From NCBI RefSeq assembly GCF_023806625.1, contig NZ_JAMTDX010000008.1:124001-188000 (forward strand): DNA of 64,000 nt, in the 5' to 3' direction. Position 1 is the stretch's first letter. The number at the start of each line of letters is the position of its first letter. The notes below the pieces were generated by a model. The model worked only from the letters and a program-made list of their open reading frames with translations, was not told the origin of the DNA and made no database searches. Of this stretch, positions 1 through 64,000 are shown piece by piece. A program made the translations under genes and the position numbers. The stretch is from Accumulibacter sp. Lineage in GTDB: Bacteria > Pseudomonadota > Gammaproteobacteria > Burkholderiales > Rhodocyclaceae.

Positions 1-553
1 CTACAACGAGTTCAAACCTCGCTGCTTCGAGGCCGGCGCCGACTGGCCAGGGATCGCCTGGAGCGAGGACACGCAGGTCATTGCCGACATCCGCGCCGCG
101 CGCCGCGCCGGCGCCAGAATCGTCATTCCTTTCATGCACTGGGGCTGGGAACGCGAAGCGCAGCCCAGCCTGCGCCAGCGGCAGCTCGCCCGCGCGATGA
201 TCGACGCGGGGGCCGAACTCGTCGTCGGCGGACACCCGCACGTGACCCAGGGAGCAGAGTACTATCGTGGGAAACTCATCGTCTACAGCCTCGGCAATTT
301 CGTTTTCGACGGCTTCGACTACCCGGCTGCCAGGACCGGCTGGCTGCTGCGCCTGAAGCTTGACGGCAAGGGTTTGCTGGCCTGGGATACCGTGGTCGTG
401 GACATCGATGAGCACGGCAGCCCGCGGCCCCGACCCGATCTTCCGAGTCCCTGTGGCCTGCGCGGCGACCTCCAGATCCGCGAATGCCGCCCGGCCGTTG
501 ACGAACCCTCCCGACGACCGCAGGCGGGACTTCAGGAGCCGACGAGCAGATAG
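1..553 (+). CDS. CapA family protein, C-terminal part (cut by left edge)
   Basis: C-terminal 183 residues of a gene that begins before the window; reading frame opens at base 2. The CapA/PgsA fold (metallophosphatase-like, linked to poly-gamma-glutamate or capsule synthesis) is recognisable from three spaced motifs: MHWGWE (visible residues 45-50), GGHPHV (76-81) and YSLGNFVFD (95-103), the last two being hallmarks of the family's metal site. The tail after about residue 130 is Pro/Arg-rich and not conserved. Its last 22 bases overlap the convergent gene on the minus strand. Substrate unknown; being next to no other capsule gene, a role in polyglutamate synthesis is not supported by context. 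Confidence 0.85.
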   Translation, partial: YNEFKPRCFEAGADWPGIAWSEDTQVIADIRAARRAGARIVIPFMHWGWEREAQPSLRQRQLARAMIDAGAELVVGGHPHVTQGAEYYRGKLIVYSLGNFVFDGFDYPAARTGWLLRLKLDGKGLLAWDTVVVDIDEHGSPRPRPDLPSPCGLRGDLQIRECRPAVDEPSRRPQAGLQEPTSR

Positions 554-1773
554 AGCCCCAGGCCGATCATGACCATACCGCTGCCCAGCCTGAGCCAGCG
601 ACCCTCGCGCTCCTGCAGCCTGCGCCGTGACAGCGTGACGACCCCGACGGCCAGCACGATGGCGTCGTCGAACATGTAAGCCAGAACGTAGAGCAGCAGA
701 TACGCATGATAGGTCCATGGGTCGAGCTGCCGAAGGGTCAGGATGCGCGTGTACAGCGCCGGAAAGCCCGAGGTGCAGAGGAGTTCGACGATCTGGACGA
801 GCAGGCCGAGAATCACTGTGCCGACGATTGCCGCGCCCGTTCTACGGGCCTGCAGGATGCCGCGCAAGCGCGCGTAGATTCCCGGCCGGGCCTTCTCGGG
901 AATGGCCAGCAACGGCGCCGAGCCGGGTGCCAGCCCGTCGTTCACGTTGAGCAGACCGGCGGCCATCGCAACCGCCGCGATGATCAGTTCCGAGCTGCGG
1001 GAGAGGCCGATCAGCAGGTACAGGTGCAGCCACGCGGCCATCAGCAGGTAGTAAACGACCGCCTCGACGAGGACGAAGGTCCCGGCGATGGCCAGCATCC
1101 GCCAACGGTCGTTCAACGGAGCGAGGAGCGAAATCATCAGGATCAGCACCCACATCGAACACGGATTGAAGCCGTCGAGCAGCCCGATGGCCAGCGTGAA
1201 GGCAGGCAGGCCGACTTCTTCCAGAGACACCCGGAAGCCGAGCAGACTGACCTCGAAAGCCGGTTCCGGCTGGCCGACGGGACAGACGAGACCGGTCTCA
1301 GCCGGGCAGGCGGCGGAATTCACACCCGAGGACTCGCCGGCATTCGGAGTCCCGGCGTGTCCTGAAAGGGCTTCGCGAAGCGCACGGTCGCTCCCCGCCT
1401 CGACCGAGAACCCTACGTGGAGCGCATCCCCGACCAGGATCGCCGGCACCGCAACGCGGGCGCCTCGAGCCCTGGCGATCGTCTGCAGACGTTCGATCGC
1501 CGCCGGATCCCGATCGAGGTGGTGAACGATGAGATGCAGCCCCGGCCGCTCCTCGCGCAGATCGGACAGGAAGGCCTCGGCCGCCGCGCAGTGTGGGCAG
1601 CCTTCACGGACGAACAGCTCGACGGTCGGTTCGCTGGCTGCCTCGTCTCCTGGAGCGGCAGCGACGACACGAGGGACGAGCGAGGCCGTCAGGCTGACGG
1701 ACAGCCAGAGCAGCCAGCGGAGCAAGGCCTCGGCCAGCGATCGCCAGCGCGAGACAGCCAGACCTCGAACCAT
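532..1773 (-). CDS. Membrane protein with N-terminal glutaredoxin-like domain and CcdA/DsbD-like transmembrane domain
   Basis: 413 residues. A signal/anchor segment (about 15-40) is followed by a thioredoxin-fold domain with a CPHC pair at 59-62, then a linker with two more cysteines (156, 164), then about six membrane spans from 185 on. The membrane part holds one cysteine in GFNPCSMW (205) and one in LLCTSGFP (333), placed like the pair that carries electrons across the membrane in CcdA/DsbD proteins. Likely role (inferred): moving reducing power from the cytoplasm to a periplasmic thiol partner carried on the same chain. No cytochrome c maturation genes are nearby. The first ATG was used; a later start would shorten only the anchor. 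Confidence 0.72.
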   Translation of the reverse strand: MVRGLAVSRWRSLAEALLRWLLWLSVSLTASLVPRVVAAAPGDEAASEPTVELFVREGCPHCAAAEAFLSDLREERPGLHLIVHHLDRDPAAIERLQTIARARGARVAVPAILVGDALHVGFSVEAGSDRALREALSGHAGTPNAGESSGVNSAACPAETGLVCPVGQPEPAFEVSLLGFRVSLEEVGLPAFTLAIGLLDGFNPCSMWVLILMISLLAPLNDRWRMLAIAGTFVLVEAVVYYLLMAAWLHLYLLIGLSRSSELIIAAVAMAAGLLNVNDGLAPGSAPLLAIPEKARPGIYARLRGILQARRTGAAIVGTVILGLLVQIVELLCTSGFPALYTRILTLRQLDPWTYHAYLLLYVLAYMFDDAIVLAVGVVTLSRRRLQEREGRWLRLGSGMVMIGLGLYLLVGS

Positions 1774-1958
1774 TCGTCGGGCAGCAGAGCAGACTCACCT
1801 GGCCGGAGCACGGTACCGCGCCAGACAGGGCAAGTCTAGCGTCTTCCGGGCCGCCGCGCACGCGTCACGACTGGCCGGGTCGGCGATGAACCCTTGCTCG
1901 CCGCGTAGGGTTCTGCCCGGCCGCCTGTGCCGACGCAGCGCTCCCTCGACCGACGCAC

Positions 1959-2333
1959 TCAGTGCTTCGGCGTGCGGACGGTGGTGTGCGACTGATGGTG
2001 CGCGAGTCGGCCGGCAACGCTCCAGTCCCCGCCGCGCTGGTGGCTCTCGATGTGCAGGATCCGGTGGTCACCGACGACCATCGCCAGTACCGCGCTGATT
2101 GCCGCGACGTCCTCGGGCGGGATCTCCGACTGCGCAGCGAGCTTGGCCGGCGATGCGGCCCTTCCCGCCCTGAGCGGTTCAGCGCCTGGTGACCGCCGCT
2201 CGAAGACACGGTTCAGCCAGGGAAATCCCGCGAGCACGAAACCGATGAACGAGATCACCACGAAGCTCAGAAAGAAATCGATCAGGCTGAGGATCAACGC
2301 ACCTTCCAGCGTGTCGGGAACGATTGCGCTCAT
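1959..2333 (-). CDS. OadG-like small membrane subunit of a sodium-pump decarboxylase
   Basis: 124 residues. One N-terminal membrane span (about 9-35) is followed by a soluble tail, as in gamma subunits of oxaloacetate/methylmalonyl-CoA decarboxylase pumps, which tie the carboxyltransferase to the membrane beta subunit. The tail ends in a His-rich stretch (HIESHQRGGDW, then LAHHQSH); His-rich ends bind a metal in some gamma subunits. It lies 57 bases downstream of oadB on the same strand. The ATG at 2333 has GGAG eight bases upstream; an in-frame TTG one codon earlier is less likely. Assignment rests on size, topology and neighbour rather than strong sequence identity. Confidence 0.6.
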   Translation of the reverse strand: MSAIVPDTLEGALILSLIDFFLSFVVISFIGFVLAGFPWLNRVFERRSPGAEPLRAGRAASPAKLAAQSEIPPEDVAAISAVLAMVVGDHRILHIESHQRGGDWSVAGRLAHHQSHTTVRTPKH

Positions 2334-2390
2334 CAAGGGACTCCGGTGAATCAGGAAAACAGAAGGAAGCCGATCGGTCGCGCCGCAGGA

Positions 2391-3560
2391 TCAGCCGACG
2401 CCGAGCAGGGCCAGGAGAATCCCTCCGGAAATCGCCGTGCCGAAGACACCGGCGAGGTTGGGGCCCATCGCGTGGTAGATCAGCAGGTTGTTCGGGTTCT
2501 CCTGGTAGGCGACGATGTGCGAAACCCGCGCCGCGATCGGCACCGACGCGATTCCTGCCGAGCCGATCAGCGGATTGATCGGCGTCTTGAGGAAGGCGTT
2601 CATGATCTTGGCGGTGACCACCCCAGACCCCGTTCCGAAGACGAAGGCAATCAGCCCGAGGACGACGATCTCGAGCGTCTGCCAGGTCAGGAATCGATCG
2701 GCCGCCATCGTCGACCCGATGGCCACGGTCAGGATGATGATGATCACGTTCATCAGCCCACCGGCGGCCGTCTTCGCCAGGCGATCGGTGACCCCGACTT
2801 CCTTGAGCAGGTTGCCGAGCATCAGCATGGTGATCAATGGAGCAACCGGCGGGAAGAACAGGTTGACGATGATCGCGATGACCAGGGGGAAGGCGATCTT
2901 CTCCCTCTTGGTCACCTTGCGCGCCTGGGCCATCGGAATCTGACGCTCTTCCGGCGTCGTCAGCAGCCGCATCACCGGTGGCTGGATCATCGGCATCAGG
3001 GCCATGTACGAATAGGCCGCCACGGAAATCGGACCAAGCAGATGGGGAGCCAGCTTGACGGTGACGAAAATGGCCATCGGGCCGTCGGCACCGCCGATGA
3101 TCCCGATCGCTCCCGCCTCGGCCAGCGAGAAGCCGACCAGCTTGGCGAGGATCAGCGCGACGAAGATCCCGAGGTGTGCTCCGGCGCCGAGGATGACCAG
3201 CTTGGGGTTGGCGATCATCGGACCAAAGTCGGTCATCGCCCCGACACCGAGGAAGATCAGCGGCGGGATGATCAGCTTGGCGACCCCCTCGTAGGCGTAA
3301 TGGAACAGCCCGCCTTCCTTGACCGCGTAGAGCAGCGCCGAAATTGCCGGCCCTCCCGGAACATCGTCGGGCGGTCCGGGGACGTTGGCGACGATGCACG
3401 CAAAGCCGATGCCGACGAGCAACAACGGCTCGTAGTGGCGGCTGATCGCCAGGTAGATCATCGTCGTCCCGACGACGATCATCACCAGATTGCCCACCGA
3501 GAAATGTGCCGCACCCGTCTGATCCAGCAGGGCCTGGAGAAACGTCACGACCTGGTCCAT
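2391..3560 (-). CDS. oadB: Sodium ion-translocating decarboxylase beta subunit (oxaloacetate / methylmalonyl-CoA / glutaconyl-CoA type)
   Basis: 389 residues, about nine membrane spans. The family signature region is intact: GGADGP (156-161) with the Asp (159) essential for sodium pumping, and YSYMALMPMIQPP (183-195). This subunit decarboxylates carboxybiotin held by the alpha/biotin subunits and couples it to Na+ export across the inner membrane. The start at 3560 is set by AGGAGG six bases upstream; the frame stays open much further upstream without another good ribosome site. A gamma-like subunit follows, but no alpha or biotin-carrier gene is in the window, so the carboxylic acid it acts on cannot be told. 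Divergent from a two-component system. Confidence 0.93.
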   Translation of the reverse strand: MDQVVTFLQALLDQTGAAHFSVGNLVMIVVGTTMIYLAISRHYEPLLLVGIGFACIVANVPGPPDDVPGGPAISALLYAVKEGGLFHYAYEGVAKLIIPPLIFLGVGAMTDFGPMIANPKLVILGAGAHLGIFVALILAKLVGFSLAEAGAIGIIGGADGPMAIFVTVKLAPHLLGPISVAAYSYMALMPMIQPPVMRLLTTPEERQIPMAQARKVTKREKIAFPLVIAIIVNLFFPPVAPLITMLMLGNLLKEVGVTDRLAKTAAGGLMNVIIIILTVAIGSTMAADRFLTWQTLEIVVLGLIAFVFGTGSGVVTAKIMNAFLKTPINPLIGSAGIASVPIAARVSHIVAYQENPNNLLIYHAMGPNLAGVFGTAISGGILLALLGVG

Positions 3561-3745
3561 CACCGCCTCCTGCAAGCTGGCAAAGCTGAATCGTCCGCAC
3601 CGCCGCGCCACGGCCGGCAGATCGCCGCCATGGTGCTTTTGTAGTATAAGGAGCCGGGTGTCGTCGCTCGAACTAGGGTTGACCCCAGTTCTCGTCCTGG
3701 TGGTGACCCCCGAATCGCGCCGGCGAACCTGCCGCCCTCCTGCCG

Positions 3746-5287
3746 ATGAAGCCAGATCACCGTTCCACCCGTTCCGTCGATCCAGCAGTCCCAACGGGCC
3801 CGTCCCACGCTGGGGCGAGCGACGGCGCGGTCCACTCGCCCGCGCTCCCGTCGCCGCTGCCTGGCGACACGGTGTTCACCAGCCGTTCCGGCTCGAATGG
3901 CAAGGGGTGGCTAGCCGTGGCGATCGTCAGCGCCGGACTCGTCGGCGTCCTCGACTACCTGACCGGCTACGAACTGCGTCTCGGCGCGCTCTACCTCGTT
4001 CCGGTCGCCCTGGCGACCTGGAAGGCCGGACGCACTGCCGGGCTGGCGATCGCGCTGGCCAGCTGCGCCTGTTGGGTGATCAGCTTCAGCTCGTCGCACG
4101 GCTACGCCCACCCGGAGCTGTTCTACTGGGATGGGGCAGTGATGGGCGCGACGCTGCTTGCCTTCGTCGTCCTGCTGGCGAAGCTGCGCCAGGCTCTGGC
4201 CAACGCCGACGAGCGCTTCGTCCGGGTACTCAACGAGCTGCACGCGGCGATATACGTCGCCGACGACCAAGACGGGCGGATTCTCTACGCCAACCCACGC
4301 TTTTCGAGGCTGCTCGAAGCCGACCCGGCAAGTCTTCCCGACAGTCCCCCAGGCAACCGGAAGGTCGGAGTGCCCGATCATCGTCCCGGTGGACGAGGTG
4401 ACGCCGATTTCGGCGCGCGCGGCTTCGAGTCGTTCGAGTACCGGGGTCCCGCCTCGGGCCGCTGGTATCTGATGCAGGCCGGCCCGATTCCCTGGCTCGG
4501 AGGCCGAACGGCCAGACTGCACCTGATCACCGACGTATCCGACCGGCGTCACGCGCAGCGCCTGCGCCGCGAGAATCAGGACATGCTGCATCGCAGCCAG
4601 CGCCTTGCGGCGCTCAGTGAAGCCACCGCAGCTCTGGCGCACGAGATCAACCAGCCGCTGATGGCCATCGCCAGCTACAGCGACGCCAGCCTGCGCCTGC
4701 TCGAGAGCGGGACACCGGCGCGGGAAGAACTCGTCAGGGCGCTGAAGAAATCGCGCGACCAGGCCATCCGCGCCGGGAACATCCTCGCCAGGATGCGCGA
4801 TTTCGTGCGCCGCAAGCGGCCACGGCGAGTCCCCTGCGACCTCAACGCGATCGTCCGCGAAGCGCTGGAACTGATCGACGCGCACCTCGAGGGCAACGGC
4901 ATCGTCTCCAGCTTGAGCCTCGCCGACAATCTGCCACGCGTGCTCGCCGACCCTTTCCTCGTCGAACAGGTCATCGTCAACCTGCTCGACAACGCAGTCG
5001 ATGCCTTGCGTCCGCTCGACACTTCGTCCCGCCGCCTCACCGTGTCCACCACTCGTCAGAGCGACGGGATGCTCCGCGTATCGATTGCCGACCTCGGCGG
5101 GGGCGTCCCGCCGTCGATCAGCAGGCACCTCGGCACTCCTTTCCGGTCGACCAAGGCGCAAGGACTCGGACTCGGCCTGTCGATCTGCCGCTCGGTCGTC
5201 GAAGCCCACGGCGGGAGGCTGTGGCACACCGCCAATCCGGAAGGCGGAGCGATCTTCCACTTCACGATCGCTCCGGAGACGCCGTGA
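3746..5287 (+). CDS. Membrane-bound sensor histidine kinase
   Basis: 513 residues. A long unstructured N-terminus (1-50) is followed by about four membrane spans (55-147), a PAS-like domain (about 155-265), a HisKA domain with ALAHEINQP (phospho-acceptor His299) and a HATPase domain with N-box VNLLDNAVDA (411-420), G1 DLGGGV and G2 GLGLGLS (473-479). Resembles the FixL/DctB class. The cognate regulator overlaps its stop codon. It shares a 185-base divergent promoter region with oadB, so control of the decarboxylase pump is possible but only inferred from position. Signal sensed is unknown; there is no haem-binding PAS motif that I can identify. Confidence 0.9.
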   Translation: MKPDHRSTRSVDPAVPTGPSHAGASDGAVHSPALPSPLPGDTVFTSRSGSNGKGWLAVAIVSAGLVGVLDYLTGYELRLGALYLVPVALATWKAGRTAGLAIALASCACWVISFSSSHGYAHPELFYWDGAVMGATLLAFVVLLAKLRQALANADERFVRVLNELHAAIYVADDQDGRILYANPRFSRLLEADPASLPDSPPGNRKVGVPDHRPGGRGDADFGARGFESFEYRGPASGRWYLMQAGPIPWLGGRTARLHLITDVSDRRHAQRLRRENQDMLHRSQRLAALSEATAALAHEINQPLMAIASYSDASLRLLESGTPAREELVRALKKSRDQAIRAGNILARMRDFVRRKRPRRVPCDLNAIVREALELIDAHLEGNGIVSSLSLADNLPRVLADPFLVEQVIVNLLDNAVDALRPLDTSSRRLTVSTTRQSDGMLRVSIADLGGGVPPSISRHLGTPFRSTKAQGLGLGLSICRSVVEAHGGRLWHTANPEGGAIFHFTIAPETP

Positions 5288-5940
5288 AGGCGTCCCAGGA
5301 GACCACGCCGACGGTCTTCGTCGTCGACGACGACGAGGCGGTCCGCGACGCGCTGTCGATGCTGCTGCGCTCCGCCGGACTGCCGGTGAAGGCCTTCAAG
5401 TCGGCGACCGGCTTCCTCAAGCATTTTCGGCCTGAACAGACCGGCTGTCTGCTGCTCGACATTCGCATGCCCGGAATGACCGGTCTCGAACTTCAGGAAG
5501 AACTGTCGAGGCGACGCTGCCGGATCCCGATCGTCTTCCTGACTGGTCACGGCGACATCCCGATGGCCGTACGTGCGCTCAAGAAGGGCGCCTTCGACTT
5601 CATCGAGAAACCGCACGACGCCCGACGCCTGCTGCTCGCGATTCTCGGCGCCCTGCGCTTCGCCGACCAACGGCGCAGCGGTCAAAGCGCACAACGGCCT
5701 GCTTCGCCGGACCTCGCCAGTCGACTGGCTCTCCTCTCGACGCGCGAGCGCGAAGTGCTCGACCTGGTTCTCGAAGGTTTGCAGACGCGAGCGATCGCCG
5801 AACGACTCTGCGTCAGCGTCAAGACCGTCGAGTTTCACCGCGGCCGGATTCGCGAGAAACTGCAGGTCGGCTCGCTCGCCGAACTGTTTGGCCTGTTCCT
5901 GCCGCACGCCAGAGGCGGCAGCGAGCACGGCGAGCCTTGA
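5284..5940 (+). CDS. FixJ/NarL-type response regulator
   Basis: 218 residues. Receiver domain with acidic cluster DDD (15-17), phospho-acceptor Asp59 in LLLDIRMPG, Thr87 and Lys109 in EKP, then a LuxR-type helix-turn-helix (about 150-210) with LSTREREVL and SVKTVEFHR. Start is the GTG at 5284, which overlaps the kinase stop (GTGA) with GGAG a few bases upstream, so the pair is translationally coupled. Phosphorylated by the upstream kinase; DNA target not shown by the sequence. The FixJ/TodT/TutC class commonly controls C4-dicarboxylate, aromatic or oxygen-responsive genes. Confidence 0.92.
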   Translation: MKASQETTPTVFVVDDDEAVRDALSMLLRSAGLPVKAFKSATGFLKHFRPEQTGCLLLDIRMPGMTGLELQEELSRRRCRIPIVFLTGHGDIPMAVRALKKGAFDFIEKPHDARRLLLAILGALRFADQRRSGQSAQRPASPDLASRLALLSTREREVLDLVLEGLQTRAIAERLCVSVKTVEFHRGRIREKLQVGSLAELFGLFLPHARGGSEHGEP

Positions 5941-5968
5941 CCGACCGCCGGCGTCGCACCGAGGCGGC

Positions 5969-6865
5969 CTACCGGGAAGGCCTGCGGCTGCGCGCCTTTT
6001 CGAGATGCTCGCAGAACAGCTCGGCACCTTCGAGAAGCCGCGGCGTATGGCGCTGGATCAGGTCGGGGGGGACGAAGAAAAGATTGCTGCGGGCGACCGC
6101 CTGCACGGCAGGCCAGCGTCTCCAGTCGTCGAGCCACTCGGGTCGCGACTCGTCCATTCCGCTGGCGACGATCGCCTCGGGATTGGCGGCGACGACGGCC
6201 TCGACGCTGACCACGGCGGCCAGTGCTTCGATCTGGGCGAAAACGTTCTCGCCGCCACACAGCCGGATCACGTCGGAAATGATCTGACTGCGACCGACGG
6301 TCATCAGCGGCTGCTTCCAGATCTGGTAGAAGGTACGCACCGGCGGACGATCGGAATAGCGCGTCTGCAACTGCACGAGACGCCGGCGGAACGTCGCAGC
6401 CGCGGAGCGGGCCTGGGTCTCGCTGCCGGCGAGCACGCCCAAGCGCTCGAGCGAACTGGCAATGTCCTCGATCCGCGAGGTCTGCGAGAGGTACAGCGGA
6501 ATTCCCGCAGCGCGCAGTCGTTCGAGGTGGGCAGCGGGGTTGCCCCTCTGCCAGGCGACGATCAGGTCCGGCCGCAGCGCGACCACGCGCTCGAGATCGA
6601 TTCGAGAATAGCTGCCGACCCGGGCAATCGCTCTCGCCTCCTCGGGGTAGTCGCTGTACTCGACCGTGCCGACGACGCGCCCCGCGGCGCCGGCAGCAAA
6701 GAGCGTTTCGGTCAGGTCGGGTGCGAGGCTGACGATCCGTCTCGCTGGCGCAGCGAGGCGAACGGTCGCGCCGCTGTCATCGACGACGGCGACCTCGGCA
6801 CGCGCAGCGCTCGCCGCGGCGAGGAGACACAGCCCGACGAGCAGACTCCGGAGTGCTCCATTCAT
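5969..6865 (-). CDS. Periplasmic binding protein of an ABC importer, BtuF/helical-backbone type
   Basis: 298 residues with a clear signal peptide (about 1-23, ending ARA). The mature protein opens with the family pattern (DDSGATVRL, RIVSLAPDLTETLFAAG) and continues with a single long helical backbone, typical of cobalamin and ferric siderophore binding proteins. The presence of cobT 0.7 kb away favours cobalamin or a corrinoid, but no BtuC/BtuD permease or TonB receptor is in the window, so it may serve a distant importer. Faces the response regulator gene tail to tail with 28 bases between. Confidence 0.85.
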   Translation of the reverse strand: MNGALRSLLVGLCLLAAASAARAEVAVVDDSGATVRLAAPARRIVSLAPDLTETLFAAGAAGRVVGTVEYSDYPEEARAIARVGSYSRIDLERVVALRPDLIVAWQRGNPAAHLERLRAAGIPLYLSQTSRIEDIASSLERLGVLAGSETQARSAAATFRRRLVQLQTRYSDRPPVRTFYQIWKQPLMTVGRSQIISDVIRLCGGENVFAQIEALAAVVSVEAVVAANPEAIVASGMDESRPEWLDDWRRWPAVQAVARSNLFFVPPDLIQRHTPRLLEGAELFCEHLEKARSRRPSR

Positions 6866-6904
6866 CTCGAGCAGGGTGAGGCGAGCGGTCGCGCCGCTCC
6901 CGGA

Positions 6905-7369
6905 CTAGGCGTCGGGTTGTTCACCGCGGACCAGCAGCAGCGAAGTCTGTCCCTTGCGCACCAGTCGCTCGGCGACGCTACCGACGAAGAAGCGCTCGAT
7001 GCCTCGGTGCCCGTGCGTGCCGACGATCAGCAGGTCAGCCTGCCATTCGCGGGCGGCATCGATCAGCATGTCCGAAACGTGCTGGTGCTCGGACTCGACG
7101 AGCCTGATCTCGGGGTCGACGCCGGACGCACGGGCGGTCTCGGCAAGCCTGCCGAGGAAGCCTTGCGCGCCCAGGCGCAGGCGGGCCTCGGACTTGCCGA
7201 CGCTGTTCGGCAGCATCATCGCCATGTCGCGTCGGGCGAAGATCGTTTCGTCGATCGCGTGGCAGATGGCCAGCCTTGCGCCACTCGCCCGACTCAGCTC
7301 GATCGCCGCTTCGAGCACCAGCGTGGTCATGAAGCTCTCGTCGACGGCCACCATGATCCGCTTGTACAT
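6905..7369 (-). CDS. Universal stress protein, UspA family
   Basis: 154 residues, standard single-domain length. Begins MYKRIMVAVDES and carries the ATP-binding pattern of the MJ0577 class: GTHG (117-120) followed at the usual distance by VGSVAERL (129-136). Cytoplasmic; such proteins help survival in growth arrest and oxidative stress. It ends 39 bases before the btuF-like gene starts on the same strand, so the two may share a transcript, though no functional link is known. Confidence 0.92.
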   Translation of the reverse strand: MYKRIMVAVDESFMTTLVLEAAIELSRASGARLAICHAIDETIFARRDMAMMLPNSVGKSEARLRLGAQGFLGRLAETARASGVDPEIRLVESEHQHVSDMLIDAAREWQADLLIVGTHGHRGIERFFVGSVAERLVRKGQTSLLLVRGEQPDA

Positions 7370-7537
7370 TCGTCTCAGCTCCTCATTCGCCAGAACAGTC
7401 GAAGAGCTTCAACGATAGCACCGATTGCGCCGAGCTGGCAGCCGATGTCGATCGGCAAACGCCGGGGCGGGCAACCCGGCGGCACAGTCGGCGACCGAGG
7501 CGATCTGCCTGGCGATCGGCGAGCAGGCCGGCCGACG

Positions 7538-7543
7538 TATAAT
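7538..7543 (+). promoter_or_regulatory. Possible -10 box of the cobT promoter
   Basis: A perfect TATAAT sits 29 bases before the cobT ATG in otherwise GC-rich DNA. No convincing -35 hexamer is seen 16-18 bases upstream, so an activator or a weak promoter would be needed. No cobalamin riboswitch core could be found in the 200-base gap. Confidence 0.3.
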
Positions 7544-7571
7544 TGGCCGGTTCCCTGTGCCGGCGGCAACC

Positions 7572-8606
7572 ATGGACTTCTCGATCGAGCCCCTTTCCCC
7601 CGTCCCTGGCCTGCGGGAACGCATCGACGGCAAGACCAAGCCACCCGGTTCGCTCGGCCGGATCGAACGACTCGCTCGCCAGATCGGCGAGATCCAGCGG
7701 TCAACGAGCCCGCGACTCGACCAGCCGCAGATCCTGATCTTCGCCGGTGACCACGGCGCCGCCCGCGCCGGAGTCTCGGCGTATCCGCAGGCGGTCACCT
7801 GGCAGATGGTCGACAACTTCCTCGCCGGTGGCGCGGCGATCAACGTCTTCGCGCGGCACAACGGACTGGGCATCACCGTCGTCGACGCAGGCGTGGCGCA
7901 TGACTTCGCCGCGCGCGACGGTCTGATCGACGCCAAAGTCGCTCCGGGGACGCGCAACTATGTCGACGAGCCGGCGATGACCGCCAGCGAGAGGGACATC
8001 GCGTTGGCCAGCGGCGCGCAGATCGTGCGCAGCATCGCCGATCAGGGCTGCCGCGTGATCGGGTTCGGCGAAATGGGCATCGGCAACAGCGCCGCTGCCT
8101 CGCTATTGACCCATCACCTGATCGGAACCCCGCTTGCCGACTGCGTCGGCCGCGGCACCGGACTCGACGACGCGGGGCTCGCGCGCAAGCGCGACATCCT
8201 GGCCCGGGCGAGCCGTCGCGCCGCGCTGCCGCTCGACGCCGATCCGCTGGCGGTACTCGCCGAGTTCGGCGGCTTCGAGATCGCCATGCTCTGCGGGGCG
8301 CTCCTCGCCGGGGCCGAGCGCCGCCTGGTTCTGCTGATCGACGGCTTCATCGTCACCGCCGCGCTACTCGTCGCCGCACGGCTTTTTCCGGCAGTCTGCG
8401 ACTACTGCGTGTTCTCTCACCGCTCGGCCGAACCCGGACACGCGGCGCAGTTGCACGCACTCGCGGCGACGCCGCTGCTCGATCTCGGTCTCCGCCTCGG
8501 TGAAGGGACCGGCTCCGCCCTCGCCTGGCCGCTGGTCCGGGCGGCTGCCGCGCTCCTCGACGAGATGGCCAGCTTTGCTTCCGCAGGGGTCAGCGAACGA
8601 CCTTGA
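7572..8606 (+). CDS. cobT: Nicotinate-nucleotide--dimethylbenzimidazole phosphoribosyltransferase
   Basis: 344 residues, normal for CobT. Converts nicotinate mononucleotide plus dimethylbenzimidazole to alpha-ribazole phosphate, used to build the lower ligand loop of cobalamin. The C-terminal GEGTGSA (310-316) holds the catalytic Glu; FGEMGIGNS and [12 protein letters not shown] are also family motifs. The ATG at 7572 starts the conserved N-terminus; the frame is open upstream but that stretch has no homology features. A TATAAT lies 29 bases upstream of the start. Together with the btuF-like gene and the adenosyltransferase at 57.8 kb, it suggests the cell assembles or salvages B12. Confidence 0.95.
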
Positions 8607-8623
8607 GCAACAGCCGAAAGCTT

Positions 8624-9436
8624 TCAGCCGCGCAGGCGACGGCGAGAGAGCAGGGCGCCAAGCGCCGACAGCGAGAGGAGCAGCGTGCCCGGCTCGGGAA
8701 CCCGGGGTGGCGGGGCGACCTCGAGCGTCGTGGTGATGGCGAAGTTCGACTGCGTCGTGTGCCGCTCGGCGAAGAAGATGTCGAGATCGTAGAGCGTGCC
8801 GGCGCCGAGGCCCTTGGCCTTGAGGTCTTCCTCGGTAAAGCTCGCCGTCGCCGCGCCGTGCACCCCGCCGAGATCGAGCACGAGTTTGCCATCGACGAAA
8901 ACCCAGAGGTCGTCGTCGCCGGTGAAGCTGAAGATCCGGTCGGCACCCCCAGTTGGATCGCTGAACGCCACCTGACCCTCGAGATGCAGCGTGAAGTGGT
9001 AGTTGTGGGAACGGCCCTGATCGCCGTAGAGCTGTCCGTCGATCGGGAAGAACGCGCTGTTGCTGTAGGTGTAGGTTCCCGTCGGCCCCTCGACCAGGGT
9101 CAGCGACGCCGGCGTCGCCAGATTGTAGCCAGGCGTGTCGACGTACCACTTCGCGAAATTCGCCGCCGAAGACGCGCCCGCGGCGATGTTCGCGCCGGGG
9201 GTCGGCAAGCCCGCCGACAGCGTTGGCGAGACCATGCCCGTGACGACTCCCGGGATCGCACCCTCGAAGTCGGCGAGCTGGTTACAGACGCCGCTGATCG
9301 ACGGCGCGCAGAAGTCGCGGATCGTTCCGCCGAGGGTCACGCTGCCGCCAAAGCTGGCCGAGCTGAAGCCCAGCCCGAGGAGTGCGACGGCGGCCAGCGT
9401 CATGCGCCGGCGAGTGTTGCTGGTGGTTGAGGTCAT
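8624..9436 (-). CDS. Fibro-slime domain protein with PEP-CTERM sorting signal
   Basis: 270 residues. A signal peptide (about 8-31) leads into a fibro-slime domain recognised by FTGDDDLWVFVDGK (171-184), GGVHG (190-194) and a following DLDIFFAERH segment; this domain occurs in secreted adhesins and matrix proteins. The C-terminus (246-270) is a textbook PEP-CTERM tail: VPEPGT, a hydrophobic span, then RRR. Such tails are cut by exosortase and are tied to exopolysaccharide and floc formation. Two cysteines (43, 51) may form a disulphide. The ATG at 9436 has GGAGA nine bases upstream and places the signal peptide correctly. No exosortase gene is in the window. Confidence 0.9.
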   Translation of the reverse strand: MTSTTSNTRRRMTLAAVALLGLGFSSASFGGSVTLGGTIRDFCAPSISGVCNQLADFEGAIPGVVTGMVSPTLSAGLPTPGANIAAGASSAANFAKWYVDTPGYNLATPASLTLVEGPTGTYTYSNSAFFPIDGQLYGDQGRSHNYHFTLHLEGQVAFSDPTGGADRIFSFTGDDDLWVFVDGKLVLDLGGVHGAATASFTEEDLKAKGLGAGTLYDLDIFFAERHTTQSNFAITTTLEVAPPPRVPEPGTLLLSLSALGALLSRRRLRG

Positions 9437-9615
9437 GGTTCTGTTCTCCGGAAGAATGGGTTCGACGGGCGGAGCCGAGGTCGGCTCGCGACCCGCCGGA
9501 AGGTCTTCGCCCCGGCGGAAGCAGCGCCGAGCGGCTTCCTGACCGAGCAGAGCAAGACCGATGCCAGACGCTCCCAAGAACTCAGAATTCATCGTTAATT
9601 CAGCAGCCTGGAGCA

Positions 9616-9631
9616 AGCTGGCGATGTGCCG
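9616..9631 (-). promoter_or_regulatory. Weak candidate sigma-54 promoter upstream of the PEP-CTERM gene
   Basis: On the minus strand CGGCACATCGCCAGCT has GG and GC elements ten bases apart and the GGCAC of the -24 box, about 180 bases before the gene start. The -12 box is poor (CAGC for TTGC). It was considered because PEP-CTERM genes of floc-forming betaproteobacteria are known to depend on RpoN and the PrsK/PrsR pair. A chance match cannot be excluded. Confidence 0.2.
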
Positions 9632-9698
9632 CGGTCGCCCTCCCCGAAAAGCCGGAAAACAAATGTAAAATCGATCGACGAGCAATATTTCTCGCTGT

Positions 9699-10946
9699 TC
9701 AGAGCAGGATGCCGACGACGCTGCCGCACGACAGCGTGGCCAGCGTGCCCGAAACCAGCGTCAGCGGACCGAGTTCGACGACTTCGCTGCGCCGCGAGGG
9801 CACGATCGCACAGATGCCGCCAAGCAGGATGCCAAGGCTGCCGAGATTGGCAAAACCACACAGGGCATAGGTCATGATGACCCGACTGCGCGGGCTGAGC
9901 GCTTCCGGCGGCAGTCGCGCCATGTCGAGATAGGCGATCAGTTCGTTGAGGACGGTCTTCGTCCCGAGCAGCGAACCGGCGACCGCCGACTCTCCCCAGG
10001 GAACCCCGGCCATCCACGCCAGAGGTGCCATCAGCCAGCCGAGAACGCGCTGCAGCGACAGCGGGGCGCCGGCCACCTCCGGCAGCAGCCCGAGTGCCTG
10101 ATTGACCAGGCTGACCAGCGCGACGAGAACGATCAGCATCGCAACGATGTTGATCAGCAGATTGACCCCCTCGGCAGTGCCCCGCGTGATCGCCTCCATG
10201 GTGCTGCGGTCGGCCCGGGACAGGTGCAGGTCCCGGCCGGTTGGCGATCCCTCGGGCGGGACCAGAATCACCGAAAAGACGATCGCTGCCGGGGCGCTGA
10301 TGAACGATGCCGCGAGGATGTGGCCCAGGGCGTCGGGCACGACCGGCCCGAGAATTCCCGCATAGAGCGCCATCACGGTGCCGGCGACGCCGGCCATGCC
10401 ACCGCTGAGAATGATGAACATCTCGCCGCGGCTGACGCTGGCCAGGTAGGGCCGGATCAGCAGCGGCGCTTCGACCATCCCGACGAACACGTTCGCCGCC
10501 GCGGACATGCCCACCGCACCGCCAACGGCGAGGGTGCTTTCGAGGACCAGCGAAAAGGCATGCACCAGCCACGGCAGGATGCGCCAGTGATAGAGCACCG
10601 CCGAGAGCGCACTCATCACCAGCACCACCGGCAAAGCCTGGAAAGCGAGCACGAAGCTGCTTCCCGAAGCGGTCTCGGCGTAGGGCAGCGAGGCGCCGCC
10701 GAGAAAACCGAAGACCAGGCTCGTTCCATCGCGCGTCGCCGCAGCGATCGCCAGGAGTGCGTCGTTGCACGCCGCGAAGCTCTCGCGCGCCCCGGGCAGT
10801 CGGAAGATGAACAGCGTCAGGGCCAATTGGAGAGCGGCCCCGGCCAGGACGGTTCGCCAGGGGATCGCCCGTCTGTTTGCCGAGGCGACGACCGCCAGCA
10901 GCACCAGCAGCAGGTACCCGACACCGGCCTGAAGCTGCGAATTCAC
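9699..10946 (-). CDS. Concentrative nucleoside transporter, NupC/CNT family
   Basis: 415 residues with about ten membrane spans. The order NupC N-terminal segment, gate domain, and C-terminal domain is present, including GGMAGVAGTVMALYAGIL, LLINIVAMLI and the GFANLGSLGIL block near the end, all typical of CNT transporters that import nucleosides with Na+ or H+. Starts at the ATG at 10946. It is upstream of the PEP-CTERM gene on the same strand, with a 262-base gap and no clear terminator. No nucleoside catabolic gene is adjacent. Confidence 0.9.
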   Translation of the reverse strand: MNSQLQAGVGYLLLVLLAVVASANRRAIPWRTVLAGAALQLALTLFIFRLPGARESFAACNDALLAIAAATRDGTSLVFGFLGGASLPYAETASGSSFVLAFQALPVVLVMSALSAVLYHWRILPWLVHAFSLVLESTLAVGGAVGMSAAANVFVGMVEAPLLIRPYLASVSRGEMFIILSGGMAGVAGTVMALYAGILGPVVPDALGHILAASFISAPAAIVFSVILVPPEGSPTGRDLHLSRADRSTMEAITRGTAEGVNLLINIVAMLIVLVALVSLVNQALGLLPEVAGAPLSLQRVLGWLMAPLAWMAGVPWGESAVAGSLLGTKTVLNELIAYLDMARLPPEALSPRSRVIMTYALCGFANLGSLGILLGGICAIVPSRRSEVVELGPLTLVSGTLATLSCGSVVGILL

Positions 10947-11151
10947 GGCTGCTCATCCCCTGCCGCCCGCTGCCGCCCTCGGGTCAGCCAGAAGGCGGCA
11001 GACCTCGGGGGGCCGCGCCGGAACCGACAGACGGAAGGGTGCCGGATCAGCACATCCCGCCGTCTGAGCCGCGCTCGCACAGAGGCCCGGGAACGCCCAC
11101 GGCCTCTCCCGACTCCGCGAGCGCTCTGCGCCGACGTCGATCCGTCAGTGC

Positions 11152-11553
11152 TCACCGGCCAGCGGGCGGCCGCTCGCTGGGCGCCGCCCCCGACTCCCCG
11201 AACTCCGGACGGACCTGGCTGGCGCCGCGGTAAGCCGGCTGAATGTTTCCCTCCGGCGTCGGCGGCACGTTGCGCGGCCCGGCCGGCGAGGTCGGCGGCG
11301 GCTGCTCGGGTAGGAAGCGCTGGCCGTAGTTGCGCTCGTAGCGGTCGAGAAAGCGACGCATCTGTTCGTAATCCAGGCAAGTCATCGGCGTCAGGCAGCG
11401 GCCCCAGGGATCGTAGATCACCGCCGGCGGTGCGACCATTCCGAACGGCGTCCACCACGGTCCGACGATCACTTCGCCGCCAGCCACCACGGTGACCGCC
11501 CAGCCATCCGCGGCGATCAAGGGGACCAGCAGAAGCAAGAGAAATCTGCGCAT
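11152..11553 (-). CDS. Hypothetical exported protein, proline-rich C-terminus
   Basis: 133 residues; not recognised as any family. A short signal peptide (MRRFLLLLLVPLIAADGWA) is followed by an aromatic, glycine-containing segment with PWWTPFGMV and YDPWGRCLTPMTCLDYEQM (two cysteines, probably disulphide-bonded outside the cytoplasm), then a charged helix (FLDRYERNYGQRF) and a Pro-rich tail. Upstream of nupC on the same strand, separated by 205 bases that hold nothing I can name. Probably envelope-located; function unknown. Confidence 0.65.
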   Translation of the reverse strand: MRRFLLLLLVPLIAADGWAVTVVAGGEVIVGPWWTPFGMVAPPAVIYDPWGRCLTPMTCLDYEQMRRFLDRYERNYGQRFLPEQPPPTSPAGPRNVPPTPEGNIQPAYRGASQVRPEFGESGAAPSERPPAGR

Positions 11554-11800
11554 GGCGGTCAGTGTACCACCGGCTTGCTTGCCCGACCCGACCGTGAAGT
11601 CCGCGGGCGAGGGCTTGAAGTCACCCCGGAGACTCCACCTGAGGCCTCGCCGACCTCGCGGATGACAGGCATTTTTTTGCGCAAAGCACTCGCAGGGTGG
11701 CGATCGGTGGTAATATTTTTGATTGATCGACGTGCTAGCCGGTCAACCATCATGCTTTTGGCTCGTTACATAGTCTCCATTGTCGATAAGGAACCCCATC

Positions 11801-12040
11801 ATGAAGAATTCACTTCTGGTTGCTGCGATGCTCGCTCTGGCCGTTGCCGCCTGCGGCAAGAAAGAGGAGCCCAAGAAGGAAGAACCGAAGCCGGCCGCTG
11901 CCGCTCCGGCTCCGGCTGCCGCTCCGGCAGCCGCACCGGCTGCTGAACCCGCCAAGCCGGCTGAAGCTGCGAAGCCGGCCGAACCGGCTGCCCCGGCTGC
12001 CGCTCCTGCGGCCGCTCCGGCTGGCGGAGCTGGGAAGTAA
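11801..12040 (+). CDS. Small lipoprotein with Ala/Pro/Lys/Glu low-complexity tail
   Basis: 79 residues. The signal peptide ends in a lipobox (LAVAAC, Cys18), so the mature product is a lipid-anchored peptide of about 61 residues: a charged KKEEPKKEEPK start, then repeated AAP/PAA and PAKPAEAAKPAE units, ending GGAGK. The repeats look like an extended, PG-spanning linker. The chosen ATG follows AAGGA; an in-frame ATG seven codons earlier would spoil the signal peptide. A strong factor-independent terminator follows at once, so it is a single-gene transcript. No family is recognised; similar short Ala/Pro lipoproteins are common in betaproteobacteria. Confidence 0.8.
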   Translation: MKNSLLVAAMLALAVAACGKKEEPKKEEPKPAAAAPAPAAAPAAAPAAEPAKPAEAAKPAEPAAPAAAPAAAPAGGAGK

Positions 12041-12062
12041 GGCGAGCCGCCCACGCGGAGAG

Positions 12063-12089
12063 AAAGCCGGCGCGAGCCGGCTTTTTTTT
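12063..12089 (+). terminator. Rho-independent terminator after the small lipoprotein gene
   Basis: AAAGCCGGC and GCCGGCTTT form a nine-pair stem around a GCGA tetraloop, followed by a continuous T run. It begins 23 bases after the lipoprotein stop. Read on the other strand the same stem ends in a shorter T run, so it may also help end the MBL-hydrolase transcript coming from the right. Confidence 0.93.
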
Positions 12090-12223
12090 GCGCTGCGCAG
12101 GGCGGCGATCGAGGATTCCGGAAAACCCGGGAGTTCGTCGGCTGCTCCCCGGCCTGTCCAGACGTATCCAGCACTCCCCCGCGATCGCGACAGCCGCACA
12201 GGGCTTGCCCGCCCGGCAGCGGG

Positions 12224-12994
12224 TCAGAGGATCTGGCGCCAGGCGAAACCGCCCTCCTGGTCGGCTACCCCGATCCAGTCCTCGGTGCAGCCCAGGGCCT
12301 CGGCAAGAGCCCTGGCCGCGAGATGCGGACGATTGTTTTCTGCGCTGAGATGCGCGGCGACGACGTGCTGTAGATGATGCCGGTCGATCTGCGTCAGCAG
12401 CGCTGCCGCCTGATCGTTGGCCAGATGTCCGAGATTCCCGCCAATCCGCCGCCTGAGCACGGCAGGGTAACGCGAACTACCGAGCAACTCCGGGTCGTGA
12501 TTGCACTCGACGACCAGGCCATCGCAGTCCCGGAGAACATCGACGATATGCGCGGTGACAGAACCGCTGTCGGTGAGCACGCCGAGTCGGCGGCAACCAT
12601 CGCTGAACGTGTACTGGACAGGCTGCCGTGCGTCATGGGGTACGGGAAAAGGCTGGACTTCGAGCGCGCCGATGCTGAAAGGGGTTTCCCCGTCGATCAG
12701 CCGGCAGTCAGGCAACGCAGCCTCGCGCGGCCAGGCCGCCGCGCGCGTTCCATGAGTCAGGTACACCGGCAACCGGTGGCGCCGAGCCAGCGCGAGAACG
12801 CCGCCGACGTGATCGCCGTGCTCATGGGTGACGAGGATTGCGGTCAATTCGTCGGCCGAGACCCCGAGTCTCGACAGGCGCAAGCTCGCCGATCGCTGCG
12901 AAAACCCGCAGTCGACGAGCACCCGCGTGTCGCCGGCATCGACGATCAGGGCGTTGCCCCGGCTGCCGCTGCCCAGCGACGCAAAGCGGATCAC
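12224..12994 (-). CDS. MBL-fold metallo-hydrolase, YycJ-like
   Basis: 256 residues. Metallo-beta-lactamase fold with the metal motif THEHGDH (56-62), a downstream His in PVPHDAR, Asp in LTDSGSV and His in VVAAHLSAEN. The opening MIRFASLGSGSRGNALIV is typical of the YycJ/WalJ branch (RNase J/Z relatives), thought to be nucleases or phosphodiesterases. Its ATG overlaps the bamC stop by four bases. The dapA-bamC-hydrolase order is common in betaproteobacteria, but the substrate is unknown. Confidence 0.9.
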   Translation of the reverse strand: MIRFASLGSGSRGNALIVDAGDTRVLVDCGFSQRSASLRLSRLGVSADELTAILVTHEHGDHVGGVLALARRHRLPVYLTHGTRAAAWPREAALPDCRLIDGETPFSIGALEVQPFPVPHDARQPVQYTFSDGCRRLGVLTDSGSVTAHIVDVLRDCDGLVVECNHDPELLGSSRYPAVLRRRIGGNLGHLANDQAAALLTQIDRHHLQHVVAAHLSAENNRPHLAARALAEALGCTEDWIGVADQEGGFAWRQIL

Positions 12995-14133
12995 TTGAGC
13001 TGATCGTAGAGCAGACCGAGAATCTTCCTCGCCGTATCAGACTGGTCGACACCCCCCTCGGCGGACAGTACCTGGACCGTCGACCGGCTTCCCTCCTCGC
13101 GGACGAAGATCCGGTACTGGGTCTGGACCTTGCTCGACGAACTCCTGAACGGGTTCAGCCGGGCCAGGAACCCAGCGTCCTTCTTGTCGTTGTCCGATTC
13201 CGGATCGACATAGCGAACGAAGTACAGACCTCTCGATCGATCACGATCCTCGACGGTGAAACCGACTCGGTCGAGCGCCAGACCAACGCGTCTCCAGGCC
13301 CGATCGAACGACTCCTCGACTTCGAGCGTTCCGGCACCGTCGGCCCCGCGGGTCAGTCTCGCCCTTTCGGCGGGCTTTTCCTCAGCGGCCTTGACTGCGG
13401 CAGTCGCCCGCTTGTCCTCGGTGCCCAGGAAGACCATCAGGCGCCGGAGCATCTCGGCCTCGAGTTCAGGGTCGGCCGGACGCGGCTGCCATTTGGTCTG
13501 ATCCTTGCCTTCCGAGACGAAGATCTCGTACATCCCGCGGTGACTGACGAAGATGTCGATCGTTCCCGGGGTCACGCCGGGCTCCAGGCGAGTACGGAAC
13601 TTGTCGCGTTCAGCCGTCGAATAGACCGAATCGATGACCTTGCCGAGAATGTTGCGAATGAAATCCTGGGGGATCTTCGCGCGGTTCTCGGCCCAGTCGG
13701 TCTCCATGACCCCGGCGTCGGGCAACTCGAGCTTGATGACGAAGCCGTTTTCCTGCCAGAAGTCCTTGACCTGACCCCACAACTTGTCCGGAGAACCCGT
13801 CACGACCAGCCAGCGCTGGTTGCCCGAACGCTCGATGCGCGCCTTCTCGACCTCGGGCAGGACGTCGCTGCGCTGCTGGGCACGTCCAGCCGGCGAGCGA
13901 TCGGCCGTATAGGCCGAATAGGTGGCCGTCCCCTTGCCTGCGGTATCGGGTACCGCGTATCGGTCGTCACGCGTCGGAGAGGTCAGGTCCGGCGGCACTT
14001 CAAGAGGCGGCACGTTGCTGCTCGATGCGGTCTTGTATTCGATCCGCTTCGGTTCGAGCAGCGAACCACTGCACGCAACCAGCGCGCCGAGAACGACGAC
14101 CACGGCGCAACGGGAAAGAACTGCATGTTTCAT
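12991..14133 (-). CDS. bamC: Outer membrane protein assembly factor BamC (NlpB)
   Basis: 380 residues. Lipoprotein signal with lipobox LVAC (Cys21), then the unstructured N-terminal segment with VPPDLTSP that in E. coli BamC contacts BamD, followed by two helix-grip domains (about 90-215 and 250-375). Part of the BAM complex that inserts beta-barrel proteins in the outer membrane. Located between dapA and an MBL hydrolase; the stop shares ATGA with the next gene. Identity rests on lipobox, domain order and the dapA neighbourhood, as in E. coli. Confidence 0.9.
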   Translation of the reverse strand: MKHAVLSRCAVVVVLGALVACSGSLLEPKRIEYKTASSSNVPPLEVPPDLTSPTRDDRYAVPDTAGKGTATYSAYTADRSPAGRAQQRSDVLPEVEKARIERSGNQRWLVVTGSPDKLWGQVKDFWQENGFVIKLELPDAGVMETDWAENRAKIPQDFIRNILGKVIDSVYSTAERDKFRTRLEPGVTPGTIDIFVSHRGMYEIFVSEGKDQTKWQPRPADPELEAEMLRRLMVFLGTEDKRATAAVKAAEEKPAERARLTRGADGAGTLEVEESFDRAWRRVGLALDRVGFTVEDRDRSRGLYFVRYVDPESDNDKKDAGFLARLNPFRSSSSKVQTQYRIFVREEGSRSTVQVLSAEGGVDQSDTARKILGLLYDQLK

Positions 14134-14148
14134 CGCCGCTCCCCGCTC

Positions 14149-15027
14149 CTAGGCGATCACACCGGCCTGCACCATCGCCGCTCGAACTCGGGCATGGTAT
14201 TCGGGCGCAAGCGACGTCAGAGGCAGTCGCAACCCGCCTTCGATCAGGCCGAGCTGCTGGCACGCCCATTTGACGGGGATCGGATTGGCCTCGCAGAAGA
14301 GCTGGCGGTGAAGGCCCAGCAGGCGGCCGTTGACCGCCCGCGCCCGGGTCGCGTCGCCAGCTACGGCGAGCGCGCACATCTCATGCATCAGGCGTGGGGC
14401 GACGTTGGCGACGACCGAGATATCCCCACGGGCTCCCATGAGCATCAGCGCACACGCACTGGCATCGTCACCGCTGTAGACCGCAAAGCCCTCCGGCGCA
14501 CGCGCAATCAGCTCGATGCCACGGTCCATGTTCCCCGTGGCGTCCTTGATGCCGACGATATTCGGTATTTCCGCCAGGCGCAGAGCCGTCTCGTTGGCCA
14601 GATCGGCAACCGTACGGCCAGGAACGTTGTACAGGATCAGCGGAATGTCCACCGCTTCAGCCACCGATCGGAAATGACGGTAGAGCCCCTCCTGGGACGG
14701 CTTGTTGTAGTACGGAACGACGGACAGCGCGGCGTCAGCCCCGGCCCGATGCGCAAAGCGCGTCAGCTCGATCGCCTCGGCAGTCGAGTTGGCACCTGTC
14801 CCGGCAATCACCGGAACCCGACCGGCGGCCTGTTCGACCGCCACACGGATCAGCTCGCAGTGCTCGTCGAGGCTGACCGTCGGCGACTCGCCGGTCGTGC
14901 CGACGATCACGATCGCGTCGGTCCCCTCCTCGACGTGATGATCGACGAGCCGGCGAAGACCCGGCCAATCGAGGCTGCCGTCTTGGTGCATCGGGGTGAC
15001 TATCGCGACGATCGATCCTGTAATCAT
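14149..15027 (-). CDS. dapA: 4-hydroxy-tetrahydrodipicolinate synthase
   Basis: 292 residues, the usual length. Condenses pyruvate with aspartate semialdehyde, first step of the diaminopimelate/lysine branch. Schiff-base Lys161 in VGIKDATGN, Tyr133 in LILYNVPGR and the Thr pair in VGTTGESPT (41-50) make up the active site. Starts with ATG at 15027. BamC follows 15 bases downstream. Confidence 0.97.
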
Positions 15028-15190
15028 GGGGTAATTCGGAGCCTGAGCAATTGACCGGGATAAATCCGCTCGGCAGACCCGGGCGGAGCGCGGAATACTG
15101 AATCACGGAATGTTGAATTCTAGCCCAGACTGGCCTGCGCCGGAGCGCCGGCGCACCCTTGAACCGGTGCACCGCGCGCAGGCACCGCAG

Positions 15191-16117
15191 TCAGATCTCG
15201 GCCAGGACGCGCAGATGGGCGACGACGCTGCGTGCCAGCGCCGACAGCGAGTAACCTCCTTCGAGAACCGAGACGATCCGCCCTTGAGCGCACTCTTCGG
15301 CGAGAATCTTCAGTTGCTCGGTGACCCACGCGTAGTCCTTCTCGACCAGCCTCAGGCCGCCCATCTCGTCCTCGTAATGGGCATCGAACCCGGCCGAGAC
15401 GAGAATCATCTCGGGCCTGAACTCGCGTAGACGCGGCATCCAGATGTCGCTGACCACACGGCGGAACTCGTCTCCGTCGGTACCCCGTCCGAGCGGCACG
15501 TTGAGCATGTTCGCTGCCGGATTCTCGGTGCCCGAATAGGGGTAGAAGGGATGCTGGAAGGTGCTGACCATCAGCACGCGCGGGTTTCCCTTGAAGCAGT
15601 CTTCGGTACCGTTGCCATGGTGGACGTCGAAATCGACGATCGCCACCCGCGACAGCCGGTAGGCATCGAGAGCATGCGCCGCCGCCACGGCGATGTTGTT
15701 GAAGAAACAAAAGCCCATCGCCGTCCCACGCTCCGCGTGGTGTCCAGGCGGGCGCACTGCGCAGAAGGCATTCTGCACCTCGCCACGCATCACCAGATCG
15801 ACGGCCAGGATGCCGGCCCCGGCGGCACGCAGCGCAGCCTGCCAGGTATGCCGGTTCATCGCGGTGTCCGGATCGAGGTGTACGATCCCCAACTCCGGAG
15901 CGGCGCGCTTGAGTCGCTCGAGATGCCTCGTCGTGTGGACGCGCTTCAGCTGTTCGAAGGTGACCAGCGGCGCATCGTGGTAGACGAAGTAGGAGTCGAT
16001 CCCCTGGGCGATCATGTGGTCGCTGATCGCGTTCAGGCGTTCCGGAGTTTCGGGGTGGTAAGACCCCATGTCGTGAAGCTGGCAGTCGCGGTGGCTGATG
16101 AATGCCGTCGTGGTCAC
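15191..16117 (-). CDS. Histone deacetylase-family hydrolase (acetoin utilisation / polyamine deacetylase type)
   Basis: 308 residues. Zinc-dependent arginase-deacetylase fold: RPPGHHAERG with the His126/His127 charge-relay pair, zinc ligands Asp164 and His166 in VDFDVHHGNGT and Asp245 in SAGFDAH, and the transition-state Tyr289 in EGGY. Bacterial members remove acetyl groups from polyamines, acetoin-related substrates or proteins; the substrate here is not evident. The GTG at 16117 is chosen because GAGGGA and AAGG lie just upstream and the conserved N-terminus begins there. A short hairpin without T run lies about 36 bases past the stop. Confidence 0.92.
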   Translation of the reverse strand: MTTTAFISHRDCQLHDMGSYHPETPERLNAISDHMIAQGIDSYFVYHDAPLVTFEQLKRVHTTRHLERLKRAAPELGIVHLDPDTAMNRHTWQAALRAAGAGILAVDLVMRGEVQNAFCAVRPPGHHAERGTAMGFCFFNNIAVAAAHALDAYRLSRVAIVDFDVHHGNGTEDCFKGNPRVLMVSTFQHPFYPYSGTENPAANMLNVPLGRGTDGDEFRRVVSDIWMPRLREFRPEMILVSAGFDAHYEDEMGGLRLVEKDYAWVTEQLKILAEECAQGRIVSVLEGGYSLSALARSVVAHLRVLAEI

Positions 16118-16195
16118 TATGGCCTTTCCCTCGCAGAAGGGTGGCGCCCTGGGGAAGTCGAATCTGAGGGACGTCGGGTTGCTCGCTGATGGTTT

Positions 16196-16225
16196 ATTAT
16201 CATCCGAATTGCACCACGACGACAA
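16196..16225 (-). promoter_or_regulatory. Candidate sigma-70 promoter for the HDAC-like gene
   Basis: On the minus strand TTGTCG (-35, 4/6) and GATAAT (-10, 5/6) are spaced 18 bases apart, about 80 bases ahead of the GTG start, in the 111-base gap shared with the divergent moxR gene. Confidence 0.4.
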
Positions 16226-16228
16226 GCC

Positions 16229-17154
<926 letters not shown>

Positions 17155-17155
<1 letters not shown>

Positions 17156-18129
17156 TGCGTGTCCTGGCAGTCCTCCAGCGCTGGCTCTTTCGCCTTGGCC
17201 ACGACGACCATTTGCCGATCGTCCTTGGCCAGCGGAGGATCTTCATCGTGCCGACGGCTGCCGGCCTGCTCTTTGCCATTGTCCTGCTGGTCATGCTCGT
17301 CGGCGCGATCAACTACAGCCTGAGCCTCGGCCATGCACTCGTCTTCCTGCTCGGCGGATTGGGGCTCGTCGGCATGGTGCACAGCTTCCTCAACCTGCAC
17401 GGCCTGCGCCTCACCCCCGGTCGGGTCCAGCCGGTCTTTGCCGGTGACGTCGCAAGCTTCGCTCTCGACGTCGAGAATGTCCGCCCGCAAGCGCGACGAG
17501 CGCTCGAGTTCGCCTTCGCCGGGCAGGCCATGGTCACCCTGGACCTCGCCCCGGCGAGCCGTGCGACGGTCGCCGTGCCTTTCGTCACGTCGCGACGCGG
17601 GCTGATCGAACCGGGACGCGTGACGCTCACCACGCGCTACCCGCTCGGCCTTTTTCGCGCCTGGAGCTATCCGCAACCGGCGTGGTGCTGTGTCGTCTAT
17701 CCGAAGCCGCTGCGCACCCCGTTGCCGGTGGCGACCGGCGGCACACCCGCCGACGATCGTCACGGCACGAGCGGTCGTGACGATTTCGCTGGCCTGCGCA
17801 CGCGGGAACCCGGCGACCCCACCCGACACGTCGCCTGGAAGGCCGTGGCCCGCCGGTCAGACGACCAGGAATTGCTCGTCAAGCAGTTCTCCGGTGCCCT
17901 GCGCGACGAACTGTGGCTCGACTGGGAGCGGACTCCCGCCAGGCTGGGCATCGAGGAGCGACTGTCGATCCTTGCCGGGTGGGTACTCACTGCCGACGAG
18001 CAGCAGGCGCGCTACGGGCTGATTCTGCCCGGACTGCGCATCGACCCCGGGCAAGGCGGGGTCCATCGCGGCAGTTGTCTGCGCGCCCTGGCACTTCATG
18101 AGCAGAAGCAGACCCGCGTTGGCGGCTAG
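17155..18129 (+). CDS. DUF58 domain protein
   Basis: 324 residues. Two N-terminal membrane spans (about 38-85), a beta-rich middle and the DUF58 core with GRDDFAGLRTREPGDPTR and HVAWKAVARR, followed by a von Willebrand A-like C-terminal part (LWLDWERTP). DUF58 proteins are fixed partners of MoxR ATPases. Overlaps the end of moxR by one base and the start of the transglutaminase gene by 32 bases, so the three are almost surely made together. Confidence 0.93.
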
Positions 18130-20086
18130 CCCGACGAGTCCGCTCGACCACCACGTCCTGCCATGGCTGCTCGCGGTCGCCCTGGCCACGGCCGGTCCGC
18201 ACGCCGCGCACCTGCCGATCTGGCTGTCGGTGCTCTTCGTCACCGCCCTGCTCTGGCGAGCCTGGATCTGGCGCCGGCGGGTGCTTCTCCCGCCACGCTG
18301 GCTGCTCGCGCTGTTGATCCTCGGCACGACCAGCGGCATTGGCTGGCAGTTTCGCAGCCTGTTCGGCAAGGACGCCGGGGTGGCGATGCTCGTCGTCTTC
18401 ATGGCCCTCAAGCCGCTCGAGACGCGCAGCCGCCGGGATGCGCTGATGATCATCATGCTCGGCTTCTTCCTCCTGCTGACCCACTATTTCTACTCGCAGA
18501 GCATTCCCACCGGGCTGTGGCTGCTGGCTGCCTGCACGCTGCTCACCGCCACGCTGATCAGGCTGCACGGCGGCGGCCCGTCGATACCCGAGACGCTCCG
18601 TCACGCCGGGCTGCTGATGCTCCAGGCGCTGCCCTTCATGCTCATCCTCTACCTGCTCTTCCCGCGCGTCTCGGGCCCGCTGTGGGGCCTCCCGCAGGAT
18701 GCCTATTCCGGGCTGAGCGGCCTGAGCCACGAGATGGCCCCGGGATCGATCAGCAATCTGATCCAGTCCGGGGCGATCGCCTTCCGCAGTCAGTTTGCCG
18801 GAGAAGTTCCGGAAAAGGCTGAACTTTACTGGCGGGGCCCCGTCTTCGACGAGTACGACGGGATGACCTGGCGGGCGCGAAAGCGCCCGCCAGGCGAGCC
18901 CCCGGGGCAACCGGTGATCGAGGCCAGCGGACCCGGGCACGCCTACACGACGATTCTCGAGCCGCACAACGAGCGCTGGCTGCTCGCTCTCGATCTGCCG
19001 ATGCGCCTGCCTGCCGACAGCGCGCTGGCTCCGACGTTCGAGGTTCTCGCGCGCGAACCCGTGCGTGTCAGATCGCGGTTCAGTTTCGTCTCGTCGGTCG
19101 ACTACCACGCCAACCGCGCCGAGACCCCCGAAACGCTGCGCGAGTCCCTCGCCGTGCCGGCAGACATCAATCCGCGTGCGCGGGCCCTGGCCAACACTTG
19201 GCGGGGCCAGTCAACTGCGGCCGTCGCTGAGACGGTGCTGCACATGTTTCGCGAACAGGACTTCCGTTACACCTTGCGGCCACCGCTGCTCGGAGCGCAC
19301 CCCGTGGATGAGTTTCTCTTCGAAACCCGGCGCGGCTTCTGCGAGCATTACGCGTCGGCCTTCGTCTTCCTGATGCGCGCTGCAGGCGTTCCGGCGCGGG
19401 TCGTCGCCGGATACCAGGGCGGCGAGATCAACCCGATCGACGGCTACCTGATCGTTCGCCAGTCCGACGCCCACGCCTGGGCGGAAATCTGGGTGGCCAA
19501 TGAAGGCTGGACGCGCGTCGACCCCACCGCGGCCGTCGCCCCCTCACGGATCGAGCAGGGGATCACTGCGGCACTGCCGGCTGGCGAGCCATTGCCAGGG
19601 ATCATCCGCCTCGACGCCGGCTGGCTGCGCGGCCTGCGCCATCGCTGGGAAGCAACCAACAACGCCTGGAACCAGTGGGTCCTCGGTTACAATCCGCAAC
19701 GCCAGCGCGAAGTCCTTTCGCGGATCGGCGTGCCTGACCCCGACTGGCGGCAAATGGCCGCGCTGCTCGCGGCACTCTGCGCGCTGACCCTGCTGCTCGT
19801 TGCCGTGTGGGCACGGCCGCCACGCCGCCGCGAAGACCCGGTCGAGCTTGCCTGGCGGCGATATTGCAGCCGGCTCGCGCGCCTCGGCCTGGGCCGCGCA
19901 GAATGGGAGGGACCGCTCGACTTCGCCGAGCGCGTCGCGCGCGAGGAGCCCCGCCTGGCCGCCGTGACCGGCGAAGCCGCGCGCTGCTACGCCGAGTTGC
20001 GCTACGGACGGAACGGCGCCGATCAGCTTGCCCGGCTACGGCGCTGCCTGCGCGAGTTGCCCAGTTACAGGAGAAAGACGTTTTGA
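18098..20086 (+). CDS. tgpA: Transglutaminase-like membrane protein, TgpA family (DUF3488-TGase-DUF4129)
   Basis: 662 residues. About six N-terminal membrane spans (20-200, DUF3488), a periplasmic transglutaminase core with triad Cys415 (GFCEHYA), His459 (DAHAWAE) and Asp475 (RVDPTAA), another membrane span (about 550-570) and a cytoplasmic DUF4129 tail. The Pseudomonas homologue TgpA is essential and periplasmic. The active-site residues are all present, so the enzyme is probably active on an envelope substrate. Its stop overlaps the TTG start of mltB. Confidence 0.93.
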   Translation: MSRSRPALAASPTSPLDHHVLPWLLAVALATAGPHAAHLPIWLSVLFVTALLWRAWIWRRRVLLPPRWLLALLILGTTSGIGWQFRSLFGKDAGVAMLVVFMALKPLETRSRRDALMIIMLGFFLLLTHYFYSQSIPTGLWLLAACTLLTATLIRLHGGGPSIPETLRHAGLLMLQALPFMLILYLLFPRVSGPLWGLPQDAYSGLSGLSHEMAPGSISNLIQSGAIAFRSQFAGEVPEKAELYWRGPVFDEYDGMTWRARKRPPGEPPGQPVIEASGPGHAYTTILEPHNERWLLALDLPMRLPADSALAPTFEVLAREPVRVRSRFSFVSSVDYHANRAETPETLRESLAVPADINPRARALANTWRGQSTAAVAETVLHMFREQDFRYTLRPPLLGAHPVDEFLFETRRGFCEHYASAFVFLMRAAGVPARVVAGYQGGEINPIDGYLIVRQSDAHAWAEIWVANEGWTRVDPTAAVAPSRIEQGITAALPAGEPLPGIIRLDAGWLRGLRHRWEATNNAWNQWVLGYNPQRQREVLSRIGVPDPDWRQMAALLAALCALTLLLVAVWARPPRRREDPVELAWRRYCSRLARLGLGRAEWEGPLDFAERVAREEPRLAAVTGEAARCYAELRYGRNGADQLARLRRCLRELPSYRRKTF

Positions 20087-21099
20087 AATTGCCAACCCTG
20101 CCCGCACTGGCCATCGTACTCGGCGGTCTGGCCGCAACCCCGGCGTACGGCGAAGCGCCGGCCAGCTTCAGTCAGGATCCGGAAGTCCGGGAGTTCATCA
20201 TCGGCATGCACGAGCGCTACGGCTTCGACGTCAGCCACCTGACCCGCCAGTTCTCGGCGATCCGGCCCAATGCGACGGTGCTGCGAGCGATCCGTCCGCC
20301 TGCGTTTCCCGAACGGCAGCGCTCATGGGAGCGTTATCGCGAGCGCTTCGTCAATCCTCAGCGCATCGCCGGCGGCGAGTCGTTCTGGCAGCGACACGCG
20401 GCGACGCTACAGCGCGCGGAAGCGATCTACGGCGTTCCGCCGGAGGTCATCGTCGCGATCATTGGCGTCGAGACGATTTACGGCCAGCACATGGGCAGCT
20501 TTGGCGTCCTCGAAGCGCTCGCCTCGCTGGCCTTTCGCTATCCACCACGGGCCGAGTTCTTCCGCGGCGAACTCGAGCAATTCCTGCTGCTCGCTCGCGA
20601 GAACGGCATCAGCCCGCTCGAGATCAAGGGTTCCTACGCGGGCGCGATCGGCATCCCGCAGTTCATGCCAAGCAGCCAGCGCCTTTACGCGGTCGATTTC
20701 GACGGCGACGACCGGATCGATCTACGCCGGAGCTATGCCGACGCCATCGGCAGCGTCGCGCGCTTCCTCAATCAGCATGGCTGGCAGAAAGGCGAGCCGG
20801 TAGCCATACCCGCACGCGTCGTGCAGGATCCTTCGGAGCTGATCGCCACCGGCATCAAGCCGTCGCTGACCGTCGAGGAACTGCGCGCCCGCGGAATTCT
20901 CGCCGACGGGGCCGAAGCCGACCGGCGTGCTGCGCTGATCGACCTCGTCAGCCCCGGAGAAGCAACGGAATACTGGCTTGGCTTCGACAACTTCTACGTG
21001 ATTACCCGCTACAACCGGTCGAGCTTCTACGCGATGGCGGTCTTCCAGCTCGCCGAGGCGCTTCGGGACTCGCGCAGCCGCTTCGCAGCCAATCGCTAG
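20083..21099 (+). CDS. mltB: Membrane-bound lytic murein transglycosylase B
   Basis: 338 residues. SLT-2 domain with catalytic Glu130 in GVETIYGQ, then SYAGAIGIPQFMPSS and the substrate-groove segment near NFYVITRYN. Cleaves the MurNAc-GlcNAc bond of peptidoglycan leaving an anhydro end. The N-terminus is a plain signal peptide (LAATPAYG) with no lipobox cysteine, so it is soluble periplasmic rather than lipid-anchored. Start is TTG at 20083: it overlaps the tgpA stop as TTGA, has AGGAG ten bases upstream, and gives the conserved N-terminus. The 3' end overlaps rpoS (opposite strand) by four bases. Confidence 0.92.
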   Translation: MKLPTLPALAIVLGGLAATPAYGEAPASFSQDPEVREFIIGMHERYGFDVSHLTRQFSAIRPNATVLRAIRPPAFPERQRSWERYRERFVNPQRIAGGESFWQRHAATLQRAEAIYGVPPEVIVAIIGVETIYGQHMGSFGVLEALASLAFRYPPRAEFFRGELEQFLLLARENGISPLEIKGSYAGAIGIPQFMPSSQRLYAVDFDGDDRIDLRRSYADAIGSVARFLNQHGWQKGEPVAIPARVVQDPSELIATGIKPSLTVEELRARGILADGAEADRRAALIDLVSPGEATEYWLGFDNFYVITRYNRSSFYAMAVFQLAEALRDSRSRFAANR

Positions 21100-22052
21100 A
21101 GCAGATTCTCGACGGTTCCACCGCCACGCTTGATGATCCGCCGCAACTGATCGAGCGCTTCGATCTGAATCTGGCGAACCCGCTCACGGGTCAGATTGAG
21201 GTCGGCGGCGATTTCCTCGAGCGTGCTGGCCTCCCTGCCGCAAAGCCCGTAACGACGCTCCAGGACCTGCTGCTGCTTTTCGGCGAGCTGTCCGACCCAC
21301 TTGCTTAGCAGGTCACCGATCTCGCTGTACTGCAGCAGTTCATCGGGTTCGATCAGACTGTCGTCGGCGATCACATCGCCGATCGTCCGGCTGGGATCAA
21401 CCTGCAGCGGCGCGTCGAGCGATGCGATGTGCTCGTTGAGGACCATGACCCGGCGTACGTCATCGAGCGGGCGGTCGATCAGATGGGCGATCTGATCGAC
21501 GCTGACCTCCCTGCCGTTGGCCGCCTCGATATGCCGGATTGCGCGCAGCACCAGGTTGATTTCCTTGACCACATGGACCGGAAGGCGGATCGTTCGCGAC
21601 TGGTTCATGATCGCTCTCTCGATGCTCTGTCTGATCCACCAGGTCGCATAGGTCGAAAAGCGGAAACCACGCTCGGGGTCGTACTTCTCGATCGCGTGAA
21701 TCAGCCCGAGGTTTCCTTCCTCGATCATGTCGAGGAGCGGCACACCCCGGTTGAGATAGTGCTTGGCGATATTGACCACCAGCCGCAGATTGTGCTCGAT
21801 CATCTTCTGCCGGGCGACGAAGTCACCGGCGCGGGCACGCCGTGCCCAAAGCGCCTCCTCGCTGGGCGAGAACAGGGGCTTGGCCCCGATCTCGTTGAGA
21901 TAATGCTGGGTGACGTCGTTGAGCAGGTCCGTTTCGGACGGCGGGAAAGTCTCGGCCGAGTCGACCACGCCTGGCTCATCGGTCACCGGGAGGTCAGCGC
22001 CGTCGAGGTCGTCGTCGAACGGATCGGCGTCCTGATCGAGGAAGGCAGCCAT
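21096..22052 (-). CDS. rpoS: RNA polymerase sigma factor RpoS
   Basis: 318 residues with regions 1.2 to 4: DVTQHYLNEIG, the region 2 core RLVVNIAKHYLNRG and FRFSTYATWWIRQSIERAIM, and the region 4 helix-turn-helix EIAADLNLTRERVRQIQ. Group 2 sigma factor for stationary phase and general stress. The gene follows nlpD by two bases after its stop, the same arrangement as in gamma- and betaproteobacteria, where a major rpoS promoter lies within nlpD. The ATG at 22052 was chosen over an in-frame TTG two codons earlier. Confidence 0.97.
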   Translation of the reverse strand: MAAFLDQDADPFDDDLDGADLPVTDEPGVVDSAETFPPSETDLLNDVTQHYLNEIGAKPLFSPSEEALWARRARAGDFVARQKMIEHNLRLVVNIAKHYLNRGVPLLDMIEEGNLGLIHAIEKYDPERGFRFSTYATWWIRQSIERAIMNQSRTIRLPVHVVKEINLVLRAIRHIEAANGREVSVDQIAHLIDRPLDDVRRVMVLNEHIASLDAPLQVDPSRTIGDVIADDSLIEPDELLQYSEIGDLLSKWVGQLAEKQQQVLERRYGLCGREASTLEEIAADLNLTRERVRQIQIEALDQLRRIIKRGGGTVENLL

Positions 22053-22054
22053 GC

Positions 22055-23062
22055 TCAACGCGGCGGGAGATGCTTGAGCGGATCGACCGGCTTGCCCTGG
22101 CGCCGGATTTCAAAATGCAGCTTGACCTGGTCGGCATCGGTATTGCCCATTTCAGCGATCTTCTGCCCTTTGGTCACCGACTGCCCTTCCTTGACCAGGA
22201 CATTCTGGTTGTGCGCGTAGGCGGTCAGGTAAGCATTGTTGTGCTTGACGATGACCAGCTTGCCATAGCCGCGAAGACCGGTCCCGCTATAGACGACCTT
22301 GCCCCCGGCGGCGGCCAGCACCGCGTCTCCAGCCTTGCCCTGGATGTCGATTCCCTTGTTCCCCCCTTCGCTGAAGGTACCGATCAGCTTGCCACTGGCC
22401 GGCCAGCTCCAGACGACCTCCTCACTCGTCGCAGCTGCGTCGTCCGCCGGCGCCTCGTCCCTGGGCTCGGTCGGCGACGCCGACCTGGTCGCCGCGCGAA
22501 CCTCGCTCCTGATCTCGGTCTTCGCCACTGGCGCTGGAGCGGCAGCCGGCTCGGGTGCCTTCGCCTGTGCCTGGGCGCGCGCCAGTGCCTGCTCGGAGTA
22601 CGGTTCCTTGCCCGCGCGCGGTTCGCGCTTGACCGGCTCGGCGCTGCCCGCCTGTGGTCGCTGCTCGACGACTGCCCCGGCGCTGCCAGCCAACGGTCGC
22701 TGTTCGACGCCGGCCCCGGCGCTGACCGGCCGGACGACTGCCGTCTCGGCCGTCGCTGACGCGCCGGGAGGCCTGATGCGCAGTTGCTGGCCGACGAGGA
22801 TTCGGTTCGGATTCTCGATGTTGTTCCAGGCGGCGAGTTCCCGATAATCGACGCCTTGGTCGAGGGCAATCGAATGCAGCGTGTCGCCCTTCCTGACGAC
22901 ATAAATGTCCCTGCCCGAAACGGCGGCTCCGCCTGCAGCCGCCGGCGCACCCGCGCCGCGCTCGGCGACCGGCGGCTTGCTCGCGCAAGCGGCCAGCATG
23001 AAGACCAGCGCGACAGTCAGGCCCCGGCAATGACGCGCGACGAGCCGTGGCAAATCGTTCAT
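22055..23062 (-). CDS. nlpD: NlpD-type LysM/M23 lipoprotein, amidase activator
   Basis: 335 residues. Lipobox LAAC (Cys26), LysM domain (about 50-100: [16 protein letters not shown] to GQQLRIRP), a long low-complexity linker rich in Ala, Arg and Glu, and a C-terminal LytM/M23 domain. The first zinc His of active M23 enzymes is replaced (GNKGIDI), as in E. coli NlpD, so it should not cut peptidoglycan itself but activate an amidase such as AmiC during division. Start ATG overlaps the pcm stop (ATGA). The linker has a repeated SAGAxVEQRPxAG unit. Confidence 0.93.
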
Positions 23063-23730
23063 TCCACTCCCGATCGTAACGGTACGAAGCGAACGGCGTC
23101 GAGACGGGTTTCGACCCACGCATCGGCCCGTCGTTCGATCAGCGCCAGTTGTTGACTGACGGTGCCCAGCGGCAGGATCAGACGACCGTTCAGGGCGAGT
23201 TGCTGCGTGAGCAGCGGAGGAACGCGTGCCGAGGCAGCAGCGACGACGATCGTGTCGAAAGGCGCCGCTTCCGGCAAACCGAGTTGGCCATCGGCGTGCT
23301 TCAGGCGGACCTTCTGCTCACCGATCGCGCGCAGGTTGACTCTTGCCCTGGCCAGTAACGGCCCGATCCGCTCAATCGCATACACCTCGTCGGTCAGCTG
23401 CGCGAGGACGGCCGCCTGATAGCCACTGCCGGCGCCGATCTCGAGAGTCCGGCCAAGTGCTGCGCGCCCGGCGCGCAGCACCTCGATCATCCGCGCGACG
23501 ACGTAGGGCTGCGATATGGTCTGCGCGAAACCCAGCGGCAAGGCGGTGTCCTCGTACGCGCGAGAGGCGAGCGCTTCCTCGACGAAGACGTGCCGGGGAA
23601 CCGCGGCGATTGCCGCCAAGACGTCCTCGTCGGCGATGCCCTGCTCACGCAGGCGCTCGATCATCCTGCCGCGCGTGCGCTGGGAAGTCATGCCGACTCC
23701 GGCCAGCGAGCCGCTCACTGACCGAGCCAT
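23059..23730 (-). CDS. pcm: Protein-L-isoaspartate O-methyltransferase
   Basis: 223 residues. Repairs aged proteins by methylating isoaspartyl residues with SAM. The family block [15 protein letters not shown] and SAM motif I ([14 protein letters not shown]) are intact. Overlaps surE by 16 bases and nlpD by four, in the conserved surE-pcm-nlpD-rpoS order. The ATG near 23730 matches the usual N-terminus with the [13 protein letters not shown] segment. Confidence 0.96.
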
Positions 23731-24458
23731 CGGCGAACTAGTGGCAGGTGGGCAACGTGCGTGAGGTCGACCTGCAGCGGAGTCACCGATACGCAGTCGT
23801 TGTGCACCGCGTGAAAGTCGGTGCCCTCGCCGGCATCCTGCGCCTCACCCGCCGCGCCGACCCAGTAAACGGTTTCATTGCGCGGCGACGAAGTGCGCAC
23901 CACCGGCTCGGCCTTGTGCCGCTTGCCCAACCGGCTGACCGCAAGACCGCGCAGCGCCTCGTAGGGCACATCGGGGACGTTCACATTCAGCAGAACCGGC
24001 TCGGAGAGCGACTGACGCTGGAGCATCAGGACCAGCTCGCGTGCCACTCTCGCCGCGCAGGCGAAGTGCTCACCCGTCTTGCTGCATAACGAGACGGCCA
24101 GCGATGGAACGCCGAGCAGGAAACCCTCGGTCGCCGCAGCGACGGTTCCCGAGTAGATCGTGTCGTCACCCATGTTCGCCCCGATGTTGATTCCCGAGAC
24201 GACCATGTCGGGGAGATCGTCGAGCATGCCGGTGACCGCCAGGTGCACGCAGTCGGTCGGCGTGCCGTTCACGTAATAGAAGCCATTCGCCGCACGCTTC
24301 AGCGACAGCGGGCGGTCGAGGGTCAGCGAATTGCTCGCCCCGCTGCGATCACGCTCGGGCGCAACGACAGTGACCTCGGCCACTTGCGAGAGTGCTTGCG
24401 CCAGACACTCGATTCCCGGCGCGAAATAACCATCGTCGTTAGAAAGCAGGATGCGCAT
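23715..24458 (-). CDS. surE: 5'/3'-nucleotidase SurE
   Basis: 247 residues. Survival protein E, a metal-dependent nucleotidase and exopolyphosphatase. Metal site LLSNDDG (4-10), [22 protein letters not shown] and SNS(L) are all present. The ATG at 24458 has GGAG five bases upstream; the open frame upstream is spurious. First gene of the block ending in rpoS. Confidence 0.96.
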
Positions 24459-24626
24459 GACACTCCAGGAACCGCGACGAACTCGGCGTGACCGAACTGA
24501 CCAGCCGGCCTGCCTCCCCGCCTGATCTGCGTCGCGCACAGCCGGGACCGCTCGCCCGACTGCGAATCGACGCCGGAATAATGGCAGCAGTCGGCTGCTG
24601 GCCCGCAGCACGCCGGACGCGCGCCG

Positions 24627-24632
24627 ATTATA
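24627..24632 (-). promoter_or_regulatory. Possible -10 box for the surE-pcm-nlpD-rpoS transcript
   Basis: A perfect TATAAT on the minus strand 170 bases before the surE ATG. The matching -35 region is poor (TTTCAG at 17 bases), so confidence is limited. Confidence 0.35.
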
Positions 24633-24755
24633 CCCGGCTCTGGCGACCCCTGAAAGCAGATGGTCGGGCCCCGGCCGGCATCCCGTCTGGCGGCTCCGGA
24701 CCTTGCTTGCAGTACGCAGGAAGCGAAGACACGATGGGCACGACACAATGCCCGC

Positions 24756-24782
24756 TCAAGTTCGCCAAGAGCCAGTCGTTAG
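24756..24782 (+). promoter_or_regulatory. Candidate sigma-28 (FliA) promoter of fliC
   Basis: TCAAGTTC, eleven bases, then GTCGTTAG: this matches the flagellar consensus TAAAGTTT-N11-GCCGATAA at 6 of 8 and 5 of 8 positions with the exact spacing, and lies about 98 bases before the fliC ATG. FliA control is what is expected for flagellin. Confidence 0.55.
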
Positions 24783-24879
24783 AAAAACTGCTAGCAAACG
24801 AATCACCGACTGGAGTGCCAGGCCAGCAGCCGGCCAGCCCCCCAGCCGAATCCAGACTGATCGCAACAGGAGAAGGACC

Positions 24880-26634
24880 ATGCCGCAAGTCATCAATACC
24901 AACGTCGCGTCGCTGAACTCACAGCGCAGCCTCAACGCCTCGCAAACCTCACTCGCCACCTCGCTGCAGCGCCTGTCCTCCGGCCTGCGCATCAACAGCG
25001 CCAAGGACGACGCCGCCGGACTGGCCATCTCGGCACGGATGAGCTCGCAGATCAGCGGCCTGAATCAGGCGTCGCGCAACGCCAACGACGGCATCTCGCT
25101 GGCCCAGACCGCCGAAGGCGGGCTGCAGAGCATCACCGATTCGCTGCAGCGGATGCGCGAACTCGCCGTCCAGGCGTCGAACGCGACCAACACCGCGACC
25201 GACCGCGCTGCCCTGCAGCAGGAAGTCGACCAGCTCGTCCAGCAGATCAACACCGTCGCCACGCAGACCGCGTTCAACGGCGTCAAGCTGCTCGACGGAA
25301 CGTTCAACTCGCAGGCCTTCCAGATCGGGGCGAACACCGGCGAAACGATCTCGGTCAACTCGATCGCCAGCGCCAAGGCCGACGCCCTCGGCGTCGGCAC
25401 GACCTCGTCGTATCTGACGACACTGACCGCGACGGTGACCAACGGCGCCGTGTCGACCGGTGGAATCACGGTTAACGGCTACGGCGTCGGGCCTTCGGTC
25501 AGCGACGGCGTGTCGAGTTCGGCGCAGGTGACCGGAGTAGTCAACACGACGCAGAGTGCGATCACCGCCGGTGACCTGTTGATCAACGGCGTCTCGGTCG
25601 GGGCAGTCGCCGCCGGCGCCAATGCTACTGCGCAGGGCGCGAACCTGGTCACGGCAATCAACGCCCAGACTGCAACTACCGGCGTTGTGGCCACCAACAA
25701 CGCCGGCGTACTGACGCTGACCTCGCACGACGGTCGGGATATCAAGATTGATATGAGCGGCACGGCGACGCTGGCCACCACCGGCCTGACCGCCGGCACG
25801 ACGAGCGTCGGGTCGGACAGCGCGATCGCCAAGGCAGCCGCGTTCAATACCGTCACCGGACAGACCGGCGTGTCGGCCGTCGCCACGTCGACGAGTGTGA
25901 CCAGTGGTGCGCTGTCGGCGAATGCAGCCGTAGCCGGAGACACTACCGACTACATCAAGATCAACGGCGTCAAGCTCGGAGCGATCGCCGCCGGCACGTC
26001 CGCCGACTTCACCGCTCAGGGCAACAACGTCGTCGCGGCGATCAACGCCGTGTCGAACCAGACCGGCGTGACCGCGGCCTTCGATAGCAGCAGCAAGAAG
26101 ATCGCCCTGAGCGCCGTCGATGGACGGACGATCACCGTCGAGACCAAGGGAGCGGCGGCGGCCACCAACACCGGCTTCACGGCGAACACGACGGCCAACA
26201 CCTACGGCGGCATCAAGCTCACCTCGACGAGCAGCGCAGGGATCAATCTCGGCGGAGCGAACATCGCCACGACCGCGCTGACCGCTGGTTATACGGCGGC
26301 AACGGCGACCTTCGGCGCCGGAATCTCGAGCGTCAACGTGAGCACGGCAACGGGCGCGGCGAACGCGATCGCGACGATCGATTCAGCGCTGGCGAACATC
26401 AACTCGAGCCGCGCGAATCTCGGCGCGGTGCAGAACCGTTTCAGCAGCGTGGTCAGCAATCTGGCGACGACTTCCGAGAACCTGTCGGCATCGCGGAGCC
26501 GGATCCTCGACGCCGATTTCGCGGCTGAAACGGCCAACCTGACCCGCGCGCAGATCCTGCAGCAGGCCGGCACGGCGATGCTCGCTCAGGCCAACGCGCT
26601 GCCGCAGAACGTCCTCTCGCTTCTCCGCGGATAA
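24880..26634 (+). CDS. fliC: Flagellin
   Basis: 584 residues. Conserved N-terminal D0/D1 ([18 protein letters not shown], then [19 protein letters not shown]) and C-terminal D1/D0 ending [14 protein letters not shown]; the middle (about 180-480) is variable, Thr/Ala/Val-rich and contains two flagellin-IN type repeats. Polymerises into the filament after export. ATG at 24880 follows AGGAGAAGGACC. flaG, fliD, fliS and fliT come next in the standard order. The export chaperone is probably the FliS encoded 1.9 kb downstream. Confidence 0.97.
25564..25809 (+). repeat. First flagellin-IN type repeat inside fliC
   Basis: Encodes residues about 229-310: [16 protein letters not shown], a segment with [17 protein letters not shown], then [17 protein letters not shown]. 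The second copy lies about 120 codons further on. Repeats of this kind form surface domains of long flagellins. Confidence 0.65.
25933..26199 (+). repeat. Second flagellin-IN type repeat inside fliC
   Basis: Encodes residues about 352-440: [15 protein letters not shown], then [17 protein letters not shown], then [17 protein letters not shown]. It aligns by eye with the first copy over INGV..GA.AAG, V.AIN....TGV.A and L...DGR.I.....G. Protein similarity is clear while the DNA has diverged. Confidence 0.65.
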
Positions 26635-26722
26635 GTGGCAGCAAGGGAATCGCGGTAAGATCGGGGCGCGCGACCGCGGTGACGTGGTCGCCCCCCGACG
26701 CCTCTTTTCTGAGGAGTGAGAG

Positions 26723-27091
26723 ATGAACATCCAACCCACTGGCGCTGCACTGACCCACCAGGCCAACACCTCACCCGGAGCACCGCCGCGCGAAGTCAGA
26801 GTCCCCGCAGAACAGGCGCTTCGCTCACCCGATTCGCCGCAGGCGGCAGCGGCCGAAGCGGCGGTCGATCGCCGGCAGCTCGAAGTGGCCACGAAGAGCG
26901 TTCGCGACTTCGTCGAACCGATCAACAGCAACCTCGAGTTCAGCATCAACGCCGACACGCGACAACTCGTCGTCAAGATCATCGACCGCACGACCAAGGA
27001 GGTCATCCGGCAGATTCCCTCCGCCGAGATGCTCGCTCTGGCCAAAGCGCTGGACAGCATCAAGGGGCTCTTCGTGCGTCAGACGGCCTGA
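26723..27091 (+). CDS. flaG: FlaG family flagellar protein
   Basis: 122 residues. A disordered N-terminal half is followed by the FlaG core NLEFSINADTRQLVVKIID and KEVIRQIPSAEML. FlaG proteins affect filament length and are usually coded between flagellin and the cap. ATG follows GAGGAGTGAGAG. Lies 88 bases after fliC. Confidence 0.92.
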   Translation: MNIQPTGAALTHQANTSPGAPPREVRVPAEQALRSPDSPQAAAAEAAVDRRQLEVATKSVRDFVEPINSNLEFSINADTRQLVVKIIDRTTKEVIRQIPSAEMLALAKALDSIKGLFVRQTA

Positions 27092-27126
27092 GACGGGACT
27101 GCGGGCAAGAAGCGAAGGACTCACGG

Positions 27127-28551
27127 ATGGCCATTTCCTCACCCGGTCTGGGGTCCAACCTCGACGTCAACAGCATCGTGAGCCAGCTGATGGCCCTCGA
27201 AAAGCGCCCGCTGACCGAGATCGCAACAAGAGAGGCGAGCTACCAGGCCAAGCTTTCGGCGCTCGGGTCGCTGCAGGGCGCGGTGTCGGCCGTACAGACG
27301 GCGGCCGCGAGTCTCGTTCCAGCCAGCGGTTCGACCGCGCTGGAGAGGTTCTCCGTCTTTCGGACGACCGTCGCCGACAACAGCGCGGCCTCGGCGAGCG
27401 CGTCGGCGACGGCGGTGAGCGGCAGTTACACGCTCGAGGTGACGCAACTGGCGCAAGCGCACCGCATCGTCAGTGCAACCGGATCTGCCTCGCCTTTCTC
27501 GGGCGTCGGCAACACGCTGCCTGGCGGCGGCACGCTGACCATTTCGCTGGACAGCCTGAATGGCGTCAGCCCCAACCGGACGACGAGCGTCAGCATCGCC
27601 AGCGGAGCGACTCCGGAAAACGTCCGCGACGCCATCAACGGCGCTGCTGCCGGCGTTTCTGCGGTGGTGATCAACGGCGTGGCCGGCAAGCAGCTCGTCC
27701 TGACCAGCGACACGGCGGGCAGCAATCAGTTGATCACGCTTTCGGGAATCATCGGCCTGGCCTACGACCCGAATGCCGCGCCGCAGCCGGCAACCGACCC
27801 CTTCTCCGAAGCGCAGGCCGCGCAGGGAGCGAGCCTGCGGATCAACGGCATCGACGTGCACAGCGAAACGAATTCGGTCACTACCGCGATCGAAGGCGTG
27901 ACCCTGACCCTGCTCAAGGGACCCGAGGCGCCGGCTGCCGCGCTGACCACGACGCTCGCGATCAGCAGGGATACCTCGAGTCTGAACAGCGGCGTCAGCG
28001 CGCTGGTCAAGGCTTTCAACGACTTTCAGGCAACCGCCAGCAGCCTCGGCAGCTACGATGCGACGAGCCGGAAGGCAGCTGCACTCACCGGCGACAGCAC
28101 CCTGCGGACGGTGCAGAACAGCCTTCGCGCGGCGCTCGGCAACGTGCCGTCGGAGCTCTCCGGCGCGGCGCTGCAGCGGCTCTCCGATGTCGGCGTCAGC
28201 GTCCAGAAGGACGGCCGGCTGAGCGTCGACTCCACGAAGCTGTCCGCAGCGATCAGCGACAACCTCCCCGCCGTGGCCGCCCTCGTCGCTGCCTACGGCA
28301 GGGCGATCAGGAGCGCTGCCGACGGCCTCGTCGGCACGAGCGGACTGATCGCCGCGCGTACCGAGGGGATCAATGCGTCGATCAGGGGTCTCGGCTCCCA
28401 GTCGGCAGCCCTCTCGACTCGCCTCGACGCGATCGAGGCGCGCTATCGCCGACAGTTCACCTCTCTCGACACGCTGATCTCCGGAATGACCAAGACCAGC
28501 AATTTCCTCGCCCAGCAGCTGGCCAACCTGCCAGGAGCCAAAAACAGTTAG
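27127..28551 (+). CDS. fliD: Flagellar hook-associated protein 2 (filament cap)
   Basis: 474 residues. N-terminal FliD domain starts MAISSPGLGSNLDVNSIVSQLM and the C-terminal coiled region ends FTSLDTLISGMTKTSNFLAQQL, both family hallmarks. It forms the pentameric/decameric cap under which flagellin folds. The middle has a flagellin hook IN-like piece (GASLRINGIDVHSETN). The ATG at 27127 gives the conserved N-terminus; upstream open frame overlaps flaG and is ignored. Confidence 0.96.
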   Translation: MAISSPGLGSNLDVNSIVSQLMALEKRPLTEIATREASYQAKLSALGSLQGAVSAVQTAAASLVPASGSTALERFSVFRTTVADNSAASASASATAVSGSYTLEVTQLAQAHRIVSATGSASPFSGVGNTLPGGGTLTISLDSLNGVSPNRTTSVSIASGATPENVRDAINGAAAGVSAVVINGVAGKQLVLTSDTAGSNQLITLSGIIGLAYDPNAAPQPATDPFSEAQAAQGASLRINGIDVHSETNSVTTAIEGVTLTLLKGPEAPAAALTTTLAISRDTSSLNSGVSALVKAFNDFQATASSLGSYDATSRKAAALTGDSTLRTVQNSLRAALGNVPSELSGAALQRLSDVGVSVQKDGRLSVDSTKLSAAISDNLPAVAALVAAYGRAIRSAADGLVGTSGLIAARTEGINASIRGLGSQSAALSTRLDAIEARYRRQFTSLDTLISGMTKTSNFLAQQLANLPGAKNS

Positions 28552-28560
28552 GAGCGTCGA

Positions 28561-28974
28561 ATGTTCGGCAATGCACATCACGCCATCTCTGCCTACCGGA
28601 AAGTCAGTGTCGATGTCTCGGTCGAGGTCGCTGATCCTCACCGGCTGATCCTGCTGCTCTTTGCCGGTGCCCAGGCGGCGATCGCCAACGCCCGGGCCGC
28701 GATCGCGAGAAACGACGTCGCCGCCCGCGGCGAGGCGATCTCGAAGGCGATCGACATCATCGGCAACGGGCTCAAGCTGAGTCTCGACCCGGAAAGTGGC
28801 GGACAGCTCGCCGATCGGCTCGCTGCGCTCTACGACTATCTGGTCCTCCGACTGCTCCGGGCCAACATGAACGGCGACCTCGCGGCGATCGACGAAGTTT
28901 CTGCGCTGATCGAGGAGATTCACGGCGCTTGGCGGGAAATCTCGCCGGCAGCCCGCGAGCAGGCCGTTGCATGA
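28561..28974 (+). CDS. fliS: Flagellin export chaperone FliS
   Basis: 137 residues, the normal length. Four-helix FliS fold with the conserved opening (AYRKVSVDVSVEVADPHRLILLL in part) and LYDYLVLRLLRANMNGD. Binds the flagellin C-terminus to stop premature assembly. Starts nine bases after fliD and ends in an ATGA overlap with fliT. Confidence 0.96.
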   Translation: MFGNAHHAISAYRKVSVDVSVEVADPHRLILLLFAGAQAAIANARAAIARNDVAARGEAISKAIDIIGNGLKLSLDPESGGQLADRLAALYDYLVLRLLRANMNGDLAAIDEVSALIEEIHGAWREISPAAREQAVA

Positions 28975-29267
28975 GTGAGTGCCTGGATTCGTTCGAGCGG
29001 CTGCTCGACCTCTCCGAGCGAATGGTCGAGGCCGCTGAAGGCGAGAACTGGTCGGTCCTGACCAGGCACGAAGCCAAGCGCCGTGAGCTCGTCGAATCCC
29101 TGCCGGCCGATCTGTGCGCCGGGCTTGCCGACGCCGAGCAGGTCAAGGCACGCGTCCTGCTCGAGTCGTGCCAGCGATGCGACGCGAAGGTTCGTCCGCT
29201 CGTCGAGACCCATCTCGACGAACTGCGTGTGCTGCTCGGCCCAGGCCCGCAGTCTGGCTCGGGATGA
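28971..29267 (+). CDS. fliT: FliT-like flagellar chaperone
   Basis: 98 residues, all helical, Glu/Leu-rich with ERLLDLSERMVEAAEGENW and a regular heptad C-terminal half. FliT is the export chaperone of FliD and in enterics also an anti-FlhDC factor. Identity rests mainly on place (ATGA overlap with fliS) and size; sequence conservation in this family is low. Confidence 0.75.
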   Translation: MSECLDSFERLLDLSERMVEAAEGENWSVLTRHEAKRRELVESLPADLCAGLADAEQVKARVLLESCQRCDAKVRPLVETHLDELRVLLGPGPQSGSG

Positions 29268-29342
29268 TCCCGCCGCCGAGTAGCGACCGGTGAGCGAACG
29301 GCAGACGCTTGACAGCACCAGCCTTGGCTGGCTGCTCCGCCG

Positions 29343-30461
29343 GTGATCCGCGCCGACCTCGACAACCGGCTGCCCGCGGCCGGCGGATCGGCGCCGCGCG
29401 CGACCCTCCCCTTGCGCCAGCTCGCCGACAGCCTCCAGGAACTGATTCCCGGCCAGCGCCTGCTCGCCGAAATCCAGGCAGTCCTGCCGGACGGATCGTA
29501 CCGCGCGCTGATCAACCAACGCAGCGTGACGCTCGCGCTGCCTCACGCGGTGAAGGCCGGCGACGTCATCGAACTCGAAGTCAGGGCGAGCGATGGCCAG
29601 CTGACCCTGGCCGTGCTGCGCGGCGCATCCCCGGCGGCCACGAGCGCCGAGCTCGAGTCGGCTGCGACTCGCCTCAGCGTTGCCGGACGCCTGATCGGCC
29701 AACTGCTCGGTCAAGCGCTCGATGCGGGCAAGACGCCGATGCCGCTCAACGCGAGCCAGCCGATCGCCAGCGGGTCGTCGGCGCACGGAGCCGAACTGCT
29801 GCCCCTGCTCCGGCAGGCGATCGTCGAGAGCGGGATGTTCTATGAAGCGCACCAGGCGCGCTGGGTCGCAGGCGATTACAGCAAGTCACTGCTGCTGCGT
29901 GAGCCGCAGGGCAGACTCGAGCCCCGCGTCCCGGCGAGGACAGCGTCTCCTCCGCTCACTCCGGACGACGACCGCGCCGGCAATGCACGGTCGGAGACGA
30001 CCGGCACGATTCGCGCGGCTCCAGCCTCCGGTGAGTCTGCCCTTTCGTCAAACGCGGTCGAGCCGGTGGCAGAGCCGCTCCGGGCGATCGTCCAGCAGCA
30101 GCTCGAAGCCCTGGCCACGCATAGCTTCATCTGGCAGGGACAGGTCTGGCCAGGCCAGTCGATGGACTGGATCATCGACCGGTCACCCGACGGCCAGGCG
30201 GGATCCGGAGCGGACAGTGAAGCGACCTGGGAAACCCGGCTGCGCCTGACGCTGCCACGACTGGGCGAAGTCGACGCACGTATCGGCGTACAGGGCAGCC
30301 GGATCGTGCTTTCGCTGCTCTGCGCGAGCAGCGAGTCCCGCGAGATCCTCGTCGGCAGCGCGCCCTCCCTGCACGGACAGTTCGAGCAGGCCGGACTGGC
30401 GATCGTCTCGCTCGGCTTTGCCGGCCCCGATGATACCGGGCACGCGGCACCGGCGGCCTGA
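29343..30461 (+). CDS. Flagellar hook-length control (FliK-like) protein
   Basis: 372 residues. Disordered/variable N-terminal half with a beta-rich piece, a Ser/Ala/Pro-rich linker (about 195-240), and a C-terminal FliK-type domain (about 245-365) with TWETRLRLTLPRLGEVDARI and SRIVLSLLCASSE. It resembles the shorter second FliK-like proteins seen beside an FlhB C-terminal homologue in many proteobacteria. A true FliK elsewhere in the genome is possible. Followed after 43 bases by the FlhB-like gene. Confidence 0.75.
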   Translation: MIRADLDNRLPAAGGSAPRATLPLRQLADSLQELIPGQRLLAEIQAVLPDGSYRALINQRSVTLALPHAVKAGDVIELEVRASDGQLTLAVLRGASPAATSAELESAATRLSVAGRLIGQLLGQALDAGKTPMPLNASQPIASGSSAHGAELLPLLRQAIVESGMFYEAHQARWVAGDYSKSLLLREPQGRLEPRVPARTASPPLTPDDDRAGNARSETTGTIRAAPASGESALSSNAVEPVAEPLRAIVQQQLEALATHSFIWQGQVWPGQSMDWIIDRSPDGQAGSGADSEATWETRLRLTLPRLGEVDARIGVQGSRIVLSLLCASSESREILVGSAPSLHGQFEQAGLAIVSLGFAGPDDTGHAAPAA

Positions 30462-30504
30462 TGATCAACGCCCGGATGCGGCTGCCGCCAGCTCGGCTGC
30501 ACTG

Positions 30505-30792
30505 ATGCCTGAAAGACCGGTTGAGCCCCTGAAGAACGCCGTTGCACTGGCCTACGGCGAAGCTGACGCAGCCCCACGGGTCATCGCCAAGGGACGAGGG
30601 CTGCTTGCCGAACAGATCATCGCCCGTGCTCATGAACATGGGGTTTATGTCCACGAATCACCCGAACTCGTCTCACTGCTCATGCAGGTCGACCTCGACC
30701 AGCGCATCCCGCCGCAACTCTATGTGGCGGTGGCCGAGTTGCTCGCCTGGATCTACCGCCTCGAGAATGGCCAGACGCAGTCGCCGGCGTAG
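30505..30792 (+). CDS. FlhB C-terminal domain-like protein (FhlB type)
   Basis: 95 residues, equal to only the cytoplasmic C-terminal domain of the export gate protein FlhB: AVALAYGEADAAPRVIAKGRG, AHEHGVYVHESPELV and LYVAVAELLAWIYRLE. It lacks the NPTH autocleavage motif and all membrane spans, so it can only act as a soluble partner or substitute of the cleaved FlhB tail. Standalone copies next to a FliK-like gene are known in other proteobacteria. Confidence 0.85.
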   Translation: MPERPVEPLKNAVALAYGEADAAPRVIAKGRGLLAEQIIARAHEHGVYVHESPELVSLLMQVDLDQRIPPQLYVAVAELLAWIYRLENGQTQSPA

Positions 30793-30900
30793 CCTGAGCG
30801 CGGGAAGCGGATCCTCTCCCCGCGCTCGACTCGGGCTGTCCATGACCGCTCGCCGGATTTTCCTCTACACTCTCGTCTGCAGCCGAATCCGGGAGTTTGA

Positions 30901-31704
30901 ATGGAAGAGACGGACCTCGCGGCACCAGAAGAACCGGTACCGGTCGGTTTCGAGATCGAACGCCGCGACGATTACGGCCGCTACCTGATCCGCGCGCGAG
31001 CCGAAGTCGTCGCCATCCTGCGCCTGCTGGTTCAGCGAAAGTCGCTGATCAGCGCCTATTTCAACGATCGCCGATCCTTTTTGCTGACCGCCATTCTGGA
31101 GGTCGACAGCCAGGCAGGCGAACTGATCATCGACTGCAGCCGCGACGCGAACATCAACCGGCAGGCTCTGCTGGCCGACAGGCTGACGATGACCACGACA
31201 CTCGACAAGGTCAAGGTGCAGTTCGTCCTCGGTCGGCTCGACGAGACGCAGAGCGGCGGGCTGCCCGCTTTCAAGGCAGCGATCCCCGCAGAGATGCTGA
31301 GGCTGCAGCGACGTGAACACTACCGGCTGACAACCCCGATCAGCCGGCCGGTGAAACTCCAGACGACGATCCGTCGCCCGGACGGCAGCGCGCTGGCCGC
31401 CGATGCGACCCTTCTCGACATCAGCGGCGGGGGTATCGGCCTGATGGCCACCCCGCTGCTCGCCGGACTGATCGCCCGTGGTGCGGTGCTCGGCAACTGC
31501 AAGGTGACGTTGCCCGAGGAAGGCTTGCTGGTCGCCGACCTCGGCGTGCGCAACCGGATCGAGATGACCACCCGCGGTGGCGCGCGGTACGTGCGCCTCG
31601 GCTGCCAGTTCATCGGCCTGCCGGGGATCCGGATGAACATGGTCCAGCGCTACATCGCGCGCGTCGAACGCGAACGCAAGGCCAGACTCAGCGGCCTGGC
31701 CTAG
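30901..31704 (+). CDS. ycgR: Flagellar brake protein YcgR (PilZ domain)
   Basis: 267 residues. N-terminal YcgR domain (about 15-130) and C-terminal PilZ domain with the cyclic-di-GMP motif RREHYR (137-142) and DISGGGIGL (173-181). On binding c-di-GMP it slows or biases the flagellar motor. Last gene of the plus-strand flagellar run; the GGDEF protein at 56 kb is one possible source of the second messenger. Confidence 0.93.
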   Translation: MEETDLAAPEEPVPVGFEIERRDDYGRYLIRARAEVVAILRLLVQRKSLISAYFNDRRSFLLTAILEVDSQAGELIIDCSRDANINRQALLADRLTMTTTLDKVKVQFVLGRLDETQSGGLPAFKAAIPAEMLRLQRREHYRLTTPISRPVKLQTTIRRPDGSALAADATLLDISGGGIGLMATPLLAGLIARGAVLGNCKVTLPEEGLLVADLGVRNRIEMTTRGGARYVRLGCQFIGLPGIRMNMVQRYIARVERERKARLSGLA

Positions 31705-31724
31705 AGTCCAGCAAGGCCGGGGGC

Positions 31725-32093
31725 CTAGAAGCCGACCGCCAGCAGCGCCCAGGCGGCGATCACCGTCCCGACCAACGCCAGACCGTAACAGACCAGCTTG
31801 GCGCCCGTTCCGGCATGCACACCGACATCGTGCAGGCTGTGGAAAATGCGGTGGGCCGCGTGCCAGAGAAACAGCGCGATGACCGCAAGGATGAACGCCT
31901 TGCCTGCCCAGTTCCTGGCGAAAGCGAGCACGTGCGCATAACTCATGGTGTCCGCCGGCAAGAGCAGACCGAGAGGCACTGCCAGACCGGTGATGAACAC
32001 GAGCATCGGTCCGATCAGCGCGGAGAGCATCCCTCCAGCCCCGAAGAGCGCCCAGAAGATCGGAGCGTTCGAGCGTTTCAGCGTCGGTTTCAT
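31725..32093 (-). CDS. frdD: Fumarate reductase membrane subunit D
   Basis: 122 residues, three membrane spans. Matches E. coli FrdD in length and in KRSNAPIFWALFGAGGMLSA and LWHAAHRIFHSLHDVGV. With FrdC it anchors the catalytic dimer to the inner membrane and forms the quinol sites, without haem. The ATG overlaps the frdC stop (ATGA). Ends 20 bases from the convergent ycgR gene. Confidence 0.96.
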   Translation of the reverse strand: MKPTLKRSNAPIFWALFGAGGMLSALIGPMLVFITGLAVPLGLLLPADTMSYAHVLAFARNWAGKAFILAVIALFLWHAAHRIFHSLHDVGVHAGTGAKLVCYGLALVGTVIAAWALLAVGF

Positions 32094-32488
32094 CGGACCA
32101 TCCCCCAGACCACACCGAGCAGGATCAGGCTGGCCACGACTGCCGCGGCGAGGCCTCCCCCGGTGATCACCCAGGCGGGCAACCGCTGCCCTTCGACGAT
32201 CACCGGCGGCATCGTGCGCGGCATGATCTTGAACCAGGTGAAGCTGTGGTAAGCGAGCGCGGCGAGCGCGAAAAGGTGAAACCCGACATACCACGGATTC
32301 TTCAGCGCCGCGAGCCAGGCGTTCCATGCCGCCTCACCCTCGGCGAGACGGACCAGGCCGGCGAGCAGGATGCCCGCGTAGGCGGCGACGAACAGGGCGG
32401 TTCCCTCGTGAATCATGTACTCGACGAAATACGGATTCCTGCGCCACCAGCCATCCATCGAGCGGACATAAGGACGACGCTTGCTCAC
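32090..32488 (-). CDS. frdC: Fumarate reductase membrane subunit C
   Basis: 132 residues, three membrane spans. Opens like E. coli FrdC (KRRPYVR) and keeps Glu28 in IHEGTA, at the place of the Glu that shapes the quinol site in E. coli. No haem-binding His pair is expected in this subclass. The GTG start at 32488 overlaps the frdB stop (GTGA) and has AAAGGAGGTG upstream; the frame is open upstream inside frdB but unused. Confidence 0.95.
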
Positions 32489-33240
32489 CTGGCACCTCCT
32501 TTCGGAGCGAGAAACCGGAGAAAATAGTCGATCGCGCTGTTGGTCTTGTTCTGGTTGACGGCGTTGGCCGGGTCCACGTGTTTGGGACAGACCTCCGAGC
32601 AATAGCCGACCGCCGTGCAGTTGAACACGCCGTCCTCGGAGTTGACCAGTTCCATCCGTTCAGCCTTGCCGCCATCGCGCGAGTCGGCGTTGTAGCGGTG
32701 CAGCAGCGCCAGGGCCGCGGGGCCGACGAAGCGTGAATTGAGGCCGAACTGGGGACATGCCGCGTAACACAGCAAACAGTTGATGCACGAACTGAACTGC
32801 TCGTAGGCGCCGAGCTGCTCGGGCGTCTGCAGGTACTCACCCTCGGACAGCGTCCGAGCCTCCCTGGGGATGATGTACGGCTGGATGCTTTCGAGCTTCT
32901 CGATGAATCCCTCCATATTGACCACCAGATCGCGCTCGATCGGGAAATGCGCCAGCGCCTCGACGCGGACCCGCGCCGGATAGTAGTCACGAAGGAAGGT
33001 CTGGCACGACAGGCTCGGCACGCCGTTGATCATCATCCCGCAACTGCCACAGATGGCCATGCGGCACGACCAGCGGAAACTCAACGAGCCGTCGAGGTGG
33101 TCCTTGATGTACTGCACACCCTGGAGGACCGACATGTCGTCGGTGAACGGGATCTCGAAAACCTGTGCGTGCGGTTCCGTGTCGTTCTCTGGGTGATAGC
33201 GCAGCACTTCGATCTCGATAGTTTTCTGACCTTCAGCCAT
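32485..33240 (-). CDS. frdB: Fumarate reductase iron-sulfur subunit
   Basis: 251 residues. All cluster ligands are visible: [2Fe-2S] Cys59, 64, 67, 79 ([20 protein letters not shown]...); [4Fe-4S] Cys152, 155, 158 with Cys218; [3Fe-4S] Cys162, 208, 214. Shuttles electrons from the quinol site to FrdA. Very close to the enteric FrdB in motif order. The ATG at 33240 overlaps the frdA end by eight bases. Confidence 0.97.
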
Positions 33241-35017
33241 GGGACGCCTTCCTTTCCTGCTCGGCCTGCTCGCCGGCAGCACCGTAGGCGCGGGTACCCG
33301 GCTGCGACCTGGTGATCCTCACGGAGCCGTAGTCGATTCGCGGCGGACCCCCAGCCACGTAATGTGCCTGTGAATGCTTGAGGAAATTGACGTCGTCGCG
33401 CTGCTCGAAGCCGTCGAGCCGCTGATGGGCGCCCCGCGACTCCCGCCGCTCCAGCGCCGAGCAGGCCATCGCCTGGGCGACGTCGAGCTGGTACTCGAGT
33501 TCGATGGCCAGCAGCCACTCGGTGTTCCAGACGCTCGACTGATCGTCGAGGCGGAGGTTCCGGAAACGCTGCTTGAGCTCTTCGAGCTTGTCGCAGGTCT
33601 GCTGCATGGTCGCCGCCAGACGATAGATCCCGCAACCATCTTCCATCGTCTGCGCCATTTCCTTGCGCAATACCGCAATGCGCTCGTTGCCGCGGCCGAG
33701 TTTGAGTCCCTGGACGCGCCGCTCGACTGCCTGCGCCTGTCGGTTGAGGCTTGCCGAATTGCCCGCGGCAACTGACCGGGCGAATCGTGCCGCCTCGACT
33801 CCGGAGACCTTGCCGAAGACCAGCAGTTCCGAGAGCGAATTCGACCCGAGCCGGTTGGCGCCGTGGATCCCGACACTCGAGCATTCGCCGGCGGCGTACA
33901 GACCGGGCAGCGGCGATGCACAGCGACCGTCGACGAGGATCCCGCCCATCGTGTAGTGCACCGCCGGGCGAACCGGAATCGGTGTGCGCGCCGGATCGAT
34001 GCCGAGAAACTGCTCGGCGAGCTCGTAGATTTGTGGCAGACGCTCGCGCAGCTTGGCTTCGCCGAGGTGACGCAGGTCGAGATGGACGACCGACCCGTAC
34101 TGCCCCTCTATCGTCCGGCCTTTCTGCTGCTCGTACCAGAACGCCTGGCTCAGGCGGTCGCGCGGCCCGAGTTCCATGAACTTGTTGCGCGGCTTCTCCT
34201 CGGCCGGACCGAGTCCGTAGTCCTGGAGATAGCGATAGCCGTCCTTGTTCACCAGAAAGCCACCCTCGCCGCGACAGGCTTCGGTAAACAGCAGACCGGT
34301 CCCCGGCATGCACGTGGGGTGATACTGGACGAACTCCATGTCGCGTAGCGGAACGCCGTGACGGTACGCAAGCGCCATGCCGTCACCGGTCACGACGCCA
34401 CCATTGGTGTTCTCGCGGAAAACGCGGCCCGCCCCGCCTGTGGCGATGACCACCGCTCGCCCCTCGATGCACAGCAGTTCACCGGAGGCGATCTCGATCG
34501 CCACGACCCCCTGGACACGACCGTCGTCAACCAGCAGATCGACGCAGAAATGCTCGTCGAATCGCTTGATCGAAGGGTATTTGATCGAGGTCTGGAACAG
34601 CGTGTGCAGCATGTGGAAGCCGGTCTTGTCGGCGGCGAACCAGGTGCGCTCGATCTTCATGCCACCGAAAGCGCGCACGTTGACCCGCCCGTCGGGCGTG
34701 CGGCTCCACGGGCAGCCCCAGTGCTCCAGCTGCGTCAGCTCTTCGCTGCAATGGGCGACGAAATAGTCGACGACGTCCTGCTCGCACAACCAGTCGCCAC
34801 CATGAACCGTGTCGTTGAAATGGTACTCGAGGCTATCGCTGGCCTGCTTGACCCCCGCCGAACCCCCTTCGGCGGCGACCGTGTGGCTGCGCATCGGATA
34901 GACCTTGGATACCAGGGCGATCCGCAGCTCGGGATCGGCTTCGGCTACAGCGATGGCCGCTCGCAGGCCCGCGCCACCGCCACCGACGATGACGACATCA
35001 GCCCTGTAACTCTCCAT
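33233..35017 (-). CDS. frdA: Fumarate reductase flavoprotein subunit
   Basis: 594 residues. FAD-binding [16 protein letters not shown] near the N-terminus, covalent-FAD His45 in [11 protein letters not shown], and active-site blocks [36 protein letters not shown] and HYTMGGI. Sequence follows the E. coli FrdA pattern nearly throughout rather than the SdhA pattern, so fumarate reduction is the likely working direction. Ribosome site AAGGAG is six bases before the ATG. Follows rquA by 84 bases. Confidence 0.97.
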
Positions 35018-35033
35018 GCTCGCTCCTTTCTCG

Positions 35034-35052
35034 GCCGGGCTCTCCGCCCGGC
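35034..35052 (-). other. GC-rich hairpin between rquA and frdA
   Basis: GCCGGGC and GCCCGGC form a seven-pair stem with a five-base loop in the 84-base gap just ahead of the frdA ribosome site. There is no T run, so it is not a normal terminator; it may stabilise or process the message, or partly separate rquA from frd expression. Confidence 0.45.
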
Positions 35053-35101
35053 GCGGTCAACATCTGGAGTCCCGCAATTCCCGATCACGGAACCCGTCTG
35101 A

Positions 35102-35848
35102 CTATCGATCCACGCTTCGATCGACAACCCTGAGCGTCAACATCTGATACATCCCTCCGAAGAAGCTCTGCCTGCCGACCGTCTCGTAGCTGCCGTCCTG
35201 CGGCAACCAGGCCTCGACGTCTTCACTGAACAGATCCCTGGCGAAGGGCTCGAGCCGATCGAGGACCGGCTTCCAGAAGTAGCGAAGCGGGTTGAGACGA
35301 CTCGGGGGAGCATAATCGACGATGGTCAGCGTCCCGCCGGGACGGACGACCCTGAGCGCCTCGGTCAGCGTCTTCTCGCGGACCCCCTGCGGCTGCTCGT
35401 GCAGCAGGAAGAAGAGCAGCGCCCGGTCGAAACTTGCGTCGGCAAAGGTCAGCGCGGCCGAATCCATGCAATGCAGGCCGATCGGCGCATCGCTCGCCAA
35501 CTTCGCCGACAGGTTGTCGAGCTGGATCGGCAGGATATCGACGACTTCGAGCAGACCGCCCGGACCCACGCAATCGACGAGACGCTGGGTCAGATCTCCG
35601 TAGGCACAGGCGATCTGCAGTGTCCGCCCCGGCAGGTCGTGGCCGAACTCGTCGAGAACGGCGTTGCACAGGCGCCGGTAATTTCCCCAGAGAATCAGAT
35701 TGACCAGCCACTGCCTCTCGAAAACGTGTACGGCTCGCGGATGGACGTAAGCCCACCAGTAATGCGCCTGGAGATAGTGGGGCACAGCTGGCAGGCCCTC
35801 GTTGACGGCCACGCAGGTGACCGCAGTCTGGTCGACGCTGTTCTTCAT
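35102..35848 (-). CDS. rquA: Rhodoquinone biosynthesis protein RquA
   Basis: 248 residues. RquA family: a SAM-dependent enzyme of methyltransferase fold that replaces a methoxy group of ubiquinone with an amino group, giving rhodoquinone. The signature YWWAYVHPRAVHVFERQW (30-47) followed by LVNLILWGNY, and the altered SAM motif LQIACAYGD (77-85) in place of the usual acidic GxGxG loop, single it out from ordinary UbiE/COQ5 methyltransferases. First member of a run into frdABCD; 22 bases behind tatD. The ATG at 35848 fits the family N-terminus, although its ribosome site is weak. Assignment is from remembered motifs plus context. Confidence 0.85.
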   Translation of the reverse strand: MKNSVDQTAVTCVAVNEGLPAVPHYLQAHYWWAYVHPRAVHVFERQWLVNLILWGNYRRLCNAVLDEFGHDLPGRTLQIACAYGDLTQRLVDCVGPGGLLEVVDILPIQLDNLSAKLASDAPIGLHCMDSAALTFADASFDRALLFFLLHEQPQGVREKTLTEALRVVRPGGTLTIVDYAPPSRLNPLRYFWKPVLDRLEPFARDLFSEDVEAWLPQDGSYETVGRQSFFGGMYQMLTLRVVDRSVDR

Positions 35849-35870
35849 GATGGGGCCACACCCTACCCGA

Positions 35871-36659
35871 TCAGATCGGCAAACGCAACTCGGGCAGAAC
35901 GGCGGCTGCGTTTGCCGAAGTGACGCGGGCCAGTTCCCCGGCCGGGATGCCGCGCAACCCGGCGAGCAGCGCGTTGATCCGTGGCAGCTGATCGGGCGTG
36001 TTGCGCGCCCCCGCGAGCCATTCGGGAGGCATGTCCGGCGAATCGGTCTCGAGGACGATCGCCTCCAGCGGAAGGGATGTGGCCAACTGCCGGATGCGCG
36101 TCGAGCGGGCATGGGTCACCCCCCCGCCGAAGCCGAGCCGGAAACCGAGCCGGATCAGTTCGTCGGCCTGCTGCCGGCTACCGTTGAACGCATGCGCGAT
36201 GCCTCCAGGCACCGGGATCCGGCGCAGGTGCGCGAGCACCAGATCGACGGCCCGGCGAACGTGCAGGAGCACGGGAAGCTGCGCCTGCCGAGCGATCTTG
36301 AGTTGCTCGACGAAGAAGTGCTCCTGTTTGGCCAGGTCGGGCTCGGCGACGAAGCGGTCGAGGCCGATCTCGCCGACAGCCACCGCAGGAAGCCGGCCGC
36401 CCCGGCTGTCGGCCAGCTGCTCGCGAAGCCGTTCGAGGTCGGCTTCGGCGGCCTGAGCGACGTACAGCGGGTGGATGCCGTAAGCCGGAAAGCAGCCGGG
36501 GAGATCCGCGCAGCAGGCGCGCACGGCGGCGAAACTCGCCCGGTCGACCGACGGAACGACGATTGCCGACACCCCGGCGTGCCGCGCCGCCTCGGCCACC
36601 CGCTGGCGATCCCCGGAGAACTCGGTGGCAGCGAGGTGGCAATGCGTGTCGACGAGCAA
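35871..36659 (-). CDS. TatD family metal-dependent DNase/hydrolase
   Basis: 262 residues. TIM-barrel hydrolase with VDTHCHLA (3-10), AVGEIGLD, VLLHVRRA, and LETDSPDMPPE near the end, all TatD metal-site motifs. Family members are 3'-5' exonucleases in DNA repair or degradation. Seven bases behind the enoyl-CoA hydratase gene and ahead of rquA on the same strand. Confidence 0.94.
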   Translation of the reverse strand: MLVDTHCHLAATEFSGDRQRVAEAARHAGVSAIVVPSVDRASFAAVRACCADLPGCFPAYGIHPLYVAQAAEADLERLREQLADSRGGRLPAVAVGEIGLDRFVAEPDLAKQEHFFVEQLKIARQAQLPVLLHVRRAVDLVLAHLRRIPVPGGIAHAFNGSRQQADELIRLGFRLGFGGGVTHARSTRIRQLATSLPLEAIVLETDSPDMPPEWLAGARNTPDQLPRINALLAGLRGIPAGELARVTSANAAAVLPELRLPI

Positions 36660-36665
36660 GACCGT

Positions 36666-37460
36666 CTAGCCTCGCGCGTAGTTCGCCGGACGGCGCTCGA
36701 AGAAGGCGGCCAGGCCTTCACGGAAATCGGGCTCCGCACCACAGGCGGCAAAGGCGCGTTGCTCCGCATGCAGCTGTGCTTCGAGCGAAGCGGCCAGCGA
36801 CTGGTTGAGCAGCGCCTTCGTCCGCGCCAGGGCACCTGCCGGGCCGGCAGCCATTCGCCGTGCCAGACTCAGCGTCTCCGAAGCCAGATCGGCCAGCGGA
36901 AGAACCCGGTTGACCAGACCGAGCTCGCGCGCCCTGATCGCGTCGAAACGCTCACCGAGCAACGCAATCTCCATCGCCTGCCTCAGCCCGACCTGCCGCG
37001 GCAGCGACCAGGTCGCGCCGCCATCCGGAGACAGCCCGATATTGCAGTAGGCGAGCGTGAAATAGGCGTTGTCAGCGGCGAGGACGAGGTCGCAGGCCAT
37101 CATCAGCGACATGCCGAAGCCGGCAACGGCACCCTGTACCCCGGCGACCACCGGCTTGCCCATCCCCCTGAGGTTGAGAACCGACGCGTGGAGATCGGCC
37201 AGCATTCCCTCGAAGCGGGCCTGGCGCTGGTGCGGCGGCTGGGCAAGCTGTTCACGGAACCACTTCAGATCGCCGCCGGCCATGAAATGATCTCCGGCTC
37301 CGCGCAGCACGACGGCGCGGACCTGCGGATCGAAGGCAATTTTCGTCGTCAGCTCGCGCAACTGCTCGATCATCAGCAGGTTGAGCGCATTCAGCGACTC
37401 CGGGCGATTCAGCGTGAGGACGGCGACCTCGTCGCTGATCTCGAGAACGACAGTGCTCAT
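36666..37460 (-). CDS. Enoyl-CoA hydratase/isomerase family protein
   Basis: 264 residues. Crotonase fold with oxyanion-hole segments GDHFMAGGDLKWF and GVQGAVAGFGMSLMMACDL, then GLSPDGGATWSLPR where the usual second catalytic Glu position carries Asp. Could act in fatty acid, phenylacetate or branched-chain degradation; the subtype closest by motif is the PaaG/1,2-epoxyphenylacetyl-CoA isomerase-like group. Paired with the paaK gene 16 kb away only in theme, not in linkage. Confidence 0.88.
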   Translation of the reverse strand: MSTVVLEISDEVAVLTLNRPESLNALNLLMIEQLRELTTKIAFDPQVRAVVLRGAGDHFMAGGDLKWFREQLAQPPHQRQARFEGMLADLHASVLNLRGMGKPVVAGVQGAVAGFGMSLMMACDLVLAADNAYFTLAYCNIGLSPDGGATWSLPRQVGLRQAMEIALLGERFDAIRARELGLVNRVLPLADLASETLSLARRMAAGPAGALARTKALLNQSLAASLEAQLHAEQRAFAACGAEPDFREGLAAFFERRPANYARG

Positions 37461-37487
37461 CGAATCTCCTTCGGCTCCGCGGCCGGG

Positions 37488-38723
37488 CTAAAGAAACCGG
37501 AAATCGGGTTCGGGTCGGCAACCACTGACGATGTCGGCGAGGGCCGCGCCCGAACCACAAGCCATCGTCCAGCCAAGCGTCCCGTGCCCCGTGTTGATGA
37601 ACAGATCGGCCACCGGTGAGCGGCCGATCAACGGCACGTTCGACGGCGTCGCCGGGCGCAGCCCGCACCAGAAAAGCGCCTCGCCAGCCGGGCGCAGGTC
37701 CGGGAACAGCTCGTTGACCCTGCTGATCAGCGCTGCGCAGCGCACGGCGTTGAGCTCGAGGTTGTAACCGTTGAACTCGGCTGTCCCGGCGACTCGCAAG
37801 CGCTGGCCGAGGCGCGAGATGACGATCTTGCGGCCGTCGTCGGTCAGACTGACCCGGGGCGCGACGCTCTGCGCAGTGAGCGGGATCGTCGCCGAATAGC
37901 CCTTGGCCGGATACACGGCCAGACGCAGGCCGAGCGGCCGCAGCAAGAGCGGCGTGTAACTGCCGAGCGCGGCTACGTACGCGTCGGCCGAGTGTACCTG
38001 GCCACCGGCGAGCACCCCGGTCATCCGCCCGGAGTCGGCGAGCAGCCGGTCGATCGCCAGCCCGAAGTGGAACTCGACGCCGCTCTCGACGCAGCGCTCG
38101 GCAAGTTGCCGCGTAAAACGATGCGCGTCGCCCGATTCGTCGGCCTCGGTGTAGTCGCCGCCGACCAGCAGACGCCGCGCTGCGACCAGCGCGGGTTCGA
38201 TCGCCAGACATTCGTCGACACTCACCGTGCGTCGGTCGCAACCGAACTCGCGCATCACCGCGGCAGCGCCGATCGCCGAGGAGAATTCGCGGCGATCGGT
38301 ATAGACGTGGAGGATTCCCCGCCCGAGGTGGTCGTAGTCGAGCGCAAGCTCGGAGCGCAGTTCCTGGAGTTTCCGCCGGCTGTACAGCGCCAGCGCAACG
38401 ATCTGGCGGACATTGTCGCGCGCCCGCTGCGCGGTGCACTCGCGCAGGAAACGCAGGCTCCAGTCGAACAGTGCCGGGTCCCAGCGGGCCCGAAAGAGCA
38501 ACGGCGAGTCCTCGCGACGCATCCAGGCCAGGGCGCGCAGCGGAGTGTGCGGGTTGGCCCAGGGTTCGGCGTGCGAAACCGAAATCTGGCCACCGTTGGC
38601 AAAGCTGGTCTCCAGGGCGGCAGCCGGCTGCCGATCGATCACCGTCACCCGATGTCCGGCCCTGGCCAGATACCACGCGCTGCTGACGCCGACGACGCCG
38701 GCTCCTAGAACCAGGACCTTCAA
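37488..38723 (-). CDS. dadA: D-amino acid dehydrogenase small subunit-like FAD oxidoreductase
   Basis: 411 residues from the TTG at 38723, which starts the dinucleotide fold (KVLVLGAGVVGVSSAWYLAR) as in DadA. Also shows LETSFANGGQISVSHAEPWANP and CGLRPATPSNVPLIG, DadA hallmarks. Oxidises D-amino acids to keto acids, passing electrons to the respiratory chain; in bacteria often for D-alanine. An ATG ten codons upstream is possible but poorly supported. Runs into the enoyl-CoA hydratase after 27 bases; no alanine racemase gene is near. Confidence 0.92.
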   Translation of the reverse strand: MKVLVLGAGVVGVSSAWYLARAGHRVTVIDRQPAAALETSFANGGQISVSHAEPWANPHTPLRALAWMRREDSPLLFRARWDPALFDWSLRFLRECTAQRARDNVRQIVALALYSRRKLQELRSELALDYDHLGRGILHVYTDRREFSSAIGAAAVMREFGCDRRTVSVDECLAIEPALVAARRLLVGGDYTEADESGDAHRFTRQLAERCVESGVEFHFGLAIDRLLADSGRMTGVLAGGQVHSADAYVAALGSYTPLLLRPLGLRLAVYPAKGYSATIPLTAQSVAPRVSLTDDGRKIVISRLGQRLRVAGTAEFNGYNLELNAVRCAALISRVNELFPDLRPAGEALFWCGLRPATPSNVPLIGRSPVADLFINTGHGTLGWTMACGSGAALADIVSGCRPEPDFRFL

Positions 38724-38825
38724 GGCTTCAGCAGGCCGGCACGAAGACGGCACCAGGCTGCGCAGCGCCGACCGGCGATCGCCCGCGAAACGACCCAGCG
38801 CGGCCAGTTGCGCAACCGTCGGCGA

Positions 38826-41159
38826 TCACTCGGCGCCTCCCTGATCGCGGGTGATGCGCACGACCTCGGGAAGCCGGCGCAGACCGCGCATCAGGCGCGC
38901 CAGTGAAGTGCGACTGGTGACCTGCACGGTGAAGTGCAGCGTGGTGTACAGCCCGGGATGCTTCTCATCCATCTTGACGTGCTCGATGTTCGTCCCCGAA
39001 CGCGATATCTCGCTGGCGATCCGGCCCAGCGCGCCGACCGTGTTCTGCAGGACGATGCGCAGGCGGACGCTGAACAACTTGCCCGGCTCGGGCTCCCACT
39101 CGACCTCGATCCACTTTGCCGGCCTGGCGCTGCGCACCCTGCGGATCGCCGGACAGTCGTGGGTGTGGATGACCAGCCCCTTGCCCTTCCAGATCGAACC
39201 GATGATCGGATCGCCCGGAATCGGCTGACAACAGGGAGCAAACTGCACGGACATGCCCTCCGTGCCGCGAATGACCAGCGCGGCAGGGGGCTTGCCGGCC
39301 GGCTCACGCGACTCCTCGCGGGCCAGCAGCCGCCTGGCAACGACGCCGGCCATACGGAAGCCCAGGCCGATGTCCGCGTACACCTCCTTGATCAGCTTGT
39401 TCCCCGAATCGCGCAGGACGTTCTTCCAGCTCGACACCGGCAGCTCGGAGGCGACGACGCCAAGAGCCCTGAGTTCCTGATCGAGCATCTTCTCGCCGAG
39501 TGCCGTCGACTCGTCGTGATGAGCGCTCTTCAGATAGTGACGAATCTTGCTGCGCGCCCGGCCGGTCTTGACCGAACCCAGCCAGGCCGCGTTGGGATGG
39601 GCGTCGGCAGCGGTGACGATCTCGACGCGGTCGCCGTTGGTGAGCTCGGTCGACAGCGGCATCGGCTTGTAGTTGATCTGCGCAGCGACACAATGATTCC
39701 CGATGTCGGTGTGCACTGCGTAGGCAAGGTCGATCGCCGTCGCCCCGCGCGGCAGGGGAATGATCTTGCCTTTCGGGGTGAACACGTAGATCTCGTGCGG
39801 GAACAGGTCGACCTTGACGTGCTCGAAGAACTCGGACGTATCGCCGCTGGCGTTCTGCAGGTCGAGCAGCGACTGGAACCACTTGGTCGTCTTCTGCTGC
39901 AGGTCGGCGCCGAAGTGCTCATTGTCCTTGTACAACCAGTGCGAGGCGATTCCCTCCTGAGCGACGTAGTCCATCGACTCGGTGCGGATCTGCACTTCGA
40001 AGGGCGTGCCGTGCGGACCGATCAGCGTCGTATGCAGCGACTGGTAACCGTTCGGCTTGGGGATCGCGATGTAGTCCTTGAACTTCCCCGGAACGGGCTT
40101 GTACAGGGCATGCAGAGCGCCAAGCGCAAGGTAGGCGGTCGGCACGTCCTTGACCAGGACGCGGAACCCATAGACGTCGAGCACCTGCGAAAACGACAGC
40201 CGCTTCTCGATCATCTTGCGATAGATCGAGTACAGGCTCTTCTCGCGGCCAACAACCTGAGCCTCGATGCGCGCCTCGCGCAGGCGGCCCCTGATCCCGT
40301 CGAGGATTCGCGACAGCAGCTCGCGCCGGTTGCCCCGCGCGGACTTCAGCGCGCGCGCCAGTACGCCGGCGCGCATCGGGTAGATCAGCTCGAAGGAGAG
40401 GTCCTGCAGCTCGTGGTAAAGCTTGTTCAGCCCGAGCCGATTGGCGATCGGTGCGTAGATCTCGAGCGTCTCGCGGGCGATCCGGCGGCGCTTGTCGGCG
40501 CGTACTGCAGCCATCGTCTGCAGATTGTGGTGTCGGTCGGCGAGCTTGATCAGCACGACGCGCAGATCGCGCGCCATGGCCATCAGCATCTTGCGGAAAT
40601 TCTCGGCCTGGGCTTCCTCGTGCGACTGGAACTCGATCTTGTCGAGCTTCGATAGACCATCGACGAGTTCGGCGACCGGCTCGCCGAAGCGCTCGGCGAT
40701 CGTTCTCTTGCCCACCGCCGTGTCCTCCATCACGTCGTGGAGCAGTGCGGCGACGACGCCCTCGACGTCCATCTGCCATTCGGCGATGGCCCCGGCGACG
40801 GCCAGCGGATGAGTGATGTAGGGTTCGCCCGAGAGGCGCCTCTGCCCGCGATGAGCCTGTTCGCTGAACAGATACGCGTCACGAACGGTGGCGATTTCTT
40901 CCGGAGGAAGGTAACTCAGGCTGTCGATGAACACCCGGTACGCCGGGTCGTCCTCCGGGTCAGGAAAAACGACCAAGTCGCTCGCCGGCGAGTCGGCGGA
41001 AACGCTCGCTGGCGCGAGCGCATCCTCGACCGGGCGACCGAGTTCCCTGCGCATCGACTCGGAGGCTGCGAGTGGATCTGCTGCGCCGCCGATCTGCGAC
41101 GCTGCTCGCTCGCCCACTTCTCGCCTATCCGTCCGACGTCTCTCGTCGGTCGCCCACAC
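38826..41159 (-). CDS. spoT: Bifunctional (p)ppGpp synthetase/hydrolase
   Basis: 777 residues. HD hydrolase domain intact (ALLHDVMEDT, His141-Asp142; VLIKLADRHHNL), synthetase domain (FKDYIAIPKPNGYQSLHTT and EVQIRTESMDYVAQ), then TGS (YVFTPKGKIIPLPRGATAID), zinc-finger/helical region (FAPCCQPIPGDPIIG, HTHDCP) and C-terminal ACT. Because the HD box is whole it can break down as well as make ppGpp. Starts with GTG at 41159, near a weak GGA; an in-frame ATG 35 codons on is an alternative. Operon gmk-rpoZ-spoT as in many proteobacteria. Confidence 0.96.
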   Translation of the reverse strand: MWATDERRRTDRREVGERAASQIGGAADPLAASESMRRELGRPVEDALAPASVSADSPASDLVVFPDPEDDPAYRVFIDSLSYLPPEEIATVRDAYLFSEQAHRGQRRLSGEPYITHPLAVAGAIAEWQMDVEGVVAALLHDVMEDTAVGKRTIAERFGEPVAELVDGLSKLDKIEFQSHEEAQAENFRKMLMAMARDLRVVLIKLADRHHNLQTMAAVRADKRRRIARETLEIYAPIANRLGLNKLYHELQDLSFELIYPMRAGVLARALKSARGNRRELLSRILDGIRGRLREARIEAQVVGREKSLYSIYRKMIEKRLSFSQVLDVYGFRVLVKDVPTAYLALGALHALYKPVPGKFKDYIAIPKPNGYQSLHTTLIGPHGTPFEVQIRTESMDYVAQEGIASHWLYKDNEHFGADLQQKTTKWFQSLLDLQNASGDTSEFFEHVKVDLFPHEIYVFTPKGKIIPLPRGATAIDLAYAVHTDIGNHCVAAQINYKPMPLSTELTNGDRVEIVTAADAHPNAAWLGSVKTGRARSKIRHYLKSAHHDESTALGEKMLDQELRALGVVASELPVSSWKNVLRDSGNKLIKEVYADIGLGFRMAGVVARRLLAREESREPAGKPPAALVIRGTEGMSVQFAPCCQPIPGDPIIGSIWKGKGLVIHTHDCPAIRRVRSARPAKWIEVEWEPEPGKLFSVRLRIVLQNTVGALGRIASEISRSGTNIEHVKMDEKHPGLYTTLHFTVQVTSRTSLARLMRGLRRLPEVVRITRDQGGAE

Positions 41160-41200
41160 CTTGCATTCCGGCCCGCTCGCTAGGATCTTTTCACCCTTGC

Positions 41201-41407
41201 TCAGGCCTGGCCCCGGTTGAGCATCTCCTGCCCGACTTTTCCGACCGCGATCTCACGCAAGGCGATCACCGTCGGCTTGTCGCGACCGGCGTCGATCAGC
41301 GGCGATGCGCCGGCAGCGAGCTGCCGCGCCCGATAGGTCGCCGCCAGCGTCATCCTGAACCGGTTGGGAATACGTTGCAGACAATCGTCCACGGTCACTC
41401 TCGCCAT
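41201..41407 (-). CDS. rpoZ: RNA polymerase omega subunit
   Basis: 68 residues. [17 protein letters not shown] and [26 protein letters not shown] are the omega family pattern. Helps fold beta-prime and is a ppGpp binding subunit, fitting its position next to spoT. It lies 41 bases before spoT. The 225-base gap back to gmk carries a hairpin GGTCCG/CGGACC with an eight-base A/T-rich loop at 41431-41450, about 24 bases ahead of the start. Confidence 0.96.
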
Positions 41408-41632
41408 ACCAGACTCCCGAAAAGCTCAGCGGTCCGAGAAAAAACGGACCTGCGCGATCCGCAGCCTCGCCCGATCCCGGCCAAGGCCGCATCATTCACC
41501 CTCATCTCCCCGACAGCCGGCGCCCTCCAGAGTTCCCGTGAACGCCCTGCCTCGCCTGTCGACCCCAGGCCGGCGATCGCCGCGTTCACTGGCCTGTCCG
41601 GTTGCTCCTTGTCCCCTGCCGGTGCTCACTGG

Positions 41633-42244
41633 CTACCCGGCGAACTCGGCGAACAGGCTGGCATGGCGGCGATGCTGCGCGGCGTAAAGCAGACGGTTCG
41701 CCCGAACCACCGCCAGGAGATCGCGCACCGCGTCCTGCAGATCGTCGTTGATGATAACATAGTCGAATTCGGCCGCATGGCGCATCTCCTCGCGTGCTGC
41801 CGCGAGGCGTCGGAGTATCGTTTCGCTGCTGTCGGTCGCCCTTTGGCGCAGGCGGGTCTCGAGTTGGTCGATTGAAGGAGGCAGAACGAAGACCGAGATA
41901 CTCTCGGGAAACAGCCGGCGAATCTGCCTCGCCCCCTGCCAGTCGATCTCCAGAAGCAAGTCCTGGCCCTGAGCCAGGGCCGACTCGACGGCGCCGAGCG
42001 ACGTGCCGTAGTAATTGCCATGCACCTGGGCCCACTCCAGGAACTCGCCACCAGCGACCTTGTCGACGAACTCCTGAACACTCACGAAGTGGTAATCCTG
42101 GCCGTCGACTTCGCCGCTTCGCGGCGCACGCGTGCTGTGCGAAACGGACAGGCGAACCTGTGGATCGTTCTCCAGAATCAACCGCACCAGCGACGACTTC
42201 CCAGCGCCCGACGGAGCGCTGACAATGTACAGCTTCCCGGTCAT
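41633..42244 (-). CDS. gmk: Guanylate kinase
   Basis: 203 residues. P-loop SAPSGAGKSSL (9-19), GMP-binding HSTRAPRSGEVDGQDYHF and EIDWQGARQIR. Converts GMP to GDP for nucleotide and ppGpp synthesis. The ATG at 42244 is preceded by GAGGAG. Head of gmk-rpoZ-spoT. Confidence 0.97.
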   Translation of the reverse strand: MTGKLYIVSAPSGAGKSSLVRLILENDPQVRLSVSHSTRAPRSGEVDGQDYHFVSVQEFVDKVAGGEFLEWAQVHGNYYGTSLGAVESALAQGQDLLLEIDWQGARQIRRLFPESISVFVLPPSIDQLETRLRQRATDSSETILRRLAAAREEMRHAAEFDYVIINDDLQDAVRDLLAVVRANRLLYAAQHRRHASLFAEFAG

Positions 42245-42391
42245 CAACGGCTCCTCACCTCCGATTGCCGCTCATTCTACGCGCGCGCCGACCGATTCAC
42301 CCCTTCCGGATGCCTCAGGGGGCTTGGACGGCCGCGGCCCGAGCGAAGAAAATGATGCCCGTGAAGCCTTCCCGATCCCAGGAGACAAGAG

Positions 42392-42748
42392 ATGCCCCCG
42401 TCGAAGTTGATGCTGGCCGCAGCCCTGGCCCTCGTGGCCGTTGCCGGACTGTCGGTCGGCGCGGCAACGCCACTGAGAGTACTCGGTTTCGACGACATGT
42501 CGTGCCGCGCTTGGGCGGCATCCAGGGACGACGCCGAGCAACGCGCGCTTTATGTCGCCTGGATCCGCGGCGTTCTCACCGGACACAACTACGCCAACCA
42601 AAGCCAGCAGGTGACGACGATTTCGAGCGGCACCGTCGACCAATGGGTCACCCGCTACTGCGCAGAGAAACCGCTGAGCCAGTTCAGCGACGCGGCTTTT
42701 CGCCTCAGCGACCAGTTCTCCGGCCGCAATTCGGCGATCACCAAATAG
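42392..42748 (+). CDS. Hypothetical exported protein, HdeA/Rap1a-like pattern
   Basis: 118 residues with a signal peptide (about 1-25). Mature part: MSCRAWAASRDD, then YVAWIRGVLTGHNYAN, then a second Cys in TRYCAEKPLSQFSDAAF. The spacing of one Cys before and one after a W-x-GxLTG-N segment looks like small periplasmic HdeA- or Rap1a-type proteins, but identity is not secure. AGGAGA stands eight bases ahead of the ATG. Its neighbours on the opposite strand are two further small exported proteins. Confidence 0.6.
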   Translation: MPPSKLMLAAALALVAVAGLSVGAATPLRVLGFDDMSCRAWAASRDDAEQRALYVAWIRGVLTGHNYANQSQQVTTISSGTVDQWVTRYCAEKPLSQFSDAAFRLSDQFSGRNSAITK

Positions 42749-42817
42749 ACCGGGCCGCTGCCGGAGCTTTCGCTCCGGCCGGCGATCGCCGGCCCGGGAG
42801 ATCGACGCGATCTCGCG

Positions 42818-43054
42818 TCAGTTGCCCCGCTGCTGTTGCTGCTTGCCCTTGATGTTGCCGACGGTGCCGCCGACGACTCCGCCGACCGCTGCGCCTGTCC
42901 AGCCGCTGCCCCCAGAAATTGCCGCAATTCCCGCCCCCGCAGCCGCACCGATCGCCGCACCGCTGACCGTTCCCTGCTCGCGCGGCGTCATGCTCGTGCA
43001 TCCGGCAGCAAGCAGCACCGCGGCCGTTGCCAGAACCCATCCCTTTCCGCTCAT
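42818..43054 (-). CDS. Glycine-zipper lipoprotein
   Basis: 78 residues. Lipobox LLAAGC (Cys near 19), then a run of small-residue repeats (GAAIGAAAGAGIAAISGG, GAAVGGVVGGTVG), as in SlyB/Pcp/YMGG glycine-zipper proteins that sit in or span the outer membrane, ending in a Gln-rich KGKQQQQ tail. Follows the next gene on the same strand with 14 bases between, so the two share a transcript. Confidence 0.85.
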   Translation of the reverse strand: MSGKGWVLATAAVLLAAGCTSMTPREQGTVSGAAIGAAAGAGIAAISGGSGWTGAAVGGVVGGTVGNIKGKQQQQRGN

Positions 43055-43068
43055 CGGTCCATCCTTTC

Positions 43069-43458
43069 TCACGGGCGCTTCGGCAGAGCCGGGACGACCA
43101 TCTCGAACCAGATCGTCTCGACGACCGGACGGCGCAACTCTTCGGGATGCGCCGCGTACCACCGGTCGAGCGCCTCGAGGACGCCGCCGAGCGTCTGCCC
43201 CTTCATCCCAGCCACGACGCGCGGCGAGAAACCCGTCCCCGCGAGCGACGGGTTTTCGGCGTGGTACGCGGCCTCGACCTGAACCACGTTGGCGAGACCG
43301 ACCAGATACGCCTTCTTGACGTCCTCGCTCGATTTCACCCACATCGTCCCATCGACCAGCGGGATCTCCTCGACCACCGCGGCAACCGGGCCGGCAACCA
43401 GCGCCAGGCACGCAGCCGAGAGCGGCAGCGCCCATCTGCGCAACACTGATCCGACCAT
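43069..43458 (-). CDS. Hypothetical exported protein
   Basis: 129 residues; not recognised. A signal peptide (about 1-28) precedes a mature domain with MWVKSSEDVKKAYLVGLAN, YHAENP, GMKGQTLGGVLEALDRWY and a C-terminal AHPEELRRPVVETIW. The last stretch has the look of a small periplasmic helical domain seen in several betaproteobacterial proteins. The ATG at 43458 is six bases past an AGGAGG; an ATG two codons earlier touches that site. Coupled to the downstream glycine-zipper lipoprotein. Confidence 0.65.
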   Translation of the reverse strand: MVGSVLRRWALPLSAACLALVAGPVAAVVEEIPLVDGTMWVKSSEDVKKAYLVGLANVVQVEAAYHAENPSLAGTGFSPRVVAGMKGQTLGGVLEALDRWYAAHPEELRRPVVETIWFEMVVPALPKRP

Positions 43459-43739
43459 CGTCATCCTCCTTCCCACGTCACGCGAAGAGCCAAGCGTAGC
43501 ACGATTCGGGCGCGCCGACGCCGCTCGCCTGAAGCCCGCCCGCGGCGACCGCAAGGCGACGCGGACAGCGTGGCCGACGCGCCACGACGCCCCCCGGCCG
43601 CTTCGACGGCCATGGTGGAGCCCACCGCCCGGCGTTTGGCGGATGCGTTTCGCGACGCTTTCTAGGATAATCCAAAGCCTTCGATACCCTACCGTCGCCC
43701 GTCCCCGGGCGACCGACCCGCCGAGTGAAGCGCAAGACA

Positions 43740-44678
43740 GTGAGCGAAGCCCTTTTTGAAACGAGCATCAGCAGTCTGCCGCTGATTGGACGCGGCAAGG
43801 TGCGCGACATCTACGCGGTGGGTTCGGAATCGCTGCTGATCGTCACCACCGACCGGATATCGGCGTTTGATGTCGTGTTGCCCGATCCGATTCCCGACAA
43901 GGGAAGGGTGCTGACCCGGCTGGCCAGCTTCTGGTTCGACAAGCTTGCGACGATCGTCCCCAACCAGCTGACCGGAATCGACCCGGAGACGGTCGTCTCG
44001 GCCGGCGAGACGGAGCAGGTGCGCGGACGGGCACTGGTCGTCAAACGGCTCAGACCGCTGCCGATCGAAGCGGTCGTCCGTGGCTACCTGATCGGCTCAG
44101 GCTGGAAGGACTACCAGAGCACCGGCTGCGTCTGCGGAATCGCGCTGCCGCCCGGGCTGATACTGGCCAGCCGTCTCTGCGAACCGATCTTCACCCCGGC
44201 GACGAAGGCGACGATCGGGGAGCACGATCAGAACATCTCTTTCGGGCAGGCCCAGGCTGCCTGCGCAGCGGCCTTCGCAGACATCTCGCCGGCGCCCGGG
44301 CTGCGCTCCGAGGGCATCGCCGATCAAGTGAGAAGAGTAGCCATCGCCCTGTACGCCAGCGCCGCCGAGTACGCTGCAGAGCGTGGCATCCTGATTGCCG
44401 ATACCAAGTTCGAATTCGGTCTCGACGTGCACGGCCGGCTGCACCTGATCGACGAAGTGCTCACCCCGGATTCGTCGCGTTTCTGGCCGGCGGACGGCTA
44501 TGTTCCGGGCAGCAGCCCGCCGTCGTACGACAAGCAGTTCGTTCGCGACTATCTCGAGACGCTCGCCTGGGACAAGCAGGCGCCGGGTCCGCGACTGCCA
44601 CCGGCGGTCATTGCCCGAACCCGGGCCAAGTACGTCGAAGCTTGCGAACGCCTGACCGGCGAACCGTTTGCCGTCTGA
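43740..44678 (+). CDS. purC: Phosphoribosylaminoimidazole-succinocarboxamide synthase
   Basis: 312 residues from the GTG at 43740 ([11 protein letters not shown]), matching long-type PurC of betaproteobacteria; a GTG five codons earlier is possible. ATP-grasp-like SAICAR synthetase with [45 protein letters not shown] and [12 protein letters not shown]. Joins CAIR and aspartate in purine synthesis. No other pur gene is beside it. An upstream GATAAT (43666-43671) may be part of its promoter. Confidence 0.96.
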
Positions 44679-44724
44679 GGATCGGCTCGACGGACCACGC
44701 GGCCCGGGCAGAAAAGGAGGAACC

Positions 44725-45549
44725 ATGCGACAGACCGGTCAGGACGAGACTCGGGGGGCGACGAGAACCGGCTACCCCGAAGTGTGCAGAGTCGAACTCG
44801 ATCGGCCACTGTCATGGCTGGCGGCAGGCTGGCGCGACCTGCGCGCGAACCCGATCGCCAGTCTCGCCTATGGTCTGCTCTTCGCGATCGCCGGCGACCT
44901 GATCACCATCTTCGCCTGGCGCAACGGGCACCTGTTCATCGTCGCGACCTCGGGCTTCTTCCTGGTCGCCCCACTGCTCGCCGGCGGACTATACGAAATC
45001 AGCCGGAGGCGCGAGGCCGGGCTGTCGTCGACCTTCTTCTCCTCGCTCGCCGGCGGCCGACGCAACGCCGTCGAACTGTCCAAGTTCGGCCTGCTGCTCG
45101 GACTGATCGGTGTCTGCTGGGAACGCCTGTCGACGCTGCTCTTCGAACTGCTCGCCCCGGGACTGCCCGCCGACCTGCTCGCGTTGCTCGCCGAGATCCA
45201 CTTCCCGCCCGAAAATCGCGACCTGCTGGCCATATGGATCCTCACCGGCGGGACGGTCGCGGCGATCGTCTTCGCGATGACCGTCGTCTCGGTTCCGCTT
45301 CTGCTCGACCGCCCGGTGCGCGTCGGCACGGCGATCCTGACCAGCGTCCGCGCGGTCGACGCCAACCTCATGGTGATGGCGTTCTGGGGAGCGATCGTCG
45401 TCGCCCTGACCGCGCTCGGCTTTCTGACGCTGTTCTTCGGTCTCGTCGTCCTGATGCCGCTGATTGGACACGCCTCCTGGCACGCCTATCGCGACCTCGT
45501 CCGGGCCGACGCGGGCGAATCCTCCTCGCCGCATCCGGAATACCGATGA
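44725..45549 (+). CDS. DUF2189 domain membrane protein
   Basis: 274 residues with about six membrane spans (from 45). The family phrase RPLSWLAAGWRDLRANPIASLAYG and LLAGGLYEISRRRE are visible, and the end MPLIGHASWHAYRDLV is conserved in DUF2189 proteins, which are often near cytochrome oxidase genes but are uncharacterised. ATG at 44725 follows AAGGAGGAACC. Stops in an ATGA overlap with the peptidase gene. Confidence 0.88.
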   Translation: MRQTGQDETRGATRTGYPEVCRVELDRPLSWLAAGWRDLRANPIASLAYGLLFAIAGDLITIFAWRNGHLFIVATSGFFLVAPLLAGGLYEISRRREAGLSSTFFSSLAGGRRNAVELSKFGLLLGLIGVCWERLSTLLFELLAPGLPADLLALLAEIHFPPENRDLLAIWILTGGTVAAIVFAMTVVSVPLLLDRPVRVGTAILTSVRAVDANLMVMAFWGAIVVALTALGFLTLFFGLVVLMPLIGHASWHAYRDLVRADAGESSSPHPEYR

Positions 45550-47645
45550 CCACCGACACCCCGTACGACAATCCGCTGCTCGACTTCTCGGGCCTGCCCC
45601 GCTTTTCAGCGCTGGCGCCGACCCACGTCCGGCCGGCGATCGCCGAACTCCTCAGCCGCTGTCGTGGCCTTGTCAAGCGCCTGACCCCGGACGAAGTGCC
45701 CGCTACCTGGGCCGACTTTGCCGGACCTCTCGGCGACGGTCTCGAGCAGCTGTCGCGCGCGTGGGGAACGGTCGCTCATCTGCATGCGGTCAACGACATC
45801 CCCGACTGGCGCGACGCGTACAACGCGATGCTCCCCGAAGTTGCGCGTTTCTACGCCGAGGTCGGGCAGAATCTCGCGCTCTTCGCAAAATATCGCGCGC
45901 TTGCCGGCAGCGACGAGTACCACCGGCTCAGTGACCAGCAGCGACGAGTCGTCGAGCATGAATTGCGCGACTTCCGCCTCGGCGGCGCCGAATTGGCGGA
46001 CGAGGTCAAACCTCGTTTCCAAGAGCTGATCGAGGAACTGGCGCGTCTCTCGGCCAAATTCGCGGAAAACCTTCTCGACGCGACCAACGCTTTCGCAGAG
46101 CGGGTCACCGACGAGTCCGAACTGACCGGCCTGCCCGACGACGCCCGTCAGGCGGCGCGCCAGGCCGCCGGGAGGGACGGCCTGGACGGCTGGAAGTTCA
46201 CCCTGCACATGCCGTCATACCTCCCGGTGATGCAGTACGCGGACAGTCGGCGCCTGCGCGCGGCGATGTACCGTGCCTACGCGACCCGAGCTTCGGAATT
46301 CGGCGCCCCGGAATTCGACAATACGCCGCTGATCCGCAGGATTCTCGAACTCCGTCGCGAACAGGCCCGGATGCTCGGCTACCCGCACTTCGCCTCCCTC
46401 TCGCTGGTCCCGAAAATGGCCGAGTCGGTCGACCAGGTTCTCGACTTCCTGCGCGACCTCGCGCGCCGCGCACGCCCTTTCGCCGAGAAGGACGTCGCCG
46501 AACTGCGCGAGTTCGCGAGCAGCGAACTGAACATCGACAACCTCGAGGCGTGGGACGTGGCCTACGCATCCGAAAAGCTCCTGCAGGCGCGCTACGCCTT
46601 CTCGGAAAACGAGGTCAAGCAATACTTCACCGAGGACAAGGTCCTCGCCGGACTGTTCAAGCTGATCGAGACGCTGTTCGACGTACGCATCTCCGAGGAC
46701 CAGGCGAGCACCTGGCATGACGATGTGCGCTTCTTCCGCATCGACAGGCCGGGCGGCGAGCTCGTCGGCCAGTTCTATGTCGATCTCTACGCGCGGGAAA
46801 GCAAGCGCGGGGGCGCGTGGATGGACGAAGCCAGGGGTCGCCGCAGGCTTCGTGAAAGGCTTCCGGCAAGCACCGGCCCGACTGCCCAGACGCCGGTGGC
46901 TTACCTGAACTGCAATTTCTCGCCTCCCGTGGCCGGACGCGACGGGCGATCGCGTCCGGCGACCTTCACTCATGAAGAGGTGGTCACGCTGTTCCACGAG
47001 ACCGGCCACGGGCTGCACCATCTGCTGACGCGAGTCGACGAACTCGCCGTCGCCGGCATCCACGGCGTCGAATGGGACGCCGTCGAGTTGCCGTCGCAGT
47101 TCATGGAGAACTACTGCTGGGAATGGAGCGTCGTCGAGGGAATGAGCGCGCATGTCGACAACCGCGCGCCCCTGCCGCGGCAACTGTTCGACCGGATGCT
47201 CGCCGCGAGGAACTTCCAGAGCGGCATGCAAACGCTGCGCCAGGTCGAGTTCGCGCTTTTCGACCTGCTGCTGCACAGTGGCTTCGACCCGGCGAGTGAG
47301 CGGAGCGTGCTCGACCTGCTCGACGAGGTTCGGCGCGAGGTCGCGGTCATCGTTCCACCCGATTGGCACCGCTTTCCGAACGGATTTGCGCACATTTTCG
47401 CGGGCGGCTACGCGGCCGGCTATTATAGTTATAAATGGGCGGAGGTTCTGTCAGCCGACTGTTACGCCGCTTTCGAAGAGGCGGGCAGTCCCTTCGACCC
47501 GAGTACCGGACAGCGCTTCCTCAGCGAGATCCTGTCGATGGGCGGGAGTCGACCGGCGCTCGACAGCTTCCGGGCCTTCCGCGGCCGGGAGCCACAGGTC
47601 GATGCTCTGCTCCGGCATAGTGGAATGACTGCTGCGCCGGGCTAA
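45546..47645 (+). CDS. prlC: Oligopeptidase A, M3 family metallopeptidase
   Basis: 699 residues. Zinc motif FHETGHGLHH (HETGH at 484-488) with the downstream Glu in GVEWDAVELPSQFMENY, and C-terminal Tyr/His loop in GGYAAGYYSYKWAEVL. Cytoplasmic; degrades signal peptides and small oligopeptides. The ATG at 45546 is overlapped with the DUF2189 stop; longer in-frame upstream sequence is not used. Confidence 0.97.
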   Translation: MTTDTPYDNPLLDFSGLPRFSALAPTHVRPAIAELLSRCRGLVKRLTPDEVPATWADFAGPLGDGLEQLSRAWGTVAHLHAVNDIPDWRDAYNAMLPEVARFYAEVGQNLALFAKYRALAGSDEYHRLSDQQRRVVEHELRDFRLGGAELADEVKPRFQELIEELARLSAKFAENLLDATNAFAERVTDESELTGLPDDARQAARQAAGRDGLDGWKFTLHMPSYLPVMQYADSRRLRAAMYRAYATRASEFGAPEFDNTPLIRRILELRREQARMLGYPHFASLSLVPKMAESVDQVLDFLRDLARRARPFAEKDVAELREFASSELNIDNLEAWDVAYASEKLLQARYAFSENEVKQYFTEDKVLAGLFKLIETLFDVRISEDQASTWHDDVRFFRIDRPGGELVGQFYVDLYARESKRGGAWMDEARGRRRLRERLPASTGPTAQTPVAYLNCNFSPPVAGRDGRSRPATFTHEEVVTLFHETGHGLHHLLTRVDELAVAGIHGVEWDAVELPSQFMENYCWEWSVVEGMSAHVDNRAPLPRQLFDRMLAARNFQSGMQTLRQVEFALFDLLLHSGFDPASERSVLDLLDEVRREVAVIVPPDWHRFPNGFAHIFAGGYAAGYYSYKWAEVLSADCYAAFEEAGSPFDPSTGQRFLSEILSMGGSRPALDSFRAFRGREPQVDALLRHSGMTAAPG

Positions 47646-47762
47646 GCGGCTACCGAGACACCGTCGGACGCGGAACGACGCGGGCTGTCTTGTTCGCCAA
47701 ACCGCATCCGGATGCCTGGCAGAGGCGATCCGGTCTTTCGTCCTGCTCAGAGGAGACCACAG

Positions 47763-48284
47763 GTGCTCGCCGAAAAGCTCAAGCTTCCCGCCTGTTTCAT
47801 CGCCGCGCTCGTCACCTGCACGACGGCGGACGCCGAAACGACCTACCGCTGGGTCGATCCGCTCACCGGCACCACCGTCCTCTCCGACCTGCCGCCACCT
47901 CCCGGAGCGAAGCAGGTCAGCCGCATCACGACCACGAGCAGCCAGAGCAGCGAGCGCCCCATCCCCTACGCCGTGCGCCGGGCGAGTGAGAAGTACCCCG
48001 TCGTGCTCTACACGTCGGTCAACTGCGCGGTCGGCTGCAGCGAGGGACGATCCCTGCTCGACGGCCGAGGCGTGCCGTTCACCGAGAAGGTGCTCAACAA
48101 CCCCGCGGAGCTTGCCGAACTCACTCGCGATCTCGGAAAGGAGGTCAGCATTCCGGCGATCCAGGTCGGCCGACAGCACGAGATGGGTTTCGACAAAGCA
48201 TCGTGGAACGCGCTGCTCGACGCTGCCGGGTATCCCGAAGCAGCTTCCGCAGCCGGCGAGAGGCGGGCCAAGGCGGAGCGCTGA
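47763..48284 (+). CDS. Exported DUF4124 / glutaredoxin-like fusion protein
   Basis: 173 residues. Signal peptide (about 1-25), a DUF4124 domain (TTYRWVDPLTGTTVLSDLPPPP) and a C-terminal glutaredoxin-like domain (PVVLYTSVNC to AIQVGRQHEMGFD). The redox loop reads NCAVGC, a CxxxC spacing instead of the CxxC of normal glutaredoxins, so enzymatic thiol exchange is uncertain. GTG at 47763 has GAGGAG eight bases before. 118 bases after prlC; DUF4124 proteins are frequent in betaproteobacteria and mostly unstudied. Confidence 0.8.
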   Translation: MLAEKLKLPACFIAALVTCTTADAETTYRWVDPLTGTTVLSDLPPPPGAKQVSRITTTSSQSSERPIPYAVRRASEKYPVVLYTSVNCAVGCSEGRSLLDGRGVPFTEKVLNNPAELAELTRDLGKEVSIPAIQVGRQHEMGFDKASWNALLDAAGYPEAASAAGERRAKAER

Positions 48285-48348
48285 AGCCGGTCAACCCGCC
48301 CTTCATGCTGCGCCTGCCCGCCTGCGCCAGAGGAACTCCGCCCGCGAC

Positions 48349-49149
48349 TTACTGAACCTTCGCCTTCTCGCGGAGCTCCATGACGAATCTCTGCAACTGC
48401 TCCTGCTGCAGGCGCTGCGCGAGCTGTGGCTTGATCTGCTCGAAAGTCGGCGGAGTCAGTGGGCGAGTGTCCTCGAGCAGGATCACGTGAAAGCCGAAGT
48501 CGGTCTTCACCGGGGTCTCGGTGTACTTGCCCTTGGCCAGACCGCCGACGGCATCGGCAAAGGGCTTCACGTAGGCAGCCGTGCTGCTCCATCCAAGATC
48601 ACCGCCCTTGTCGCGCGAGCCAGGATCCTTCGACTGCTTGGCCAGTTCGTCGAACTTCGCTCCCCGCTTGAGGTTGACGATGATCGCCTTGGCCTCGTCT
48701 TCCTGCTCGACGAGGATGTGGCGGACCTTGTATTCGGTCGTCCCCATCTGGCTCTTCACGCGGTCATAGGCCGTCCTGAGTTGTTCGTCGCTGATCGGGT
48801 GCTTGCGAATGAATTCCTGGACGAAAGCGCGGATGAAGACCGCCTGGCGGGCCAGATCGGCCTGCGCGGCGACCTCGGGCTTCTTGTCCAGCCCGAGCTT
48901 CTTCGCTTCCTGGACGAGCAGTTCGCGACGGATCAGTTCCTCGCGAACGGCATTCTTCAGTTCCGGACTGTCGGGCGCGCCCTGAGCCTTCTGCTCGGCC
49001 ATGAACGCATTGGCCAGATTCTGCGAGATGGCGACGCCGTTCACCGTGGCCACCGCCCCGCCGCTCGCGCCTTTCTCGGCAGAAACGGCGGGCAGCGAAA
49101 GGAGGCTGCAGACCAGCAGAGCGCTGGCCATTCGCGAGAGATTGTGCAT
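48349..49149 (-). CDS. Parvulin-type peptidyl-prolyl isomerase
   Basis: 266 residues. Signal peptide (about 1-24), SurA/PrsA-like helical domain (30-130), then a rotamase domain with YKVRHILVEQEDEAKAI, AKQSKDPGSRDKGGDLGW and VKTDFGFHVILLED. Folds periplasmic or outer-membrane proteins. Follows bolA by 51 bases in the common yciB-yciI-bolA-PPIase order. Confidence 0.94.
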   Translation of the reverse strand: MHNLSRMASALLVCSLLSLPAVSAEKGASGGAVATVNGVAISQNLANAFMAEQKAQGAPDSPELKNAVREELIRRELLVQEAKKLGLDKKPEVAAQADLARQAVFIRAFVQEFIRKHPISDEQLRTAYDRVKSQMGTTEYKVRHILVEQEDEAKAIIVNLKRGAKFDELAKQSKDPGSRDKGGDLGWSSTAAYVKPFADAVGGLAKGKYTETPVKTDFGFHVILLEDTRPLTPPTFEQIKPQLAQRLQQEQLQRFVMELREKAKVQ

Positions 49150-49200
49150 GTCAGGTTTTCCTTTTCTGCGTGGGGGTTGATCAGGGATGGAAACGGTCTC

Positions 49201-49521
49201 TCAGGCAACAGCGCCGGAGCGCTCCGGTGCTGCTTCCGTACCGGTTGGCGCCTGGATGCTCAACGCGTGGATGCGTGTGTGCAGGAGGTCACCGAGCGCG
49301 TCGTGAACCAGGCGGTGACGAGCCACGCGCGACAGTCCGACGAATTCAGCGGAAGCGATCAGCAGCCGATAATGCCGCCCGCCGCCTCTTGCGCCGGGAT
49401 GGCCGGCATGCCGTGCCGAATCGTCGACCAGCTCGAGGCGGGTCGGCTGAAGGACCGCCAGTCGCTGGCGAATCGCCGCCTCGAGCTGCGCCGGGTCGGA
49501 ATCCGTAGACGACTGGGTCAC
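49201..49521 (-). CDS. bolA: BolA family protein
   Basis: 106 residues. Fold of BolA: helix [50 protein letters not shown] and ALSIQAPTG. The conserved His for Fe-S sharing with monothiol glutaredoxin is in [10 protein letters not shown]. Start is GTG at 49521, overlapped with the yciI stop (GTGA). Involved in Fe-S cluster handling and stress morphology. Confidence 0.92.
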
Positions 49522-49820
49522 GCCGGCAGAACCTTCCTGAACGGTCTGACCGTCACCGCAGCATAAACGCCGGCAGCCACATACGGATCGGCTTCGGCCC
49601 AGCCTTGCGCGGCATCGAGCGAAGCGAACTCGGCAACGATCAGGCTTCCCGTAAAGCCGGCCGGCCCCGGATCGGGAGAGTCGATCGCTGGAAATGGCCC
49701 GGCGAGCAGCAGGCGTCCCTGATCCTGCAGTGCCCTGAGGCGCTCGAGGTGCGCCGGCCGGGCGGCGAGGCGCTCGGCCAGCGACCCCGCACGATCCTCT
49801 CCGATGATCGCGTAGAACAT
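49518..49820 (-). CDS. yciI: YciI family protein
   Basis: 100 residues. Matches the YciI pattern: [57 protein letters not shown]. Ferredoxin-like dimer of unknown enzymic role. The ATG at 49820 overlaps the yciB stop (TGATG). Confidence 0.95.
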
Positions 49821-50353
49821 CACTTGTTGTCCTCGAGGTGACGCGACAGCAGCAGACCCTGCGCAATGACGAAGACGAGCATCAGTCCCATGCCCCCAAA
49901 GAGCTTGAAGTTGACCCAGTCGTCCGTCGAGAAGTTGAACGCGACGACCAGATTAGCCAGCCCCATGAAGGTGAAGAAGCCGATCCAAGACCAGTTGAGC
50001 CGGTTCCAGGCGACTTCGGGAAGGTCCATCTGCCCGGCGAGCATCGAGCGGATCAGGTTCTTCCTGAGGAAGACCATGCCGCCGAGCAAAGCGGCCGCGA
50101 AGGCCCAGTAGAGCACCGTGGGCTTCCACTTGATGAACGCCTCGTCGTGCAACAGCAGCGTCATGCCCCCGAAAACGGTCACGATCACCAGACTCACCCA
50201 GAGCATCCTGTCGATCTTCTGCCGGCGAAGCCACAGCCAGCCGACCTGCGCGAAAGTAGCGGCGATCGTCACCGCCGTCGCGACCATGATGTCGGCGAGC
50301 TTGTAGGCAATGAAGAACAGAATGACCGGAAACAGGTCGAAAAGAAATTTCAT
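49820..50353 (-). CDS. yciB: Septation protein A / intracellular septation family (YciB)
   Basis: 177 residues with five membrane spans. Starts [19 protein letters not shown] as in YciB and has [19 protein letters not shown] near the end. Inner membrane protein affecting envelope integrity and division. First gene of the yciB-yciI-bolA-PPIase run. Confidence 0.95.
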
Positions 50354-50486
50354 GATCGCCAGTGTCGGATAATCGCGTGATTATGGCCGATTTCGTCTCC
50401 CACTGTCCATGTGGCGGGCAGTCGTTGCCATGTGGCTTGGGGGTCGGCGGCGACACCCCGCGCACCAGGCGAAACCAAAGCCGCGG

Positions 50487-51434
50487 TCAGTCGAGCTTCC
50501 GCCAGCTCGCGTCGGGATTGAAGCGGGTCATCCGCCGAGCGACGGCCTCGCTGGCCGGGCCGAGGTTCTTCTGGTAGATGGTCCCGTCGTGACTGACGAT
50601 GAAGCTCATCACGCCGGATACACCGTACCGTGCCGGATAGGCGAGAACGGCGAAGCCACCGATCAGACGGTCACCGACGAGATAGTCGTAGGCCCCACCG
50701 GGCGCGTCCTTGCCCTGCGCCGTCAGAATCCGGTAGCGATAGCCGTGATACGCAGCTGGCTCGTTGCCAGCTGCACGAGCAGCGTATCCCTCACGCGCCG
50801 CGGCGCCGACCAGTGGCCCGAGCGGACTCGGCCGCTCGCCTTCGGCGACGGGCCAGTACAGGCCGTCGCGCTGGCCCGTGCTCGAGATGAAACGCCGGGC
50901 GTAATCGTACGATCCGTTGCCGTCGAGGTCGCCGGCCGCATACTCGCGCTGGGCATCGACGACGGCCAGCAGCGTCTGGATGGTGTCGAGCTCGTTGCGG
51001 CCGATTCGCCGGTTGAGGATCTCGTCCTTTCCGGCAGCCGAGTCGAAACGCCAGCGCTCTCCGTTGCGCACCAGCGGAGCCGGGAAAGGCCAGCCGTCGT
51101 CGCCGACGAGCAGGATCGCGCGGCCATCCGATACTTCGCTGATCGTGTGCTTCCGGTCGTAAGCAGCAAGAAACCGCTCCCAGTCACGACGGTCGATGAC
51201 CGGATCACCGCTCGACAACCAGCTTCTCGACGCGGTCCCGAGCACCCCGACGAGGGCCTTGAGGTCCTCGGCGCGCACCGCTTCGGCCAGCGCCTGCGCC
51301 GCGTCGCCGGGAGTCGCGTAGCCCGGCTGCGCGACGGTCCGGGCTGCCGCTGCGGGCGACGCGGCAGCGACCGTGGGTACCGCCGAAACCAGCAGGGCGG
51401 CGGCCAGTGTTCCGATGAGAAACTTGCAGTTCAT
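50487..51434 (-). CDS. DUF2950 domain exported protein
   Basis: 315 residues. Signal peptide (about 1-24), then the DUF2950 pattern: ATPGDAAQALAEAVRAEDL, AVVDAQREYAAGDLDGNG, GYRYRILTAQG, GGFAVLAYPARYGVSGVMSFIVS and TRFNPDASW. These proteins are commonly encoded next to DUF3300, as here (36 bases). Function unknown; probably envelope. Confidence 0.92.
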   Translation of the reverse strand: MNCKFLIGTLAAALLVSAVPTVAAASPAAAARTVAQPGYATPGDAAQALAEAVRAEDLKALVGVLGTASRSWLSSGDPVIDRRDWERFLAAYDRKHTISEVSDGRAILLVGDDGWPFPAPLVRNGERWRFDSAAGKDEILNRRIGRNELDTIQTLLAVVDAQREYAAGDLDGNGSYDYARRFISSTGQRDGLYWPVAEGERPSPLGPLVGAAAREGYAARAAGNEPAAYHGYRYRILTAQGKDAPGGAYDYLVGDRLIGGFAVLAYPARYGVSGVMSFIVSHDGTIYQKNLGPASEAVARRMTRFNPDASWRKLD

Positions 51435-51470
51435 GTCCTCTACTCCGCGGAAAGGGGGAAACAGTCGACT

Positions 51471-52814
51471 CTAGCGCCCGCGGCCACCGCCACCGCGGAA
51501 GCCACCGCCGCCAGCGGCACCACCAGCGCGACCGCCACCACCGGCAAAGCCCGCCTGCGGCCCCCCTCCACGACCACCCATGTCAGCCCGGCTGGAACTA
51601 CCGCGCTGGCTGGCTTCTCGAGTCGCCGCGCCATGGCCCACCCCGGAAAAACCGCCACCGGCTGACCGGTCGGCGATCCCAGCGCCTCGCTGCTCACCGC
51701 GACCTTCGAAACGGCCTCCGCCCTCTCCTCGACCGCCGCCTTCGAAGCGGTCGCCCCCAGGCGCACCCGGCCCCCTTTCTCCAGCCTGCCCGCGCCGATC
51801 GGTTGCCGCGTCGCCCCGGCCCCGCCGATCGGCCTCCCGGACCCGATCGTCGATCTGCGCGCGATCCATGCCCTTGAGTTCGGAGCGCCCGGATTCGGCA
51901 CGGCCGCGAAAGTTCTCGCGCGCCTGCGCGGCCTGCAAATCGCCGCCGCGGTTGTACTGCCTCGCGACGTTCTGATCGCGATAGGCGACGCCGCGGCGAT
52001 GATCGACGTTGTGCGTCCAGTTGCTGTTGCTGATGTTGGTCCGGTTGAACGAGTTGTAACGATTGACGTTGACGTTCACGTCGCTGTGGCCCCAGCCCCA
52101 GTTCATGGCGCCCCAGATCGCCGCTCCGACGACGGCGCCGGTGGCAAAGGCGAGGCCAGGGGGATAGACGTAAGCCGGCGGATAGACCGCGTAGGGAGGC
52201 ACGGGATACCACCAGCTTCCATACACCACCGCCGGGTTGTAGGTCGGCACGTACACCACCTCGGGTTTGGGCGACTCGATCACGTAGATCTTCTCGCTAC
52301 CCTGCGCCCGTGTCGTCACCACCTGCTGCTCGGTGGTCTTGAGATTCCCGGCGGCATCGGCCCTCGCGCGCAGACTCTGCACCGTGCTCATCACCTCCTG
52401 CTGCTGGGCGAGGAACGCGTCGCCCAACTTCTGCATCCAGTCGAGGTTGTCGTTCATCTGCTGCAGCACCTGCGGGACGGCGGTCAAGGCCTTGACCGCC
52501 GGATCCCACGACTGCTTGCTCATCGCCGTCTCCAGCGCACTGCCGGTGACCTTCGGGTTCGCCTTGACCCAACGCGCGGCCTCGACGACTTCGAGTGGGT
52601 ACGTCGAGGCCATCAGAATCTGCGCCAGCAGCGGATCGGGGTACAGCGCGATCGGCGCCAGGAGCCGGTCGAGGTCCTGCTGCGAGAAAGTGCTGGCTGA
52701 CCGGCTGGCGGCACCTTCCGCCGCAGCCACCGCCGGCTGCGGCGCAATGGCCGGCGACAAGGCAAGCACCAGTGCCATGAGCAAAGCTGCGGGACGCGAG
52801 CTTGTCGATTTCAT
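51471..52814 (-). CDS. DUF3300 domain exported protein with Gly/Arg-rich tail
   Basis: 447 residues. Signal peptide (about 1-30), DUF3300 core (FSQQDLDRLLAPIALYPDPL, ASTYPLEVVEAARWV, VYVPTYNPAVVYGSWWYP), one hydrophobic span (about 220-240), an Asn/Arg-rich stretch and a C-terminal low-complexity tail (from about 330) made of GG, RGG and GGRGEGG pieces ending GGGGRGR. ATG at 52814 follows AGAGGAT. Tail composition suggests a disordered nucleic-acid- or surface-binding segment; not tested by sequence. Confidence 0.9.
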   Translation of the reverse strand: MKSTSSRPAALLMALVLALSPAIAPQPAVAAAEGAASRSASTFSQQDLDRLLAPIALYPDPLLAQILMASTYPLEVVEAARWVKANPKVTGSALETAMSKQSWDPAVKALTAVPQVLQQMNDNLDWMQKLGDAFLAQQQEVMSTVQSLRARADAAGNLKTTEQQVVTTRAQGSEKIYVIESPKPEVVYVPTYNPAVVYGSWWYPVPPYAVYPPAYVYPPGLAFATGAVVGAAIWGAMNWGWGHSDVNVNVNRYNSFNRTNISNSNWTHNVDHRRGVAYRDQNVARQYNRGGDLQAAQARENFRGRAESGRSELKGMDRAQIDDRVREADRRGRGDAATDRRGQAGERGPGAPGGDRFEGGGRGEGGGRFEGRGEQRGAGIADRSAGGGFSGVGHGAATREASQRGSSSRADMGGRGGGPQAGFAGGGGRAGGAAGGGGFRGGGGRGR

Positions 52815-52997
52815 CGGGACATCCTCTGACGCGAGAAAAGTGGCCAATGGAGTGGCGGCCTGCGCGCCGGGAAGCGTGCGACTGAGGCCGCGGGGCGAAG
52901 ACCAGCATAATCGCTCGCTGGCACACTGACAAGTGGACGATCCTCGATCAACGCCGCGGCGCTCGCCCGCCGACCGTTCCTGAAGCGCGCGCGGCGC

Positions 52998-54311
52998 TCA
53001 TTCCTTTGGCCGCTTGTCGACGACCCGCCGCGCCTTGCCGAGCGAGCGCTCGATGCCGCCGATGTCGGCAATGCGCACCTCGGTCGAGATGCCGATGAAC
53101 GACTTGATGTGCCGCTGCAGCGTGTGCGCCAAGTATTCCTTGTCGACCGGCGGCAGGTAACGATACTCGCGCTTGAGCTCGACATTGACGGCCAGCGAAT
53201 CGAGATGGCCGTCGCGCCAGACCTCGATCAGGTAATGCGGCGACAGCTTCGGCTGCTTGAGGATCAGTTCCTCGATTTGCGATGGAAAGACATTCACGCC
53301 GCGAATGATCAACATGTCGTCCGAGCGCCCGGTGATCTTCTCGAGCCGGCGCATTGAACGCGCCGTCGGCGGCAGAAGGCGGGTCAGATCGCGTGTCCGG
53401 TAGCGGATCATCGGTAGCGCCTCCTTGGTCAGCGAGGTGAACACCAGTTCGCCGTGCGAACCCTCGGGCAGCACTTCACCGCTCACCGGGTCGATGATCT
53501 CCGGGTAGAAGTGATCCTCCCAGATCACCGGCCCATCCTTGCTTTCGATGCACTCGCAGGCCACCCCCGGGCCGATGATTTCCGACAGCCCGTAGAGATC
53601 TATGGCGTCGATGGCGAAGGCACCCTCGATCTCGAGTCGCATCTGCTGCGTCCATGGCTCGGCGCCCAAAAGGCCTGCGCGCAGGCGAGTCGACGCCGGG
53701 TCGATGCGCTGCCGCTTGAACTCGTCGGCGAGGTTCAGCAGGTACGACGGGGTGACCATGATGATGTCCGGCTGGAAGTCGGCGATCAGCTGCACCTGCT
53801 TTTCGGTCTGCCCGCCGGACATCGGAATCACTGTGCAGCCGAGCCGCTCGGCACCGTAATGGGCGCCGAGCCCGCCGGTGAACAGCCCGTAACCGTAGCC
53901 GATATGCACCATGTCGCCCGGTCGGCCGCCAGCCGCGTACAGTGAACGGGCCATCAGTACCGCCCAGGTGTCGATGTCGTTCTGCGTGTACCCGACGACG
54001 GTCGGCTGTCCAGTCGTTCCCGAAGACGCATGGACGCGGACGACCTTCTCGCGCGGCACCGCAAACATCCTGAACGGGTAGTTCTGCCGCAGATCGTCCT
54101 TGGTCGTGAAGGGGAACTTGCGCAGGTCGTCGAGGGTGCGCAGATCGTCCGGATGCACCCCGCGCGCTTCGAAGCTGCGCCGGTAGTGCGGCACGTTTTC
54201 GTAGGCCTGGCGCAGCGACCAGCGCAGCCGCTCGATCTGCAGCGCGCTGATCTCGTCACGGCTGGCTGTCTCGATCGGCTCGTAAGCCACTGCAACGTTC
54301 GCTGCACCCAT
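52998..54311 (-). CDS. paaK: Phenylacetate-CoA ligase
   Basis: 437 residues, the standard length. Adenylate-forming enzyme: HASSGTTGQPTVVGYT (ATP loop), YGLSEIIGPGVACE, and the C-terminal hinge in KITGRSDDMLIIRGVNVFPSQIEE. Makes phenylacetyl-CoA from phenylacetate, ATP and CoA. ATG at 54311 follows AAGGGGAT; the frame is open for 185 codons further but without homology. No other paa gene is adjacent, so it may serve aryl-acid scavenging or another aromatic CoA route. Confidence 0.95.
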   Translation of the reverse strand: MGAANVAVAYEPIETASRDEISALQIERLRWSLRQAYENVPHYRRSFEARGVHPDDLRTLDDLRKFPFTTKDDLRQNYPFRMFAVPREKVVRVHASSGTTGQPTVVGYTQNDIDTWAVLMARSLYAAGGRPGDMVHIGYGYGLFTGGLGAHYGAERLGCTVIPMSGGQTEKQVQLIADFQPDIIMVTPSYLLNLADEFKRQRIDPASTRLRAGLLGAEPWTQQMRLEIEGAFAIDAIDLYGLSEIIGPGVACECIESKDGPVIWEDHFYPEIIDPVSGEVLPEGSHGELVFTSLTKEALPMIRYRTRDLTRLLPPTARSMRRLEKITGRSDDMLIIRGVNVFPSQIEELILKQPKLSPHYLIEVWRDGHLDSLAVNVELKREYRYLPPVDKEYLAHTLQRHIKSFIGISTEVRIADIGGIERSLGKARRVVDKRPKE

Positions 54312-54498
54312 CTCGCGGATCCCCTTGCTGGAAAAAGTCGGAACCCTAGTACATGCGCGGATATCTTTCAACAAGCAGGCACTCTCCCGGCCACCTTTTT
54401 TTGGGCGGCGACGATCGCCTGGCGCTCCCCTGGAAATATCTGCCCGTCCGGCGCGGTAATCGGTTAGCCTGCGCAATCGGAGATCACGCTCGAAGTCG

Positions 54499-55833
54499 AT
54501 GCTCGCCCGCCAATCCCGCCTGATCCTCGCGCATGCCACCCCGGTCCTGTTCGCGCAGCTGGGTTCGATGGGCATGATGGTTATCGACACCGCGCTCCTC
54601 GGGCACTTCGCCGCCGAGGATCTCGCGGCAGTGGCCGTCGGCGGCGGCCTGTACATCGCCATCGTCTTCGCTTTTGCCGGAATCCTCCAGGCGATCTCGC
54701 CGACCGTCGCGCACCTGCACGGAGCGGGCGACGAAGCGGAGATCGCCGGCGCTGTCCAGCAGGCCCTCTGGCTGGCCCTGTTTCTCGCCATACCGGGGAT
54801 ACTGCTCCTGCGCCACCCCGACCTGCTGCTCGCCGCAGCCGACGTCGACCCGCTGGTCGCGACCAAGGCTCGGGGTTATCTCGGCCTGCTCGCCTGGGGA
54901 ATGCCGGCCGTGCTCCTCTACCGCAGCTTCCACGCTTTCTGCAACGCGCTCGGCCAGCCTCGTCCGCTGCTGCTGATCAGCGTCGCCAGCACGCTGCTGC
55001 ACGGTGTCCTCGCGTCGCTGCTGGTCAACGGCCTCTGGGGCGGCGAAGCCCTCGGTGTCCTCGGGTGCGGGCTGTCGAACGTCATCGTCAGTGGCTGCGC
55101 GCTGCTCGGCGCGGCAGTTTACCTGCACTTCGGGCAGTCGGTCCGGCGTTACCGGCTGTTCGCCAGCTGGCAGGCGCCGCGACCGGCAATGCTCGCCCAA
55201 CTGTTGCGACTCGGTCTGCCGATGGGTTTGTCCCACTTCGTCGAGATTTCCTCGTTCACGCTGATCGCGCTCTTCGTCGCCCGGCTCGGAGCCACCGTCG
55301 TCGCTGGCCACCGGATCGTCGCCAACCTCGCGGCGATCCTTTACATGCTGCCGCTGGCGCTGGCCATCGCCACCCTCGCGCAGGTCGGTCAGGCGGCCGG
55401 AGCGCGCGACTGGCCACGCGCCGAGGCGTCGATCGGCGCCGGACTGCTCCTCGCCGGAGTCCTGTCGACGCTCGCCGGGCTGCTGCTCTGGTTGCTCGCC
55501 GAGCCGTTGACTGCCGCGTGGTCCGATGATCCAGCTGTACGGGCGGTGGCCCGGTCACTGGTCGGCTACGTCGCCCTCTACCAGCTCTTCGACGCGATCC
55601 AGACGATTGCCGCGCACGCGCTGCGCGGCTTGCGGGTCGCTTTCGTGCCGATGCTCGTGCATGTCACCTGCTTCTGGGGTGTCGGTCTGTTCGGCGGTTG
55701 GTGGCTCGCCTTCTCCAGCGATGAGCCGATGGGCGCAGCGGGCTTCTGGCTGGCTTCGCTGCTCAGTCTGGTACTCTCCGCGCTGCTGCTCGTCGGGCTT
55801 CTCAAACGAACGCTCGATGCACTCAGGCTCTGA
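54499..55833 (+). CDS. MATE family multidrug efflux transporter
   Basis: 444 residues, about twelve membrane spans in two six-helix halves. The first half opens TPVLFAQLGSMGMMVIDTALLG, a NorM-type sequence, and the second has LPMGLSHFVEISSFTLIALF. Exports cationic compounds using Na+ or H+. Divergent from paaK with a 187-base gap that contains a T run (54396-54402) but no hairpin. Confidence 0.93.
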   Translation: MLARQSRLILAHATPVLFAQLGSMGMMVIDTALLGHFAAEDLAAVAVGGGLYIAIVFAFAGILQAISPTVAHLHGAGDEAEIAGAVQQALWLALFLAIPGILLLRHPDLLLAAADVDPLVATKARGYLGLLAWGMPAVLLYRSFHAFCNALGQPRPLLLISVASTLLHGVLASLLVNGLWGGEALGVLGCGLSNVIVSGCALLGAAVYLHFGQSVRRYRLFASWQAPRPAMLAQLLRLGLPMGLSHFVEISSFTLIALFVARLGATVVAGHRIVANLAAILYMLPLALAIATLAQVGQAAGARDWPRAEASIGAGLLLAGVLSTLAGLLLWLLAEPLTAAWSDDPAVRAVARSLVGYVALYQLFDAIQTIAAHALRGLRVAFVPMLVHVTCFWGVGLFGGWWLAFSSDEPMGAAGFWLASLLSLVLSALLLVGLLKRTLDALRL

Positions 55834-56074
55834 AAGACTCGGCCAGTGACGAACGATCGCCGACCAGGCTCGCCGGATGCCCGGCAACGGCCAACCGATC
55901 GACTTCCCCGTGGGCGATCCGTGCGTACCCGATCGATTTCGCCGCCCGCCACCGTTCGCGAGAGCGCGCTGCGTGCAACGGGTTGCTTGTCGCATAATAT
56001 CCGCTGTGTATCGAGTCCGGCCGATCCAGGGAAAGCGAGCGGCTGGAAGACTCCGCGAGGATGAGGAAAAACAG

Positions 56075-57127
56075 ATGAAGTATCGCCACACCACGGCTCA
56101 GAGCGCCGAGTACCTTCGCCTGGCCGTCAAGCGGATGACGCAACAGGATGCCGGACTGCATCCGGCGAGCTATGCGGTCTGGTACGAATACGTCTCGGGA
56201 ATCAACCCCGATCTGCAGGCGACGATCGACGCACGCCTGAAGGCTGGCCAGCGGCTCGACGACGAAGTCACCTATGCGCTGTATGCCAAGCATGTCGCCG
56301 GACTCGACGCGCAGTCCGCGCTGCGCATCGGCAACAGCGTCGGGCGGCTCGTCGACGAGGTCGCTGCTTCGGCTACGGAGGCGGGTGATGAAGCCTCGCG
56401 CTTCGGCAACTCGCTCGAACAGTGGAGCGAGAGGCTCGCCCCGGCCCCGACCGTGATCGGCGAGATCATCCCCGGCGTGGCCGACATCCTGCGCGGCACG
56501 CGCGAGATGCAGCGCGCGATCAGCGCACTGCAGGGAAGGCTCGAGGAGAGCACGCGCGAAGCGCTGCAGCTCCGCCAGGAGGTCGCTCGCGCCCGCGAGG
56601 AGGCCCTGCTCGACGGTCTGACCGGTCTCGCCAACCGCAAGGGCTTCGACCTCGCGATGAGCACCTGCCTCGAGCAGGCCGGACAGGAAAAGGCCGGGCC
56701 GTGCCTGCTGATGATCGACATCGATTCGTTCAAACGGCTCAACGACACGCACGGCCACGTCTTCGGCGACCGGGTGCTGGCGACGATCGGGGAGGTTCTC
56801 AGGGCGAACGTCAAGGGCAAGGACACCGCCGCCCGCTACGGCGGCGAGGAGTTTGCCGTCCTGCTCCCGGCAACGCCACGCGGCGGCGCCGTCGGCCTCG
56901 CCGAGGCGCTGCGTGCGCTCGTCGCCGCCAGCCGGGTCAAGCACGGTGGCCAGAAGGAAAACTGGATCGGCAACATCACCGTCTCGATCGGCGTCTCCGA
57001 CTACTGCGCCGGCGAGTCGGCCGCCGACTTCGTCAGCCGCGCAGACCGCGCGCTGTACGCGGCCAAGGCGCAGGGACGCAACCGGGTATGCCTCGCCCCG
57101 CGCCCGCAGCCCGAGCCCGGCCAGTGA
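56075..57127 (+). CDS. Diguanylate cyclase (GGDEF)
   Basis: 350 residues. N-terminal helical domain (HTTAQSAEYLRLAVKRMTQQ, about 1-170) that ends in a coiled-coil, then GGDEF with DIDSFKRLNDTHGH and active site GGEEF (256-260). The inhibitory site before it reads KGKD instead of RxxD, so feedback by c-di-GMP may be weak. Soluble; no membrane span. GAGGAAAAACAG precedes the ATG. Confidence 0.94.
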   Translation: MKYRHTTAQSAEYLRLAVKRMTQQDAGLHPASYAVWYEYVSGINPDLQATIDARLKAGQRLDDEVTYALYAKHVAGLDAQSALRIGNSVGRLVDEVAASATEAGDEASRFGNSLEQWSERLAPAPTVIGEIIPGVADILRGTREMQRAISALQGRLEESTREALQLRQEVARAREEALLDGLTGLANRKGFDLAMSTCLEQAGQEKAGPCLLMIDIDSFKRLNDTHGHVFGDRVLATIGEVLRANVKGKDTAARYGGEEFAVLLPATPRGGAVGLAEALRALVAASRVKHGGQKENWIGNITVSIGVSDYCAGESAADFVSRADRALYAAKAQGRNRVCLAPRPQPEPGQ

Positions 57128-57181
57128 TCCGGGCAGCGGTTTCGCCTTCCTGACCCCGCGCGCCGGACAGATGACCAAGCC

Positions 57182-57739
57182 CTAGGCGGGCTCGGCGAGC
57201 CAGGCGTCGCTCGGCAGGTCCGGCGCTCCGGGAGTGATCGTGAAGCGGGTCATCGCGTGCGGATTCATCAGCCCGATCCCGCCGTGCGGCAGCCGATAGG
57301 ACACCATCGGCCGCTCGAAGAGGCTGGTCAGGTTCATCAGCCGTTCAGCGAGAGCCGCCTTCCGGACCCCCTCGGCGAGAGTGACGAGTGCGTGACCGCC
57401 GGCAAAGAAGAACTCGATCCGGGCAGTGAAATGATCTCCCTGAAGTCCTCCCGAGAACGGCTCGGCGCTTTGTTCGGGGGTCAGCGCAGTCAGCTTCAGG
57501 TTCGGCGGAATCGCCACGTGCTCGGTGAGGTCGAGACGGGTTTCGATCTCGATGCAGGCGATCGAACTGGTCGCGAAGACCTCGGTCTGACCAGCCGAGC
57601 CGACGATCAGCGGCTTGCCCGAGAACAGCTGGGCGCTCCGCTTGAGGCTCTCGAGCAACTGGGCAATCGACGCCTCGTCGGTCTGTGTGAAGCGGCGCGC
57701 CCGGTTCGCGGTAGTGATCACGGTGATGCTGACGGCCAT
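57182..57739 (-). CDS. Hypothetical protein of unknown family
   Basis: 185 residues, no signal peptide or membrane span; not recognised. It begins with a beta-rich region (VSITVITTANRARRFTQTDE, LFSGKPLIVGSAGQTEVF) and ends GGIGLMNPHAMTRFTITPG. Codon use is like its neighbours, so it looks native. It lies convergent with the diguanylate cyclase (54 bases apart) and 73 bases upstream of nothing else on its strand except the adenosyltransferase behind it. Real gene judging by codon pattern and length; no function proposed. Confidence 0.7.
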   Translation of the reverse strand: MAVSITVITTANRARRFTQTDEASIAQLLESLKRSAQLFSGKPLIVGSAGQTEVFATSSIACIEIETRLDLTEHVAIPPNLKLTALTPEQSAEPFSGGLQGDHFTARIEFFFAGGHALVTLAEGVRKAALAERLMNLTSLFERPMVSYRLPHGGIGLMNPHAMTRFTITPGAPDLPSDAWLAEPA

Positions 57740-57812
57740 CTCGGTCCTCCATCAGGAAGCAGCGCTCGCCCCGCCGCTGGGTCGGTCGGCGCAGGGCAGC
57801 AGAGCAAGGAAT

Positions 57813-58382
57813 TCAGTCGCTGCCGTCGCTGCCGGAATGCCTTGCCTTGACCCACAGGACGTCGCCTCGCCCGGCCGCGCGATTGAGCACCCGCCCAAGC
57901 ACGAAGAGCAGGTCGGAAAGGCGGTTGACGTAGCGGCGCGCCGAGTCGGAAACCGCTTCGCTGCCCGCCAGGTGCACCAGGCAGCGTTCGCCCCGGCGGC
58001 AGACCGTGCGGGTCAGATGAGCGAGCGCCGCGGCGCGCGAACCGCCCGGCAGGATGAAGTCCTTGAGCGGCGGGAGATCAGCGTTGAAGCGTTCGACGAG
58101 TTGCTCGATGCGCGCCACGTGCGCGTCGCCGATGATCGACATACCCGGGATGCACAGTTCTCCGCCGAGGTCGAATAGGTCGTGCTGGACACCGGTCAGC
58201 GCGTCGCGAATCGGCTCCGGCATGTCTTCAGCGAGCAGGATGCCGATCGTCGAGTTGAGTTCGTCGAACTGGCCGATCGTCTCGATCCGCAAGCTATCCT
58301 TGGCCACCCGGGAGCCGTCGCCGAGACCGGTCGTGCCGGCGTCCCCGGTGCGCGTGACGATTCTGGAAAGACGATTGCCCAT
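57813..58382 (-). CDS. Cob(I)alamin adenosyltransferase, PduO/MMAB type
   Basis: 189 residues. Opens with the family phrase IVTRTGDAGTTGLGDGSRV, followed by FDELNSTIG, LPGGSRAAALAHLTRTVCRR and RYVNRLSDLLFVLGR. Makes adenosylcobalamin, required by methylmalonyl-CoA mutase and other radical B12 enzymes. The ATG lies within a CCATGG palindrome and is divergent from the isomerase gene with only 49 bases between their starts. Confidence 0.95.
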   Translation of the reverse strand: MGNRLSRIVTRTGDAGTTGLGDGSRVAKDSLRIETIGQFDELNSTIGILLAEDMPEPIRDALTGVQHDLFDLGGELCIPGMSIIGDAHVARIEQLVERFNADLPPLKDFILPGGSRAAALAHLTRTVCRRGERCLVHLAGSEAVSDSARRYVNRLSDLLFVLGRVLNRAAGRGDVLWVKARHSGSDGSD

Positions 58383-58431
58383 GGCCGATTTCCTGATCAG
58401 AATGCCGCTGATTATAGCCCATGGAGCGTCG

Positions 58432-59238
58432 ATGGCCGGCCGGACACTCAAGCTGAGCGCAAACCTGAGCTTTCTCTTTGCCGAATTCCCGTTCGCCGAA
58501 CGCTTTGCGCGCGCCGCACAGGCCGGCTTCCGCGGCGTCGAGTTCATGTTCCCCTATGACCGGGAAGTCGGCGAGCTGCGGCGCCTGCTGCACGAATACC
58601 GCCTGACCCAGGTTCTGTACAACCTGCCGGCCGGCGACTGGGCGGCCGGCGAACGGGGGATCGCCTGCCTCCCGGGCCGCGAGCGCGAGTTTCGCGAAGG
58701 CGTCGACCTCGCCCTCGACTACGCGCGAGCGCTTGGCTGCAGCAGACTGAACTGTCTCGCCGGCCTGACCCCGATCGGCGTCGCCGACGACGAAATCCGG
58801 GCGACCTTTGCTGCGAATCTTCGCCACGCCGCGCGCCGGCTCTCCGCGCACGGCATCCAGCTGCTCGTCGAGCCGATCAACAGTCGCGTCGACATGCCCG
58901 GCTTCTGGCTCGACACACCGGCCAAGGCTCTGGCGACGATCGCCGCGGTCGCCGACCTGAACCTCTACCTGCAGTACGACCTCTACCACGCGCAGATCAT
59001 GCAAGGCGACCTCGCGCGAACGATCGAGGCGAACATCGGGCGGATCGCGCACGTCCAGATCGCCGACAACCCCGGACGCCACGAACCCGGAACCGGAGAA
59101 ATCGGCTATCCGTTCCTGTTCAGGCTCATCGAAACCCTGGGCTACCGGGGGTGGATCGGTTGCGAGTACCGTCCGCTGACCGGGGACAGCGCCGCCAGCC
59201 TGGGCTGGGCGCGCGAATGGCTGTCGGCCGACGGATGA
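58432..59238 (+). CDS. hyi: Hydroxypyruvate isomerase-like TIM-barrel protein
   Basis: 268 residues. Xylose isomerase-like barrel with LSANLSFLFAEFPFAERFA, GFRGVEFMFPYD, LLVEPINSRVDMPGFWLD and IGCEYRPL; the two Glu metal/acid residues are in VEPIN and CEYRP. Interconverts hydroxypyruvate and tartronate semialdehyde in glyoxylate use. The ATG at 58432 has GGAG six bases upstream; earlier in-frame ATGs (58381, 58402) are unlikely. No glyoxylate carboligase gene is adjacent. Confidence 0.9.
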   Translation: MAGRTLKLSANLSFLFAEFPFAERFARAAQAGFRGVEFMFPYDREVGELRRLLHEYRLTQVLYNLPAGDWAAGERGIACLPGREREFREGVDLALDYARALGCSRLNCLAGLTPIGVADDEIRATFAANLRHAARRLSAHGIQLLVEPINSRVDMPGFWLDTPAKALATIAAVADLNLYLQYDLYHAQIMQGDLARTIEANIGRIAHVQIADNPGRHEPGTGEIGYPFLFRLIETLGYRGWIGCEYRPLTGDSAASLGWAREWLSADG

Positions 59239-59248
59239 CCCCGGGCGC

Positions 59249-59737
59249 TCACCAGAACTTCCACCACCATTTCTTCTTCTTCATCGTCTTCTCGACTTCC
59301 CTGCTCCAGTTCGCGTAAGACGCGAGACCGGCGACCTCGAAATGCCGGCCGAAGCGCCGGTCGCTGTCGCTGATGTGCTGGACCAGCCAGTTGCGCAGGA
59401 AGTGCAGCAATTCGAAGCTGATCGCCACGTTCTCGGTCGCCACCTTGCGCTGGAGCGCTTCGACCTGATGCATCAGATCTTCGTGCTGCTGCTTGTGAAT
59501 CGCGAAGCCCGGGTAGTGGGTCAGGCGCATCAGGCTCTCTTCGAGGAGGAAATGCGTGCGCGTGTATTCGGCGAGACGGTCGAGGATCTCCTTCGACGTC
59601 GCGCGACCGTGGTGCTCCCGAATTGCCCGATGCAGCTGATTGAGCAGGCCGACGAGCACCTTGTGCTGTTCGTCCACCTCTTGGATGCCGACGCTGAAGG
59701 CATCGGACCATTGAATCAGGTCTGGTACAGCGATCAT
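59249..59737 (-). CDS. Bacteriohemerythrin with Lys/Trp-rich C-terminal tail
   Basis: 162 residues. Di-iron ligands of hemerythrin are all visible: His25 (DEQHK), His62 and Glu66 (THFLLEE), His81 and His85 (HKQQH), His121 and Asp126 (HISDSD). Binds O2 reversibly for oxygen carriage or sensing. The extra C-terminus is EVEKTMKKKKWWWKFW, a cluster of Lys and Trp typical of membrane-surface binding. Start ATG at 59737 has AGGAGG upstream. Ends ten bases from the convergent isomerase gene. Confidence 0.95.
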   Translation of the reverse strand: MIAVPDLIQWSDAFSVGIQEVDEQHKVLVGLLNQLHRAIREHHGRATSKEILDRLAEYTRTHFLLEESLMRLTHYPGFAIHKQQHEDLMHQVEALQRKVATENVAISFELLHFLRNWLVQHISDSDRRFGRHFEVAGLASYANWSREVEKTMKKKKWWWKFW

Positions 59738-59829
59738 CGCTTCCTCCTGGCAAGGGAATTCGGTCGGGGATCGGCGTCGCAGCCGGGGGATTCCGGACAG
59801 CGTGCACGGCTCACCGGTTTTCCGACCGT

Positions 59830-61620
59830 TCAGGATTTCGCAAAAGCCCTGCAGAAACGCAGCTCTTCGGGATAGGGGAAGAAATCCTCGACATGGCCGG
59901 CGCGAATCCTCTCCTGCGTCGTCTGCCAGAACTGCACGTCGAGCAGCGCCCTGTGGTACTTCAGGAAGGCCGAGCGGACCTTCGGCGAACCGAGCAGGAA
60001 GCTGGCGAACTCCTCGGGAAAGACATCGTGCCTGCCGACCGAGTACCACGGCTCGCCGGACATCTCCATCTCCGGATAAGGCGGCTCGGGAATCACCCGG
60101 AAATTGGTGTCGGTCATGTACTCGATCTCGTCGTAATCGTAGAACACGACCCGGTTGTAGCGCGTCACGCCAAAGTTCTTCCAGAGCATGTCGCCCGGGA
60201 AGATGTTGGCGATCGCCATCTCGCGAATCGCGTTGCCGTATTCGAAGACGGCGTGGTCGACCTGCTCGGGTGTCGCCGAATCCAGATAGATGTTCAGCGG
60301 CGTCAGCCGGCGCTCGATGTAGAGATGCTTGATCACCAGATCGTCGCCCTCCTCCTCGAGCAGCGACGGCGCCTGTCTGCGCAACGCGTCGAGCAGTTCG
60401 CCCGAGAAGCGTTTCTTGGGCAGCAGGACATACGAGAACTCGAGCGTGTCCGCAAGCCGGCCGACGCGGTCTACCTGCTTGACCATCAGGTACTTTCGTT
60501 TGACGGTCGCGCGATCCATCTCCTTCGTCGGCCCGAAAACGTCCTTGATCAGCTTGAACACGTACGGATACGAAGGCAGCGTGAACACCAGCATCACCAG
60601 ACCGGCGATCCCCGGGGCGATGATCAACTGGTCCTGCGAGTGCCGCAGATGCTCCATGAAGTCGCGGAAGAAAAGGATCTTGCCCTGCTTGCCGAGTCCG
60701 AGCATCGTGTAGATCTCCGACGGCGGCTTGAGCGGCATGATGCTGCGCAGGAACTTCACGTATCCCGAAGGAACTTCCATGTCCACCATGAAGTAGGCGC
60801 GCGACAGCGAGAAGAGAACGCTGATCAGGCCGCTGTCGAGCAGGATCGTGTCGAGCACGAGCTTGCCCTCAGGCGAATGGACGACGGCGATGGCGAACGA
60901 GTACTCGGCGTGACCGTTGATCGCCTTGCCGAAGATGTATGCCCCCTTGTTGCGGTAGAACGCCGAGTGCAGCACCTGCACCTGAACGTTGGCCTCGGCC
61001 TGCGGCCACTCGCCGAGCCGCGCATGGACCGTGCGCATGACGTAGTCGACGTCGCGGTCGAGGTCCTCGAAGGGGCGGTGCCACTCGAAGTCGAGAACGA
61101 TTTCCCTGACCGTCCGGCGCAGTCCCTTCTCCGCCGGGTAGTAGCTGCGATAGACCGGCGGAGTCGAGCGGATGTACTCGGTGGACACCGCTGGCCGCGC
61201 GAAAATGTAGTCGTTGTTGAAATAGGTCCGGTGCAGGATCTTCGAACACACCGAGTTGAAGAAAGTCTCGGCGAGCTCGGGCTGCTTGTGATTGATCAGT
61301 TGACCGATGTAGAAGAGCTTGAGTTGCTGCCACGTCGCGTCGTCGAGCGTCGCCGCGCCGAATTCGGCGCAGAGCAGGTCGGCCGTCTCGCTGACCCGGT
61401 CGTCGTAGGAGCGGATGCGCTCGCGAACGGCATCATGGACCCCTCTCCAGTCGGCCGCCTCGAAGAGCAGCCTGGCCTGCCGACCGTACTGGCGAATCAG
61501 GCTGTAATGCCGGTCGAAGCCGTCGATCATCGCCTCGGCGATACGCCTGGGAAGAACGTTCTCAACGCTGGGGATGTCCACGAGCCGGTCCGCCTGACGG
61601 TAGTGCAGCGATTGTAGCAC
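59830..61620 (-). CDS. aceK: Isocitrate dehydrogenase kinase/phosphatase
   Basis: 596 residues. AceK pattern through the whole length, including [34 protein letters not shown]-like segments, [19 protein letters not shown] and [19 protein letters not shown]. Phosphorylates icd on a single serine to switch isocitrate toward the glyoxylate shunt. A GTG at 61620 was taken as the start, with a second GTG at 61581 possible; neither has a clear ribosome site. Divergent from icd. Confidence 0.95.
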
Positions 61621-61888
61621 CGCTTCTGGTGCACCGCATCAGAAGCGGCGATCGCCCGCTCAGGGGCTCGCGCAAAGCTCTCGCCGCTCCCTCGCGGACT
61701 GGCAAAATGCCTGTATTTCCGACATAATGACGTGTGGTGCCACAGGAGAATGTGCTTCGGACAGATCCCTCGTGCCCCAAGTGCGCAGCACCGTCCGGTC
61801 CCCGCTTCCCGAGCGAGGATGTCCAGCCGGCGGGCGGCGGTGCAGCGAGCGAACCGGATTCAACCACCCCTCACTAAACGGAGTTGGC

Positions 61889-63118
61889 ATGAGCGCAAGT
61901 CTGATCAAAGTCCCGCAAGGCGGCCAGAAAATCGTTCCAGGACAGGCAATTCCCGACAATCCGATCATTCCGTTCATCGAAGGCGACGGGATCGGCATCG
62001 ACATCACGCCGGTGATGATCAAGGTGGTCGACGCGGCGGTCGCCAAGGCCTACGGTGGAGCGAAGAAGATCTACTGGATGGAAGTCTACGCCGGCGAGAA
62101 ATCGACCCGGCTGTACGGTTCGGACGTCTGGCTGTCGGCGGAGACCCTCGAAGCGCTCAAGGAATTCTCGGTGTCGATCAAGGGACCGATGACCACGCCG
62201 GTCGGCGGTGGCATCCGCTCGCTGAACGTTGCGCTGCGCCAGGAACTCGACCTCTATCAGTGCGTACGGCCGGTGCGCTACTTCCGCGGCGTGCCCTCGC
62301 CGCTCAAGGACCCGGCGAAGACCAACATGGTCATCTTCCGCGAGAACACCGAGGACATCTACGCGGGCATCGAATGGGAAGCCAATTCCGAGGGCTGCCG
62401 CAAGGTGATCAAGTTCCTGCAGGAGGAAATGGGCGTCAGGAAGATCCGCTTCCCGGCGACCTCGGGAATCGGCGTCAAGCCGGTTTCGCAGGAAGGCACC
62501 GAACGCCTCGTGCGCGCGGCGATCAAGTACGCGATCACCAACAAGCGCAAGTCGGTGACCATCGTGCACAAAGGCAACATCATGAAGTTCACCGAAGGTG
62601 CCTTCCGTGACTGGGCCTACGCGCTGGCCAAGCGTGAATTCGGCGGTGTCGAGATCGACGGCGGGCCGTGGCTGCGTCTGCCGAACGGCATCGTCATCAA
62701 GGACTCGATCGCCGACGCCTTCCTGCAGCAGATCCTGCTGCGCCCGGCCGAGTACGACGTGATCTGCACGACGAACCTCAATGGCGACTACATTTCCGAC
62801 GCCCTGGCCGCGCAGGTCGGCGGCATCGGCATTGCCCCCGGGGCGAACATCTCGGACCTCTACGCGTGCTTCGAAGCGACGCACGGAACGGCGCCGAAGT
62901 ATGCCGGACTGGACAAGGTCAACCCGGGTTCGCTGATCCTCTCGGCCGAAATGATGCTCCGCCACCTCGGCTGGTTCGAGGCCGCCGACCTGATCATCGT
63001 AGCGATGGAAGCGGCGATCGGCGACAAGGTGGTGACCTACGACTTCGCACGGCTGATGGAAGGGGCGACCGAAGTGTCTTGCTCGGCCTTCGGCGACGCG
63101 ATGATCGAACGGATGTAG
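61889..63118 (+). CDS. icd: NADP-dependent isocitrate dehydrogenase
   Basis: 409 residues. Isocitrate/isopropylmalate dehydrogenase fold with the serine target of AceK at Ser111 in [12 protein letters not shown], substrate Arg and Lys residues nearby, and NADP-site segment [15 protein letters not shown] enzyme that makes 2-oxoglutarate. ATG at 61889 follows GGAG seven bases upstream. It faces away from aceK with 268 bases between, which contain CATAAT (61722-61727) and another GGAG. Confidence 0.97.
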
Positions 63119-63143
63119 GGTCGTCCCTCCCGGCTGGAAGCCA

Positions 63144-63166
63144 GAGGCCCCCGCGAAGGGGGCCTC
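63144..63166 (+). terminator. Strong hairpin after icd (no T run)
   Basis: GAGGCCCCC and GGGGGCCTC pair for nine bases around a five-base loop, 26 bases past the icd stop. It lacks a T tract, so it may be a stalling or 3'-end-protecting hairpin rather than a classical terminator. Confidence 0.5.
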
Positions 63167-63214
63167 GTCACCTCCAGGGGGCTTGATCGGCGCCGGGTTC
63201 TTTCGTGACCCGCG

Positions 63215-63619
63215 ATGACCGGATCGCCGGATCCCACCTTTCGAGACTTCCGCGCACGGCACTGGTTGATCGTCGGCCTGCGTGCCGTGCACCTCGTCGG
63301 AGTCGTCGGAGTCGGATCGCGCCTGATCAGTTCCGGGCCGACCGAGACCGGTGACGCATTCGCCGGAGTGCTCGTCGGCAGCGGCCTGGCGATGATCGCG
63401 ATCGATCTGTGGACCAGACCGGCCTGCATCGGCGAGGTCACCGGCCTGGCGATGCTCGCCAAGCTCGGATTGCTCGCCTGGATGGCCGCCGACGACACCA
63501 GCCGGATCGCGCTGTTCCGGATCATCCTCGTCTTTTCGGCGCTCATCGCGCACGTCCCGGCGCGGCTGCGCCACCGACGCGTTGCCGGACTCGGACGCGG
63601 CGGCGCCGCCGACCACTGA
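63215..63619 (+). CDS. Small hypothetical membrane protein
   Basis: 134 residues. Four hydrophobic segments (about 18-36, 45-64, 74-92, 97-112), no recognised domain, ending with an Arg-rich cytoplasmic tail (ARLRHRRVAG). Some similarity in pattern to short DoxX-like or DUF-type inner membrane proteins, but not enough to name. Convergent with the methyltransferase gene, 19 bases between. Confidence 0.55.
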   Translation: MTGSPDPTFRDFRARHWLIVGLRAVHLVGVVGVGSRLISSGPTETGDAFAGVLVGSGLAMIAIDLWTRPACIGEVTGLAMLAKLGLLAWMAADDTSRIALFRIILVFSALIAHVPARLRHRRVAGLGRGGAADH

Positions 63620-63638
63620 CCGCGCCGACCGCCCCGGA

Positions 63639-64000
63639 TCAGGATCCGCCCTGCCCGCCCGTGCTGCTTGCGTCACCTGACTCGGAGTCGCCGCGCCCGG
63701 TCGGCCAGCCCGGCGAGTAGTCTTCGGCCTGATGGCCCCAGCTGAACCAGCCCGGCCGCGAACCCCGGGCGAAGAGTTCGATGAATGGTCCGGGCGAACA
63801 CGCCTCGATGATCGCGTACGCCTCCTCGGGTTTGCGCGAGTGCTCGCGCTTGCGGCTGCGGATGATGTTGACCTGCCGCCGGCCAGGCGCCAGAGTGCGC
63901 GCGTTCCTGCCGCGAACACCGAAAAGGATCAGTTCGGTGGTGTTGCGGAAATAGAACCCGACGCCGCGACCGTCCGGCCCCCCGTCCTGGCGGACCTTGT
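63639..64000 (-). CDS. MT-A70 family DNA N6-adenine methyltransferase (C-terminal part, cut by right edge)
   Basis: 119 visible residues, C-terminal half; the start lies outside the window. The MT-A70 pattern is clear: FYFRNTTELILFGVRGRNAR, QVNIIRSRKREHSRKPEE, AYAIIEACSPGPFIELFAR and RPGWFSWGHQ. These enzymes methylate adenine in DNA (GANTC- or other sites) and in bacteria are often carried by phages or integrative elements. A Ser/Gly-rich tail follows. The catalytic DPPW should be upstream, off the edge. Confidence 0.92.
   Translation of the reverse strand, partial: KVRQDGGPDGRGVGFYFRNTTELILFGVRGRNARTLAPGRRQVNIIRSRKREHSRKPEEAYAIIEACSPGPFIELFARGSRPGWFSWGHQAEDYSPGWPTGRGDSESGDASSTGGQGGS

Follow-up and report, generated by a model that had tools for sequence, protein, structure and literature searches.

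The 64,000-nucleotide stretch of genomic DNA analysed here (the window) derives from Candidatus Accumulibacter, a polyphosphate accumulator, and carries an rquA gene directly ahead of frdABCD. We consider it probable that these five genes constitute an anaerobic respiratory module that makes rhodoquinone and reduces fumarate with rhodoquinol. Counting toward this reading were the RquA profile score, an E. coli-type FrdABCD, the kept quinol-site residues, and the genus-wide linkage of the genes. Counted against it were MenD in part of the genus, FrdD genomes with MenA and no RquA, RquA loci without frd, the absence of an FNR-like site upstream of rquA, and an FrdC score below the NCBIfam cut-off. 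The enzyme activities, co-transcription, and physiological direction of the module are what we infer from this evidence.

Table 1. Features of the rquA-frdABCD locus, in positions of the window.
Feature	Position	Strand	Details
rquA, rhodoquinone biosynthesis protein RquA	35102..35848	-	248 aa; NCBIfam NF038261 equivalog
frdA, fumarate reductase flavoprotein	33233..35017	-	594 aa; NF006686, TIGR01176
frdB, iron-sulfur subunit	32485..33240	-	251 aa; NF009051
frdC, membrane anchor	32090..32488	-	132 aa, GTG start; Pfam PF02300
frdD, membrane anchor	31725..32093	-	122 aa; NF003977, Pfam PF02313
rquA-frdA intergenic spacer	35018..35101	-	84 bases, without terminator-like site
TatD-family-like metal-dependent hydrolase, conserved upstream neighbour	35871..36659	-	NF008522 and TIGR00010, both below cut-off
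Hairpin GCCGGGC-GGAGA-GCCCGGC	35034..35052	-	just before the frdA Shine-Dalgarno sequence
Promoter-like block TTGCGT-N17-TAGGGT	35860..35888	-	3' end of tatD; candidate promoter of rquA-frdABCD

The coordinates, strand, and gene order agreed with those given by an earlier, sequence-only reading of this DNA, as did the direct linkage that it had described. The frdABCD genes lie downstream of the 84-base gap and overlap by 8 bases (frdA/frdB) and 4 bases (frdB/frdC and frdC/frdD). Among 28 Accumulibacter genomes, rquA was found in 26, as was FrdD. The adjacency is not due to chance, since all 26 rquA-positive genomes showed a frdA match directly downstream. In the order sample, rquA and frd were adjacent in 4 of the 7 genomes having both, where chance alone would bring the two genes within 5 kb of each other with a probability of approximately 0.3% per 3.5-Mb genome. 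A single transcript across rquA and frdA is inferred from this layout, with rquA as the possible head of the operon. It was noted that tatD lies 22 bases upstream of rquA on the same strand, completing a co-directional run of gmk-spoT-dadA-ech-tatD. Its product scored below cut-off with both NF008522 (210 bits, cut-off 481) and TIGR00010 (169 bits, cut-off 206), and the gene occupied this place in 15/15 Accumulibacter-group loci.

The rquA-frdA spacer measured 82-110 bases throughout those 15 loci. Of 24 genus loci, 23 fell within this range, and the remaining one has a broken rquA frame. An alignment of 24 spacers, which omitted the broken-frame locus (L179, genome G420) and the pieces from G406, contained 12 consensus pairs, 7 of them with compensatory change. 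The pairs of the hairpin before frdA were kept with some compensatory changes, and the first spacer hairpin was not evident in the window. These hairpins were considered as a regulatory element, but the fold z-scores were only -1.4 for the window spacer and 0.01 to -1.74 for five single sequences, and they are kept as a side observation. The promoter-like block was encountered, with some base changes, in 16/16 sequences compared; it is treated only as a lead because a consensus sigma-70 scan of positions 31500-36700 returned no promoter-like sites and because the block is also partly coding. Control of rquA by FNR was considered and rejected: in 19 loci and the window the best upstream matches carried 3-5 mismatches at 10 fixed bases, and no FNR-like position was common across the genus.

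The frd genes had been read as encoding an E. coli-type fumarate reductase, and this assignment was borne out. FrdA (NF006686, 1052 bits, cut-off 854; TIGR01176, 958.6 bits, cut-off 932.7), FrdB (NF009051, 425.8 bits, cut-off 333), and FrdD (NF003977, 151 bits, cut-off 60; PF02313, 151.7 bits) exceeded their NCBIfam cut-offs, and FrdC exceeded the Pfam cut-off only (PF02300, 150 bits, cut-off 24.2; NF003445, 97.4 bits, below 143). The best solved relative of FrdA was E. coli FrdA (1kf6_A), and FrdB, FrdC, and FrdD were aligned to 1kf6_B, 1kf6_C, and 1kf6_D. FrdB Lys228, FrdC Glu29, and FrdD Trp14, which we take to be quinol-site residues of E. coli-type enzymes, were kept in all rhodoquinone-set sequences covering them (39, 40, and 39 rows, respectively), and the menaquinone set possessed the same residues. 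One FrdC position was Asn in 7/7 menaquinone-set rows and His in 15/25 non-Accumulibacter rhodoquinone-set rows and 15/15 Accumulibacter rows. At FrdC Arg28 (E. coli numbering), 17 of 40 rhodoquinone-set rows carried His and 3 carried Met. We dropped these FrdC residues as discriminators between rhodoquinol and menaquinol, given a menaquinone set of 7 rows, uncorrected kinship, and the retention of Arg28 in half of the rhodoquinone rows.

We then assessed which quinones the window's own genome could supply. A full-length scan recovered UbiA (312 bits, cut-off 275) together with UbiU (546 bits, cut-off 440) and UbiV (359 bits, cut-off 275), the O2-independent hydroxylases of ubiquinone synthesis, whose genes are adjacent. 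The genome encodes three UbiA-family proteins, namely UbiA and two heme O synthases, with no MenA or MqnP among them, and no MenD above cut-off (best MenD-like match 82.9 bits, cut-off 244.2). The menaquinone markers searched were MenA, MqnP, and MenD. Ubiquinone genes and rquA are therefore present in a genome from which the menaquinone markers searched are absent; no complete menaquinone pathway was seen, menaquinol is not expected, and no low-potential quinone other than rhodoquinone was found. The check left the proposed rhodoquinone dependence standing for this genome. The claim that the lineage would otherwise have ubiquinone only holds for the genome and not for the genus, as MenD was detected in 12 of the 28 Accumulibacter genomes, 11 of which carry rquA. 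Among the 26 rquA-bearing genomes, MenD was gained or lost at least 4-5 times on the rquA-frdA tree while rquA-frd stayed, so that menaquinone comes and goes against a constant module and the genus offers a natural rhodoquinone/menaquinone comparison.

Because of this distribution, the reductase could use menaquinol in MenD-positive Accumulibacter, and a possible, though less favoured, explanation is that rhodoquinone is made but the enzyme is quinol-promiscuous, taking any low-potential quinol. The linkage would then reflect shared anaerobic expression rather than an enzyme-cofactor match. E. coli-type fumarate reductase is a menaquinol enzyme, and both the turnover of MenD on the tree and the identity of these quinol-site residues between the rhodoquinone and menaquinone sets are in keeping with promiscuity. 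Against it stand the lack of expected menaquinol in the window genome and the survey of 399 genomes of the order, in which FrdD and MenD never occurred together (0 of 13 FrdD genomes), though only 0.8 were expected. Inside the window's own genome, promiscuity and the preferred rhodoquinol-driven reading are compatible.

In the same survey, 7 of the 13 FrdD genomes also possessed RquA, compared to 1.2 expected (Fisher exact test; p = 3e-5, kinship uncorrected), and 29 of 36 RquA-positive genomes were without FrdD. Across the order and class samples combined, 6 of 19 FrdD-positive genomes contained MenA and no RquA, and 3 (G271, G322, and G248) were without a clear low-potential quinone. Five UbiA-family proteins were typed in these three genomes: G271 and G322 possessed UbiA and heme O synthase only, and G248 a weak MenA-like protein. 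MenA exceeded its cut-off in G142, G299, and G328, where MenD alone would miss menaquinone, and UbiA-family proteins were therefore used for typing in the class survey. As only 7/321 class-survey genomes contained FrdD, no class-level table was made. Outside the genus, rquA neighboured frd in three geometries, being upstream of it, downstream of it, or convergent with it, and was often not adjacent, with at least 12 arrangement changes on the RquA tree; 26 of 59 judged RquA loci in the named-relatives scan had no frd in the flanking DNA examined.

It is improbable that the enzyme instead works mainly as a succinate dehydrogenase, passing electrons from succinate to rhodoquinone or ubiquinone while rhodoquinone serves another reductase. 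Complex II enzymes are reversible. One Accumulibacter symbiont is described, in a passage of PMC13310139, as having lost SDH and depending on fumarate reductase alone. However, the window's genome holds a separate forward-type sdhA (TIGR01816, 906 bits, cut-off 727), the anchors FrdC and FrdD are of the fumarate reductase type, and the genes are directly linked with that of an enzyme lowering quinone potential. An excerpt of a transcript study further records frdAB transcripts as raised under low phosphate in one experiment, not significantly in a second (PMC12604563).

By its profile matches, the gene at 35102-35848 is RquA, as the sequence-only reading had named it. The protein scored 283.7 bits with the RquA equivalog (cut-off 175) and at most 35.2 bits with UbiE models, and it carries the RquA signatures YWWAYVHPRAVHVFERQW and LQIACAYGD. 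The latter replaces the canonical SAM motif I, as judged by eye against published descriptions, and an altered motif I has been reported for RquA (PMC5953543). Across 21 RquAs, Asp104 was invariant and Asp129 nearly so; their spacing of 25 residues equals that of Asp118/Asp143 (D118/D143) of R. rubrum RquA, a match made by spacing only, and those residues contact SAM according to a passage of PMC9814641. Identity ranged over 31-59% with 20 other RquAs of the order and 51-83% with 80 named relatives, the closest being 79-83% identical. A conventional UbiE/COQ5-type methyltransferase, or a relative lacking activity, is a very improbable identity for this protein. In its favour are a Pfam match to the methyltransferase fold (Ubie_methyltran, 44 bits) and a passage of a 2026 paper in which a Desulfobacterota class GWC2-55-46 rquA gave no rhodoquinone in E. 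coli (PMC13386864). Against it are the RquA score far above the UbiE models, the altered motif, and a position within the RquA tree, built with no UbiE outgroup, and the UbiE assignment was rejected.

Rhodoquinol most likely drives the window's fumarate reductase in the anaerobic phase. With SAM and Mn2+, RquA would exchange one methoxy substituent on ubiquinone-8, whose chain length is assumed, for an amino group, yielding rhodoquinone with a potential some 160-170 mV lower than that of ubiquinone. During the anaerobic feed phase, NADH from glycogen would reduce rhodoquinone via a putative complex I or another NADH dehydrogenase; rhodoquinol would be oxidised at the FrdBCD quinol site, FrdAB would convert fumarate to succinate, and succinate would pass through propionyl-CoA into storage polymer. 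We lean slightly toward the broader view that rhodoquinone, rather than menaquinone, is the carrier behind anaerobic-phase fumarate reduction throughout Accumulibacter and, independently, in Competibacteraceae. Approximately four in ten Accumulibacter species would then have a second low-potential quinone, a combination recorded in only 5 of 84 rquA genomes according to a passage of a 2024 survey (PMC11707229).

Enhanced biological phosphorus removal rests on the anaerobic electron balance of Accumulibacter, and how this is achieved is still argued. A passage of the 2025 transcript study invokes fumarate reductase and proton motive force (PMC12604563), the main text of which contains no words beginning "quino", and a passage of an older work proposed a "novel quinol reductase" re-oxidising quinones (PMC4930944). 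A rhodoquinone gene fixed genus-wide directly before the genes of its likely user names a likely carrier and opens a gap in these anaerobic models to testing, predicting rhodoquinone in anaerobic sludge; proton motive force attributed to fumarate reductase would, if so, amount to an NADH dehydrogenase, rhodoquinone, and a non-electrogenic reductase. A passage of the ISME J survey of 2024 left unsettled whether gain of a low-potential quinone accompanies gain of fumarate reductase (PMC11707229), a question on which the enrichment of FrdD with RquA in our order genomes bears, despite the many RquA genomes without FrdD. No published link between rhodoquinone and Accumulibacter was found in the literature searched.

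The overlapping frdABCD genes of the window encode the same four kinds of subunit as E. coli FrdABCD (PDB 1kf6), and the quinol-site residues named above are shared. The E. coli enzyme uses menaquinol, whereas the only low-potential quinone gene found in the window's genome is rquA, and E. coli FrdC has Arg28 where the window's FrdC has His. Candidatus Thiosymbion oneisti similarly possesses frdABCD and rquA, proposed to replace missing menaquinone, in a passage that is silent on their linkage (PMC8269255). Two loci from other Thiosymbion symbionts (L090 and L110, the latter a short contig) showed no frd in the sequence examined. Contendobacter is a glycogen-accumulating competitor of Accumulibacter. 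Four Competibacteraceae/Contendobacter loci (L098, L108, L109, and L114) likewise carry frdABCD and rquA on one strand, but with rquA downstream of frdD and 241-297 bases between matches; FrdA was 61-62% identical in the three loci matched in one piece. Competibacteraceae are described as glycogen-accumulating competitors in a passage of PMC4930944.

The pairing of rquA with complex II genes has already been reported and is not new in kind, as Stairs et al. (2018) found rquA near such genes, suggested a shared operon, and noted that 12 of the bacteria concerned have an additional frd/sdh operon in another part of the genome (PMC5953543). Accumulibacter does not occur in their main text, though the supplementary genome list might hold it. 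Their loci resemble ours in the closeness of rquA to frd/sdh genes and differ in that the main text generally speaks of "within 15 genes", while here the linkage is immediate and genus-wide, with geometries and quinone co-occurrence counted. The value of the pairing in Accumulibacter lies in phosphorus-removal biology.

We found that the coordinates and details proposed for rquA-frdABCD by the sequence-only reading were correct when the window was read again (table). A gap of 84 bases separates rquA from frdA, and the successive overlaps from frdA to frdD are 8, 4 and 4 bases. The proposed RquA identity also stood when compared with the ubiquinone methyltransferase family, UbiE models scoring at most 35.2 bits (NCBIfam) on the same protein. 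The E. coli fumarate reductase (1kf6) was the best solved relative for each of FrdA-FrdD. As a real gene module, rquA-frdABCD is well supported.

Features of the rquA-fumarate reductase region in the window
Feature	Position	Strand	Evidence
rquA	35102-35848	-	RquA equivalog, 283.7 bits NCBIfam (cut-off 175)
frdA	33233-35017	-	over NCBIfam cut-off
frdB	32485-33240	-	over NCBIfam cut-off
frdC	32090-32488	-	GTG start; clearly over Pfam cut-off; NCBIfam 97.4, below cut-off of 143
frdD	31725-32093	-	over NCBIfam cut-off
tatD-rquA interval	35849-35870	-	
second spacer hairpin	35034-35052		candidate

RquA aminates ubiquinone, with SAM as the amino donor (PMC9814641), and the potentials are given as -63 mV for rhodoquinone and about +100 to +110 mV for ubiquinone (PMC9814641, PMC5953543). 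One RquA over the cut-off is encoded in the window's genome, which comprises 4.09 Mb in 114 contigs and has a listed completeness of 100%. Of the three UbiA-family proteins in this genome, two were heme O synthases and the third was UbiA (312 bits, cut-off 275); neither MenA nor MqnP was among them, and the top MenD match (82.9 bits) fell under the cut-off of 244.2. Because these menaquinone markers were not found, rhodoquinone would be the sole low-potential quinone found in this genome. The three U32-family proteins were a TrhP-like protein, UbiU (546 bits, cut-off 440) and the adjoining UbiV (359 bits, cut-off 275), the last two being the pair for O2-independent ubiquinone hydroxylation. 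Also noted were nadB and an sdhA of the forward type, which scored 906 bits (cut-off 727).

The claim that the lineage would otherwise have ubiquinone only therefore held for the window's genome but not for the genus, where MenD exceeded its cut-off in 12 of 28 genomes. The closest RquA relatives belonged to Candidatus Accumulibacter species (79-83% identity among the best 80 of 523 confirmed, from a species-genome collection scan that may omit records of the window's own genome). On the kinship of this one locus, the window's genome is placed in Accumulibacter. Within the genus census, rquA (by match to the window protein) and FrdD were each present in 26 genomes, and rquA occurred together with MenD in 11 of the 28. 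Every one of the 26 rquA-positive genomes had a frdA match directly downstream of rquA. Incomplete assembly appears to account for the exceptions: G402 has no rquA and its frdA runs past the contig end, G401 has no frdD and its contig ends inside frdA, and G414 (72% complete) has neither gene. Interrupted copies of rquA were found in G406, with frdA interrupted too, and in G420. On the rquA-frdA DNA tree (11 rows with MenD, 15 without), MenD presence required five changes, at least four of them forced by well-supported branches. This pattern, with the 12 of 28 count, indicates that the genus has a fixed rquA-frd pair but a patchy distribution of menaquinone synthesis.

It had also been proposed that rquA heads the operon. 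The window scan revealed no terminator-like site between rquA and frdA. On the other side of rquA, tatD ends only 22 bases upstream, within a gmk-spoT-dadA-ech-tatD run co-directional with rquA, so that rquA need not be the first gene of the transcript. In all 15 Accumulibacter-group relatives (loci L035-L048 and L053), the corresponding distance from the tatD match was 184-218 bases, and the rquA leader in the window is thus about 175 bases shorter, which may be a true deletion or an indistinguishable assembly error. A promoter-like block at the tatD end was present in 16 of 16 sequences (the window and these relatives). Separately, the rquA-frdA spacer held one or two candidate hairpins in the window and 23 other Accumulibacter genomes, the second lying just 5' of the frdA Shine-Dalgarno sequence; compensatory changes occurred at 7 of 12 consensus pairs, and fold z-scores were weak.

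Among 399 Burkholderiales genomes, RquA exceeded its cut-off in 36, FrdD was found in 13 and MenD exceeded its cut-off in 25. FrdD and RquA co-occurred in seven genomes against 1.2 expected (Fisher p 3e-5, ignoring kinship), being adjacent in G000 (the window's own genome), G030, G203 and G264 and apart in G064, G103 and G329; FrdD was absent from 29 of the 36 RquA genomes. FrdD and MenD never coincided, though with only 0.8 expected this is not telling by itself, and RquA and MenD coincided twice against 2.3 expected, giving no sign in this sample that rhodoquinone and menaquinone avoid each other. FrdD occurred in 7 of 321 Gammaproteobacteria genomes, one of them G000, so six were added. In G493 and G623, RquA was over the cut-off and linked to frd; in G635 it fell slightly short of the cut-off (173.4) and lay on a different contig from frd. 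Across the 19 FrdD-positive genomes of both samples, RquA was found in 10 (one just below the cut-off; MenA was typed in a minority of these only), and MenA over the cut-off without RquA in six (G142, G299, G328, G573, G675 and G684). G271 and G322 had only UbiA and heme O synthase in the UbiA family, and in G248 these were joined by one untyped relative and a protein weakly resembling MenA. These three (loci L185-L187) carry frdABCD without RquA over the cut-off or a clear MenA, hence without an evident quinol donor. G142, G299 and G328 also carry frdABCD but gave no MenD match at 1e-20; their menaquinone route may be divergent, or the gene may have been missed.

For ARRANGEMENTS, frd adjoined rquA in 33 of 80 named loci (the best 80 of 523 relatives), counting L057 with frd 3.3 kb away and L072 with a frdA match only; frd was absent in 26, with at least 5 kb on each side examined, and 21 were not judgeable. 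Excluding the 15 Accumulibacter-group loci, 18 of 44 judged loci were linked. Three geometries were encountered: rquA and frd share a strand with rquA upstream, share a strand with rquA downstream (as in Competibacteraceae and Contendobacter), or converge. The four linkage states required at least 12 changes on the RquA tree, a quick 96-row tree with many weak forks and one bad long branch (L255), in which rows from short whole-genome loci were scored linked or unknown only, favouring "linked" for 4 of 38 linked rows. The pair was therefore joined, or split, several times. Tandem rquA-like genes were noted in Rhodovulum sp. PH10 and two Rhodoplanes (L064, L077, L079), the first copy showing 55-61% and the second 50-53% identity to the window protein. 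In L016 and L017 (genomes G265 and G134), a distant RquA (31% identity) adjoins another complex II type (FrdB about 26% identity), so that rquA-complex II linkage is not confined to E. coli-type fumarate reductase (FRD). L057, a metagenome bin whose title, Bordetella parapertussis, may be a misassignment, carries rquA with convergent frd (FrdA 78% identical to the window's).

FrdB Lys228, FrdC Glu29 and FrdD Trp14, which we take to be quinol-site residues, were unchanged in the aligned sequences, and the site thus excludes neither rhodoquinol nor menaquinol. At the FrdC position matching E. coli Arg28, the window and its nearest relatives carry His and three other sequences carry Met; the residue differed in 20 of 40 rows from hosts with rhodoquinone genes, compared with Arg in all of the few (seven) menaquinone-set rows. 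E. coli-type FRD is not itself a proton pump, and a proton motive force, if generated, would arise on the side of NADH dehydrogenase. The point is relevant to papers on phosphorus removal that count FRD among proton motive force sources (PMC4930944, PMC12604563).

Two features appear worth pursuing in Accumulibacter, which is the polyphosphate accumulator in phosphorus-removing sludge: the genus-wide fixation of rquA-frd while menaquinone is patchy, and the parallel rquA-frd pair in competing glycogen accumulators. No Accumulibacter-rhodoquinone link was found in the accessible portions of open-licence literature. In one paper that contains both names, rhodoquinone and rquA each occur once, among its references. 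A 2014 survey names Accumulibacter once, for menaquinone and ubiquinone genes, with the classical menaquinone pathway present in Ca. Accumulibacter phosphatis, and treats rhodoquinone elsewhere (PMC3914697). A 2024 ISME J survey describes rhodoquinone as rarely accompanied by menaquinone (5 of 84 rquA genomes) and proposes testing for fumarate reductase gain (PMC11707229). According to Stairs et al. 2018, rquA frequently has complex I, II or III genes no more than 15 genes away, and a transcriptional link with complex II is possible (PMC5953543). The proximity of rquA to complex II genes is already known, and the Accumulibacter module is a further case.
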